46,431 nucleotides of DNA, from assembly GCA_016872175.1 (NCBI GenBank), contig VHBA01000015.1, forward strand, positions 1-46,431, written 5' to 3'. The translations under genes were made by a program, and so were the position numbers. The DNA is from Sphingomonadales bacterium. Its GTDB lineage: Bacteria > Bacteroidota > Bacteroidia > NS11-12g > UBA955. Positions 1 through 46,431 of the stretch are shown piece after piece; within the stretch, counting starts at the first letter, position 1, and the number at the start of each line of letters is the position of its first letter. A model generated the notes under the pieces. It ran no database searches. It saw only the letters and a list, made by a program, of their open reading frames with translations, and was not told the DNA's origin.

Positions 1-518
1 CTTCTCAAATGGCATTAACATCGCGGGCTGATCTTGAGGAAGAAAGGCGTCTGTTTTATGTGGCCATAACCCGCGCTGAGAAGGCCCTTACGCTATGCTA
101 TGCCAGCAGCCGTTTCCGTTACGGAAGCCTCACCCCCTGTGAACCCAGCCGTTTTATTGATGAAATAGACAACCAGTACCTCGACATGAACCTGGCAGGT
201 CTGAAGAAAGAAAGCCCAATGAACGCTTTATTCGAAAGGCGCGAAAACAGGCAAATAAGTGGTAAAACACCGGTTTCTACTTTGCTGGGTACAAATGCGG
301 CCCGAAATACCAACCTCCCTGAACCGGATCCCAATTTTGAAGCCGGCGATATCAGCGGATTGCAAGCGGGAGACAAAGTTCAGCATCAGCGCTTTGGAAA
401 TGGTATAGTAAGCGCCATTGAGGGTGAGGCAGACAACCGCAAAGCCACCGTAAACTTCGATGGCCTTGGCGAGAAAAAACTGGTACTGAAATTCGCTAAA
501 ATGCGAATACTCAAATAG
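1..518 (+). CDS. uvrD: UvrD/PcrA-type ATP-dependent DNA helicase, C-terminal fragment
   Basis: The 5' part lies outside the window; the reading frame is already open at base 3, so the ATG at 9 is an internal methionine. About 171 residues remain. The fragment opens inside helicase domain 2B/2A, with the superfamily 1 motif VI signature FYVAITRA at about nt 54-77, which contacts ATP in UvrD, PcrA and Rep. After a low-conservation linker (nt 190-350) comes a small C-terminal domain starting GDKVQHQRFGNG near nt 372. It matches the Tudor-like fold of PcrA/UvrD that binds RNA polymerase in transcription-coupled repair. The expected role is 3'-5' unwinding in nucleotide excision and mismatch repair. 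The stop overlaps the stop of the convergent DUF5723 gene by 8 nt. UvrD and PcrA cannot be told apart from this part. Confidence 0.93.
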   Translation, partial: SQMALTSRADLEEERRLFYVAITRAEKALTLCYASSRFRYGSLTPCEPSRFIDEIDNQYLDMNLAGLKKESPMNALFERRENRQISGKTPVSTLLGTNAARNTNLPEPDPNFEAGDISGLQAGDKVQHQRFGNGIVSAIEGEADNRKATVNFDGLGEKKLVLKFAKMRILK

Positions 519-1953
519 AGGTAGGATCTATAGGCGCTGCTTTTCCGCCTCCATTGTTATTTCCCGGATCACCGCTACCCATGCCACGGCTTTTGGATCT
601 TCCGAACGTGAAATTCCAGCCCACACGGAATGAAGCTCCACGCGCACTACCCGGAATTAAAGGTGCCAGAAAATTTTCCGTAGAAAAATATGCTTGCCAG
701 GCGCCGGCATTGAATGCCATACAGAAACCCGGATTGAGCAAGGCACGCCCATAGAATGTATTATTCAAGCTCAGGCTAAACATTTTTACCGGCCGCCAAA
801 AAATCCCGAGTGTTAGCCCGCCCATCAGACGCTTGTTGTAAACATCACCATAAAAAAGGGCATTCAATTTTAGATTTTTACGAAGTGCATAGGAAGCACC
901 AAACATCATCTCGGTACTCAGGGTGCTGCGAAATGACCTTTGCAGGGTATCGCTGCCAAACATATTTTTCAATGAATCTCCAAGTCGTTCAAAATAAGCT
1001 TCCGGATCAATGGCTGTATCTGATGACGAAATATGAAAACCATCATAAACGAAAGTTGAATTTGGGTTAGCGGCAACAATACTTGTTGCATTTTGTTTCC
1101 AGTTTATAGACCCCAAATCTATAAGTGCGGCAGAGAGTTTTAGTTTATTGGAAACAGCGTACTCAGCACCCAGATCTAAACCCCAGCCGGTATTTTTAAT
1201 TCCCTTTACCAGTCCAATTCCGTCCAATACGGGATCGCTGCCATTGGTGGTGATGATTTGCCCAAGGGAACTGGCCACATTCAGCTGATAGTTGCCATTT
1301 ATTTCAAATGCATAGTCTTCAGGGCGTGTTCGTACTTTTATGTACGCATCCGTTAGTTCAGCCCGGTTTATGCCCTTTAGGTATTTTATTTTGGCACCAA
1401 GGGTGAGTTTTTTATTTAACTGATATGCATATCCGATGCCATATTCCCTGTAATGGTATGCATCTGCACTGAATCGAAAATCAAAAGTTTCACCCAGGTT
1501 GGGTCCCCCGTTTCCGTCAATAATGAAACGGAATAAATCTTTGGGATAGCCAAATTTAATGCCTGCCTTCTCAGTAATATTGGCTGAGAAAAAATGCTTT
1601 TTAACCCTGAATCCAAAATTAAACCATGTCTGATCTGCCTTCAGACTCAGGTAATTTTGCTTGGAAAAAACATTAAGCAGCTTGTTAAGATTCAAAAAAG
1701 TATCCGTAGCATTAATATCAATGGCATTATTTATTTCTCTAAGGTTGAAACCGCTGTTGGTGGCCTGAAAACCAAGGCTGTTAAAGCCCGGAAATCCAAT
1801 ATACCATTTACAGTCGGGCAACAATGCCGGATTTAGGGTAGACCGCTGCGGCAGACTTTCCATGTGATACAGGCTGAAGTTTTGCTGTGCCGACAACCAT
1901 GATGTGGCCGATATCATCAGCACTATTAATAGGCGGCGTTTAGAATTTTGCAT
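511..1953 (-). CDS. DUF5723-family outer-membrane beta-barrel protein
   Basis: This 480-residue protein begins with a signal peptide (basic start, hydrophobic core, probable cleavage after WLSA, about residue 22). The mature start carries the SLPQRSTLNPALLP-type segment followed by PGFNSLGF, which resembles DUF5723 proteins of Bacteroidota. The rest alternates short amphipathic strands and turns, as expected of an outer-membrane barrel of the PorV/FadL sort. A glycine-rich, probably disordered tail (GSGDPGNNNGGG) closes the protein. Its start overlaps the stop of the upstream lipoprotein gene by 14 nt, so the two are very probably co-transcribed and may work together at the outer membrane. 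The function is not known; the family assignment is from sequence pattern only. Confidence 0.8.
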   Translation of the reverse strand: MQNSKRRLLIVLMISATSWLSAQQNFSLYHMESLPQRSTLNPALLPDCKWYIGFPGFNSLGFQATNSGFNLREINNAIDINATDTFLNLNKLLNVFSKQNYLSLKADQTWFNFGFRVKKHFFSANITEKAGIKFGYPKDLFRFIIDGNGGPNLGETFDFRFSADAYHYREYGIGYAYQLNKKLTLGAKIKYLKGINRAELTDAYIKVRTRPEDYAFEINGNYQLNVASSLGQIITTNGSDPVLDGIGLVKGIKNTGWGLDLGAEYAVSNKLKLSAALIDLGSINWKQNATSIVAANPNSTFVYDGFHISSSDTAIDPEAYFERLGDSLKNMFGSDTLQRSFRSTLSTEMMFGASYALRKNLKLNALFYGDVYNKRLMGGLTLGIFWRPVKMFSLSLNNTFYGRALLNPGFCMAFNAGAWQAYFSTENFLAPLIPGSARGASFRVGWNFTFGRSKSRGMGSGDPGNNNGGGKAAPIDPTSI

Positions 1954-3550
1954 CTGCTGAAAATTTAATATCTGCGCCTAACTTAAATTTTAGTTTCTGG
2001 TCTGTGGTAATGCTCACAGGTATAGGACTTGCATTGTAGGTGGAGGTTGGAATCCACGCCCGTATTCGAAGCCTTTTTGCCTTGAGAATATTAGATATGC
2101 GCGGTTTATCAACCACCAGTTCCCACTGATCCGTGGAGGCCGAAACCACATTGCCTGCGGCATCAACACTGGCTTGTTTGATTATGTACCTGAATGGTTG
2201 AAATAGCGAATCCAAAACCTTATTGGTGGCATCCATAAAATAGCACTGCACACCGGCACCCAGCGGAATACCGTTTTCTGCATTCATTTTGATCTTTATC
2301 ATTTCCACATAATCACCTTCCTTCCCAATGCCCAAATCCAGATCTGAAGTATCTTCCAGCACCAGATCTTTTGTACTCACCAACATGGGCAACTCAACGG
2401 TAACCGCAAGTTCCATGTTACTGTTGTCCCAAACGTGGCCTCGTCCTGCTACCGGGGCCACACCAACGCGGTAAGCGAGATAATGCGGTTCTGTGCGCAT
2501 GACAGCAGCGACATTGCTGCCAGAAACTTTGGTAACATATACTGAATCTGCAATGGGTGTTACATCAGCATTATCCGGTGCAGCGGCAATATTGCCGGCA
2601 GTGCTGTAGGATGTAACAGCGACCGGCGTTCCATTTTTGGATACCAGTGAAAGCTGTTGAACCTGGTATTGGGATTTTAGTCCATTGCCATTATTAAAAC
2701 GTACCTTAATCCTGGCATCTTCAAAAACGATATTCCCCTTTAAAATATTATTTGAAAATATCGTCAAGTCAATGGAATCCTGCACATTAATCAACCCAGG
2801 CTGCCCCAGGTATCCGTATAGCTTTCTAAATTTCAACCCTTGTGTAGTCAGGTTCAACTGCAATTGTTCGTTATTGCCCACGGTTCCGGTTTTGGTCAGT
2901 TCCCATGAAACCTTTACCCTAATTTGGTTAAAACCCTGATTGGCTTTAGATAAATCCAGAGATTCTATCCCTGAAACATTATGAAAGGGGCTTCGGCTTA
3001 TTGAACCACCGCTGCTCCAGTTTTCTGACAATGAAACAGGAAGTCCTGATGACTTAAAATCAGGAAATTCCAAAGTCACTTTGCCTTGATGGTTTGTATT
3101 TAAAGACAGACCGGCAGTAAAAACACCCTCCTTCAACCAAACAGAATCAAACTGCAAACCTGCACCGGGTGCCATATCAAAAACCAGGTTTCTTACAACA
3201 GTTACCATTCCGGAAGTACTGAGCGTATTGAGTTCTGAGGAGGTTGGAACGATATTTCCGTTAAAGCTGCGGTCATACAATGCATACAACTCCTCACCTT
3301 TTTTTGAAAAATGTTTTTTATCATAATGAACAACCAGGGTTTTATCAGGAAATGAGTTAATCCACTCCGGATTTACCAATGCAACCGCATCTTCCAGATT
3401 CAAATCCACATTCACCAGCGGTGCCGCATATTCGCCTTGCCATTTGACCCCGTTAATACCTTTAATTTTTCCAAGCGGATCTTTTATGCACGCAGTGACA
3501 ATAAACATTGAAAGCAACAACAGACTAACGGTTTTTGTAAGTTTATTCAT
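1940..3550 (-). CDS. Putative outer-membrane lipoprotein of unknown function
   Basis: I place the start at ATG 3550 rather than at upstream non-ATG codons, because it gives a classical lipoprotein signal: MNKLTKT, a leucine-rich core, and the lipobox VTAC with Cys at about residue 21. The mature protein of about 515 residues has no recognisable enzyme motif. It is rich in beta-strand-forming segments and Ser/Thr/Asn, as in surface or periplasmic beta-sandwich proteins. The next gene, a DUF5723 barrel, starts 14 nt before this one ends, which suggests translational coupling and a two-protein outer-membrane unit. I recognise no domain with confidence and propose no reaction. Confidence 0.75.
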   Translation of the reverse strand: MNKLTKTVSLLLLSMFIVTACIKDPLGKIKGINGVKWQGEYAAPLVNVDLNLEDAVALVNPEWINSFPDKTLVVHYDKKHFSKKGEELYALYDRSFNGNIVPTSSELNTLSTSGMVTVVRNLVFDMAPGAGLQFDSVWLKEGVFTAGLSLNTNHQGKVTLEFPDFKSSGLPVSLSENWSSGGSISRSPFHNVSGIESLDLSKANQGFNQIRVKVSWELTKTGTVGNNEQLQLNLTTQGLKFRKLYGYLGQPGLINVQDSIDLTIFSNNILKGNIVFEDARIKVRFNNGNGLKSQYQVQQLSLVSKNGTPVAVTSYSTAGNIAAAPDNADVTPIADSVYVTKVSGSNVAAVMRTEPHYLAYRVGVAPVAGRGHVWDNSNMELAVTVELPMLVSTKDLVLEDTSDLDLGIGKEGDYVEMIKIKMNAENGIPLGAGVQCYFMDATNKVLDSLFQPFRYIIKQASVDAAGNVVSASTDQWELVVDKPRISNILKAKRLRIRAWIPTSTYNASPIPVSITTDQKLKFKLGADIKFSADAKF

Positions 3551-3652
3551 CGAGAACAGTAAGTTTAAATTAAGAAATAGGCGCAAGCCTTACTCAACAT
3601 TACAACATTTTTTTAAGATACCACCAAAGACGCTGAAAATAATGAAAACTAC

Positions 3653-3683
3653 TTGTTTTTGAGGAATATTTGCATTTATTTTG
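3653..3683 (+). promoter_or_regulatory. Bacteroidota-type promoter of the rpsP operon
   Basis: TTG at 3653-3655 and TTATTTTG at 3676-3683 are separated by 20 nt and fit the -33 TTG / -7 TAnnTTTG promoter of this phylum with one mismatch. Transcription would begin near 3688, leaving a leader of about 40 nt before rpsP, longer than those of most other genes here. Confidence 0.55.
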
Positions 3684-3687
3684 CACC

Positions 3688-3708
3688 CCCGGATTTAGGA
3701 GACCCGGG
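3688..3708 (+). promoter_or_regulatory. Hairpin in the rpsP leader
   Basis: CCCGG (3688-3692) pairs with CCGGG (3704-3708) around an 11-nt loop that contains AGGAG. It sits at the predicted 5' end of the mRNA, about 21 nt before the start codon. It could stabilise the message or bind a ribosomal protein; this is inference. Confidence 0.35.
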
Positions 3709-3729
3709 CATAATTAAAAAAATAAGAAA

Positions 3730-4446
3730 ATGGCAACTAAAATCAGATTGCAAAGACATGGCCGGAAGAAACGAGCTTTCTTCCACATTGTGGTGGCGGA
3801 TTCGCGTGCTCCTAGGGATGGCCGTTTTATCGAGAAAATCGGTACTTACAACCCTATCACCAATCCTGCAACCATCGTCATCAACTTAGAAAAGGCCGTT
3901 CAATGGATGGCCAATGGCGCTCAACCCTCAGATACGGCCCGTGCCATTCTGAGCTACAAAGGCGTCCTCTACAAACATCACCTGCAGGTGGGTGTGCGCA
4001 AAGGTGCTATTACCCAGGAACAGGCTGACGCAAAATTTGCCGAATGGATGACTTCGAAAGATGCCAGAATCTCAGAAAAGCGCAGCAACCTTGAAAAAGC
4101 CAGCAACAGCCGCAAATCAGATGCGATGAAAGCCGAAGCACAGAAGCGTGATTCCATTACAGCCCGCGTTCTTGCCAAGCAAAACAGCGCAAATGAAGAA
4201 GTAGCTGAAGAAACACAAACCACCGATACTGAAGCAACCGCAGAAGTAAAAGAAAATGTTGCTGCTGAAAAAACTGCTGCATCAGAAGAAGTAGTGGACG
4301 ATACTGTTACTGAAGAGCCTGCCGCTGAAGAAACCCCGGCAAGCGAAGAGCCTGCTGCTGAGGAAACTACCGCAAGCGAAGAGCCTGCCGCTGAAGAGCC
4401 AGTTGCTGAAGATTCTGTTCCGGCTGAAGGTGAAAACGTCGAGTAA
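3730..4446 (+). CDS. rpsP: 30S ribosomal protein S16 with long acidic C-terminal extension
   Basis: Residues 1-80 are a standard S16 core ([20 protein letters not shown] start, GTYNP motif), which binds 16S rRNA early in 30S assembly. The protein is 238 residues long, against roughly 80-90 for the core family. Residues 80-150 form a charged, probably helical extension. From about 150 to the end the sequence is low-complexity Glu/Ala/Thr/Pro, including three 11-residue units of the form EEPAAEExxAS at 195-227, encoded by three 33-bp DNA repeats (4312-4410). The tail should be acidic and disordered. The gene leads the cluster with rimM (6-nt gap) and trmD, the usual partners of rpsP, and has its own promoter. 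Identification is certain; the role of the tail is unknown. Confidence 0.97.
4312..4410 (+). repeat. Three tandem 33-bp repeats inside rpsP
   Basis: The units 4312-4344, 4345-4377 and 4378-4410 each begin GAAGAGCCTGC and encode EEPAAEE followed by a variable four-residue end. They differ at several third positions, so they are not a recent perfect duplication. They lie in the disordered tail of S16. Confidence 0.85.
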
Positions 4447-4452
4447 TCGCCT

Positions 4453-4956
4453 ATGATTCCTCCCCTGACCCGCATCGGTCGGATATCCGCCAAACACGGA
4501 TACAAAGGAGAAGTCAGCATTGCTCTGGAAGATTCTTCCCATTGCAAAAACATCAAAAAAGGGAATTTCCTTTTCGTTGAATTCGACGGCAAGGGAGTTC
4601 CCTTTCTTATTGATGCCTGCAGCGACGGCGGCAATGTAGTCAAACTGGCAGACATCGACACGGAAGAAGCCGCAAAATCCATTATTGGTGCTCCAATTTG
4701 GATCGAGAAAAGCAAGGTAAAACAAAGTATCGTTGCCGGTTTTGACCACCTGACCGGATTTACCATCAAAGATTCAGATTCAGCATTTACCGCTACCATC
4801 ACCAAGGTGGAAATGTATCCTCAAGGCCCCATAATGGAGGTTTTATCCGGTGAAACCACCCACCTCATTCCATTGGTTGAGGATTGGATATCTGAAATTG
4901 ACGAAGAAAAAAACATTATTGTTATGCGGCTTCCGGCCGGACTGACCGAACTTTGA
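4453..4956 (+). CDS. rimM: Ribosome maturation factor RimM
   Basis: This 167-residue protein has the normal length and two-domain layout of RimM. An N-terminal barrel begins RIGRISAKHGYKGEV (residues 6-20). A C-terminal PRC-barrel begins near residue 95 (DHLTGFTIKD) and ends LIPLVEDWISEIDEEKNIIVM, the typical closing strand pattern. RimM assists folding of the 16S rRNA 3' (head) domain and the entry of S19 into 30S particles. It follows rpsP by 6 nt and precedes trmD by 6 nt, so the three are almost certainly one transcript. The start is the first ATG after the rpsP stop. No unusual feature is seen. Confidence 0.95.
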   Translation: MIPPLTRIGRISAKHGYKGEVSIALEDSSHCKNIKKGNFLFVEFDGKGVPFLIDACSDGGNVVKLADIDTEEAAKSIIGAPIWIEKSKVKQSIVAGFDHLTGFTIKDSDSAFTATITKVEMYPQGPIMEVLSGETTHLIPLVEDWISEIDEEKNIIVMRLPAGLTEL

Positions 4957-4962
4957 AAAGTT

Positions 4963-5658
4963 TTGCTGCGCATAGACATCATATCGGCCGTACCTGCCCT
5001 GCTGGAAAGTCCGCTTGGGCAAAGCATCCCCAAACGGGCCACAGACAAGCAACTTGCCGAAATTCACATTCACAACCTGCACGATTACGGACTTGGCAAG
5101 TACCGCCAGATTGACGATTACCCCTTTGGCGGCGGCGCAGGCATGGTGCTTATGGCAGAGCCGCTCTCAATTTTGATTGAAAAACTGCAATCCGATAGAC
5201 AATACGATGAAGTTATATACACCAGTCCTGACGGTGAGCCCTTTCAGCAGGGAATCGCAAATACACTTTCATTAAAGAAAAACATCATTATTATTTGCGG
5301 ACATTACAAAGGCATAGACCAGCGCATCCGCGACATGTATGTAACCCGCGAAATTTCACTGGGGGATTTTGTTCTGAGCGGCGGTGAGATTGCAGCAGCA
5401 GCTATCACCGATGCTGTCGTGCGTCTGCTGCCAGGCGTGCTTGGCAACGAAGAAAGTGCATTGTCAGACAGCTTTCAGGATGGACTGCTCGCTCCTCCCC
5501 TGTATACCCGTCCGGAGGTGTTCAAGGACAAAAAAATACCTGACGTCCTCATGAGTGGTGATCACAAAATGATTGAAGCCTGGCGTCTGGAACAATCCAT
5601 GGAAAGAACCCGGAAACTCAGACCCGACCTCTATAAAAAACTCGATAACGAAATATAA
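4963..5658 (+). CDS. trmD: tRNA (guanine37-N1)-methyltransferase TrmD
   Basis: TrmD methylates G37 of tRNAs with a G at position 36, using S-adenosylmethionine, and so prevents +1 frameshifting. The 231 residues carry the family signatures: [11 protein letters not shown] near 50-60, [11 protein letters not shown] at about 107-117, and the knot segment [10 protein letters not shown] at about 127-136, which forms the AdoMet-binding trefoil knot. The start is a TTG at 4963, the only sensible initiation codon after the rimM stop (gap 6 nt); the product then begins at the conserved LRIDIIS strand. In many bacteria rplS follows trmD, but here an exonuclease gene does (gap 21 nt). Confidence 0.96.
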
Positions 5659-5679
5659 ATTCATATTTTTACAACGCTG

Positions 5680-6447
5680 ATGAAACTTACCCTCAAACGA
5701 CCCCTTGTTATTTTTGATATTGAAACCACTGGTGTAAACACATCCTCGGACCGCATCGTGGAAATTTGTATGATAAAGGTTTTCCCCGAAGGACATGAAG
5801 AACTGCGCACCTACCGCATCAATCCGGGCATACCCATTCCGGCACAAGCTACTGCAGTGCATGGCATTTCAGACGAAGATGTTGCGGATAAACCCAGCTT
5901 CAAATTACTGGCTGCCGAACTCAATCAGTTTATGCAGGAATGCGACTTTGGCGGTTTTAACAGCAATAAATTCGATTTCCCAATGCTGGTGGAAGAGTTT
6001 TATCGCGCCGGTGTTGAGTTTGAAGTTGAAAAACGAAAGTTTATTGACGCACAGCGAATTTTCCATGTTAAAGAACCGCGCAACCTAACCGCAGCTTATA
6101 AGTTTTACTGCGACAGAGAACTTGAAAACGCACACAGCGCTGAAGCAGACACATTGGCTACCTGGGCTATTTTAAAAGCGCAGATCGAACGATACGATGA
6201 TTTGCCCGGAGACATTGATGCTTTGCACAAAATGAGCGGACAAAGCAACCTTGCTGATTTGGCAGGAAGATTTGTTTTCAACGACAAGGGAGGTGTCATC
6301 TTTAATTTCGGTAAGCACAAAAACAAACTGGTTACGGATGTTCTGCGCGATGAGCCCGGATATTACAAATGGATGATGGACGGCGACTTCCCGATGCAAA
6401 CCAAAAATGTACTGACCCGCATTCGGCTGAGCATGCGCAACGAATGA
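5680..6447 (+). CDS. DnaQ-like DEDDh 3'-5' exonuclease
   Basis: The 255-residue protein has an RNase H-fold exonuclease domain with all five DEDDh residues visible: D13 and E15 in FDIETTG, D99 in KFDFPML, and H152/D157 in AHSAEADTLAT. These bind the two catalytic metals. Residues 205-240 (FNFGKHKNK ... GYYKWMM) form a small C-terminal module seen in exodeoxyribonuclease X-like proteins (DUF3820 type), which may bind nucleic acid. The fragment is not fused to a polymerase, so it is either a separate proofreading subunit or a general repair/RNA-trimming exonuclease. The stop overlaps the next start in an ATGA arrangement, which implies translational coupling to the pseudouridine synthase. Confidence 0.9.
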   Translation: MKLTLKRPLVIFDIETTGVNTSSDRIVEICMIKVFPEGHEELRTYRINPGIPIPAQATAVHGISDEDVADKPSFKLLAAELNQFMQECDFGGFNSNKFDFPMLVEEFYRAGVEFEVEKRKFIDAQRIFHVKEPRNLTAAYKFYCDRELENAHSAEADTLATWAILKAQIERYDDLPGDIDALHKMSGQSNLADLAGRFVFNDKGGVIFNFGKHKNKLVTDVLRDEPGYYKWMMDGDFPMQTKNVLTRIRLSMRNE

Positions 6448-7166
6448 AACAACAAACCAAAGAATTTGCCTCCTGGATACTGTACCACGATGATGACTTT
6501 ATCGTGGTAAACAAGCCTCCTTTTGTTCCATCATTACACGAACGCGGTAAATTCACCCATATTTCCCTGCTAGAATTGGCAAGGGAATTTAACCCCGAAG
6601 CTACACTTTGTCACCGGCTGGACCGGGAAACCAGCGGCGCCGTGGTGATTGCACTCAATGTAGAAGCGTATCGCCACATGAGTATTCAGTTTGAGGATCG
6701 CAAAGTGGAAAAAATTTACCACGCTGTGGTAGAAGGACAAATTCAGTTTGATGACCATTTGGTGAATCTGGCTCTACAGACTGATATTCCCGGCAGGGTT
6801 AGAATTGACCGATCGGGAAAACCATCGGCCACTTTTTTTAAGACGCTGGAAATTTTCAGGCATTTTACATTGATGGAGTGCCAGCCTGTTACAGGGAGAA
6901 TGCACCAAATACGTGTTCATCTCGAGTCGCAGAATACGCATATACTTGGCGATGAGCTTTATGGCGGAAAAAATTTTTTACTCTCACAGCTAAAACGCAA
7001 GCACAAAGGTGAAGACAGCCCGCTGATAAAACGATTTGCCCTGCACGCCCGTATGATTTCATTCCGCAAAATGAACAATGAAATTGCGGGTATTGAAGCT
7101 CCCTACCCAAAAGACATGGAGGTTTTATTGAAAGTTCTTCGCAAATACGATGCGGTTGCTGATTAA
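6444..7166 (+). CDS. RluA-family RNA pseudouridine synthase
   Basis: The start ATG at 6444 overlaps the stop of the exonuclease gene by 4 nt (ATGA); an upstream ATG at 6369 is in frame but would overlap by 79 nt and add no conserved sequence. The 240-residue product begins with the ILYHDDDFIVVNKPP strand typical of RluA catalytic domains. It holds the signature CHRLDRETSG at 56-65, with D60 the catalytic aspartate, and later the GRMHQIRVH motif. No S4 domain is present, so it belongs with the short RluA/RluE/TruC-like forms. It isomerises uridine in rRNA or tRNA; the target base cannot be deduced. The stop lies 17 nt inside the next gene. Confidence 0.92.
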   Translation: MKQQTKEFASWILYHDDDFIVVNKPPFVPSLHERGKFTHISLLELAREFNPEATLCHRLDRETSGAVVIALNVEAYRHMSIQFEDRKVEKIYHAVVEGQIQFDDHLVNLALQTDIPGRVRIDRSGKPSATFFKTLEIFRHFTLMECQPVTGRMHQIRVHLESQNTHILGDELYGGKNFLLSQLKRKHKGEDSPLIKRFALHARMISFRKMNNEIAGIEAPYPKDMEVLLKVLRKYDAVAD

Positions 7167-8097
7167 AATATGGCCATTGTTTGTATGCACTGCCATCTGG
7201 CTTTCATTCGCGCCAGTACCGGACTTTACGGATATGAGTGAAGCCGAGATGGGAAGAAAATTATTTTTCGATAAACGGTTTTCCAAAAACTATAACATTA
7301 GCTGTGCAGACTGCCATTTACCCACCTACGCATTTTCCGATACAACTGCATTTTCTAAAGGGTTTGAAGGGAAAATCACCACAAGAAATGCCCCACCGCT
7401 AACCAACCTGAGTGGCAGGCCTTATTTTTTCTGGGATGGCCGTTCGCCCAGCCTCGAAGATCAGGTTTTGCACCCCATTCAGCACCCGGTTGAAATGGGA
7501 ATGACACTTAAAGAACTCACCAAAAGACTCAAGGCAGATAAATTCTATGTAAAATGGTTTAAAAAGCATTACGGCAAACTACCGGATGCCAACCTCGCAG
7601 CGCGCGCCATTGCCGCATTTGAGCGCACCCTGGAAACCGGGAATGCACCCATTGACCGATTTATGGAAGGAGATTCCACAGCCATTAGTTTTTCTGCCAT
7701 GCGTGGACGCGAGATTTTTACAGAAAAAGGCAAATGTTTTGAGTGCCATTTCACCCCGGATTTTACCGCAGATGAATTTAAAAATATCGGGCTGTTTAAT
7801 GGCAAAAACCTCAATGACAGCGGCCGTTTCAGCGTTACCAAAAAAACGGAAGACATGGGCAAATTCAGGGTGCCCGGCCTGCGAAATGTAATTCTTACCG
7901 CACCTTACATGCACAACGGTATGTTCAAAACCCTAGAGCAGGTTATTGATTATTACAACGAACCGGCTGCTGTGGTGCCCAATGCCATCAACCGCGATAC
8001 ATTGCTCAATGGCAGATTGAACCTTTCGTCGCAGGAAAAAGCCGACCTGATGGCGTTTCTGCAAACCCTTACCTCTGCTTCCGCTTCGCGTAAATAA
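7150..8097 (+). CDS. Di-haem cytochrome c peroxidase (CcpA/MauG family)
   Basis: This 315-residue exported protein has two CxxCH haem c attachment sites: C52-C55-H56 (SCADCHL) and C196-C199-H200 (CFECHF). APYMHNG at 251-257 supplies the probable distal Met ligand of the high-potential haem. The N-terminus (MRLLIKIWPLFVCTAIWL) is a signal peptide or anchor, so it works in the periplasm. The family reduces hydrogen peroxide with electrons from small cytochromes; MauG relatives oxidise protein side chains instead. The phrase DGRSPSLEDQ near 96-105 is typical of the family. The gene overlaps the end of the pseudouridine synthase gene by 17 nt, an odd functional pairing that is probably only transcriptional. 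Confidence 0.93.
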   Translation: MRLLIKIWPLFVCTAIWLSFAPVPDFTDMSEAEMGRKLFFDKRFSKNYNISCADCHLPTYAFSDTTAFSKGFEGKITTRNAPPLTNLSGRPYFFWDGRSPSLEDQVLHPIQHPVEMGMTLKELTKRLKADKFYVKWFKKHYGKLPDANLAARAIAAFERTLETGNAPIDRFMEGDSTAISFSAMRGREIFTEKGKCFECHFTPDFTADEFKNIGLFNGKNLNDSGRFSVTKKTEDMGKFRVPGLRNVILTAPYMHNGMFKTLEQVIDYYNEPAAVVPNAINRDTLLNGRLNLSSQEKADLMAFLQTLTSASASRK

Positions 8098-8102
8098 AAA
8101 CC

Positions 8103-8573
8103 ATGCAGCACGGAACATTAACCCCACAAGAGCTCGCTGAGGTGGGTGAGAAACTGCGAAAAATTCGCAAAAAATCGCCCGGCAACCTGGATCGGCAGTT
8201 TGAGGAAGCACACGATGCCGTTTTTGCTGAAATGGATTGTCTAACCTGCGCTAATTGCTGTAAGTCTGCGTCTCCCATGCTTTTTGAAAAAGACATTGAA
8301 CGGTTGGCAAAGCACTTAAAACTGAAACCGGGCGCTTTCATAGAGCAATATTTATTCCTCGACACCGATGGAATTTATGCTTTCAGACAAACACCCTGTC
8401 CGTTTTTGGGCAGCGACAACTACTGCAGCGTCTATGAACACAGGCCCAAAGCCTGCAGGGAATACCCACACACCAACATGCGTAAAATGCACACGCTGCT
8501 GAAGCTTGCCGAAAAAAACCTGCACATTTGTCCGGCAGTGGCGAAAATTGTTCAACGTATCGAAAATGGCTAA
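8103..8573 (+). CDS. YkgJ-like cysteine-cluster protein
   Basis: The 156-residue protein has the eight-cysteine pattern of the YkgJ/CxxCxxCC family (putative zinc- or Fe-S-binding): MDCLTCANCCKS near 44-55, TPCPFL, DNYCSVYEHRPKACREYP around 105-122, and a final Cys in HICPA. Proteins of this family are widespread, and their biochemical role is unproven. It starts 5 nt after the di-haem peroxidase stop, so it is probably co-transcribed; a metal- or redox-related link to that peroxidase is possible but not shown. It is complete and of normal length. Confidence 0.88.
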   Translation: MQHGTLTPQELAEVGEKLRKIRKKSPGNLDRQFEEAHDAVFAEMDCLTCANCCKSASPMLFEKDIERLAKHLKLKPGAFIEQYLFLDTDGIYAFRQTPCPFLGSDNYCSVYEHRPKACREYPHTNMRKMHTLLKLAEKNLHICPAVAKIVQRIENG

Positions 8574-8602
8574 AACCCTGCCATTTGGGGCGGTCTGTGG
8601 CG

Positions 8603-8610
8603 TATATTTG
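8603..8610 (+). promoter_or_regulatory. -7 promoter element (TATATTTG) of lepA
   Basis: A perfect TAnnTTTG match lies 11 nt before the ATG at 8622. No TTG sits at the usual 19-21 nt upstream; a TTTG at 8584-8587 is only 15 nt away. The predicted transcript start falls near 8615, downstream of the alternative GTG at 8613. Confidence 0.5.
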
Positions 8611-8621
8611 CAGTGCCCTTT

Positions 8622-10412
8622 ATGAAAAACATCCGCAACTTCTGCATCATAGCCCATATTGACCACGGAAAAAGCACGCTGGCAGACCGTTTGCTGGAAT
8701 ATACCGGAACCGTTGATAAACGACAGTTACAGGCCCAGACACTCGATGACATGGACCTGGAACGCGAGCGTGGCATTACCATCAAGAGCCATGCTATCCA
8801 GATGAATTACAGCCTGGACGGACAGGATTACGTGCTCAACCTGATTGACACCCCCGGCCACGTGGATTTTAGCTATGAAGTAAGCAGAAGTATTGCCGCT
8901 TGCGAAGGTGCTTTGTTGATTGTGGATGCCAGCCAGGGTATTGAAGCACAGACCATCAGCAACCTATTTATGGCACTGGAACACAGCCTGGAAATCATAC
9001 CTGTACTCAACAAAATTGACTTACCTGGTGCCATGCCCGAAGAAGTGAAGGACGAAATAGTAGAATTGCTGGGCTGTAAGCGCGAAGAGATTATACCCGC
9101 CAGCGGTAAAACGGGTCAAGGCGTTTACGATGTGCTGCGTGGCATTGTGGAACGTATTCCTGCACCCAAAGGCAATCCGGATGCGCCACTGAAGGCACTC
9201 ATTTTTGATTCTGTATTCAATTCCTTCAGGGGAATTATCGCTTATTACAGGGTTTTTGATGGCAGTATTAAAAGCGGCCAACATGTAAAATTCATGAACA
9301 CCGGCCTGGATTATCACGCCGATGAAATTGGGGTACTGAAACTGGATCTTTCTCCCAAAAAACAAATATCTGCCGGTGATGTGGGATACATTATTTCAGG
9401 CATCAAAGATGCCAAAGAAGTAAAAGTTGGCGATACCATCACCGATTTTGAGAAACCTGCATCCGAGGCCATTAAAGGATTTGAAGATGTGAAACCCATG
9501 GTTTTTGCCGGTATTTATCCGGTAGACACCGAAGACTACGAAGAACTGAGGGAAAGCATGTCAAAGTTACAGCTCAACGATGCCTCCATCGTGTTTGAGC
9601 CGGAGAGCTCGGCTGCCCTGGGGTTTGGATTCCGCTGCGGCTTTCTGGGTATGTTGCACCTCGAGATTATTCAGGAAAGGCTTGAGCGGGAATTCAATAT
9701 GACCGTAATTACCACGGTTCCAAACGTAAGCTATATTGCTTACGATATGAAGGGTGTGGAAATTCTTGTAAACAATCCCAGTGATCTTCCGCCACCCGAA
9801 AAAATCGATTTGGTGGAAGAGCCTTACATAACCGCCTCGGTGATTACCAAAACGGAATATGTTGGTTCTGTAATGAGCCTTTGTCTGGATAAGCGCGGCA
9901 TACTTAAAAACCAGGTATACCTTACCTCTGAGCGGGTAGAAATGACCTTCGAAATGCCCCTTGCAGAGATAGTATTTGATTTTTACGACCGACTGAAAAC
10001 TATCAGCCGCGGCTATGCGAGTTTCGACTATCAGCCACTGGGCTACCGTGAAAGCAAGCTGGTTAAAATGGATATTTTGCTGAACGGTAAGCAGGTGGAT
10101 GCACTTAGTGCCATTATTCACCGCGACAATGCGCATGACCTGGGCAAGAAAATTTGCAAAAAACTTAAGGACTTGATTCCAAAGCAACAATTCGAAATTG
10201 CCATTCAGGCTGCTATTGGGGCCAAGATTATTTCCCGCGAAAACATCTCTGCCATCAGAAAAGATGTAACTGCCAAATGTTATGGCGGCGATATCAGCCG
10301 TAAGCGCAAACTGCTCGAAAAACAGAAAGCAGGTAAAAAACGGATGCGGCAGGTGGGCAATGTGGAAATTCCACAAAGCGCCTTCATGGCTGTATTGAAA
10401 CTTAACGATTAA
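8622..10412 (+). CDS. lepA: Elongation factor 4 (LepA)
   Basis: LepA is a ribosome-bound GTPase with EF-G-like architecture that promotes initiation or back-translocation under stress. I choose ATG 8622 (596 residues) over GTG 8613: [19 protein letters not shown] is the family N-terminus, and the -7 element at 8603-8610 places the transcript start after the GTG. G motifs are intact: AHIDHGKST (G1), DTPGHVDF (G3), NKIDLP (G4). The LepA-specific C-terminal domain is present ([25 protein letters not shown]). Length is normal. It sits 48 nt after the YkgJ-like gene and is likely transcribed both from its own promoter and by read-through. Confidence 0.97.
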
Positions 10413-10437
10413 TTCCACACCGAATTTTTTCAAATAA

Positions 10438-10469
10438 TTTGGAAATCCGATAAAAATCGCCTATATTTG
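10438..10469 (+). promoter_or_regulatory. Promoter of dprA (TTTG-N20-TATATTTG)
   Basis: TTTG at 10438-10441 and TATATTTG at 10462-10469 are both perfect matches to the Bacteroidota consensus, with the expected 20-nt spacing. Transcription should start near 10474, about 27 nt before the TTG start codon. Confidence 0.65.
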
Positions 10470-10479
10470 AGAATATAGG
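10460..10479 (+). promoter_or_regulatory. Perfect palindrome over the dprA -7 element (candidate operator)
   Basis: CCTATATT (10460-10467) and AATATAGG (10472-10479) form a perfect 8-bp inverted repeat with a 4-nt centre TGAG. It covers the -7 element and predicted transcription start of dprA, where a bound repressor would block RNA polymerase. No repressor gene is adjacent. A short RNA hairpin is a less likely reading because the stem is AU-rich. Confidence 0.45.
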
Positions 10480-10500
10480 TTTGTTAATATTTTTATCATT

Positions 10501-11604
10501 TTGGAATTGTTTTATTTATTGTCATTGTCTCAAATTCCCGGTATTGGGCCTATTTCAGGAAAAACGCTAATCAGCCACTGTGGCTCTGCCGAAGCTGTTT
10601 TCAAAGAAAAGAAACGTGTACTGGAGAAAATTCCCGGTATTGGCAGCATGGGCGCAGCTGCGGTTCGTCAAGAATCAGGGGCATATGCGGCGGAGAAAGA
10701 GATCAAGTTTATCGAGCAGTCCGGCATTCGGGTTTTACCATACACATCTATGGAATATCCAATCCGGCTAAAACAGATACTAGACAGTCCACTATTGCTT
10801 TTTGTGAAAGGGAATACCGAGCTCAATCCCATGCGCACCTGCGGCATTGTAGGCACAAGAAAAAATACACCCGAAGGAGCGCTGAACACCCGCAACATTG
10901 TATCCGGATTAAAACAGCATGCCTGCCATATCATCAGCGGGCTGGCTTTTGGAATTGACATTGTAGCGCACAAAACCGCTGTGGAAGAGCAAATACCAAC
11001 GGTTGCGGTGGTTGCACATGGGCTGGATATGGTTTACCCCCTGCGCCATAAGCCTGTTGCAGATAAAATGCTTGCCTCTGGAGGTGCTATTATAAGCGAG
11101 TTATTTAGCGGCACCGCGCTGCACCCAGATTTATTTCCGCGCAGAAATCGCATAGTAGCAGGCATGAGCGATGCTGTGTTGGTAATAGAAAGCATGATCA
11201 GAGGCGGCAGCATGATCACTGCACAAATTGCCCATAGCTATGACCGTGACGTTTTTGCCGTGCCCGGAAAACCCGGCGACAAAATGAGTGAAGGCTGCAA
11301 TTACCTGATAAAAAATCTAAAAGCAGGGTTGTGCGAAAATGCCAACGATGTGGCCAGAGGCATGAACTGGGATATTGGATGCCTGAAGAAAACAAACGTT
11401 CAAACATCCATGCTATTTGACCTATCGCCTGAAGAAAAGTTGATTATGGATTGCCTGAAAGGGAAAAGCAAACATTTTGATGAACTATTGCTTTCCACAG
11501 GCCTGCCCATGAGCAGATTAACGCTGATGCTGCTTGAAATGGAAATGAAGCAGATGGTAATCAGCCTGCCAGGAAAGATGTACAAAAATATCGCCTTCGG
11601 CTGA
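10501..11604 (+). CDS. dprA: DNA-processing protein DprA
   Basis: DprA binds incoming single-stranded DNA during natural transformation and loads RecA. The 367 residues show an N-terminal helix-hairpin-helix part (SQIPGIGPISG, EKIPGIGSMG). The Rossmann-like core follows, with GIVGTRKNTPEG at 115-126, IISGLAFGIDIVAHKTA at 144-160, FPRRNRIVAG at 212-221 and VPGKPGDKMSEGCN at 254-267. A C-terminal winged helix (DML1-like) spans about 305-362. The start is TTG 10501; no ATG or GTG lies in frame between the promoter and this codon, and it gives the usual N-terminus. The stop abuts the stop of convergent yidC with no spacer. Confidence 0.95.
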   Translation: MELFYLLSLSQIPGIGPISGKTLISHCGSAEAVFKEKKRVLEKIPGIGSMGAAAVRQESGAYAAEKEIKFIEQSGIRVLPYTSMEYPIRLKQILDSPLLLFVKGNTELNPMRTCGIVGTRKNTPEGALNTRNIVSGLKQHACHIISGLAFGIDIVAHKTAVEEQIPTVAVVAHGLDMVYPLRHKPVADKMLASGGAIISELFSGTALHPDLFPRRNRIVAGMSDAVLVIESMIRGGSMITAQIAHSYDRDVFAVPGKPGDKMSEGCNYLIKNLKAGLCENANDVARGMNWDIGCLKKTNVQTSMLFDLSPEEKLIMDCLKGKSKHFDELLLSTGLPMSRLTLMLLEMEMKQMVISLPGKMYKNIAFG

Positions 11605-13452
11605 TTACTTTTTTCCGCCCGGTTTGCGGGGATTCCCCTGGGTCTTCTGCTGCTGGGCCTTCATAACTTCTTCAAGGCGTTTTGAAAAATTACTTTTCTT
11701 AACCGGCTTTTTGCGCGCCTCTGCTATTTGCTGATGGAGTTTTTTGTCATCCACCAACTTGCGTATGGCAAACTGCTGCCCGAATGTAACCATATTGCTC
11801 ACAAAGTAGTACCATGTAAGACCACCGGGATAATCATTCAGCACACCTAAAAAGATAATAGGCATTATGTACCCAATCCATTTCATTTGACCTGTAACAC
11901 CCGAAATCTGGTTATTTAGATGTGTGTAAATCAACGTTGAAATGGTCATCAGCAATGTAAACAAACTGATGTGGTCGCCGTAGCCGGGAATATGAAAACC
12001 AAATTCAAGTATACTGTCATAGGCACTTAAATCTGTGCTCCACAGGAATGTTTTCTGACGCAGTTCGAACAAGACTGGAAAAAACTGAAACAATGCAAAC
12101 AAAATCGGCATTTGCAACAGCATAGGAACGCAGCCGCTCATGGGATTGACACCGGCTTTCTTGTACAAAGCCAGATTTTCCACCTGTATTTTTTGCATAT
12201 CATTGCCATACTTTTCCTTTATCTGGTCAATCTCCGGCTTAAGAATACGCATTTTAGCCGTTGAGATATAGCTTTTGTATACCAAAGGCAGCAGCACAAA
12301 CTTAATGATGAGGGTGAGTAAAAGAATCAAAATGCCCATATCTCCTATTTTACCGTCAAGGAAATTAAAAATGGGCAATACCATCCAGCGATTTACCCAA
12401 CCAAAAACACCCCAACCCAGCGGTATCATCCGGTGCAGTTCATGATCTGCAAAACCTGGATTAACAGCCTGAAGCGTTTTATAACTATTAGGACCAAAAT
12501 AAAATGAGAGATTCCATGACTTTTCCTTCTCGCGGCTGTAGGGCAAATACAATTCAGCGCGCATATCCTTGATATAGCCGGGCTCACGGGTTTCTTTCCA
12601 CTCCAGATTACAACCCTGAGCAAAACCATCCTTATTGATAAGGGTAGCATTAAAATACTGCTGCTTGAATGCAACCCACTGCAAATTGCCGGGAATTTTC
12701 TCCAGCCTTTCAGGACTCGTAGCGGACAATGCTTCGGGGTGTTCGCCGGGAACGCGGTAAGAAATATTGCTGTGCTGGTTTTCGAACTGCATGCCCTTTT
12801 CCTGCTTGTGAAGTATTGCATTCCAAACCAGTTTCAAATCATTATTTCGCTGAAATTCATTTTCAAGTCCCGAAACCTTAAGTGAATAGTCCAACAAAAA
12901 ATCTTGTTTTGACAAGATATACTTTTGCTCGATATAACCACCAGCTCCATTATCAAGCCTAAAAGTCACACTTTCAGGCGTCTGTGAAACTATTTTCCAG
13001 TTGAATTTATCTGTCCTAAGGACATCATTCTTGGTGGTTATTTCATAGTAAAAACCGGAATGTTTCTTATCTAACAATATAAGGTCTGTGGAATCTGCCC
13101 GCTTATATTGGTTCAGTTTCACCTGTGTTGGCTTACCACCCATGGTGGAAAATGTCACAGTCACTGAAGAATTTGCCAGTGATACTTCAGCCGCTGTTCC
13201 TCCAAAATTTTGTGAAAATCCACCATAAATAATCTTGAGCAATGAACTATCCGTTTCATTTGAAGCAGATTTTATCGAATCTTTAGAATTGGCTGTCTCA
13301 GCCGATGATTTTTTAACGGCCTCTGTTTTGGCAATGCTGTCGGCCATTCTTTTTTGGGCGGCTATTTCCTGCTCTGTTGGTGCGGTCCACCAATAATATC
13401 CTACCAGAATTAAAAAGATTAGGGAAAATCCTATGATTGTATTGCGGTCCAT
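11605..13452 (-). CDS. yidC: Membrane protein insertase YidC
   Basis: This 615-residue protein has the layout of YidC from Gram-negative bacteria. One N-terminal membrane segment (residues 5-22) is followed by a Lys/Ser-rich linker and a large periplasmic domain (about 80-340). The conserved insertase core (about 350-560) has five membrane spans, including the PIFNFLDGKIGDMG and MSGCVPMLLQMPIL segments. A basic tail (560-615) probably contacts the ribosome. It inserts membrane proteins alone or with SecYEG. It is convergent with dprA, with the two stops touching, and has its own -7 element 10 nt before the ATG. Confidence 0.96.
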   Translation of the reverse strand: MDRNTIIGFSLIFLILVGYYWWTAPTEQEIAAQKRMADSIAKTEAVKKSSAETANSKDSIKSASNETDSSLLKIIYGGFSQNFGGTAAEVSLANSSVTVTFSTMGGKPTQVKLNQYKRADSTDLILLDKKHSGFYYEITTKNDVLRTDKFNWKIVSQTPESVTFRLDNGAGGYIEQKYILSKQDFLLDYSLKVSGLENEFQRNNDLKLVWNAILHKQEKGMQFENQHSNISYRVPGEHPEALSATSPERLEKIPGNLQWVAFKQQYFNATLINKDGFAQGCNLEWKETREPGYIKDMRAELYLPYSREKEKSWNLSFYFGPNSYKTLQAVNPGFADHELHRMIPLGWGVFGWVNRWMVLPIFNFLDGKIGDMGILILLLTLIIKFVLLPLVYKSYISTAKMRILKPEIDQIKEKYGNDMQKIQVENLALYKKAGVNPMSGCVPMLLQMPILFALFQFFPVLFELRQKTFLWSTDLSAYDSILEFGFHIPGYGDHISLFTLLMTISTLIYTHLNNQISGVTGQMKWIGYIMPIIFLGVLNDYPGGLTWYYFVSNMVTFGQQFAIRKLVDDKKLHQQIAEARKKPVKKSNFSKRLEEVMKAQQQKTQGNPRKPGGKK

Positions 13453-13462
13453 GTTGAAGGGG

Positions 13463-13470
13463 CAAAATTA
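13463..13470 (-). promoter_or_regulatory. -7 element (TAATTTTG) of yidC
   Basis: A perfect TAnnTTTG match on the minus strand ends 10 nt before the yidC ATG, predicting a leader of only about 5 nt. No clear TTG is visible at the -33 position. Confidence 0.45.
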
Positions 13471-13522
13471 GGGATATTCTGCCTAAATTCACAGAAGATA
13501 CCGTGTCTGTTCATCGCATTAA

Positions 13523-15117
<1,595 letters not shown>

Positions 15118-15118
<1 letters not shown>

Positions 15119-15348
15119 TGATTGTAGAAATTTTAACCCCCGACAAGACACTGTTCAGTGGAGAAGCTGATGTGGTAACACTTCCGGGAACCAATGGTAG
15201 TTTTCAGATTCTGAAAAATCACGCACCCATGATTGCCAACCTTAACAAGGGAATACTCAGCATCAAATCTGCGACAGACAAGCAGGAGTTTGAAGTTAAT
15301 GGAGGCCTAGTGGAGGTTCTGAAGAATAAAGTAATCGTACTAGTGTAG
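15118..15348 (+). CDS. atpC: F1 ATP synthase subunit epsilon, beta-sandwich domain only
   Basis: The 76-residue protein matches the N-terminal beta-sandwich of epsilon: IVEILTPDKTLFSGEADVVTLPGTNGSFQIL, then HAPMIANL. It ends at the last strand (NGGLVEVLKNKVIVLV). The C-terminal helical hairpin (about 50 residues), which in many bacteria inhibits ATP hydrolysis by F1, is missing. The stop at 15346-15348 is followed within 20 nt by a strong terminator, so this is the true end and not a sequencing break. Short epsilon subunits are usual in Bacteroidota. The ATG overlaps the atpD TAA by one base. Confidence 0.94.
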
Positions 15349-15366
15349 TTCAATTTCTGCACTGAT

Positions 15367-15402
15367 AAACAAAAAGGACGGCAAACGCCGTCTTTTTTGT
15401 TT
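15367..15402 (+). terminator. Rho-independent terminator of atpD-atpC
   Basis: The arms AAACAAAAAGGACGGC and GCCGTCTTTTTTGTTT pair over 16 bp with one G-U wobble around the loop AAAC, with a T run in the right arm. The flanking A and T runs make it potentially active in both directions. Confidence 0.9.
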
Positions 15403-15584
15403 ATCCTTTTGTCATCCGAATATCATTTGAATGTTTAACTTTTCCACAACTAAATAAAACAATAATAATGGCGCCGAACCTCCAAATTCTTTATTAACAG
15501 CTATTTAAGGCTTTTTCACAATTAACAATCTATTCCGGATTTATATTTTGTTAAACTTTAAGTTCTCGTTTATTATACAAATTA

Positions 15585-15616
15585 TTTGAACAAAAGCTTT
15601 GTTTTGTTCAACTTTG
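15585..15616 (+). promoter_or_regulatory. Candidate promoter of the sigma factor gene
   Basis: TTTG at 15585-15588 and CAACTTTG at 15609-15616 are spaced by 20 nt. The -7 deviates from TAnnTTTG at its first base. The predicted start is near 15621, close to the ATG at 15629. The element is overlapped by the TGAACAAA half-sites. Confidence 0.45.
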
Positions 15617-15625
15617 CTGAACAAA
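15587..15625 (+). repeat. Three TGAACAAA half-sites in alternating orientation (candidate operator)
   Basis: TGAACAAA occurs at 15587-15594 and 15618-15625, with its exact inverse TTTGTTCA at 15603-15610. Centre-to-centre distances are 16 and 15 nt. The right pair is a perfect 8-bp inverted repeat around the 7-nt centre ACTTTGC, which holds most of the -7 element. Such an arrangement is typical of a dimeric regulator binding over a promoter. Confidence 0.55.
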
Positions 15626-15628
15626 TCT

Positions 15629-16168
15629 ATGACAAAACTTACCGCAGACTTCAACAAACTCATGGTTCATGAGCTGCAACCCCTTAAAAATTATGCATTA
15701 TCGTTGACCCATAACATGGACGACACCAAAGATCTAGTGCAAGAAACATTGCTGAAGGCACTGCGCTACAAAGACAAGTTTGCAGAAGGCACCAACCTGC
15801 GTGGATGGCTTTATACCATCATGAAGAACAACTTCATCAACAACTACCGCAGGGATGCAAAAAGAAACACCTTTTTAGACAGCACAGATAATACTTACTT
15901 CATTGATTTGCCTTCACACCGTGTTGACAATGACGCTGAATTAAAATTTATCCGCAAAGATCTGGAGGATGCCATAGACGGTCTTCCACTGGAATTGAAA
16001 ATTACTTTTACCATGAACGTTGAGGGTTACAAATACCATGAAATTGCTGAAGAACTGAACATTCCCATTGGCACGGTAAAAACCCGGATATTTGTTGCAA
16101 GAAGAATACTTCGTGAACAACTGGCCTCATACGGAAATGAATTTGGTATGAGTGCTATGAATGCTTAA
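15629..16168 (+). CDS. ECF-type RNA polymerase sigma factor
   Basis: The 179-residue protein has only sigma regions 2 and 4. Region 2 spans about 10-80 (MDDTKDLVQETLLKAL, then GTNLRGWLYTIMKNNFINNYRR, the -10-binding helix). Region 4 spans about 115-170 (LPLELKITFTM, then HEIAEELNIPIGTVKTRIFVARRILRE, a helix-turn-helix). I choose ATG 15629; the frame extends to TTG 15599, but that lies upstream of the predicted transcript start. No anti-sigma factor gene is adjacent, so control may lie in the promoter, which carries three TGAACAAA half-sites. A terminator follows directly. Target genes are unknown; the next gene, a carotenoid cyclase, is one candidate because light/stress sigma factors often control carotenoids, but this is only proximity. 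Confidence 0.93.
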   Translation: MTKLTADFNKLMVHELQPLKNYALSLTHNMDDTKDLVQETLLKALRYKDKFAEGTNLRGWLYTIMKNNFINNYRRDAKRNTFLDSTDNTYFIDLPSHRVDNDAELKFIRKDLEDAIDGLPLELKITFTMNVEGYKYHEIAEELNIPIGTVKTRIFVARRILREQLASYGNEFGMSAMNA

Positions 16169-16188
16169 CATTAATTAACGACCTTTGC

Positions 16189-16215
16189 AGGCATCCCACC
16201 CGGGATGCCTTTTTT
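16189..16215 (+). terminator. Rho-independent terminator after the sigma factor gene
   Basis: AGGCATCCC (16189-16197) pairs with GGGATGCCT (16202-16210) around ACCC, followed by T residues to 16215. It lies 9-36 nt before the lycopene cyclase start, so that gene needs its own promoter or read-through. Confidence 0.9.
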
Positions 16216-16223
16216 CTTACACC

Positions 16224-16961
16224 ATGAGCAACAGTACCTATTTCTGGATTGATATTATAACCATTGCTGGTCCTTTGGCTCTTTCATTCGACAAACGGGT
16301 TGCCTTTTTCAAAGAATGGAAATATTTCCTCTCTGCCATGTTTATCACTTCCGGTATTTACCTGATATGGGATGCTATTTTCACAGCAATTGGCGTTTGG
16401 CGCTTTAATCCTGAGTTTGTATTGGGTATTTACCTTGGCAACCTACCCTGGGAAGAGATATTCTTTTTTGTTGCTATCCCCTATGCCTGTCTGTTCATTT
16501 ATGCTTGCCTACGACACTATTTCCCTGGAATGGAAAATAGAAACATGGGCAGGTTCTTATCCTTATTGTTGTTGATATTTAGCATAACCATGGTGGTAAT
16601 GCATTACAACAAACTCTATACGGCTATCACTTTCAGTTTGCTGGCATTCACCCTGCTCAATCAGTTATTGGTAACCCGGGGCACATACGCAACCCATCTA
16701 TACGCGGCTTGGTTTGTTACTATAATCCCAATGCTTATTGTCAATGGTCTGTTGACGGGTTTGCCCATACTGATTTATGAAAATACCGAAAACATTGCAA
16801 TCAGGGTCCCTGCTTTACTTCCTGGAATGACATACGGTATCCCCGTAGAAGACTTCTTTTACAACTTACTGTATATGATGTGGATGGTGTGGATTTACGA
16901 AGCAAGAAAAAACAGAAAAGCCATTCATTTATTCACTCCCGAACCCGAAGAATTAACATAA
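16224..16961 (+). CDS. Lycopene cyclase, fused CrtYc-CrtYd type
   Basis: This 245-residue integral membrane protein has about seven hydrophobic spans and two copies of the lycopene-cyclase domain of the heterodimeric/CarRA type. The first has NLPWEEIFFFVAIPYACL near 80-100, the second PVEDFFYNLLYMMW near 213-226; the acidic PxE(E/D) motifs belong to the active site. It should cyclise lycopene ends to beta rings, leading to beta-carotene, zeaxanthin or flexixanthin-type pigments. I choose ATG 16224 because the longer frame starts (TTG 16185) inside the preceding terminator hairpin. crtB and crtI are not in the window. The stop abuts that of the convergent MCE gene. Confidence 0.9.
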   Translation: MSNSTYFWIDIITIAGPLALSFDKRVAFFKEWKYFLSAMFITSGIYLIWDAIFTAIGVWRFNPEFVLGIYLGNLPWEEIFFFVAIPYACLFIYACLRHYFPGMENRNMGRFLSLLLLIFSITMVVMHYNKLYTAITFSLLAFTLLNQLLVTRGTYATHLYAAWFVTIIPMLIVNGLLTGLPILIYENTENIAIRVPALLPGMTYGIPVEDFFYNLLYMMWMVWIYEARKNRKAIHLFTPEPEELT

Positions 16962-17954
16962 TCAACGCGCTGTATCTGAATGTGGATGTGCATTCTCACT
17001 GGCTTTTTTAGCCTTTTTTCTTTGTGACTTGCCCCAAGGAAGTGGCACAAACTTTTCGGGATAATGATTAATATCGTGGGCTAGCAGTTCAAGATTTTTG
17101 GTTGTCTTTACCAGATTATCATATAGTGCCGGATCTTTTGCCAATTTACCCAGTGAGCCTTTGCCTTGTTCAATATTGCGCGTAATAACTGAAAGCGACT
17201 CAGCGGTCTGCTTTAAATCCCTGCCTATCTTCTGCAATTCAACACTATCTAGCTTAGCAGTTGCATTTTGTAAACTTCTCAAACTGACTTCAATGCTTTT
17301 ATTGTACTGATCCAAATTGCCGGTGAAGCGTGCTGCGTTATTAATAGTGGCGGTTAGGCCGGGCCTTGCAGCTGCCAAAGATCCTTGTATTTCCGATATA
17401 GTTTTATTGAGCGAAGCCAACACAACTGGAAGCTGATCTACCGCATCGTTAATGCTTTGACGAGCAATTATAGCATTCAAATGGGTAAGCAGGGAATCGG
17501 CTCCTGAGGCTATGGGGGCAATTTTCTCGTTAACCATACTCATAACATCCTGGGTATACAAGGGGATTAACGTATCTCCATCTTCTGCAAATAATTTTGA
17601 ATTTCCGGGCACCAGTTTTAGCGTTGTGGAACCAAGCAAGGCTGACTCAATCCTGACACCGGAATTTTTGGGTATTTTAATTTCACTGTATACTTCAATT
17701 TCAGCAATTACCTTTCCGGACTGAGGATCCATTTCCATATTGCGCAACTGTCCTACCCTGAATCCATTATACATCAGGGCCGTATTATCGGCAAGTCCCT
17801 GGGCACTGTCATACAATACTACAAATTCTCTGGTACCACCTATCGGATTATCTCGGCCCACCATGTAATTATAGCCCAAAATCATAACGGTAATCGCAAC
17901 AGCTGCGAGTGTACCTACTTTAGTTTCTTTGGATACTCCTGTAAATAATGCCAC
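16962..17954 (-). CDS. MCE/MlaD-family lipid-transport protein
   Basis: The 330-residue protein has one N-terminal membrane span (about 13-30) and one MCE domain at about 42-118 (EFVVLYDSAQGLADNTALMYNGFRVGQL, ending LLGSTTLKLVPG). A long helical region follows (about 140-290) with a basic C-terminus. MCE proteins form hexameric rings that carry lipids between inner and outer membranes with an ABC transporter; no mlaE/mlaF homologue is nearby. The start is GTG 17954. A TATCTTTG element 13 nt upstream, in the 32-nt gap after the amidase gene, suggests extra transcription of its own. It probably also belongs to the amidase transcript. The stop abuts the lycopene cyclase stop. Confidence 0.92.
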   Translation of the reverse strand: MALFTGVSKETKVGTLAAVAITVMILGYNYMVGRDNPIGGTREFVVLYDSAQGLADNTALMYNGFRVGQLRNMEMDPQSGKVIAEIEVYSEIKIPKNSGVRIESALLGSTTLKLVPGNSKLFAEDGDTLIPLYTQDVMSMVNEKIAPIASGADSLLTHLNAIIARQSINDAVDQLPVVLASLNKTISEIQGSLAAARPGLTATINNAARFTGNLDQYNKSIEVSLRSLQNATAKLDSVELQKIGRDLKQTAESLSVITRNIEQGKGSLGKLAKDPALYDNLVKTTKNLELLAHDINHYPEKFVPLPWGKSQRKKAKKASENAHPHSDTAR

Positions 17955-17967
17955 GTTAATCGATGTT

Positions 17968-17975
17968 CAAAGATA
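17968..17975 (-). promoter_or_regulatory. -7 element (TATCTTTG) before the MCE gene
   Basis: A perfect TAnnTTTG on the minus strand, 13 nt before the GTG start, in the short gap after the amidase gene. No clear -33 TTG is present because that position falls in the end of the amidase gene. Confidence 0.4.
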
Positions 17976-17986
17976 AGACTAATTCA

Positions 17987-18844
17987 TTAATGGCGCATAT
18001 CGCTGCTGTCACGTTTTGGTGTGGGCGAATCATCCTTTGTTTTAACAGATGCTGCTTTTTCGAGATCCTTTTTATATTGGCTTACAGCTTTGAAAATACC
18101 TTTGGCTATCGTCTTTTGACCATCTTCAGTTTTAAGAAAACTTCGGTCAGAGGTATTGGTCAGAAAACCTATTTCCACGAGCACTGAAGGCATTGCTGTT
18201 TGCCAAAGAACAAGAAATCCCGCCTGCTTCACACCCCTGCTTTTAATTTTAGAAATCCTTTGGGTATGAGACTCTACCAGGGTACTGAATTTGAGGCTCT
18301 GCTGCAAAAAAGCATTTTGTACCAGTGAAAATATAATATGGCCTTCAGGCGAATTGGGATCAAAACCGCCATATCTTTCATTGGTTTTATAATTAGTTTC
18401 AAACTTGATAGCTGAGTTTTCACGTTTTGCAACATCCAAATTTCCTTGCGATTTATGAAGACCCATAAAATACGTCTCAGACCCGGCCGCCGATGTGTTA
18501 ACATTGCTATTACAATGTATAGAAATAAATAAATCTGCTTTGATTTTATTAGCCATGTGCGGGCGTTCCCACAATTCCACAAACTTGTCTGTTTTGCGGG
18601 TAAAAACCACATGCACGTCATGCAAACTATCTTCAATCATTTTGCCCAGTTTCAGCGATACGGCCAGCGTAACTGCCTTTTCCCATATCTCATTGGCACC
18701 GTTACAACCAGGGTCCAAACCTCCATGCCCCGGATCAATAACAATAGTTTTTACCTGTTTTCCCGGAATACGATATGCTGGCTTACCTGAAGGCAGCGTG
18801 GCTAAAATCACAAGCAGCAACAGACCAATAGCAATGCGTTTCAT
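17987..18844 (-). CDS. N-acetylmuramoyl-L-alanine amidase (Amidase_3 family)
   Basis: The enzyme cleaves the bond between MurNAc and the stem peptide in peptidoglycan, usually at division. The 285 residues start with a signal peptide (MKRIAIGLLLLVILATLP). The Amidase_3 domain begins TIVIDPGHGGLDPG at 33-46. Zinc ligands H40, E55 (EIWEKA) and H110 (ISIHCN) are present, and VLVEIGFLTNTSD near 223-235 supplies the catalytic glutamate. The tail of about 35 residues is charged and carries no SPOR or LysM domain. Divergent from lptD and upstream of the MCE gene, it forms an envelope-biogenesis block. Confidence 0.94.
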   Translation of the reverse strand: MKRIAIGLLLLVILATLPSGKPAYRIPGKQVKTIVIDPGHGGLDPGCNGANEIWEKAVTLAVSLKLGKMIEDSLHDVHVVFTRKTDKFVELWERPHMANKIKADLFISIHCNSNVNTSAAGSETYFMGLHKSQGNLDVAKRENSAIKFETNYKTNERYGGFDPNSPEGHIIFSLVQNAFLQQSLKFSTLVESHTQRISKIKSRGVKQAGFLVLWQTAMPSVLVEIGFLTNTSDRSFLKTEDGQKTIAKGIFKAVSQYKKDLEKAASVKTKDDSPTPKRDSSDMRH

Positions 18845-18952
18845 ATCTTACTTAATATATTAACTTCATAAACCTTGCCAATATTTTATAACATTCAGAA
18901 GAATATTCAAGGGAATGGCAAAGTTTTTGACGAATTTCGCGGTATCCAACTT

Positions 18953-21544
18953 ATGTGTAATCATGCAAAGGCAAATCTTTATAAACTTTCATTGTGGAAG
19001 GTTTGCTTTTTACTCATAACCACTGTCGTTTTATTAAGCACTGAAAGGCTTTCAGGCCAAGTGTCAAATCCTGCTGACACTCTTAAAAGAAGCATTGCAA
19101 CTCCCAAAAGCGACCTGGATAACCCAATAGTCTACAAATCCGCAGACTCAATTTGGTTCAACATCAGAAAAAACAAGGTTTATCTTTATAAAAATGCTTC
19201 CATTGAATATGGAGACATGAATTTATCCGCACACTTTATAGAAATTGACTTAACCAAAAAGGAAATATTTGCCAAAGGTGGCCCTGACAGTGCAGGAAAA
19301 TACAGCGACCTGCCAATTCTTAAAGATGGAAGCGATAATTACAAGGCCGACAGTATTCGGTATAATAGCAAATCTAAAAAAGGCAGGGTCTATGGTTTAA
19401 GGCTAACGCAGGATGAAGCCGTCATTCACCTGAACAAGGTAATGAAACAGGATGATGGCAGTTTTATTGGACAAAGTGGCAAAATAACCACCTGCAACGA
19501 GGACCACCCGCATTTCTATTTTAATGCAAGCCGAATAAAGGTAATTCCAAATAACAAAGCTCTTTTTGGAGCCGCCAATTTGGTAGTGGAAGATGTACCC
19601 ACACCGCTGGCTGTGCCTTTTGGTATTGCTCCGCTAAAAAAAGGCCAGCGAAACGGAATACTCTTCCCAGGGTACGGATACAATCAGTTTAACAAAAGTT
19701 TTTACCTTCAGAATTTCGGATATTACTTGGGACTAGGAGAACACGCAGACCTAACACTGACCACTGATGCCTATCTAAATGGTGACCTGCGTTTTGGTGT
19801 GAGCAGCAATATGATAAAACGCTACCGTTACAGAAGTAACTTTGGTTTGGGTGCCAGTTGGTTTGGCAACGGCACTGAACGCAGCAACCCTGCATTTAAA
19901 AGAAACCTGGATTTAAGCATAAGGGGCAATTTTGGTTTCGACCCAAAATACCTGCCCGGTATTTCATTAAATGGAGACATCAATATTCAGACAGGAAATT
20001 TTAACCGTCTGAATTCACGGGACATCAACACGATCAGCAATCAACAGTTTCAGAGCTCTGTTAACTTCGGGAAAACGTTCTTTCAGAACAAAGTTAACTT
20101 TACTGCGGCAGCGCGACATTCGCAAAACACCGCCAACAGAGACTTCCGGTTGGAATTGCCGAGCATAAACCTTGGTGTATCATCGCTTACCCCGTTTGAG
20201 CGCAAGAACAGCAGCGGAAACAGATGGTATGAACAGCTGCGCCTGAGCTACAACATGCAGTTCAGCAATGTCATCAACACCAAAGACACTATTTTATTCA
20301 GCCGCGACTATAAGAAGGCGCTTGAAAAAACCCAAAGTGGTATCAGCCATAGTTTGCCAATTAATACAAACATTAAACTTTTGAAAGGCATTGTGAACAT
20401 GTCACCATCTTTCAATTACCGTGAAACATGGTATCTAAAGGCTACCGATCAGTTTATGGATGATACCGGAAAGATTCAAACAAAGGAGGAAAATGGTTTC
20501 TTTAGAATCAATAACTGGGATTTCAACACAGGATTCACTACCAACATTTACGGTACATTTCAGCGTACAAACGCCAAAAAAATCAAGGCTATACGACATA
20601 CTATCACACCAACCATCAGCATGGGTTATCAGCCTACAATCAGCGCAGCTCTGCGAGGATGGGAACGTAACTACACAGACACTGCAGGAAAGCTGGTACG
20701 ATACAACCGATTTGAAAAAGGTATTTACGGTGGCGGACAAAGCCAGTCGGAGAGCGGATATGTAGGCATTGGCGTAAACAATAACCTGCAAGGCAAAAAG
20801 GTTGTTAGCACAGATAGTAATGGCAAAGAAAAACTGGAAAAGTTCAACCTTATTGATCAGCTTAGCTTCAATACCAGATACAATTTGGCAGCCTCGAAAT
20901 TCAAATGGAATGATGTGAGTGCAAATTTCAATACAACTCTCAAGAAAAACATCAACATTACTGCCAGATCGGCTTTCAGCCTTTACCAGAAGGATTCTTT
21001 ACTGAAAAATGTGCAGCGGTTTTTATACGAAGACAAAAAAACACCCCTTCGGATGCGCAGTGCGAGCATGAGCATAAGTACAAGATTTGGACCCGAAATG
21101 TTTAGAAAAAAACCTGAAAACACAGCGATACAAAACAAGGAAAACGGAGAAGATCAGGAGAAAAAAGACATCGTAAACCGTCCGGACGAATACTTTCATT
21201 TTGATATTCCATGGAACATAGCTTTAACATACGTGTTCGACTATAATGCCGAGGCCAAAACCACATCTCTGCGCGTAGGAAGCAACCGTATCAATATCAG
21301 CGGAGACCTGAGCATTACGCCTGAATGGAAAATCGGGTATACCACCGGTTACGACTTACACAACAAGGAAATTGCCTCCAGCCAGTTTACCGTAAGCCGC
21401 AATCTGCACTGCTGGCAGATTGATTTTAACTGGGTGCCTTCCGGTTTTGCCAAACAATGGACATTCAGCATCAGGCCAAAATCAGGCATGCTTCAGGACA
21501 TGAAACTCAACAAACGGGCCTTCTTTAATCCTGTGATGTTCTAA
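18953..21544 (+). CDS. lptD: LPS-assembly outer-membrane protein LptD (Bacteroidota type)
   Basis: The 863-residue protein starts at ATG 18953, giving a signal peptide (n-region to residue 15, hydrophobic core 17-31, cleavage near SGQ). The longer frame from TTG 18875 adds only non-signal sequence. Residues 60-200 resemble the periplasmic OstA/LptA-like jelly roll (LYKNASIEYGDMNLSAHFIEID, KKGRVYGLRLTQ). From about 220 to the end it is a large barrel with aromatic-rich strands (GILFPGYGYNQFNKSFYLQN). LptD with LptE inserts lipopolysaccharide into the outer leaflet. It is divergent from amidase and MCE genes, and a peroxiredoxin gene follows after 32 nt. I see no clear promoter in the 108-nt divergent gap. 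Confidence 0.88.
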   Translation: MCNHAKANLYKLSLWKVCFLLITTVVLLSTERLSGQVSNPADTLKRSIATPKSDLDNPIVYKSADSIWFNIRKNKVYLYKNASIEYGDMNLSAHFIEIDLTKKEIFAKGGPDSAGKYSDLPILKDGSDNYKADSIRYNSKSKKGRVYGLRLTQDEAVIHLNKVMKQDDGSFIGQSGKITTCNEDHPHFYFNASRIKVIPNNKALFGAANLVVEDVPTPLAVPFGIAPLKKGQRNGILFPGYGYNQFNKSFYLQNFGYYLGLGEHADLTLTTDAYLNGDLRFGVSSNMIKRYRYRSNFGLGASWFGNGTERSNPAFKRNLDLSIRGNFGFDPKYLPGISLNGDINIQTGNFNRLNSRDINTISNQQFQSSVNFGKTFFQNKVNFTAAARHSQNTANRDFRLELPSINLGVSSLTPFERKNSSGNRWYEQLRLSYNMQFSNVINTKDTILFSRDYKKALEKTQSGISHSLPINTNIKLLKGIVNMSPSFNYRETWYLKATDQFMDDTGKIQTKEENGFFRINNWDFNTGFTTNIYGTFQRTNAKKIKAIRHTITPTISMGYQPTISAALRGWERNYTDTAGKLVRYNRFEKGIYGGGQSQSESGYVGIGVNNNLQGKKVVSTDSNGKEKLEKFNLIDQLSFNTRYNLAASKFKWNDVSANFNTTLKKNINITARSAFSLYQKDSLLKNVQRFLYEDKKTPLRMRSASMSISTRFGPEMFRKKPENTAIQNKENGEDQEKKDIVNRPDEYFHFDIPWNIALTYVFDYNAEAKTTSLRVGSNRINISGDLSITPEWKIGYTTGYDLHNKEIASSQFTVSRNLHCWQIDFNWVPSGFAKQWTFSIRPKSGMLQDMKLNKRAFFNPVMF

Positions 21545-21576
21545 ACATTTCAATACCAATAATTGTTACTCTAAAT

Positions 21577-22044
21577 ATGACACTTTCCATAGGACAAACC
21601 GCCCCGGACTTCACACTATTCAATGATCAGAAAAAAGAAGTTGCATTGAGCAGCTTTAAAGGTAAAAATGTTGTTTTACTTTTCGTGCCTCAGGCCTTCA
21701 CCGGCGTTTGCACAGCAGAACTTTGCCAAATGCGCGACAGCCTGCATGACTACAACAATATGAATGCAGAGATTCTGGCTGTTTCTGTAGATTCAGTATT
21801 TACCCTTGAAAAATGGAAAAAAGATGAAAGCTTCAATTTCAACCTGCTTTCCGATTTCAATAAAGAAGCAAGTCGCGCCTACGGCAGCATCTATGAAGAA
21901 TGGATTTTCGGCATGAAGGGTGTTTCCAAGCGCAGCGCTTTTGTAATTGACAAAGACGGTATAATCCGATACGCTGAGGTGCTGGAAAATCCTGGCGAAA
22001 TGCCAAACCTGCAGGCGGTAAAAGACACGGTAGCAGCACTCTGA
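21577..22044 (+). CDS. Peroxiredoxin (AhpC/TSA, BCP/AhpE-like)
   Basis: This 155-residue thiol peroxidase has the thioredoxin-like fold of the family. The peroxidatic cysteine is C45 in FTGVCTAELC, with T42 and later R residues of the active site. C50, five residues later, could act as resolving cysteine, as in atypical BCP/PrxQ enzymes. No signal peptide is present, so it is cytoplasmic. The C-terminal part (RSAFVIDKDGIIRYAEVLENPGEMP) is typical of AhpE/BCP. It reduces hydrogen peroxide or organic peroxides, using thioredoxin or similar. It follows lptD by 32 nt without an obvious promoter and may be read from the same transcript. Confidence 0.94.
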   Translation: MTLSIGQTAPDFTLFNDQKKEVALSSFKGKNVVLLFVPQAFTGVCTAELCQMRDSLHDYNNMNAEILAVSVDSVFTLEKWKKDESFNFNLLSDFNKEASRAYGSIYEEWIFGMKGVSKRSAFVIDKDGIIRYAEVLENPGEMPNLQAVKDTVAAL

Positions 22045-22102
22045 TACTTCCTGTTCCCCTGTTACCAACGATAATACTTTTTTTATTATTACTCCTAAAT
22101 AA

Positions 22103-22132
22103 TTGGGATTAATCTTTCGTTTTGTTAATTTG
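22103..22132 (+). promoter_or_regulatory. Promoter of the SUMF1-like gene (TTG-N19-TTAATTTG)
   Basis: TTG at 22103-22105 and TTAATTTG at 22125-22132 have a 19-nt spacing. Only 5 nt separate the -7 element from ATG 22138, so the mRNA is probably leaderless or nearly so. Confidence 0.6.
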
Positions 22133-22137
22133 CGGTG

Positions 22138-23223
22138 ATGCGCTTATTGATTTTCTGTTTTTTTCTCACGGCATTAACCACAGTTGATGCCCAACCTTAC
22201 AAGGTTCCTGAAGAAATCAGAACACGATATTACTACCAGCCCGGCGACAGTGTTATTGTTTCAGAAAAACCCGCATCGGCACTGACCAAAGTTTTAAAAG
22301 GATGGAAATACCTTGCACCGGACAGTATCCGTGTGGAACCTACAGAAGGTTATGACACTATTCTGGGCTTGTATCACTACGATTTTAAATCTAAACATGG
22401 CGGTTTCTTTTATTTGCCAACGGAAGTGAGTAATGGGGCCTACCGCAAATTCGTGCAGTCAAGCCGCAACCCAATGTACACACCTGATACCAATTGCTGG
22501 ATTGGTTCAAAAATGTACAGCGAGCCCTTTTCTCACTATTATTTTCAGCACCCTGCATACAACAATTACCCTGTTTGCGGTGTATCATTTGAGCAGGCAA
22601 AAGCCTATTGCTACTGGCTGCAAGACAGTTTAAACCGGTTCTTAAAAAATAAGAATATAAAGCAACGTGTGGAAGTAGATTTGCCGAGCTCAGATGAGTG
22701 GATTCATATTTATTACCATGCAGTCAATCAATATGCCCAACAACACAAATTAAAATTACCCAAACCCAGCTACCTTCGGTTTGCCTCACCTGGCAACCAA
22801 AACAGGGTTATTTCAGGACCTTGGTACAGTGCAAGACAGGCAACCATCAATCCTGAACTTTTTGACTATTTTGTTTACACCGCTGAAACCAAAGGTGTTG
22901 AGCCTATTGGCGGTGTTTACCATATCATGGGTAATGTGGCTGAATGGACCCGAAGTTCGGCGCAAAACCATCTTTTCAATGAGAAGGAAACTATCTATAC
23001 TGTTACAGGCCGTTTGACGCCCAACGTATACGAAACACACAGCCAAAGCACTTTAGATAAATATGTCAGGGGTGAAAAACTAAATGATTTAATGGTAATA
23101 AAAGGCGGTTCCTGGTTTGATGACCCATATTATCTGCAGCCCGGGGCCTTGTATTTTCAAAATAAAAATAAGGGCAAGGCCAATATTGGCTTCAGGCCTA
23201 TTATTCGGGTGGTTAAACCTTAA
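22138..23223 (+). CDS. SUMF1/FGE-fold secreted protein, GldK/GldJ-like
   Basis: The 361-residue protein has a signal peptide (MRLLIFCFFLTALTTVDA) and then a formylglycine-generating-enzyme fold: FYLPTEVSNGAYRKFVQ near 95, YPVCGVSFEQAKAYCYWLQ near 145, MGNVAEWTRSS near 262, and the closing IKGGSWFDD ... IGFRPIIRV. The paired cysteines that make true FGE catalytic, which lie between the GGS and GFR motifs, are missing here (PYYLQPGALYFQ instead). A structural role like that of GldJ/GldK in the gliding/T9SS machinery is therefore more likely than sulfatase activation. It lacks the lipobox of GldJ and GldK, so I assign no symbol. Start ATG 22138 is preferred to GTG 22135. Its stop overlaps that of lysA. 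Confidence 0.8.
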   Translation: MRLLIFCFFLTALTTVDAQPYKVPEEIRTRYYYQPGDSVIVSEKPASALTKVLKGWKYLAPDSIRVEPTEGYDTILGLYHYDFKSKHGGFFYLPTEVSNGAYRKFVQSSRNPMYTPDTNCWIGSKMYSEPFSHYYFQHPAYNNYPVCGVSFEQAKAYCYWLQDSLNRFLKNKNIKQRVEVDLPSSDEWIHIYYHAVNQYAQQHKLKLPKPSYLRFASPGNQNRVISGPWYSARQATINPELFDYFVYTAETKGVEPIGGVYHIMGNVAEWTRSSAQNHLFNEKETIYTVTGRLTPNVYETHSQSTLDKYVRGEKLNDLMVIKGGSWFDDPYYLQPGALYFQNKNKGKANIGFRPIIRVVKP

Positions 23224-24428
23224 AGCACCTCAATTTCATTGCGTATCAGATCTTCGAATGTTTCCCTGCGCCTTATTAACCTGGCTTCACCGTTTATAAC
23301 CAACACTTCAGCCGGCCTGAAACGCGCGTTGTAGTTATTGCTCATGGTAAAACCATAAGCGCCGGCGTTGTATATGGCCAAAATATCACCCTCGCGCACT
23401 TCGGCTATTTTACGGTCATAACCCAGCGTATCGGTTTCGCAGATGTAACCCACCACGGAATACAGGCGAGGCAAACCTTCCAGGTTGCTCACATTTTCAA
23501 TGCGGTGGTATGCATCGTAAAACATGGGCCTGATGAGGTGGTTCTGCCCACTGTCTACGCCGATAAAAACGGTACTCGTAGTTTGCTTGATTACATTGGC
23601 TTTCACAAGCAAGAAACCCGCTTCACTTACAATATACTTCCCCGGTTCGAACCACAGTTCCAATTCGCGGCCGTAGTTGTCACAAAAGCGTTGAAATGCT
23701 TCGGCGATGCGGCTTCCGGTATCTGCTATGTCGGTAACAATATCACCTTCTTTGTATGGAACCTTAAACCCGCTGCCAAAATCCATGAACTCAAGATCGG
23801 GAAAATCAGCGGCTGCCTCAAAAAGCAACTCCGCACCGCGTAAAAACACATCTGCATCGAGAATATCACTGCCGGTGTGCATGTGTAGCCCGTTAATTTT
23901 CATGTTGTGACTCTGCACTATGCGAAGCACATGACGCAGCTGGTATATACTGATGCCGAATTTAGAATCTATATGTCCTACTGAAATATGGCTGTGCCCT
24001 CCCGCCATGATATGCGGATTGAGGCGTATACAGCACTTTACACTACCACCGTAATGATGCCCAAATTCTTCCAGGATACTGATATTATCAATATTTATAT
24101 GAACACCCAGTTTTACCGCTTCTTGTATCTCTTCAAAATCTACACAGTTGGGTGTATACATAATTTGTTCGGGTGCAAACCCAGCCCGAAGACCTAAAAG
24201 CACTTCCTGAATACTTACTGCATCCAGGCCGGATCCTTCATTTTTAAGTAAACGAAGTATGTTAACATTGTTAAGGGCTTTCAGGGCATAGTGCAAACTT
24301 ACTTTAACACCTGGAAAGGCATTTTTTAAACAGTGATATTGCGTGGTTATAGTTTCTGCGTCGTACACGTAAACGGGTGTACCAAACTGCGCTGCAATTT
24401 CGGTTGCCGGTATTCCTCCAATTTTCAT
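23220..24428 (-). CDS. lysA: Diaminopimelate decarboxylase
   Basis: LysA removes CO2 from meso-diaminopimelate to give L-lysine, the last step of the pathway, with pyridoxal phosphate. The 402 residues have the alanine-racemase-like barrel. K50 in LHYALKALNN is the Schiff-base lysine, HMHTGSDI and FMDFGSGFK bind phosphate and substrate, and EPGKYIVSEAG is the EPGR-type motif. The C-terminal beta domain holds GYICETDTLGYDRK, with the active-site Cys, and YNAGAYGFTMSNNYN. Length and motifs are normal. It follows secDF on the minus strand but is separated from it by a terminator. The stop shares bases with the stop of the convergent SUMF1-like gene. Confidence 0.96.
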   Translation of the reverse strand: MKIGGIPATEIAAQFGTPVYVYDAETITTQYHCLKNAFPGVKVSLHYALKALNNVNILRLLKNEGSGLDAVSIQEVLLGLRAGFAPEQIMYTPNCVDFEEIQEAVKLGVHINIDNISILEEFGHHYGGSVKCCIRLNPHIMAGGHSHISVGHIDSKFGISIYQLRHVLRIVQSHNMKINGLHMHTGSDILDADVFLRGAELLFEAAADFPDLEFMDFGSGFKVPYKEGDIVTDIADTGSRIAEAFQRFCDNYGRELELWFEPGKYIVSEAGFLLVKANVIKQTTSTVFIGVDSGQNHLIRPMFYDAYHRIENVSNLEGLPRLYSVVGYICETDTLGYDRKIAEVREGDILAIYNAGAYGFTMSNNYNARFRPAEVLVINGEARLIRRRETFEDLIRNEIEVL

Positions 24429-24446
24429 TTTCTGATATTTATTACA

Positions 24447-24479
24447 TAAAAAAAGCGGAGATTAAATCCCCGCTTTTTT
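24447..24479 (-). terminator. Rho-independent terminator between secDF and lysA
   Basis: AAAAAAGCGG and CCGCTTTTTT form the base of a stem flanked by A and T runs, with further pairing inside after one mismatch. It ends the secDF transcript on the minus strand and, being symmetrical, could also act on the plus strand. Confidence 0.85.
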
Positions 24480-24495
24480 GGGAAGACAATTTCTT

Positions 24496-27400
24496 TTATG
24501 ATTTCTTAATGCTTTTGCTTTTGTTCAATCCAAAATCCACCACTACAGGTGTTGCAATGAATATGGATGAGTAAGTACCTATTATAATACCCAACACAAG
24601 AGCCAGTGAGAAGCCTTTGAGTGCATCGCCACCAAAGAGAAACAGAATGATACACACAAAGAATACAGTAGCTGAGGTTATCAATGTACGGCTCAGTGTC
24701 TGGTTAATGGCCATATTGATGAGTTTGTGGTCATCTTTCTCAACACGGCTGTTTCCGGATAAGAATTCACGTATACGGTCAAATACAATCACCGTATCAT
24801 TCATAGAATAACCAATTACAGTTAATAAAGCTGCGATAAGATGCTGGTCAAATTCCACGGGGAAAGGCACCCAGCCATCCATGATACTGTAACAAGCCAG
24901 AATGAAAACCACGTCGTGAATCAACGCAATGGTCGCACCTAATCCATATGCCGCACTGCGGAAACGTAACAATATGTATGCAAACATCAGGAAGATAGCC
25001 ACAATCAACAGCACAGTAGATTTATTGCGTGTGCTGGCCGCTACAGATGATCCTACTTTAGAAGTTCCCTTGATGGACTCTACAGTTACGCCATAGTTTT
25101 TAAGTGCAGCGACCACTTCATTGGTAGTCTTATCGCGGGCTTCTTTACTATTCTCATTCAATCTGTGGGTAGTAATCACGCGGAACTGACCTTCTTTACC
25201 GAAGGTTTTTGCTTCATTGCTGCTACCGGGGAAAGCTTTGTCGAGGGTTTCCTTTATTTGACCTACAGAAATGTCTTTAGACTTATCGAACTGAATAATA
25301 AAGGCATTACCACCTTTGAAATCAATACCGGTAGTCAATCCACCTTTATATATAAACGCTCCAATACCAAAAAGAATAATTGGGAGCGACAATACATAGG
25401 CACGTTTACGGTATTTTACAAAATCAAAATTGGTATTATTAAGCACGTTTTCGCTGTAGGGGAATGAAAACTTAAGATCTTTTTTCTTGTTAACACGATT
25501 TTCGAGCATCCAACGGGTAACCAACAGCGATGTATACATAGATGTAAAAACACCGATTACGAAAATCACGGCGAAACCGTATGCCGGTCCTGAACCTGCC
25601 ATAAGCAGGGCAATACCTGCAAGCAGTGTGGTCAGGTTTGAGTCAATAATCGCTGAAAGTGCGTATTTATAGCCATTCTTGACCGCTTGTGCCAGGCCAA
25701 TTTTTTGCCTGAGTTCTTCCTTGATGCGTTCATAAATAAGTACGTTGGCATCAACTGCCATGCCAATGGTCAGTACGATACCGGCCATACCGGGTAGCGT
25801 CAGTGATGCTCCAAGGCTGGCAAGTACACCAAAAATGAGGAACATGTTGGCAAACACCGCAATGATAGAGTAAACACCTGCACGGTTGTAGTACATCACC
25901 ATAAATAACAGAATGGCAACAAAACCTACCAGCAGAGAGCTTGTACCTCTGCTAATGGATTCTTCGCCCAATGAAGGGCCCACCACATCACTTGCTACTA
26001 TTCTTGCAGGAGCAGGCAGTTTACCCGCTTTTAGCACGTTAGCAAGATCATCGGCTTCTTTGATATCAAAATTACCAGAAATCTGGCTCTGACCTCCACT
26101 GATTTTCTGGTTTACTACAGGTGCAGAATAAACGCGATCATCAAGCACAATGGCAATGTGCTTGTTGATATTGGCACCGGTTATTTGAGCCCAGCGGCTG
26201 GCAGCCTGGGGGGTCATTTCCATGCTTACCTCAACCTGACCGGTCTGATTGGTTTGTGAACGTGCGTCAGAAATAATATTTTCCTCTTCGCTGGCTAAAG
26301 CAGCTTTTCCATCTCTATCCAGTTTCAATAAATAAACAAAGTGCTGATCATTATATTCATCAAGTATTTTTTTAACAGCCGATTCATTTTTCTTGTCATC
26401 GCGTTTGAGGCTCGTAGTTAGCTCTGTTAAATCTATAGGCTTTGCACTGAATGCTATTTTCATAACACCATCCATTACAACACTGTACTGGGGGTTTTTA
26501 AGTTCTTCTACCAAGGCATCCCTATCAGCACCGTGCACTGAAGCGATGGTGCTACCCATATTAGCAAAATAGGTGTAACCCTTCAGTCTGTGAAGGTATT
26601 TAGCCAATGGACCATCATCTTTAGATTGAGACGCAATGGCCGAATCTTTCTTGATTTTGGTTGAATCTTCAACCTTTACCATACCGGAATCACCTGCAAC
26701 AGCCAAGGCAGACTGTTTGCCGGCCTTGTAAAGCATTTCAAGCATTTTGTTTGCCTCCAGTCCTTTCTGTGTATTACCGAATACTTCATAAAACTCCAGG
26801 TTGGCACTCTTTTCTACCAAATCTTCCAAACGGCGTGGATTGTCCACACCGGGCAATTCTACACTTATACGTCCGCCATCAATTTTCTGAATAGTTGGTT
26901 GTGTAACGTTGGCCTGGTTTATTCGCTTTTCAACAACATCATAAACACGATCAATAGCTGTGCCTGTTTCTGCGCTTAGCACCCTCCGCACATCGGCTTC
27001 ACTGCTGGAAGTCTGAATACCCGTTGGATTGTTGCTCTTAGCAAAGAGATTGGCAACTTTTCGGTTAGGCGCAATCTTTGAAAATGTTGAAATGAAGTTA
27101 TCTACGTAATCACCGCCTTTATTTTTCTCATCTTCATTGGCTTGCGCAATGGCTTTGAGCAAATCTGCATCGGAAGGATCATTTGCCATTCCTTTAACAA
27201 TAGCACCTTTGTCTACTTCCAGAATCACGTTCATACCCCCGCGCAAATCAAGGCCCAGGTTTATTTCACGTTGCTTACACTCGAAATAGTTGTAATCAGC
27301 TATTCCTAAATCATAAATGATTTCTCGAGAGCCAAGGCTATCGATGTAACTGCGGTAGGCTTTACCGTAATTAAGACCTTTTTTCTGCTGTTTTTCAGCA

Positions 27401-27513
27401 TATTGCTGGGCTTTTGTTTCAAAGCTCTGCGCTTTCCAGGTGAAAGAAAGCTGAAATAAACAAGCGATGGCCAAAACGACCGAGAATACAATTGCGGAAC
27501 GATTATTCTTCAT
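24496..27513 (-). CDS. secDF: Fused protein-export membrane protein SecDF
   Basis: SecD and SecF are joined in one 1005-residue RND-type protein that uses the proton gradient to pull exported proteins across the inner membrane after SecA/SecYEG. The SecD part (about 1-640) has an N-terminal span, LGLDLRGGMNVILEVD near 86-101, a large periplasmic domain with a long insert (about 270-400), and six spans beginning near 525. The SecF part follows from about 690, with TGIDFKGGNAFIIQFD and five more spans. Fused SecDF is usual in Bacteroidota. A promoter lies 33-62 nt upstream, and a terminator separates it from lysA. Confidence 0.97.
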   Translation of the reverse strand: MKNNRSAIVFSVVLAIACLFQLSFTWKAQSFETKAQQYAEKQQKKGLNYGKAYRSYIDSLGSREIIYDLGIADYNYFECKQREINLGLDLRGGMNVILEVDKGAIVKGMANDPSDADLLKAIAQANEDEKNKGGDYVDNFISTFSKIAPNRKVANLFAKSNNPTGIQTSSSEADVRRVLSAETGTAIDRVYDVVEKRINQANVTQPTIQKIDGGRISVELPGVDNPRRLEDLVEKSANLEFYEVFGNTQKGLEANKMLEMLYKAGKQSALAVAGDSGMVKVEDSTKIKKDSAIASQSKDDGPLAKYLHRLKGYTYFANMGSTIASVHGADRDALVEELKNPQYSVVMDGVMKIAFSAKPIDLTELTTSLKRDDKKNESAVKKILDEYNDQHFVYLLKLDRDGKAALASEEENIISDARSQTNQTGQVEVSMEMTPQAASRWAQITGANINKHIAIVLDDRVYSAPVVNQKISGGQSQISGNFDIKEADDLANVLKAGKLPAPARIVASDVVGPSLGEESISRGTSSLLVGFVAILLFMVMYYNRAGVYSIIAVFANMFLIFGVLASLGASLTLPGMAGIVLTIGMAVDANVLIYERIKEELRQKIGLAQAVKNGYKYALSAIIDSNLTTLLAGIALLMAGSGPAYGFAVIFVIGVFTSMYTSLLVTRWMLENRVNKKKDLKFSFPYSENVLNNTNFDFVKYRKRAYVLSLPIILFGIGAFIYKGGLTTGIDFKGGNAFIIQFDKSKDISVGQIKETLDKAFPGSSNEAKTFGKEGQFRVITTHRLNENSKEARDKTTNEVVAALKNYGVTVESIKGTSKVGSSVAASTRNKSTVLLIVAIFLMFAYILLRFRSAAYGLGATIALIHDVVFILACYSIMDGWVPFPVEFDQHLIAALLTVIGYSMNDTVIVFDRIREFLSGNSRVEKDDHKLINMAINQTLSRTLITSATVFFVCIILFLFGGDALKGFSLALVLGIIIGTYSSIFIATPVVVDFGLNKSKSIKKS

Positions 27514-27545
27514 GTGATTGAGTCAATGCGGTTTTTACGAAGTCG

Positions 27546-27575
27546 CGAAAATACAGAAAAAATTACGAACTGCAA
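27546..27575 (-). promoter_or_regulatory. Promoter of secDF (TTG-N19-TATTTTCG)
   Basis: On the minus strand TTG (27575-27573) and TATTTTCG (27553-27546) are spaced 19 nt; the -7 has one mismatch (C for T) to TAnnTTTG. Transcription would start near 27541, with a leader of about 28 nt. Confidence 0.5.
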
Positions 27576-27591
27576 GGAAAAAACGCAGTTC
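27567..27591 (-). terminator. Possible weak terminator after the GT9 gene
   Basis: GAACTGC and GCAGTTC form a 7-bp stem with an 11-nt loop, followed on the minus strand by GTAATTTTTT. It lies just after the glycosyltransferase stop and overlaps the secDF -33 element. Stem strength is modest and the T run is offset by four bases. Confidence 0.35.
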
Positions 27592-27603
27592 AAACAAGCA
27601 TTT

Positions 27604-28566
27604 TCACATTTGCTGCAAAAGCCGGCTGATTTCAGCCACAGATTGCTTTTGCATACAATCAAAATGGCCTTTGGGACAAGCGTTAAATCCTATTTTACTG
27701 CAGGGCCGGCAGAAAACACCTTCTGCCTGAACCAAAACCGGTCCGGTTTTTACTGCATCAGGCAAAAATGGCCCCATCCCAAAATCGGGTGTGGTGTTAC
27801 CCCAAATTGAAAGAATAGACTTCTGCAAGGCTGCCGCGATATGCATCAGGCCGGTATCGTGGGTTAGCACTTTGTCGGCACTCGCAATCACTTTCGCGCT
27901 TTGGTCCAGTGATAGCTTGCCACACATGTTGCTTACCCGATTGGGAAACATGGCTGCAATGGACTCCCCTACCATGGCATCATTGCTATCGCCTAGCAAA
28001 ACAAAATGCGCATTGGAGGCTTCCACCAACTCCGCTATTTTGTTTTCAGGCATGCGTTTGGTAGCCCAGGTTCCGCCAATGGCATAGGCCACATAGGAAG
28101 AAGGCAAACTAGGGATTTCACAATCCTTGTAATAATAGTCCAACCCTTTACCATCATATTGTACGCCCCACTTTTTTACCGTTTCCATATACCGGTAAAC
28201 CACATGCTCGCAGGGCTTGCGGGATAGCTTCTTCACCAGCAGCCATTTGCGCAGGTTTTGTTTGCGAAATACCGAGAAAGGCACACCGGGCATGAGGCTG
28301 CGCAGCATGCGGGTTCTGAGATTGGCATGCAAATCCAACACCGCATCGTATTTTTCGAGCCTTAAGGTTTTGGCCAGATTAGCCACACTGCCTTGCAGGG
28401 TAATTACCTTATCTATATTGGGATTGGCTTGCAAAATTCCCTCATACTGCGGCTTGGTAGCGAAATGAATCTCCACATTGGGCAACTGTGCTTTTAGGCA
28501 GCGCACCACCGGTGTTGTGAGCACGATATCGCCAATGGAACTGAAGCGGAGAATAAGGATTTTCAT
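27604..28566 (-). CDS. Glycosyltransferase family 9 (heptosyltransferase-like)
   Basis: The 320-residue protein is a GT-B fold enzyme like WaaC/WaaF/RfaQ, which transfer ADP-heptose or related sugars to the lipopolysaccharide core. The N-terminus MKILILRFSSIGDIVLTTPVVRCL is the family hallmark, including the conserved SSIGD with the catalytic-site aspartate. The C-terminal half holds KVLTHDTGLMHIAAAL and SIWGNTTPDFGMGP, the nucleotide-sugar-binding region (the usual TGxxHxA pattern). No signal peptide is present; it acts at the cytoplasmic membrane face. It starts 15 nt after the PolX-like gene on the minus strand, so it may share that transcript, with no obvious functional link. Confidence 0.94.
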   Translation of the reverse strand: MKILILRFSSIGDIVLTTPVVRCLKAQLPNVEIHFATKPQYEGILQANPNIDKVITLQGSVANLAKTLRLEKYDAVLDLHANLRTRMLRSLMPGVPFSVFRKQNLRKWLLVKKLSRKPCEHVVYRYMETVKKWGVQYDGKGLDYYYKDCEIPSLPSSYVAYAIGGTWATKRMPENKIAELVEASNAHFVLLGDSNDAMVGESIAAMFPNRVSNMCGKLSLDQSAKVIASADKVLTHDTGLMHIAAALQKSILSIWGNTTPDFGMGPFLPDAVKTGPVLVQAEGVFCRPCSKIGFNACPKGHFDCMQKQSVAEISRLLQQM

Positions 28567-28581
28567 AAACCCGCTGCGAAG

Positions 28582-30225
28582 TTACGCCCTTTTTAAGGAC
28601 AGCCAGGATTCAAATTCCTTCAGCGATTTCGCGTTTAGCGTCAAGCTGCGGGGAAGTCCACCTTTGCGGGCCGCCAACGTGCCATAATACATATCGTGGT
28701 AGCCCTCTTTTTCATGCGCATCGGGATTAATGGAAATGAGCACGCCCTTTTCCATGGCATAGGGAATATGCGTCCAGTCAATATCCAGGCGGAATGGATG
28801 CGCATTAAGTTCGATGCTGACACCATTGGCGGCACAGGCATCAATCAGGTAGCGGTGGTTTACGGGATAGCCTTTGCGCACCAGCAATAACCTCCCGGTG
28901 GGATGTCCGAGTATGCGGGTATAAGGATTTTCGATGGCTCTGATGAGGCGCTGCATGGCCTTTTCCTCGGTCATATTGAGTGTGGAATGCACACTTGCCA
29001 CTGCAAAATCAAAACGGGACAGCATATCGGGTTCATAATCCAGCGAGCCATCGGATAGGATATCGCTTTCTATGCCTTTAAATATGCGAAACGGGCCGAG
29101 TTCTGTATTCAATGAATCAATCTCATCCATTTGCTGCAGCACCCTTTCATTGCTAAGGCCCTGTGCGTAGCCCGCACTGCGGCTGTGGTCGCAGATGCCC
29201 AGGTATTCGTAGCCCAGTTTTTTAGCATGTTCGGCCATTTCACGCAGGCTGTGAAGCCCGTCGCTGTAGGTGGTGTGGTTGTGCAGGGTGCCTTTAAGAT
29301 CTGTAAATTCTATAAGCGGCTCATCGCTTGGCTGTAATTCGTCAATACCCTCGCGCCGCTCGGGCAAAATGAATGGAAAGCCCAGATTTTGGTAAATTTC
29401 AGTTTCTGAATTGCCGGTTAGTGCTGATTGTGCTGTTACGCCCAAAGCCTCAAAATGAGCCACACTGCCGGTTCCGAGGAACCATTGCTTTTCAAACTCA
29501 GCTTCGGCTGAGGTTTCAAAGGCAAACAAAAAACCGTTGGCATCGCGGAACTTGAGTTCGGTTGCGGTGTGCCGTTCCAACTGTTGGGCAGCGGCAAATT
29601 CCAGCAAGGCTGCTTCCGTGATGGTGGATAATATAGCTATCGATTCCAATACAATGGCATTCCTTCGAAAATCGCCGGTAAATTCTGAGCGGGTTTCAGG
29701 AAAATGCTGCCTGATTTTTTGCAACATCTCATTGGCCGGTGCTTCTGCCCTGGCGTAATGAAACCAGCCGCGGGCATTTAGGGCAAACTGTATGGCCTGC
29801 TGAATTTCGTGCTGGGTTTTGAGTCCGAAACCGGGAAACTCCACCAAACGGTTTTCGCGGCAGGCATCCAGCAAATCTTCAATGGTTTCAATGCCCATTT
29901 TGCGCCAGATTACCCCCACTTTTTTGGGTCCAAGCCCTTTCACTTTCAGCATTTCCAGCACACCGGGCGGGGTTTTTCCAATAAGCAGTTCAAGCTCGGG
30001 GAAAGTGCCGTTTTGCAACAGGTTTTTGATGGCAGCCAACACGCTTTTGCCTATTCCGGGAAGGGCCGTTAGGGTTTCATCGCTCATCTCCTGCAGGGGA
30101 TTTTTAAACTTTTTAATATTAAAAGCCGCTGCCGATAATGCTTTTACCTTGAACGGATTTTCCTCGTGCAGTTCGGCGAGTTTGGCGTAGGTACCCAGCA
30201 AGGTTGAGATGTCGTAATTGTCCAT
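28582..30225 (-). CDS. polX: PolX-like protein with inactive polymerase domain and intact PHP domain
   Basis: The 547 residues follow the bacterial PolX plan: helix-hairpin-helix motifs (LPGIGKSV 55-62, VKGLGPKK 95-102, FPGFGLKT 130-137), a polymerase-beta-like middle (about 150-290), and a C-terminal PHP domain (308-547). The polymerase site is broken. At 184-199 the expected GSxRRG(x4)GDID reads GDFRRN(x4)ESIA, so the metal-binding aspartates are S195 and A197, and the third is E223. The PHP domain keeps its metal ligands: H315, H317, D322, H347, E386, H413, H441, D502, H504. I infer a PHP nuclease acting on DNA, guided by the helix-hairpin-helix part, without polymerisation. It follows the small secreted-protein gene by 52 nt. 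Confidence 0.92.
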   Translation of the reverse strand: MDNYDISTLLGTYAKLAELHEENPFKVKALSAAAFNIKKFKNPLQEMSDETLTALPGIGKSVLAAIKNLLQNGTFPELELLIGKTPPGVLEMLKVKGLGPKKVGVIWRKMGIETIEDLLDACRENRLVEFPGFGLKTQHEIQQAIQFALNARGWFHYARAEAPANEMLQKIRQHFPETRSEFTGDFRRNAIVLESIAILSTITEAALLEFAAAQQLERHTATELKFRDANGFLFAFETSAEAEFEKQWFLGTGSVAHFEALGVTAQSALTGNSETEIYQNLGFPFILPERREGIDELQPSDEPLIEFTDLKGTLHNHTTYSDGLHSLREMAEHAKKLGYEYLGICDHSRSAGYAQGLSNERVLQQMDEIDSLNTELGPFRIFKGIESDILSDGSLDYEPDMLSRFDFAVASVHSTLNMTEEKAMQRLIRAIENPYTRILGHPTGRLLLVRKGYPVNHRYLIDACAANGVSIELNAHPFRLDIDWTHIPYAMEKGVLISINPDAHEKEGYHDMYYGTLAARKGGLPRSLTLNAKSLKEFESWLSLKRA

Positions 30226-30277
30226 CGAAAATAAATATACGAAAAAAGGGGGAAAATTCCAAATTTTTTGGAGAAAA

Positions 30278-30703
30278 TCAATCCGGCAACTTCAACTCTC
30301 CGCTTTCGAAGGCCTTATCAAAATCCACCCAAATGATCATATTGGGCTTTTCGCCCTGCAGGTACATAATATTCAAGGGCTGTCCGGTTTTTTTGTTGCT
30401 GAGCACTTCCACCCCAAGCACCACAAACTTGCGACCTGCATAGGCCTTGGGCAGCTCGGCCACATCAAAATCGCCCGTAGCAAAAAACGACTGAAAAAAA
30501 CCGCTGCCCGTAGCGGTATCGTAAGATGGCTCATTCCCCGCCCATCGTGTTTTGCGGTAAATATCCAAGTGCTCATATACATCTGCCTTGGCTTTGCCTA
30601 TCTGCAGGGTATCGCCCTTGCTAATTTCTACTTCCACTTCACCCGCAGTCTGGGCTTGAAGGGAACCTGCCATGGTAAAAAACAAAATCAGTAACCGGCG
30701 CAT
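30278..30703 (-). CDS. Small exported protein of unknown function
   Basis: The 141-residue product starts with a signal peptide (MRRLLILFFTMAGSLQA, cleavage before QTAG). The mature part of about 123 residues holds charged and aromatic segments without cysteines, repeats or a membrane span. I recognise no domain. It stands between the FAD oxidoreductase and PolX-like genes on the same strand with gaps of 35 and 52 nt. A perfect TAACTTTG element lies exactly 4 nt before its ATG, which supports both expression and this start codon, probably as a leaderless mRNA. It is likely periplasmic or secreted. Confidence 0.72.
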   Translation of the reverse strand: MRRLLILFFTMAGSLQAQTAGEVEVEISKGDTLQIGKAKADVYEHLDIYRKTRWAGNEPSYDTATGSGFFQSFFATGDFDVAELPKAYAGRKFVVLGVEVLSNKKTGQPLNIMYLQGEKPNMIIWVDFDKAFESGELKLPD

Positions 30704-30707
30704 ACTT

Positions 30708-30715
30708 CAAAGTTA
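30708..30715 (-). promoter_or_regulatory. -7 element (TAACTTTG) 4 nt before the small secreted-protein gene
   Basis: A perfect TAnnTTTG on the minus strand with a 4-nt spacer (AAGT) to the ATG at 30703, which places the transcription start at or next to the A of ATG. A TTG lies 15 nt farther up (30733-30731), closer than usual. Confidence 0.5.
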
Positions 30716-30738
30716 TCAAAAAAAGTGCCGCAATGATA

Positions 30739-31881
30739 TTATCGGGTTTCTTTTACCAATTGGGCCAATTCGCGGCTCACCATCGCGCTGAGTGCTACAC
30801 CCATGCCACCCATGCGCACGCAGGCATACAGGCCGGCATCCAGCCGCTGCACAATGGGTGTGCGGTTTTGGTGCATACCCATGGTTCCGGCCCATTGGTG
30901 GGTTATTTCAAATTTTTCGCCGGGTACCACCACATCCTGCAGGTATTTCAGCAAGTACTGCGTTATGGCTTCAGTGGTATTCAATTCGGGTGTGGTTTCT
31001 GCTTCAAAATCCAGATTGCGGCCACCGCCAATGAGAATGCGGGTTCCCAAGCTTCTGAAATAGATGTAGCCTTTATCGGCGTGCATGAGGCCGCGCCAGG
31101 CCAGTCCGGGTATGGCGGAGGTAACCAGCACCTGCCCACGGGCAGGCATTACCTCCAGTTCGGGCAGCAGTTGTGTAGCATAACCGTTGGTACAAACCAC
31201 CAGCGTTTGTGCATCAAAGGTATATCCCTCCTGGGTTGAAACACGCCATTTTCCGTTATCCAGCTTTTCAGGCGGCTTGGCGGTGAGTCCGCCTAAAACC
31301 TTTACCCCGCTTGCCACGGCGGCATCATGTATTTTTTTGTAGAGCAAATGGGTTTGCAGCATGCCTTCCAACGGTGTGTAGATGCCGTTTTCCAGCACTT
31401 TCATCCCCAGTTTGGCAGTGCTTTTGGGCTGAAACGGATTTTCTCCGGCGATGTCTTTCAGGGCGTTGTTTACCTTGTCAATATTGGCTGAAAGGTGCTC
31501 ATATTCGGCGGCGGCTTCGGGTGTGAAAACTTCATAGCCTCCGGTTTTTTCATATCCAATGGATGTTTCACCAAAATCGGCAAGCAGCTGGCTCAGCCCT
31601 TTGTAGCGCTTTTCATAGAGAGAATAAGCGGTGATTTTGTCGGTACGTGAAATATCATCCAGTATTTCGCCCATGCTGCCAAAACAGGCAAAGCCTGCGT
31701 TGCGGGTGCTGGCACCCAGACTTACCGGAGCGCGGTCTATCACCCACACTTCGCGGTGTGGCCACTGAAGCTTGATGTGGCGTGCACTTTGCAGCCCGAC
31801 TATACCCGAGCCAATGACCAGGATATCGGTATTTTTCAGCCATTGCTGTTCCCAGAAGGATACGGAAGGTAAGGGATTCAC
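30739..31881 (-). CDS. FAD-dependent amino-acid oxidase-type oxidoreductase (DAO family)
   Basis: The 380-residue protein has the DAO-family FAD fold. The dinucleotide motif VIGSGIVGLQSA lies at about 22-33, a short W-V-I-D-R acidic strand end follows near 53, and GASTRNAGFACFG near 62-74 is the SxRNxG-type segment seen in glycine oxidase and the TIGR03364-like family. The C-terminal part has IYFRSLGTRILIGGGR and GTMGMHQNRTPIVQ, typical of the substrate-domain end. It probably oxidises a secondary or primary amine; the substrate is unknown. The start is GTG 31881, supported by a GAACTTTG element 4 nt upstream. No membrane span is evident. Confidence 0.88.
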   Translation of the reverse strand: MNPLPSVSFWEQQWLKNTDILVIGSGIVGLQSARHIKLQWPHREVWVIDRAPVSLGASTRNAGFACFGSMGEILDDISRTDKITAYSLYEKRYKGLSQLLADFGETSIGYEKTGGYEVFTPEAAAEYEHLSANIDKVNNALKDIAGENPFQPKSTAKLGMKVLENGIYTPLEGMLQTHLLYKKIHDAAVASGVKVLGGLTAKPPEKLDNGKWRVSTQEGYTFDAQTLVVCTNGYATQLLPELEVMPARGQVLVTSAIPGLAWRGLMHADKGYIYFRSLGTRILIGGGRNLDFEAETTPELNTTEAITQYLLKYLQDVVVPGEKFEITHQWAGTMGMHQNRTPIVQRLDAGLYACVRMGGMGVALSAMVSRELAQLVKETR

Positions 31882-31885
31882 GTTG

Positions 31886-31893
31886 CAAAGTTC
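31886..31893 (-). promoter_or_regulatory. -7-like element (GAACTTTG) 4 nt before the oxidoreductase GTG
   Basis: It fits TAnnTTTG except for the first base. The 4-nt spacer (CAAC) to GTG 31881 matches the spacing found at three other genes here, predicting a leaderless mRNA. Confidence 0.4.
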
Positions 31894-31904
31894 GTGAATT
31901 GCCC

Positions 31905-32840
31905 TTACCGATTCATATAGCGCTTAACTGCTTTTTTGGTACTGTACCACACACGCCCTTCCTTGATGGCCTCCAGCTCGCCTCGGCGGGCCAGCAGGCT
32001 CAGGTATTCCTGACCATAAGGTACTGCAGGATCATGGGCAATTTGATTAAGTGGCAGAAAATCATCATAACCATTGCCGAGTGCCGACAGATATAGCTCT
32101 AGGCTGCGCTCTGCACCCTGAAAAAACATGAGTAATAACCTGCCAAACTGCCCTTGATTGGCTTCGTTTAAAGCACGGTAGTATTTATTGCGGTCGGTGC
32201 GCAGAATGATTAACGGAGGATAACCCTGGCTCATCAAAACAAGATTCATGGCCAAACGCCCCGTGCGGCCATTGCCATCAAAGAATGTATGAATCCAAAC
32301 AAAACGGTGGTGAAACACGGCTGCCAGGCTGACAGTATCGAGGTTTTGAGGATTGCAGCGAACCCATTCCAGCAATTCATCCAACAAATCCGGCACTTTC
32401 AGCGGATTGGGCGGGATAAAATTGGCGCCTGTTATTTGCACACGGCCAGTTCGAAACCTTCCGCCAAATTCATCATCGATGCCGGTCAGGACCATTTTAT
32501 GCAATGTCAAAATATCGGCACCTGAAATCACATAACCCGGAGCAACTTTTTCTTCCAGCCAGGCAATCGCATTGTGATGGTTAATAGCTTCAAAATGCTC
32601 ACGCAAGGTTTTTCCGCCGATGGTGAGACCATCCTGCAGAACTACGCGGGTTTCGCGCAGACTGAGAGTGTTCCCTTCTATACTGTTGGAATTGTAAGTC
32701 CATTCTACGGCAATATCCTGACGCAGCCGATTCAGCGCACTGCCCGGAAATGGGCGTAACGCATCCAGGCGGTTTTTCTTTTCTTGCAACCGCTGCTGCT
32801 GCTCTGGCTCCATGCCCATATTGGGATACCATTTTTCCAC
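31905..32840 (-). CDS. Fic-domain protein, self-inhibited class, with C-terminal DNA-binding-like segment
   Basis: Fic enzymes transfer AMP (or another phosphate-containing group) from a nucleotide to a protein hydroxyl. The 311-residue protein has the catalytic motif HTFFDGNGRTGR at 184-195, with H184 as general base and the GNGR anion hole intact. An N-terminal inhibitory helix carries SNSIEG at 51-56, matching the (S/T)xxxE(G/N) motif whose Glu blocks ATP alignment. Residues 275-311 (YLSLLARRGELEAIKEGRVWYS) look like the excisionase/MerR-like helix-turn-helix tail of some Fic proteins. The start is GTG 32840 beside a TATCTTTG element; ATGs at 32819 and 32813 are alternatives. No antitoxin gene is adjacent, as expected for the self-inhibited class. 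Its target is unknown. Confidence 0.92.
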   Translation of the reverse strand: MEKWYPNMGMEPEQQQRLQEKKNRLDALRPFPGSALNRLRQDIAVEWTYNSNSIEGNTLSLRETRVVLQDGLTIGGKTLREHFEAINHHNAIAWLEEKVAPGYVISGADILTLHKMVLTGIDDEFGGRFRTGRVQITGANFIPPNPLKVPDLLDELLEWVRCNPQNLDTVSLAAVFHHRFVWIHTFFDGNGRTGRLAMNLVLMSQGYPPLIILRTDRNKYYRALNEANQGQFGRLLLMFFQGAERSLELYLSALGNGYDDFLPLNQIAHDPAVPYGQEYLSLLARRGELEAIKEGRVWYSTKKAVKRYMNR

Positions 32841-32844
32841 CCCT

Positions 32845-32852
32845 CAAAGATA
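32845..32852 (-). promoter_or_regulatory. -7 element (TATCTTTG) 4 nt before the fic GTG
   Basis: A perfect TAnnTTTG on the minus strand, separated by AGGG from the GTG at 32840. It predicts a transcript that starts at the GTG, or a leader of about 20-27 nt if an ATG at 32819 or 32813 is used. Confidence 0.5.
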
Positions 32853-32936
32853 ATATCGGCAATCCGGTTTTTTATCACTCCCGATATTTTTAAGAAAATA
32901 TTTTTACCTTTATTTATTAAAACAGTAAAATTTGAA

Positions 32937-35153
32937 TTACCCTATCGCTTCAGCAATCACTGAATTATAGGGTTTTGCAAAATCCTGTACTTCACCCCAG
33001 CTTTGACCATTTACGGCTACACCGCTGCCGGTTACCGTTCCGATATGCAGGGTTTTAACGCCTGCTTGCTGCATCGCTGTTTCGAAAGCCAATTTGTTAG
33101 ACTGTGAAATGCTCACCACCACGCGGCTTTGGCTTTCGCCAAACAACCAGGCATCGTTTCTGATTCCGGTGAGTGTGCAGATATCAAAACCGGTTTTGCC
33201 GGCCATGGCACTTTCCAGACACGCAATGAATAGGCCTCCTTCGCTGATATCGTGGGCGCTGTTGAGCAAACCTGCGGTAATGGCATTGTAAACGGCCATC
33301 TGCACCGAGTGCTCTTCATCCAGGTCGAATTGCGGACAGGGACTGTATTCTACGCCTTTCAGTTTGGCCAGATACTGGCTGCTGCCGAGGTCGTTTTTGG
33401 CTTCGCCAACAAGGTAAATCAAGTCTCCGGACTGTTTAAAATCCAGTGTCATGCGGTGTTCCGGCTTTTCAATAATGCCCACCATTCCGATGGTTGGTGT
33501 GGGATATACCGCGTTGCCATTGGTACTTTGGTTGTAGAAACTCACATTCCCGCCGGTAACAGGGGTATCGAACTTGCGGCAGGCTTTGCCCATGCCGTCA
33601 ATGGCGTGTTTGAACTGATAATAAACTTCCTTGTTATAAGGATTCCCAAAATTCAGACAGTTGGTAACACCGGTGGGCACGCCGCCGGTAACGCGGATAT
33701 TGCGGGATGCTTCGGCTACGGCAATTTGCGTCCCTTTATCGGGATCGGCAAAGATGTAGCGGCTATTGCAGTCTACAGTTAGTGCGAGGCTTTTGTTGGT
33801 ACCTTTCACCATTACCACCGCTGCATCGCTTGGCTTATTGGTGCTCTGATTCACCGTTCCTACCATGCTGTCATACTGCTCATACACCCAGCGCTTGCTG
33901 GCGATGTTGGGCTCGGCACAGAGCTGCATGGCTGCTAATTTGGCTTCCTCCGGCGATATATCTGCGACTGAATCAATATTAAAATTCTCAATCTCCGCAA
34001 AATATGCGGGGATTGTCCATTCTCTTTTATAAACGGGAGCTCCACCACCCAGCACCAGGCTTTCCGCAGGAATATCGCCTTCCAAAGTGCCGTTCATATA
34101 GTAGCGCACGTGTCCGGTATCGGTAACCTGGCCAATGTGGGCGTAGGTAATTTCCCATTTCTTGAACACCTCTTCAGCCAGGTGCTCCTTCCCTTTCTCT
34201 ACCACTACCAGCATACGTTCCTGGCTTTCGCTCAGCAGCAGTTCCCAACCTTTCATATCAGCCTGCCGCATAGGCACTTTATCCAGCCAAACGTCCATTC
34301 CCACGCCGCTTTTGGCGCTCATTTCGCTGGTTGAGCAGGTAATACCTGCCGCACCCATATCCTGCATTCCTACTACAGCGCCGGTTTCTATCAATTCCAT
34401 GGTGGCTTCCAGAATCAGTTTTTCCCAGAAAGGATCACCTACCTGCACACTGGGCAAATCCTGAATGCTATCCTCGCTCATGTCTTTGCTTGCGAAGGCA
34501 GCCCCGTGTATGCCGTCTTTTCCAGTAGCAGAGCCAAATATGTAAACCGGGTTACCGGGAGGTCCGGCAGCAGCAGAAATGCTTTTGCCTACGGGCACAA
34601 TACCCACACTCATAGCATTTACCAGGTTGTTTTGTTCGTAGCAATCGTCAAAATACACTTCACCGCCCACGGTAGGAATACCAAAGGCATTGCCGTAATC
34701 GCCAATACCTTTTACCACACCTTTCATCAGCCATTTGGTACGATCGGTTTTCAAGTTACCGAAACGCAGACTGTTGAGCTGTGCAATGGGCCTTGCACCC
34801 ATAGAAAAGATATCCCGGTTTATACCGCCCACACCGGTTGCTGCACCCTGATAGGGTTCAATGGCACTGGGATGATTATGGCTTTCAATTTTAAAACAGC
34901 AGGCCAGTCCGCCGCCAATATCCACCAGTCCGGCGTTTTCCTCTCCCGCTTCGGCAAGCATCTTACTTCCTTCGCGTGGCAGGGTTTTCAGCCATACAAT
35001 GGAGTTTTTATAACTGCAGTGTTCGCTCCACATCACGGAGAAAACGCTCAGTTCGGTAAAATTGGGTTCACGGCCCAAAATGCTGCAGATGTGGTGAAAT
35101 TCTTCTTCAAGAAGGCCCAGTTGTTTGGCCTGTTCTACGGTAGCGGCTTGCAT
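32937..35153 (-). CDS. purL: Phosphoribosylformylglycinamidine synthase subunit PurL
   Basis: PurL converts FGAR, ATP and glutamine-derived ammonia to FGAM in purine synthesis. At 738 residues this is the small PurL form, which works in a complex with PurQ and PurS; neither gene is in the window. The motif MWSEHCSYKNS at 41-51 holds the catalytic histidine H45. KIESHNHPSAIEPYQGAATGVGGI-type and GGNVSFYNQS segments of the two AIR-synthase-like halves are present, as is TPTIGMVGII. It starts at ATG 35153, 7 nt after a perfect TAACTTTG element, so its leader is only a few bases. It is transcribed alone, with about 96 nt before fic and 70 nt after the T9SS cargo gene. Confidence 0.97.
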   Translation of the reverse strand: MQAATVEQAKQLGLLEEEFHHICSILGREPNFTELSVFSVMWSEHCSYKNSIVWLKTLPREGSKMLAEAGEENAGLVDIGGGLACCFKIESHNHPSAIEPYQGAATGVGGINRDIFSMGARPIAQLNSLRFGNLKTDRTKWLMKGVVKGIGDYGNAFGIPTVGGEVYFDDCYEQNNLVNAMSVGIVPVGKSISAAAGPPGNPVYIFGSATGKDGIHGAAFASKDMSEDSIQDLPSVQVGDPFWEKLILEATMELIETGAVVGMQDMGAAGITCSTSEMSAKSGVGMDVWLDKVPMRQADMKGWELLLSESQERMLVVVEKGKEHLAEEVFKKWEITYAHIGQVTDTGHVRYYMNGTLEGDIPAESLVLGGGAPVYKREWTIPAYFAEIENFNIDSVADISPEEAKLAAMQLCAEPNIASKRWVYEQYDSMVGTVNQSTNKPSDAAVVMVKGTNKSLALTVDCNSRYIFADPDKGTQIAVAEASRNIRVTGGVPTGVTNCLNFGNPYNKEVYYQFKHAIDGMGKACRKFDTPVTGGNVSFYNQSTNGNAVYPTPTIGMVGIIEKPEHRMTLDFKQSGDLIYLVGEAKNDLGSSQYLAKLKGVEYSPCPQFDLDEEHSVQMAVYNAITAGLLNSAHDISEGGLFIACLESAMAGKTGFDICTLTGIRNDAWLFGESQSRVVVSISQSNKLAFETAMQQAGVKTLHIGTVTGSGVAVNGQSWGEVQDFAKPYNSVIAEAIG

Positions 35154-35160
35154 GTGTACA

Positions 35161-35168
35161 CAAAGTTA
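35161..35168 (-). promoter_or_regulatory. -7 element (TAACTTTG) of purL
   Basis: A perfect TAnnTTTG on the minus strand, 7 nt before the ATG. TTG trinucleotides lie 15 and 25 nt upstream, neither at ideal distance. I see no PurR-like palindrome or purine riboswitch in the 70-nt gap. Confidence 0.5.
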
Positions 35169-35223
35169 GTAAACAACGGCACCCAATAATCCTCAATTTA
35201 CTGACACTTTTTGCCCGAAATAA

Positions 35224-37344
35224 TCAGCGCATCAACACTATACTGCCCTTGATGGAATTGCGGCGTACGCGGCTACCCACCGGCATCTCGTACTGAAACA
35301 CATAGTGATAAACACCTTCCTTGCAATCCTGTTCAGCTGTTTTTCCATTCCACTGATAAACGCCTTTATCGCGGCTGTCAAACACTTTCCCGCCCCAGCG
35401 ATCATAAATCAGCATCAATATAGGTTTGCCACCACGAACAAAGATTTGAAAATCGTTGTTTTTATCGTCGTTATTGGGTGTAAAGGCAGTGGGAATAAAC
35501 AGATCACATAATTCTTCCTGATAACGAACAGTTACCGCATCAGTAGCCACACCACAAGGGTTAGTTACTGTAACACTATAGTTTCCTGCTTTGGTTACAT
35601 AAATCACCGAATCGGTTTGCCCGGTGCTCCACTGATAGCGGCTTTGGGGCCATGTTGCGGTAAGCTTCAGCATACCGCCACGACACAGCAGTGTATCTGA
35701 TGGAAGCACTACGATAGGCGCATCACCCAAAAAAATCTTCAGTGAATCTGCCCACAAACAGCCCAAATCATCTACACTGGCTCCAAACACCCCACCAGAA
35801 CTTACGGTAATTGAATTACCAGACTGACCTGTACTCCACGCTACTGTTCCTGGCGTCGTTACATTCAGTGTAAGACTGCTGCCATTACACAGATTTGTAT
35901 CACGCCCTAAATTGAATTTAGGTAATGGATGAACTTTAATATTAGCGATGGTAGAATCGGGACAATCTGAATCGGGTATTGTATATTTTACCGTATAATT
36001 ACCCGGAGGTGAACATTTAAATGAGTTTCCGGAAACCGGACCACCCGAAAAAAGACCACCAGGCGTTCCTGGTACCATGGTAATTAGCGGTGAATTTTCA
36101 CAGGCGAAGCTGGGGAGTCCTGTAAATGCAGCAGAAACATTGGGTCTCACACGCACGTAAACGGCATCTGTGCTGGAGCAGCCTTCTTTGCTTCGTGCAC
36201 TGTGAATAACCCTGTAAACGCCGGTATCTGCATACGTGTGGGTAGCATTCTGCAGGGTTGATGAATCTCCATCACCAAAGTACCAGCGATAATAGACCAG
36301 GTTATTGGTAGCATTCTGAAAAGTAAAACTGTTGTTTTTTAGACACTGCACAGAGTCATTTATTTTAAGGCCGCTGCTGGGATCGGCAATCACACGCACA
36401 AAAATGGCTGCAGTATCTGTACAGCCCGTGCTAAAGACATTACCATTCAGGCCATATGTAGTTTCACTTCTAAAAAATATTCGAAATTTACCTGCACTTG
36501 TAAAATACCTGTCAGGGTTTGGAAACGTTGTGCTATCGGCACCACCCAAATACCACATCACCTTTTTACCACAGCGTGGGATGGCAGGAATGGTTGTTTT
36601 ATCTTCAAAATAGAAATGATTGCCTTTCAGACACTGAGCGGTATCCCAGTTTCTAACCGTCGGATTGCTTTTGGGCCTCGGAACAATAAATACGCTGGTG
36701 GGAGTTGTATAATTATTGTTACAACCCAATGAAGGTGATGCAATCAGCTGAACGGCATAGTTACCGCCGGCATTATAGGTGTAGTTGACGTTTACCCCTG
36801 TATCCTTATTGCCGTCTCGGTAAAGCCAGGTGTAAGTTATCCATCCAAAACTGGCCTGGGATTTATTGGTAAAAGTAACTTTGTTTGTTTTTTCACAGCT
36901 GTCTGTGCGGCTGAAACTAAAGTCCAGCTTTAAGGAATGCGTAGTAAATGACAAGCTGGCTGACTTTGAAGTAAGGTAATCAGGTGCAATTCCGTCATGC
37001 TCAAAAACAGTAAAATGGTATGTTGTTCCGGGTATCAGTCCTGTTATGGTAACACTATTGCCAATATTGTCATAAACCACATAGTTGCCGGTACCAATTT
37101 GGGAACCTGCACCAAATGCAGAAAACGCTGTGTATTTGGTTCCATCGGCTGGAACAGCATCTACGGCGCTGCCTTGTTTCATGAGAATGGTACACCATGC
37201 GCCATTACCCTTGGTAAAGGTTAGATTAACCGCAATACATGTAAGACCTCCATATTGCAGATTACTTGCGGGAACTGTAGGCTCTGCAGCCTTTAACCGG
37301 GTAAACCCGGAGAACAGAACCGCAAGTAAAATGAGCAAACGCAT
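35224..37344 (-). CDS. T9SS cargo protein with FN3-like and PKD domains and type-B C-terminal sorting domain
   Basis: I start at ATG 37344 (706 residues), which gives the signal peptide MRLLILLAVLFSGFTRLKA; the longer frame begins at an upstream codon before the predicted transcript start. A fibronectin-III-like domain (about 20-140, ending TGLIPGTTYHFTVFEHDG) is followed by several PKD-type domains (YRWYFGDGDSSTLQNATHTYADTGVYRVI is a clear example). The end is a gliding-motility-associated/type-B sorting domain: FIPTAFTPNNDDKNNDF, then YDRWGGKVFDS and YHYVFQYEM (about 617-706). Such proteins are exported by T9SS and act as surface adhesins or secreted structural proteins. No PorP/SprF gene is next to this one. 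Confidence 0.92.
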   Translation of the reverse strand: MRLLILLAVLFSGFTRLKAAEPTVPASNLQYGGLTCIAVNLTFTKGNGAWCTILMKQGSAVDAVPADGTKYTAFSAFGAGSQIGTGNYVVYDNIGNSVTITGLIPGTTYHFTVFEHDGIAPDYLTSKSASLSFTTHSLKLDFSFSRTDSCEKTNKVTFTNKSQASFGWITYTWLYRDGNKDTGVNVNYTYNAGGNYAVQLIASPSLGCNNNYTTPTSVFIVPRPKSNPTVRNWDTAQCLKGNHFYFEDKTTIPAIPRCGKKVMWYLGGADSTTFPNPDRYFTSAGKFRIFFRSETTYGLNGNVFSTGCTDTAAIFVRVIADPSSGLKINDSVQCLKNNSFTFQNATNNLVYYRWYFGDGDSSTLQNATHTYADTGVYRVIHSARSKEGCSSTDAVYVRVRPNVSAAFTGLPSFACENSPLITMVPGTPGGLFSGGPVSGNSFKCSPPGNYTVKYTIPDSDCPDSTIANIKVHPLPKFNLGRDTNLCNGSSLTLNVTTPGTVAWSTGQSGNSITVSSGGVFGASVDDLGCLWADSLKIFLGDAPIVVLPSDTLLCRGGMLKLTATWPQSRYQWSTGQTDSVIYVTKAGNYSVTVTNPCGVATDAVTVRYQEELCDLFIPTAFTPNNDDKNNDFQIFVRGGKPILMLIYDRWGGKVFDSRDKGVYQWNGKTAEQDCKEGVYHYVFQYEMPVGSRVRRNSIKGSIVLMR

Positions 37345-37357
37345 GGGCAAGTTTTGG

Positions 37358-37365
37358 CAAAGATA
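37358..37365 (-). promoter_or_regulatory. -7 element (TATCTTTG) of the T9SS cargo gene
   Basis: A perfect TAnnTTTG on the minus strand, 13 nt before ATG 37344. It favours this start over the upstream in-frame codon at 37377. No TTG is seen 19-21 nt upstream. Confidence 0.45.
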
Positions 37366-37468
37366 ACGTCTATACACCGCGTTTTCAGGCTTATTCGCTA
37401 CAACATGGACAATTGCTGCAAAGTTTTGGTTGCCTCAAAATGATATTTATAACGCAAACAACTGCTAA

Positions 37469-38197
37469 TCAGGCATAAATAACGTCTTCATCAGCAATGT
37501 TTTTCTCGCCGCGAAAACGCAAAAAAACCCTTGCCAGGGTTAATACATCCTTACAACAATAACGGGCAATTCTGTCAATATCTTTTTCCTGCCAATAAAC
37601 AGCCCCTACCATGGAACCATCAATATCATCCTTTGGAGTGGGAATATTAAATAAATGTGCCAGCAGATTGAGCGAAGTAAAACTCTTGCGATCACCAAAT
37701 TTCCATAGTTCTAGCGTATCTAAATGGGGGACTTCCCATGGCTTTTTCCCCTGAATATCCAGCAGTTTGGGAAGCTCAATACCATTTACCATCATTCTTC
37801 TTGCCAAATAAGGGAAATCAAATTCTTTTCCATTGTGCGCGCACAATAAATAATTTGCTCCGTTAAAACTACGGTTCAATAAATTGGCAAATTCCTGTAA
37901 CAATATTTTTTCATCATCATGGCAGTAAGACTTTACCCGAAACTGTGGTCCATCCTTACCTCTTCTGATAAAACCAACTCCAACGCATACAATCTTTCCG
38001 AATTCGGCATAGATACTTGCCTGTTCATAAACTTCAGCCTCTGTTTGCTGCTCTTTTACAAGACTTTTAGCCTTACGCTTCCACAAATCCTGCCATTCAG
38101 GGCTTAAATCATCATAGTTTTTGTGAGCCGATACCGTCTCGATATCAATAAAAATAATATTCTCAAGCAATACCTGCTTGATATTAACACCATCCAT
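37469..38197 (-). CDS. PolB-like DEDD-family 3'-5' exonuclease
   Basis: The 242-residue protein resembles the stand-alone exonucleases related to the proofreading domain of family B polymerases (PF10108 type). IIFIDIETVS at 14-23 gives D18 and E20, AHNGKEFDFPYLARRM gives the middle aspartate, and YCCKDVLTLARVFL near the end gives the last aspartate with the YxxxD spacing. It would degrade single-stranded DNA or RNA from the 3' end; the physiological substrate is unknown. A TATATTTG element ends 8 nt before the ATG. The gene is flanked by a T9SS cargo gene (124-nt gap) and a DUF3817 gene (40-nt gap), with no obvious link to either. Confidence 0.88.
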   Translation of the reverse strand: MDGVNIKQVLLENIIFIDIETVSAHKNYDDLSPEWQDLWKRKAKSLVKEQQTEAEVYEQASIYAEFGKIVCVGVGFIRRGKDGPQFRVKSYCHDDEKILLQEFANLLNRSFNGANYLLCAHNGKEFDFPYLARRMMVNGIELPKLLDIQGKKPWEVPHLDTLELWKFGDRKSFTSLNLLAHLFNIPTPKDDIDGSMVGAVYWQEKDIDRIARYCCKDVLTLARVFLRFRGEKNIADEDVIYA

Positions 38198-38205
38198 AAG
38201 AAAAA

Positions 38206-38213
38206 CAAATATA
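38206..38213 (-). promoter_or_regulatory. -7 element (TATATTTG) of the PolB-like exonuclease gene
   Basis: A perfect TAnnTTTG on the minus strand, 8 nt before ATG 38197, in an AT-rich gap. No -33 TTG is seen at the right distance, so the call rests on the -7 alone. Confidence 0.4.
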
Positions 38214-38237
38214 CGATATTTGTCTTAAATAAAAAAA

Positions 38238-38537
38238 TTATTTGGGGAAAATATACTTATTCAGAAAAAATGTACCGAAAGGAAGCATTGATAGTAATAC
38301 AGCCAGGGCACTTTTTATTATACTTATTTCATTTTTAATTTCCATCCACAATAAAATAAGACAAAACCAAACGAACAGAAATCCATGCAATAAACCAAGA
38401 ATCGTAACAGCCATCGGCAAATTAAAAATATATTTCAGCGGCATAGCCACACCGAGTAAAAGCAGATAACTGATTCCTTCCCAATATCCAATCAGAATAA
38501 GGCGATCTTTCAACGATTTGGGTGATGAATTTTTCAT
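38238..38537 (-). CDS. DUF3817 small membrane protein
   Basis: The 99-residue protein starts at ATG 38537, not at the longer in-frame start at 38570, because a complete promoter ends only 4 nt before this ATG. Three hydrophobic spans are visible (about 10-30, 35-58, 70-92). The pattern RLILIGYWEGISYLLLLGVAMPLKY, followed by a histidine in LLHGFLFVWFC, is characteristic of DUF3817 proteins. The family also appears as the C-terminal part of some transporters, but its function is unknown. The protein sits in the inner membrane. It is divergent from ftsX across an 89-nt gap. Confidence 0.88.
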   Translation of the reverse strand: MKNSSPKSLKDRLILIGYWEGISYLLLLGVAMPLKYIFNLPMAVTILGLLHGFLFVWFCLILLWMEIKNEISIIKSALAVLLSMLPFGTFFLNKYIFPK

Positions 38538-38541
38538 GGCG

Positions 38542-38572
38542 CAAAAGTAGTAAAGAACAGCACTATGCACAA
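38542..38572 (-). promoter_or_regulatory. Complete promoter (TTG-N20-TACTTTTG) giving a leaderless DUF3817 mRNA
   Basis: TTG (38572-38570), a 20-nt spacer and a perfect TACTTTTG (38549-38542) are followed after CGCC by ATG 38537. The transcription start should be the A of the ATG. This is the best promoter in the window. Confidence 0.7.
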
Positions 38573-38626
38573 TTGCGGATAACTTAAGAATTGTTGTTTA
38601 ATCTTATTTATTGAAATTCGCCATGC

Positions 38627-39517
38627 ATGTCTGAAGAAGAAGCGATTAAAACCAAAAAGCGCAGACCAAGTGCACTCCCGGGAATCAGCAGCCTGGCACT
38701 GGTAATGTTTATGCTGGAATTGCTTTCCCTTACCTATCTTGGATTTCAGGGGTTAAGCAAAAGCCTAGTAGAAAGCAGCAGCCTGGATATTTATTTTAAG
38801 GATTCCTGCACAGAAGATCAGGTAAAAGCGCTTGAGAATGAACTTAAAAAAGAAAAGTGGTACAAATCTTCACGCTTTATCAGCCGCGAGGAAGGCATGA
38901 AGGAAATGGCTGCCAGCAATGACAGCGCATTTATGCAATATGTGGAGCTTAATGCCCTGCCGCTGAGCCTGGAATTGTATTTCAAAGCTGAATTCGCATC
39001 TGCAGCCCAACTGGAATCCATATCTGGCAGACTTCAAAAATTACAGATTATTGAAAGTGTAATATACCAAAAAAACCTGCTTGAAACTGTAAACAGCAAT
39101 GTAGCAAAAATTCAACTTACATTACTTGGACTTACCCTCATTTTTGTAGTAATTGCTATCGGCCTCATTCATAATTCCACCCGACTGAACATATTCGCTA
39201 ATCGTTTCATTATTAAAAGCATGCAACTGGTTGGTGCTACACACGGTTTTATTATAAGGCCTATAATAGGCAAATTTATTGGGTATGCATGCATTGCATT
39301 TCCTATTTCTCTTGTGATGCTTTTTGGCGCATTCCGTGGCATCAACTACATATGGAGCGGATTCGGTTCTATTTCCGAAATCACAGCCTTTATTGCACCT
39401 TCTCAGGCTGCGTTCTGCATGGCAGGCACCTTGCTTTGCGGAATTTTAATTGCAGCAGGTAGTGCATGGTTCAGTACCCGCAAGTATCTTCGCAGTAAAA
39501 TCGAAAATCTATACTGA
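38627..39517 (+). CDS. ftsX: Cell-division protein FtsX
   Basis: FtsX is the membrane partner of the ATPase FtsE; together they activate peptidoglycan hydrolases at the septum. The 296-residue protein has a basic cytoplasmic start, one span (about 18-42), a periplasmic loop of about 110 residues (SLDIYFKD to ESVIYQKN), and three more spans near 163-182, 212-237 and 260-282, as in the FtsX family. The loop is probably the site that touches an amidase activator. ftsE is not in the window, which is common in Bacteroidota. The gene overlaps the next start by one base (TGATG). Transcription is divergent from the DUF3817 gene. Confidence 0.92.
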   Translation: MSEEEAIKTKKRRPSALPGISSLALVMFMLELLSLTYLGFQGLSKSLVESSSLDIYFKDSCTEDQVKALENELKKEKWYKSSRFISREEGMKEMAASNDSAFMQYVELNALPLSLELYFKAEFASAAQLESISGRLQKLQIIESVIYQKNLLETVNSNVAKIQLTLLGLTLIFVVIAIGLIHNSTRLNIFANRFIIKSMQLVGATHGFIIRPIIGKFIGYACIAFPISLVMLFGAFRGINYIWSGFGSISEITAFIAPSQAAFCMAGTLLCGILIAAGSAWFSTRKYLRSKIENLY

Positions 39518-39768
39518 TGAGCAACAAGCAAATTACCAATCCTATCGCTAAAAAAGATGCTTTAAACAACAAGCCTCAAATGGTATTCGGCACCATTAAC
39601 TACATTCTGCTGGGTGCATCACTTCTTATTCTTATCGTCGGTTTCGCCCTTATGAGCGGCACTACAGATATATACAGCAGCACAAAAATCACTATAGCCC
39701 CCATCGTGGTAATGTTGGGTTTTGCTTTGGGAATAGTATCTATTTTTTACAAGGGTAAAACAAATTAA
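39517..39768 (+). CDS. DUF3098 small membrane protein
   Basis: The 83-residue protein has two hydrophobic spans (about 28-46 and 59-77) joined by a short loop with the GTTDIYSSTKITIAPIVVMLGF segment typical of DUF3098. It is a small inner-membrane protein of Bacteroidota found between ftsX and uppP, and its role is unknown. Its ATG overlaps the ftsX stop by one base, and uppP starts 5 nt after its stop, so the three are co-transcribed. A link to cell division or undecaprenyl-phosphate recycling is suggested only by context. Confidence 0.9.
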   Translation: MSNKQITNPIAKKDALNNKPQMVFGTINYILLGASLLILIVGFALMSGTTDIYSSTKITIAPIVVMLGFALGIVSIFYKGKTN

Positions 39769-39773
39769 GGTGA

Positions 39774-40538
39774 ATGACCTTTGTTGAAAACCTTATTCTG
39801 TCTCTGATTGAGGGTGTTACTGAATATTTACCGGTAAGCAGTACCGGGCACCTTATAATGGCAGGTGAAGTTTTAAAACTTGATGCGTCAAAAATTGATA
39901 CATACATAATTACCGTTCAGTTTGGCGCGATACTGGCCGTTATAGCTGCCTATCCGAAAAGGTTCTTTGCATTTAAGGATTACACCTTCTATCTGAAACT
40001 ATTCGCGGGTTTTCTTCCCGCTGCTGTTTTGGGGCTGATGTTTGATGATTTTCTTGAAACACTGCTTCAAACTCCGGTTATTGTAGGCTTTACGCTGATT
40101 TTAATTGGTGTTTTCCTGATTTTCATGGAAAAACTATTACCTGAAGGCAATAAAAATGTAGACAACATTACCTACAAGGATGCATTAAAAATAGGCTTGG
40201 TGCAAAGTTTCGCCATGGTTCCTGGTGTCAGCCGCAGCGCGGCTTCAATTGCCGGTGCTTTAGGCTGTAAACTCAGTCGCGTTGCTGCCACTGAATTTAG
40301 TTTTTTTCTGGCTGTCCCCACACTCACTGCGGCAGGCCTTTACAAGCTTATGAAAAACTGGGACAACTTAACCGCAACGCAACTGCAGGATATTGGCCTT
40401 GGCAATATATTTAGTTTTATTACAGCTATCATTGCCATTCGTTTCTTTATCCAATTGGTCAAAACCAAAGGATTCGCCTGGTTTGGTTACTACCGAATTG
40501 CTGCCGGTCTGGCATTTCTGTTGTATCTTTACGTTTAA
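39774..40538 (+). CDS. uppP: Undecaprenyl-diphosphatase UppP (BacA)
   Basis: UppP removes a phosphate from undecaprenyl diphosphate to regenerate the lipid carrier for peptidoglycan and other surface polymers, and its overproduction gives bacitracin resistance. The 254 residues contain the family motifs: EGVTEYLPVSSTGHL at about 14-28, with the catalytic Glu-rich start, and VPGVSRSAASIAGAL near 145-159 (the PGxSRSxxT-type loop). About eight hydrophobic spans are present. Length is slightly below the usual 260-280, with no motif lost. It is the third gene of the ftsX transcript, and the next gene starts 5 nt later. Confidence 0.96.
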   Translation: MTFVENLILSLIEGVTEYLPVSSTGHLIMAGEVLKLDASKIDTYIITVQFGAILAVIAAYPKRFFAFKDYTFYLKLFAGFLPAAVLGLMFDDFLETLLQTPVIVGFTLILIGVFLIFMEKLLPEGNKNVDNITYKDALKIGLVQSFAMVPGVSRSAASIAGALGCKLSRVAATEFSFFLAVPTLTAAGLYKLMKNWDNLTATQLQDIGLGNIFSFITAIIAIRFFIQLVKTKGFAWFGYYRIAAGLAFLLYLYV

Positions 40539-40542
40539 ATCG

Positions 40543-41226
40543 ATGTTGAGATCCGTTAACCGCATCTTGTTGGGTTTATCGCTTACAGCTGTATTTTTTG
40601 CCGTTGGAGCAATGAAAAAGCCTACAGCCGCTTATTCTGTAAAGCTGGGAAGACTAAAATACAATGGTGGTGGCGACTGGTACAGCTCCAAAACGGCAAT
40701 AGGTAATTTGGCTAGGTTCTGTAACTCAAAATTAGGTATGAGCATTGATCCGAGTGAGAGTATAGTAGATATTGGAGGACCGGACTTATATAACCACCCC
40801 TACATTTTCATGACAGGCCATGGAAATGTTGTATTTAGTGACGCAGATGCCTTAAACCTAAGAAAATACCTGGAGAGCGGCGGGTTTTTGCACATTTGCG
40901 ATAATTATGGCATGGATAAATTTGTGAAGCCACAAATGAAAAAAGTTTTCCCTGAACTGGAATTCAAAGAACTTCCGCACCAACATGCAATCTACACTTC
41001 TCCTTTTGTTTTTTCTCAAGGTTTGCCAAAGATTCATCAACATGACGGTAAATCTCCTCAGGGATTCGGTTTGATATATAAAGGACGGCTGGTTTGCTTT
41101 TATGATTACGAATGTGATCTCGGCAATGGCTGGGAAGATCCAGAAGTTCATAATGACCCTGAAACGATAAGACAAAAAGCATTGCAAATGGGAGCTAATA
41201 TCATCCAATATGCATTCAAAAACTAA
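40543..41226 (+). CDS. DUF4159 domain protein
   Basis: The 227-residue protein starts at ATG 40543, 5 nt after the uppP stop; the longer in-frame start at 40393 would lie inside uppP. A hydrophobic N-terminus (about 7-22) acts as signal peptide or anchor. The rest matches DUF4159: FSDADALNLRKYLESGGFLHICDN at about 90-113, and GFGLIYKGRLVCFYDYECDLGNGW near the C-terminus. The fold is thought to be like class I glutamine amidotransferase/ThuA-type sheets, but no catalytic triad is obvious. The function is unknown. Its stop overlaps the start of the lipid-kinase-like gene by one base, so both belong to the ftsX-uppP transcript. Confidence 0.85.
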   Translation: MLRSVNRILLGLSLTAVFFAVGAMKKPTAAYSVKLGRLKYNGGGDWYSSKTAIGNLARFCNSKLGMSIDPSESIVDIGGPDLYNHPYIFMTGHGNVVFSDADALNLRKYLESGGFLHICDNYGMDKFVKPQMKKVFPELEFKELPHQHAIYTSPFVFSQGLPKIHQHDGKSPQGFGLIYKGRLVCFYDYECDLGNGWEDPEVHNDPETIRQKALQMGANIIQYAFKN

Positions 41227-42113
41227 TGGTTAGCCGTAAAAAAATAGCTTTTCTTATCAATCCCGAAGCTGGAAATGCAGCAGTACGCAGGAAAGGAAAA
41301 GAGATGGCCAGCGCTTTAAAATCAATGGGGGGATACTCACTCTTTGAAACTGGTTCACCGGAAGAACTACTGGAATTAACCCACGACCTGGCAACAAAGA
41401 ATTATCGCGCTGTTTTTGCCTGTGGCGGTGACGGAACCCTTCACCTGGTTAGCAGTCAGCTGACAGGAACCGAAACTGCTATGGGAGTTATACCCTTGGG
41501 CTCCGGCAATGGATATGCCAGACACCACCGTATTTCCCTTAAATGGGAGGAAGCCGTAAAAGTTGCCGAAAACCCGGTAGTTTCGGTCAGAGACACTGCC
41601 CTGTTTAATGGGAACCATTTCCTGAACATTGCCGGAATTGGCTATGCGGCAAAAATAAGTCATGCGTTTAAGCGCGAGGAACACAGAGGTTTGAGTGGCT
41701 ATGTGAAAACCATATTTAAAAATCTAAAAATGGATGCCTTTAACACCCGTATAACCAATGAATATGCTAAGTGGGAAGGGAAAGTATGGATGGTAGACTT
41801 TTGCAATGGTAGTCAGTGGGGCAATAATTTCAGGGTTGATCCCTCAGCAAGAGATGATGACGGAAGCTTAACAGCAGTAGTTTTCAGAAAGGCAAACCGG
41901 TTAAAACTCCCGGCAATTGGTTTTAGGCTGGCAACAGGCTCCATTAACAGAAGTCCGGATATTTACCGAATTTCAGGCAGTAAGTTTATCATTGAATTTG
42001 ACGGCAAGCGCCCGCTTCATTTAGACGGTGAACCTGCAGGAGTAATTGAAGCATCAGCTGAAATTGAGGTTATACCTAAAAGCCTTATTGTATGGACCCC
42101 GGACTCAAAATAA
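41226..42113 (+). CDS. Diacylglycerol kinase-family lipid kinase (YegS/DagK-like)
   Basis: The 295-residue protein belongs to the DAGK catalytic family. The start KIAFLINPEAGN matches the NP.AG nucleotide loop, CGGDGTLHLV at about 60-69 is the GGDGT motif that binds ATP, and PLGSGNGYARH follows near 86-96. The C-terminal half has the LHLDGEPAG segment seen in YegS-like enzymes. It phosphorylates a lipid such as diacylglycerol or a long-chain base; the choice cannot be made from sequence, and Bacteroidota make sphingolipids, so the latter is possible. Its end overlaps the start of nnr by 22 nt. Confidence 0.92.
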   Translation: MVSRKKIAFLINPEAGNAAVRRKGKEMASALKSMGGYSLFETGSPEELLELTHDLATKNYRAVFACGGDGTLHLVSSQLTGTETAMGVIPLGSGNGYARHHRISLKWEEAVKVAENPVVSVRDTALFNGNHFLNIAGIGYAAKISHAFKREEHRGLSGYVKTIFKNLKMDAFNTRITNEYAKWEGKVWMVDFCNGSQWGNNFRVDPSARDDDGSLTAVVFRKANRLKLPAIGFRLATGSINRSPDIYRISGSKFIIEFDGKRPLHLDGEPAGVIEASAEIEVIPKSLIVWTPDSK

Positions 42114-43522
42114 TCACATTTTCAGAAAGTAAAGAATGTGACGCGCTGACAATAAAAAATGAAGGTATGCGAGCGCATGACCTAATGGACAGGGCAACCC
42201 TGCGCATTTTTCAGCGTCTGCTTTGTTTAATTCCAAATAACAAATCCATTACAGTACTATGCGGCCCCGGGAATAACGGTGCAGACGGTTTGTGCCTTGC
42301 TTCTATGCTTGCTGTTAAGGGTTACGATGTAGAAACCAAAATTTGCCTGCTTGATAAAACCCCTTCTGCATCTCTGACCTTCAGGTTGTCCCTGTATAGT
42401 CAGCAACAGTCGGTTAACATACAAATTACAGAAGATGCCAAAGCTCTTGTTATTTCCAAAAACAGGATTATTGTTGACGCTCTTTTTGGCACAGGACTGC
42501 AACAACCATTGCAGCATAAATGGCAGGCATTGATTGACACTATAAACAACTCGGGCTGTGAAGTCTTTTCTATAGACATGCCAAGCGGATTATTGGATAA
42601 TTCAGACAGCATGAACATGCCTTTTATCAATGCCAAAAAGGTTCTTACAATCCAATGTCCAAAACCTTCCTTACTTTACCCAGAGTTTAAAATTGATTTT
42701 GAAGTATTAGATTGCGGAATTGAAACAGAAACCATAATCACAAACCATTACTTTTTAAACTATCCTGATTCGCAGGTAAAAAAACAAATGGCGCTGATAT
42801 TGCCTAGAAGACCAAAGCATAGCCATAAAGGAACTTTCGGCCACACATTGCTTATTGGAGGCAATTCAGGTATGCACGGTGCAATAGCCATGGCTGCAAA
42901 ATCATGTTACGAATCAGGAAGTGGTTTGACAACCGTGCTCTCTCCGGAAGGCACTTTGCCTTTCCTGTCTGCCACTCCTGAGATTATGCATATTCCTCAC
43001 AAACTCAATGAAGAAGCAATTTCAACCTTACCCCTTGATAAATTCAAATCAATAGCGTTGGGGCCAGGATTGGGAAACACCCCGGAAACATGCAGATTGA
43101 TGGCAGATGCATTGAAAAGATTCCGGATACCCCTAATTCTCGATGCGGATGCATTAAACATAATAGCATCTAGAACTGAACTGCTTAATATCATACCTGA
43201 AGGCAGTTTGCTAACTCCTCATCCTGCAGAATTCGAAAGATTGTTTGGTCACACCAAAAGCGGGAAACAAAAGGAAGATATTGCCGTTCAAAAAAGCCAA
43301 GAATTGGGCGTTTACATCCTTGCCAAAAACACCTATAGTTTGCTGGCTTGCCCGGATGGAAAAGTATTTTACAACGGAACAGGTGATTCTAAACTTGCCA
43401 GAGGTGGAAGTGGTGACAAACTAACCGGAATAATTGCAGGATTATTCGCACAGAATCAAAACATGAGAGACGCTGCCCTTGCGGGCATGTATTATTCGGG
43501 TCTCGGCCGGCTGGTTATTTAA
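42092..43522 (+). CDS. nnr: Bifunctional NAD(P)H-hydrate repair enzyme Nnr (epimerase + dehydratase)
   Basis: The 476-residue protein fuses two repair activities for damaged NADH/NADPH. The N-terminal NnrE-type epimerase (about 1-220) shows LCGPGNNGADGLCLA near 56-70, DALFGTGL near 130 and DMPSGLLDN. The C-terminal NnrD-type ADP/ATP-dependent dehydratase (about 235-476) shows KGTFGHTLLIGGNSGMHGA, ALGPGLGN, LDADALNI, LTPHPAEFERLFG and ARGGSGDKLTGIIAGL. The start, ATG 42092, lies 22 nt inside the preceding gene; the next methionine would remove conserved sequence. The stop overlaps that of convergent porP by 8 nt. Confidence 0.95.
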   Translation: MDPGLKIITFSESKECDALTIKNEGMRAHDLMDRATLRIFQRLLCLIPNNKSITVLCGPGNNGADGLCLASMLAVKGYDVETKICLLDKTPSASLTFRLSLYSQQQSVNIQITEDAKALVISKNRIIVDALFGTGLQQPLQHKWQALIDTINNSGCEVFSIDMPSGLLDNSDSMNMPFINAKKVLTIQCPKPSLLYPEFKIDFEVLDCGIETETIITNHYFLNYPDSQVKKQMALILPRRPKHSHKGTFGHTLLIGGNSGMHGAIAMAAKSCYESGSGLTTVLSPEGTLPFLSATPEIMHIPHKLNEEAISTLPLDKFKSIALGPGLGNTPETCRLMADALKRFRIPLILDADALNIIASRTELLNIIPEGSLLTPHPAEFERLFGHTKSGKQKEDIAVQKSQELGVYILAKNTYSLLACPDGKVFYNGTGDSKLARGGSGDKLTGIIAGLFAQNQNMRDAALAGMYYSGLGRLVI

Positions 43523-44804
43523 CCTCTCTAACCCAGGCTTGTGAAAGGCCTACTTCAGAGCTTAACAGAAAGCGATCAGCCTCATTGCGCGTCTTAAAGT
43601 ATTTCACAAACACATAATAGCTTTTGTTTTTATGATCAAAATACTTGAATGAGAACTGGTCATTTATGTAAAGATTTTTAATCATCTTATTGGCTTTTCC
43701 CTCATCAGAACTTACACCTGTCACAATGTAAAATCCGGGAACAGCCTTAGCATTACTGTCAAGTTTTGCAATGGTAATACCTGCTGTGTCTATACCCAGA
43801 CCTGACTCTATAAAACCTGGAAGATTTGTTACAGTAATCTGTACCTTGCGTCTTTCGTTTGGATTTTCAACAGGAGAAACTGTCTCTTCTTCTGCAGCAG
43901 ATGTACCTCTTCCCAGTCCAATGGTAAAGAAAAATTCATGACCATTACCCAACACCTCTCTCGATTTTCCGGTGGGATACATAAATGCATAACCCAGGCG
44001 GGTACCTCCACCTAGATCCGCACCCATGTTGGCGCCAAATTGAGATGCATCATTTCCTGAGAAACCAAACCAGAATTTATCATCGTATTTAGCATTGATA
44101 TTTAGCTGGCTTCTGTAGTTTTTAAAATCCCACAAGGTCACGTTAGCCATAGGCTGAATCTTCATTTTTTCACCTACTTCAAAAGAGTAACCCAACAACA
44201 CATTAGAAACATTTTGCAGGTTGTATTCAGCCTTATAGTTGAAATAGCTGTAATCAAACCTGGGCTTGGGTAAACGGCTGGTAGAAACACCAAACATGAG
44301 ACCTTTGTTTGCATAATATGCAGAGGCACGTAAATCAGCACGGTTAACAGCAGGGCTAAAAATCAGTGAGTTAATTACCGGATCATTTGCATGAATATAT
44401 ACAGCCTTGCTTGGATCAAAACTTTGATTCATAAAACCAAGCGAAACACCCATGCTCAGGCTGCTTTCTTCACTAAAAGGAATTTTATATGCGTATGAAA
44501 CATAAGCATTCTGCAACTTGCTGAATCCTGCATTTTCATTGAGATAAAAAACGCCGAATGTAGTGCGCTCATTGGGCAATGGCAAGACTATATTGGCAAG
44601 CATGTTTTGAGGTGTTCCCTGCACCGCAGAGTATATGCGGTTAAAGAACATGGAAGCAGTAGCCTTTTTCTGCGCAGACATCGCAGCGGGATTAATCACG
44701 GAAGGATCCAGGAAGAACTGATCTATGCGCGAACTCATTTGAGCACCGGCATGTCCGGAAATACCCATAAACACCAGGATGAGGGAGTATTTTGTAATTT
44801 TCAC
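43515..44804 (-). CDS. PorP/SprF-family outer-membrane protein with C-terminal SPOR-like domain
   Basis: The 429-residue protein starts with a signal peptide (about 1-21). A PorP/SprF barrel follows (about 23-300): QFFLDPSVINPAAMSAQ is the family start, and ATASMFFNRIYSAVQGTPQN and the closing EFFFTIGLG strand fit. After an acidic linker (301-354) comes an SPOR-like module at 355-429 (PGFYIVTGVSSDEGKANKMI, YYVFVKYFKTRNEADRF, ending AWVREVK). SPOR domains bind denuded glycan strands, so the tail may hold the barrel to peptidoglycan. Usual PorP/SprF proteins are about 300-340 residues. It starts 4 nt after a T9SS cargo gene, like the SprB-SprF pairs in which SprF serves the export or surface anchoring of its partner. 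Confidence 0.9.
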   Translation of the reverse strand: MKITKYSLILVFMGISGHAGAQMSSRIDQFFLDPSVINPAAMSAQKKATASMFFNRIYSAVQGTPQNMLANIVLPLPNERTTFGVFYLNENAGFSKLQNAYVSYAYKIPFSEESSLSMGVSLGFMNQSFDPSKAVYIHANDPVINSLIFSPAVNRADLRASAYYANKGLMFGVSTSRLPKPRFDYSYFNYKAEYNLQNVSNVLLGYSFEVGEKMKIQPMANVTLWDFKNYRSQLNINAKYDDKFWFGFSGNDASQFGANMGADLGGGTRLGYAFMYPTGKSREVLGNGHEFFFTIGLGRGTSAAEEETVSPVENPNERRKVQITVTNLPGFIESGLGIDTAGITIAKLDSNAKAVPGFYIVTGVSSDEGKANKMIKNLYINDQFSFKYFDHKNKSYYVFVKYFKTRNEADRFLLSSEVGLSQAWVREVK

Positions 44805-44808
44805 AGGA

Positions 44809-46431
44809 TTATCGTATTACGTGGATGAAACCTTTTAATTCAGACTGATTGCCTCTGTGGTGCAGCAGGTAATAATAAATACCGTCGGGAAGCTCTCTAT
44901 TACTCTTATCAACAGCATTCCAGTCATTAAGATAGTTATTATTTTCGTATACAACCTTACCGGAATAATCCACTATAGTTAGGTCATATAAATCAAGATC
45001 TTTTAGTTCTTTTACATCCCAAACATCATTATCTCCATCTCCGTTTGGTGTAATAATATTGGGGATACGGGTAAATGGTGGATCGATAACAGTTACTGTG
45101 ACTGTATCATTATCTGAACAACCTGCAGAACTGCTGCCTGAAACGACATAAGTTCTGGTCTTCAAGGTTGATGATTTAACTACTGACCCTGTCGTGGCGT
45201 TAAGTGCAGTGGCAGGGCTCCATGTGTAGTTTAAAGCACCGGTAGCACGCAGTGTGGCAATACCACCCCTGTATATGGTTGTATCTGAGAATGCTGTTAC
45301 ATTTACTTTAGGATAAACCAATACTGTGTCGTCAGCTTCTACAAAACAAAGCGGCCCATTGTAAGCCCTTACACGATATCTTATGGCTGTCTTAAATACC
45401 TTGGTTCTGTTTGTATCATTATCATTCAACCATACAATATTGGTTCCGCCATTTGCCCTTACTTTTAGACTATCGCCAACACAGAAAGGTGAACTACCGG
45501 TAAGGTTAAAGGTCAGATTGGGATATGTAGTGAATGTATAGTTTTTAGTAATTGAGTCTGTGCAACCTTCAGCTGTGGTTAATACATAGGTAACTGTGAA
45601 CGGTCCAGTACTGTTTAGGAACAATTTGGCAGGTGAATTGGCTGACGCATTGGCACCATTCACTTTCCACATGCGGCTGGCGATGGCGGAACTTGCTGTT
45701 ACGGCAGAATCAGAGAAAATTATACTGTCAGGAACGCAATTCCCTGATTTGGTGAAATTAAGGGTTAGCGTACCTTTTACTCTGTATGTATTGCTGGCAC
45801 TGTCCACACAACCCTTGTCAGTAATAGCAATCAACGTTACCTTATAGTTGCCGACAGCGGCATAAGAGTGCACACTGTCTTTGAGAATATCTGTAGCACC
45901 ATCACCCCATTTCCAGGTGGCAGCAGCTATGGTTTGAGACTGGGTAGTACCAAGGGTTGGGAAAGAAGTAAACTTATTGTTTTTAAGACACTGCGTTTGT
46001 GTATTTCCGGCAATACCAGGATCCAAAACAAACCCCATTAACGGGAGGCCAAATACAGTGAAGGTTTTGGTAATGCTGTCCCGGCATCCATTAGTTGTGA
46101 TGCCATACAATGTTGCGGAATGAGATCCTATTGTGGTAAATTTCTTTTTTGCGGCAGTATCACCTGCTATGCCGGATCCATCAGCTTTCCATGACCAGCT
46201 AATTTGATTATCGGGCGGATTGGTATTGGCCACCCGGTTAAAACGGGCAGTATCTGATATACAGATATTATTGGCAGTAAAAGCAGGCACCGGCAAGCCA
46301 TGCACAGTAAAGGTTTTGGTTACACTATCCTTACAACCCTGTATTGACGTGCCCTTCAACTCAACACTATGAGAACCTGCACTGCTGAATTTAAATTTAA
46401 ACGCAGTATCGGTGCTTGTGGTAACCCCGTC
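44809..46431 (-). CDS. T9SS cargo protein with PKD repeats and type-B sorting domain, C-terminal part
   Basis: The reading frame stays open to the window edge at 46431, so the 5' end is missing; about 540 residues are visible. The sequence is a series of PKD/Ig-like repeats of about 80-90 residues, each with a CxDSxTK(T/N) phrase such as GCRDSITKTFTVFGLP and GCTDSITKNYTF, and AATWKWGDGATDILKDSVHSY in one. The C-terminus is a gliding-motility-associated type-B domain: RIPNIITPNGDGDNDVW, then LTIVDYSGKVVYE and PDGIYYYLLHH. It should be a large surface protein exported by T9SS. porP/sprF follows after 4 nt, which suggests a dedicated pair. Confidence 0.92.
   Translation of the reverse strand, partial: DGVTTSTDTAFKFKFSSAGSHSVELKGTSIQGCKDSVTKTFTVHGLPVPAFTANNICISDTARFNRVANTNPPDNQISWSWKADGSGIAGDTAAKKKFTTIGSHSATLYGITTNGCRDSITKTFTVFGLPLMGFVLDPGIAGNTQTQCLKNNKFTSFPTLGTTQSQTIAAATWKWGDGATDILKDSVHSYAAVGNYKVTLIAITDKGCVDSASNTYRVKGTLTLNFTKSGNCVPDSIIFSDSAVTASSAIASRMWKVNGANASANSPAKLFLNSTGPFTVTYVLTTAEGCTDSITKNYTFTTYPNLTFNLTGSSPFCVGDSLKVRANGGTNIVWLNDNDTNRTKVFKTAIRYRVRAYNGPLCFVEADDTVLVYPKVNVTAFSDTTIYRGGIATLRATGALNYTWSPATALNATTGSVVKSSTLKTRTYVVSGSSSAGCSDNDTVTVTVIDPPFTRIPNIITPNGDGDNDVWDVKELKDLDLYDLTIVDYSGKVVYENNNYLNDWNAVDKSNRELPDGIYYYLLHHRGNQSELKGFIHVIR

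Follow-up and report, generated by a model that had tools for sequence, protein, structure and literature searches.

What might a SPOR-fold domain do at the end of an outer-membrane barrel whose gene directly follows that of a protein exported by the type IX secretion system (T9SS)? The question is raised by a PorP/SprF-type shuttle gene near one end of the window, by which we mean the whole stretch of 46,431 nucleotides analysed here. We examined the shuttle's tail, its spread among relatives and its relation to PorE, a separate protein that serves as wall anchor for other shuttles.

The shuttle, its tail and its cargo

The features of the locus are collected in Table 1. As originally predicted, a PorP/SprF barrel gene lies 4 nt behind a PKD-repeat T9SS cargo gene. 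More specifically, the Pfam family PorP_SprF matches residues 20-294 of the window protein at E 7.1e-36 (124.6 bits, cut-off 22.3), and the upstream gene is assigned to the type-B T9SS cargo by TIGR04131 at 45.5 bits against a cut-off of 35. The gap between the two genes measures 4 or 5 nt in all six congeners opened (L099-L104). At its other end the shuttle gene shares 8 nt with a convergent gene (42092-43522) encoding YjeF_N and NAD(P)H-hydrate dehydratase domains. The PKD repeats, together with the intact cargo frames of four congeners (979-1,153 aa), make it plausible that the cargo is a filamentous adhesin.

Table 1. Features of the cargo-shuttle locus in the window.
Feature	Position	Strand	Evidence
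PorP/SprF-type barrel gene with C-terminal SPOR-fold domain, 429 aa	43515..44804	(-)	TIGR03519 137.5 bits, cut-off 90.55
Probable signal peptide, residues 1-22, ending AQ	44739..44804	(-)	Translation, by eye
14-strand outer-membrane barrel (predicted), residues 20-294	43923..44747	(-)	PF11751 E 7.1e-36; AF2; Foldseek
Putative periplasmic linker, residues 297-356, with conserved D-T motif (339-340)	43737..43916	(-)	Alignment of relatives; AF2
SPOR-fold domain (predicted), residues 356-429	43518..43739	(-)	Pfam, AF2, Foldseek, VIA-align, PDB profile search
4-nt gap, cargo stop to shuttle start	44805..44808	(-)	ORF coordinates
Type-B T9SS cargo gene, PKD repeats, 540 codons present, cut by the contig end	44809..46431	(-)	PKD_4, CHU_C, TIGR04131
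Type-B sorting domain of the cargo (CHU_C / TIGR04131)	44812..45069	(-)	Pfam, NCBIfam

AF2 models the barrel with 14 strands, the number stated for PorP and SprF (PMC9143113), and Foldseek matches it to OmpG, FadL and the T9SS complex chain 8gl6_F; the mean pLDDT of the full-protein model is 76.3. Summed by hand over this model, the loops comprise 64 residues on the side opposite the termini and 23 on the termini side. This distribution, with the longer loops opposite the termini, is the one expected if both termini are periplasmic, and the C-tail of SprF is described as periplasmic (PMC12635249). The modelled topology thus supports a periplasmic C-terminus for the shuttle. A C-terminus outside the cell, which would have spoken against the original prediction, was considered and rejected on the even strand number of the AF2 model.

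The original prediction had read residues 355-429 as a SPOR domain. In a scan of the whole protein, Pfam SPOR (PF05036) matches residues 357-413 at E 0.003 with 18.3 bits, the Pfam cut-off being 21; with the tail scanned alone, the score rises to 21.2 bits (72 aa) or 22.7 bits (74 aa, E 1.2e-4). The NCBIfam scan of the window protein contains no SPOR match. When 29 PorP tails were scanned one by one, 21 gave a SPOR match at E<=0.01 (the best at 6.7e-14), and the remaining Pfam matches were to two families, each represented once. Searched against PDB sequences, a profile built from 23 diverse PorP tails places CwlC (E 1.8e-4) and FtsN (E 0.0054) first and second, and another wide tail set (A5) had CwlC on top (E 0.012); with the 19 closest tails alone, no SPOR match was found among the PDB sequences.

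In the full-protein AF2 model, residues 357-428 fold as beta-alpha-beta-beta-alpha-beta, and residues 317-429 modelled alone reach a pLDDT of 89.5 and a pTM of 0.80 (62-74 for the remaining four models). The top Foldseek match of the tail is the SPOR domain of CwlC (1x60) at E 4.5e-3, with no match reaching E 0.001. VIA-align lists an exported protein, 6ozd_A, in row 1 (Z 7.4) and SPOR domains in rows 2-6 (DedD, CwlC, RlpA twice and DamX; Z 3.9-5.9). Since no structure reaches Z 8, the fold evidence is modest when taken alone. Taking the borderline sequence score and the confidently predicted fold together, we regard the last 74 residues of the shuttle as a SPOR-type domain, much as first proposed. 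The acidic linker proposed to precede it stood in part: this segment is strongly acidic in several relatives but only mildly so in the window (residues 297-356). Within it, D339 and T340 are invariant in 19 relatives.

The host genome has three PorP-type genes: that of the SPOR-tailed shuttle; L050, directly before GldK; and L049, which is divergent from PorU, ends in a two-Cys tail and has a GldK/GldJ-type gene behind it. Because the same genome encodes 23 type-B sorting domains (21 of them over the cut-off) against only these three PorP-type genes, the window shuttle may, judging from gene counts, serve more cargo than its neighbour. A second type-B cargo gene in the window (35224-37377(-), 717 aa, PKD, TIGR04131 35.5 bits) has no PorP-type frame beside it within the window. 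Elsewhere in the window, 22135-23223(+) encodes a protein with an FGE-sulfatase-like domain (E 1.6e-20), the fold family of GldJ/GldK.

Tailed shuttles among relatives, and PorE

Each of the six congeners in the relatives search has the fusion, and a PorP with either a SPOR or an OmpA tail occurs in at least 25 of the 39 genomes which that search covered (hand tally). A scan of GTDB contigs returned 27 named loci, all from metagenome-assembled Bacteroidota by title and some, again by title, from Lake Baikal or a pond; a cargo frame lies directly upstream in 25 of the 26 loci opened, and in L118 the cargo frame overlaps the shuttle. PorP-SPOR frames occur in at least 10 of the 296 genomes of a phylum sample (the window's own, seven of one family and two of another), a lower bound because part of the matches was opened and the cut frame L127 is uncounted. 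The tail occurs in two families of the order and in two more families within the class. Its forms vary, with short linkers, coiled coils, TSP_3-type repeats, tandem SPOR domains, or OmpA replacing SPOR. The 1,164-aa PorP frame L173:1181-4675(+) has an 864-aa tail, largely a low-complexity Ala/Lys/Glu-rich stretch with a SPOR-like domain at its end. Within the genus, the SPOR part differs between the window and L051 by 12 amino-acid changes, a small number, against 24 silent ones; in the comparison with the remaining four congeners, silent sites have reached saturation. A chance fusion or an assembly artefact was considered and rejected, given the recurrence of the same fusion in many assemblies.

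The survey of tailed PorP/SprF frames and their upstream genes that the original prediction had suggested comprised 129 PorP-type frames, a non-random set drawn from loci similar to the window protein, from rows chosen among the matches listed, of 108 genomes, and from SPOR-positive rows of the 296-genome phylum sample. Omitted were 12 repeat-contig loci, the tail fragment L125, and the short cuts L001-L030 and L126-L155, several of which were re-fetched longer. SPOR-like tails number 80, the class being defined by an HMM iterated from A5 (75, 76, 80 and 80 frames) and including at least one member, L043, with no Pfam SPOR match at E<=0.01; 11 frames have an OmpA tail and 38 have neither. A type-B cargo gene precedes 79 of the 91 tailed frames, and 55 of these 79 lie 0-15 nt behind it.

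PorE-like frames were sought on the same strand within 2 kb on both sides of all 129 frames. None accompanies the 79 tailed type-B-linked frames, against 17 of the 21 tailless type-B-linked frames, a count whose positives include the four loci from which the PorE HMM was built. The window's shuttle itself has no adjacent PorE-like gene. Judged by this gene content, the SPOR or OmpA tail thus looks as if it took the place of PorE in cis. The Fisher p of 2e-15, from a 75 v 21 table restricted to frames with 1,000 nt or more downstream, which drops four tailed frames, overstates the evidence, as the barrel tree offers one independent pair. On this tree there are two label changes for SPOR and one for OmpA; since tails arose few times, the contrast is not statistically independent, and the independent-pairs test, with its single pair, gives no decision either way.

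PorE-like frames do lie within 2 kb of two of the 12 tailed frames that have no type-B cargo, L174 and L215. These are upstream PorE-core-like frames of 423 aa (L174:6570-7841(-)) and 420 aa (L215) with no OmpA match, arranged as if the wall domain had shifted from PorE to PorP. The tailed frame L061 is followed, 262 nt downstream, by an OmpA-domain gene of 212 aa.

The OmpA-tailed shuttles of the same order (11 frames) share with the window the barrel family, the position of the tail and the cargo-shuttle gene pair, and differ from it in carrying an OmpA domain in place of SPOR. Their upstream cargo is mostly about 2,000 aa or longer (10 of 11, contig-cut ones included). The six OmpA tails inspected all keep the segments H-[TA]-D and L-S-x-[RK]-R, the OmpA cell-wall-binding signature.

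What the SPOR-fold tail may bind

We hypothesize that the type-B PKD-repeat cargo and the PorP/SprF shuttle form a cognate pair. The cargo would exit the translocon bound to the barrel through its C-terminal domain and remain with the barrel on the surface, while the shuttle's periplasmic linker and SPOR-fold domain would hold the complex to the cell wall and so anchor the cargo statically. Effectively, the SPOR tail would perform within one chain the task attributed, for other PorP shuttles, to the separate lipoprotein PorE with its OmpA domain. We hold this proposal as a whole with moderate confidence. Shuttle function, cargo binding and the periplasmic C-tail rest on published PorP/SprF work; we infer that the SPOR domain attaches to peptidoglycan and that the cargo does not move.

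Among the closest known arrangements is PorP-PorE-PG1035 of Porphyromonas gingivalis, in which a barrel of the PorP family keeps a type-B cargo at the surface and is connected to the wall on the periplasmic side; there the link is a separate lipoprotein, PorE, with an OmpA-like domain, whereas the window would use a SPOR fold in the barrel's own chain (PMC9143113). In the SprF-SprB system of Flavobacterium johnsoniae (PMC12635249, PMC12618676), as at this locus, the shuttle gene lies directly behind the type-B cargo gene; a periplasmic C-tail decides the attachment of SprF and would do so here. The Cys-X-Cys tail of SprF is bonded to the moving GldK track, whereas the window tail lacks this track-linked motif, contains no Cys at all and ends in a SPOR fold. 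Recent work proposes that the shuttle decides the fate of the cargo, with PorE as a separate wall anchor and PorP-PorE pairs static and wall-linked (PMC9143113, PMC12618676); the proposed split is PorP with PorE static and SprF without PorE mobile (PMC9143113, PMC12618676, PMC12635249). Among the matches listed in a search of openly available journal articles, no paper on a PorP-SPOR or SprF-SPOR fusion was found; the one article that brings SPOR domains together with type IX secretion concerns, by its title, a type 2 system.

Wall attachment of a cargo-specific barrel, as originally proposed, fits because an OmpA domain occupies the same place in sister shuttles and because of the cis/trans contrast with PorE; these observations suggest that the SPOR-fold tail ties a surface protein to the cell wall. 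Counting against it are the few events behind that contrast, the PorE-core-like frames upstream of L174 and L215, the OmpA-domain gene downstream of L061, the PorE-like genes elsewhere in the window's genome (L098 and L091), a PorE-like protein with both a SPOR and an OmpA domain (L172), the whole-protein Pfam score below the cut-off, and the absence of a glycan-contacting residue. Like the SPOR domains of RlpA, DamX, FtsN, DedD and CwlC (PF05036; PMC6895207), the window's domain has the predicted fold, the length and a weak but consistent sequence similarity; unlike them, it is fused to a T9SS barrel rather than found in a division or cell-wall protein, and does not keep the conserved Gln and basic patch through which studied SPOR domains contact glycan (PMC6895207). 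The Gln (Q270 of RlpA) corresponds to V361 in the window, and none of 85 PorP-linked SPOR domains has Gln at this position (56 V, 26 I, and one each of C, T and M). Two Arg positions, in our own alignment, are mostly Tyr/Phe in the PorP-linked domains, and are Y and F in the window.

The missing Gln and the replacement of the basic patch by aromatics speak for a rival reading, in which the SPOR-fold domain would have lost glycan binding and would serve as a docking module for a periplasmic partner that then places the cargo; candidates would be a PorE encoded elsewhere, GldK, the PorK/N ring or some other protein of the envelope. Pointing in the same direction are the PorE-like genes elsewhere in the genome, the PorE-core-like frames upstream of L174 and L215, and a PorE-like protein, L172:4887-7676(+), which is encoded directly behind a tailless PorP and combines PD40, carboxypeptidase-regulatory and OmpA domains with an extra SPOR domain of this kind near its N-terminus. 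The OmpA domain at the same position in sister shuttles argues against docking, as does the Trp at the start of strand 4, which is kept in 74 of the 85 PorP-linked domains; DamX requires a Trp in strand 4 (PMC6895207). The Gln is absent, by eye, from three other Bacteroidota SPOR proteins as well (L140, L170 and L089), so that Gln-less SPOR domains may be a habit of the phylum and the absence may not mean loss of binding. We regard a docking role as less likely than wall anchoring, but as a real alternative.

The SPOR tail could also send shuttle and cargo to the division site by binding denuded septal glycan, as FtsN, DamX and RlpA do: the predicted fold resembles SPOR domains of septal proteins, and the SPOR proteins known so far function in division or morphogenesis (PMC6895207). 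The denuded-glycan contacts are not conserved in the tail, however, and an FtsX-type gene among the neighbours at 38-44 kb has nothing to link it to the cargo-shuttle pair. Sister shuttles, moreover, use OmpA, which is not known to be septum-specific. Division-site targeting, one of the roles first envisaged, found no evidence in our analysis and seems to us quite improbable. That the tail is a chance extension with no function, as the weak Pfam score of the window's own protein might hint, is already contradicted by its conservation across the families of order and class named above and by the few amino-acid changes within the genus, and we give this reading hardly any credence.

Shuttle tails and the fate of cargo

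Shuttles with neither a SPOR nor an OmpA tail have recurrent ends of their own. PR[YF]F, followed by no more than one residue, closes all 17 PorE-linked tailless shuttles (L075, L076, L081, L172, L176 and L178-L189) but none of the 112 other PorP frames, a contrast to which the caution about few events applies as well. From sequence, PR[YF]F is a candidate PorE-recognition end. In six tailless PorP frames, including L049:6183-7196(-), L042, L190 and L191, the short tail holds two Cys about 12-13 residues apart, and a GldK/GldJ-type gene lies just behind four of the six. These tails are reminiscent of the Cys tail of SprF, but their spacing is not Cys-X-Cys.

Tentatively, and with more doubt than conviction, we suggest that the C-terminal tail of PorP/SprF proteins may act as an address code for type-B cargo, in which Cys would direct the shuttle to the moving GldK/GldJ track, PR[YF]F to a neighbouring PorE, and SPOR or OmpA directly to the wall. 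If this were true, the final residues of a shuttle could reveal what becomes of the surface protein that it serves.

The wall-anchor proposal touches the open question of whether a type-B T9SS cargo is stationary or is carried along by the gliding track. When the shuttle has a built-in tail of the SPOR or OmpA type, its role in cargo fate becomes testable by adding or removing a single domain, and cargo fate would become predictable from sequence. Furthermore, the tail places the SPOR fold in protein secretion, and raises the question of what such a fold binds without its usual Gln.
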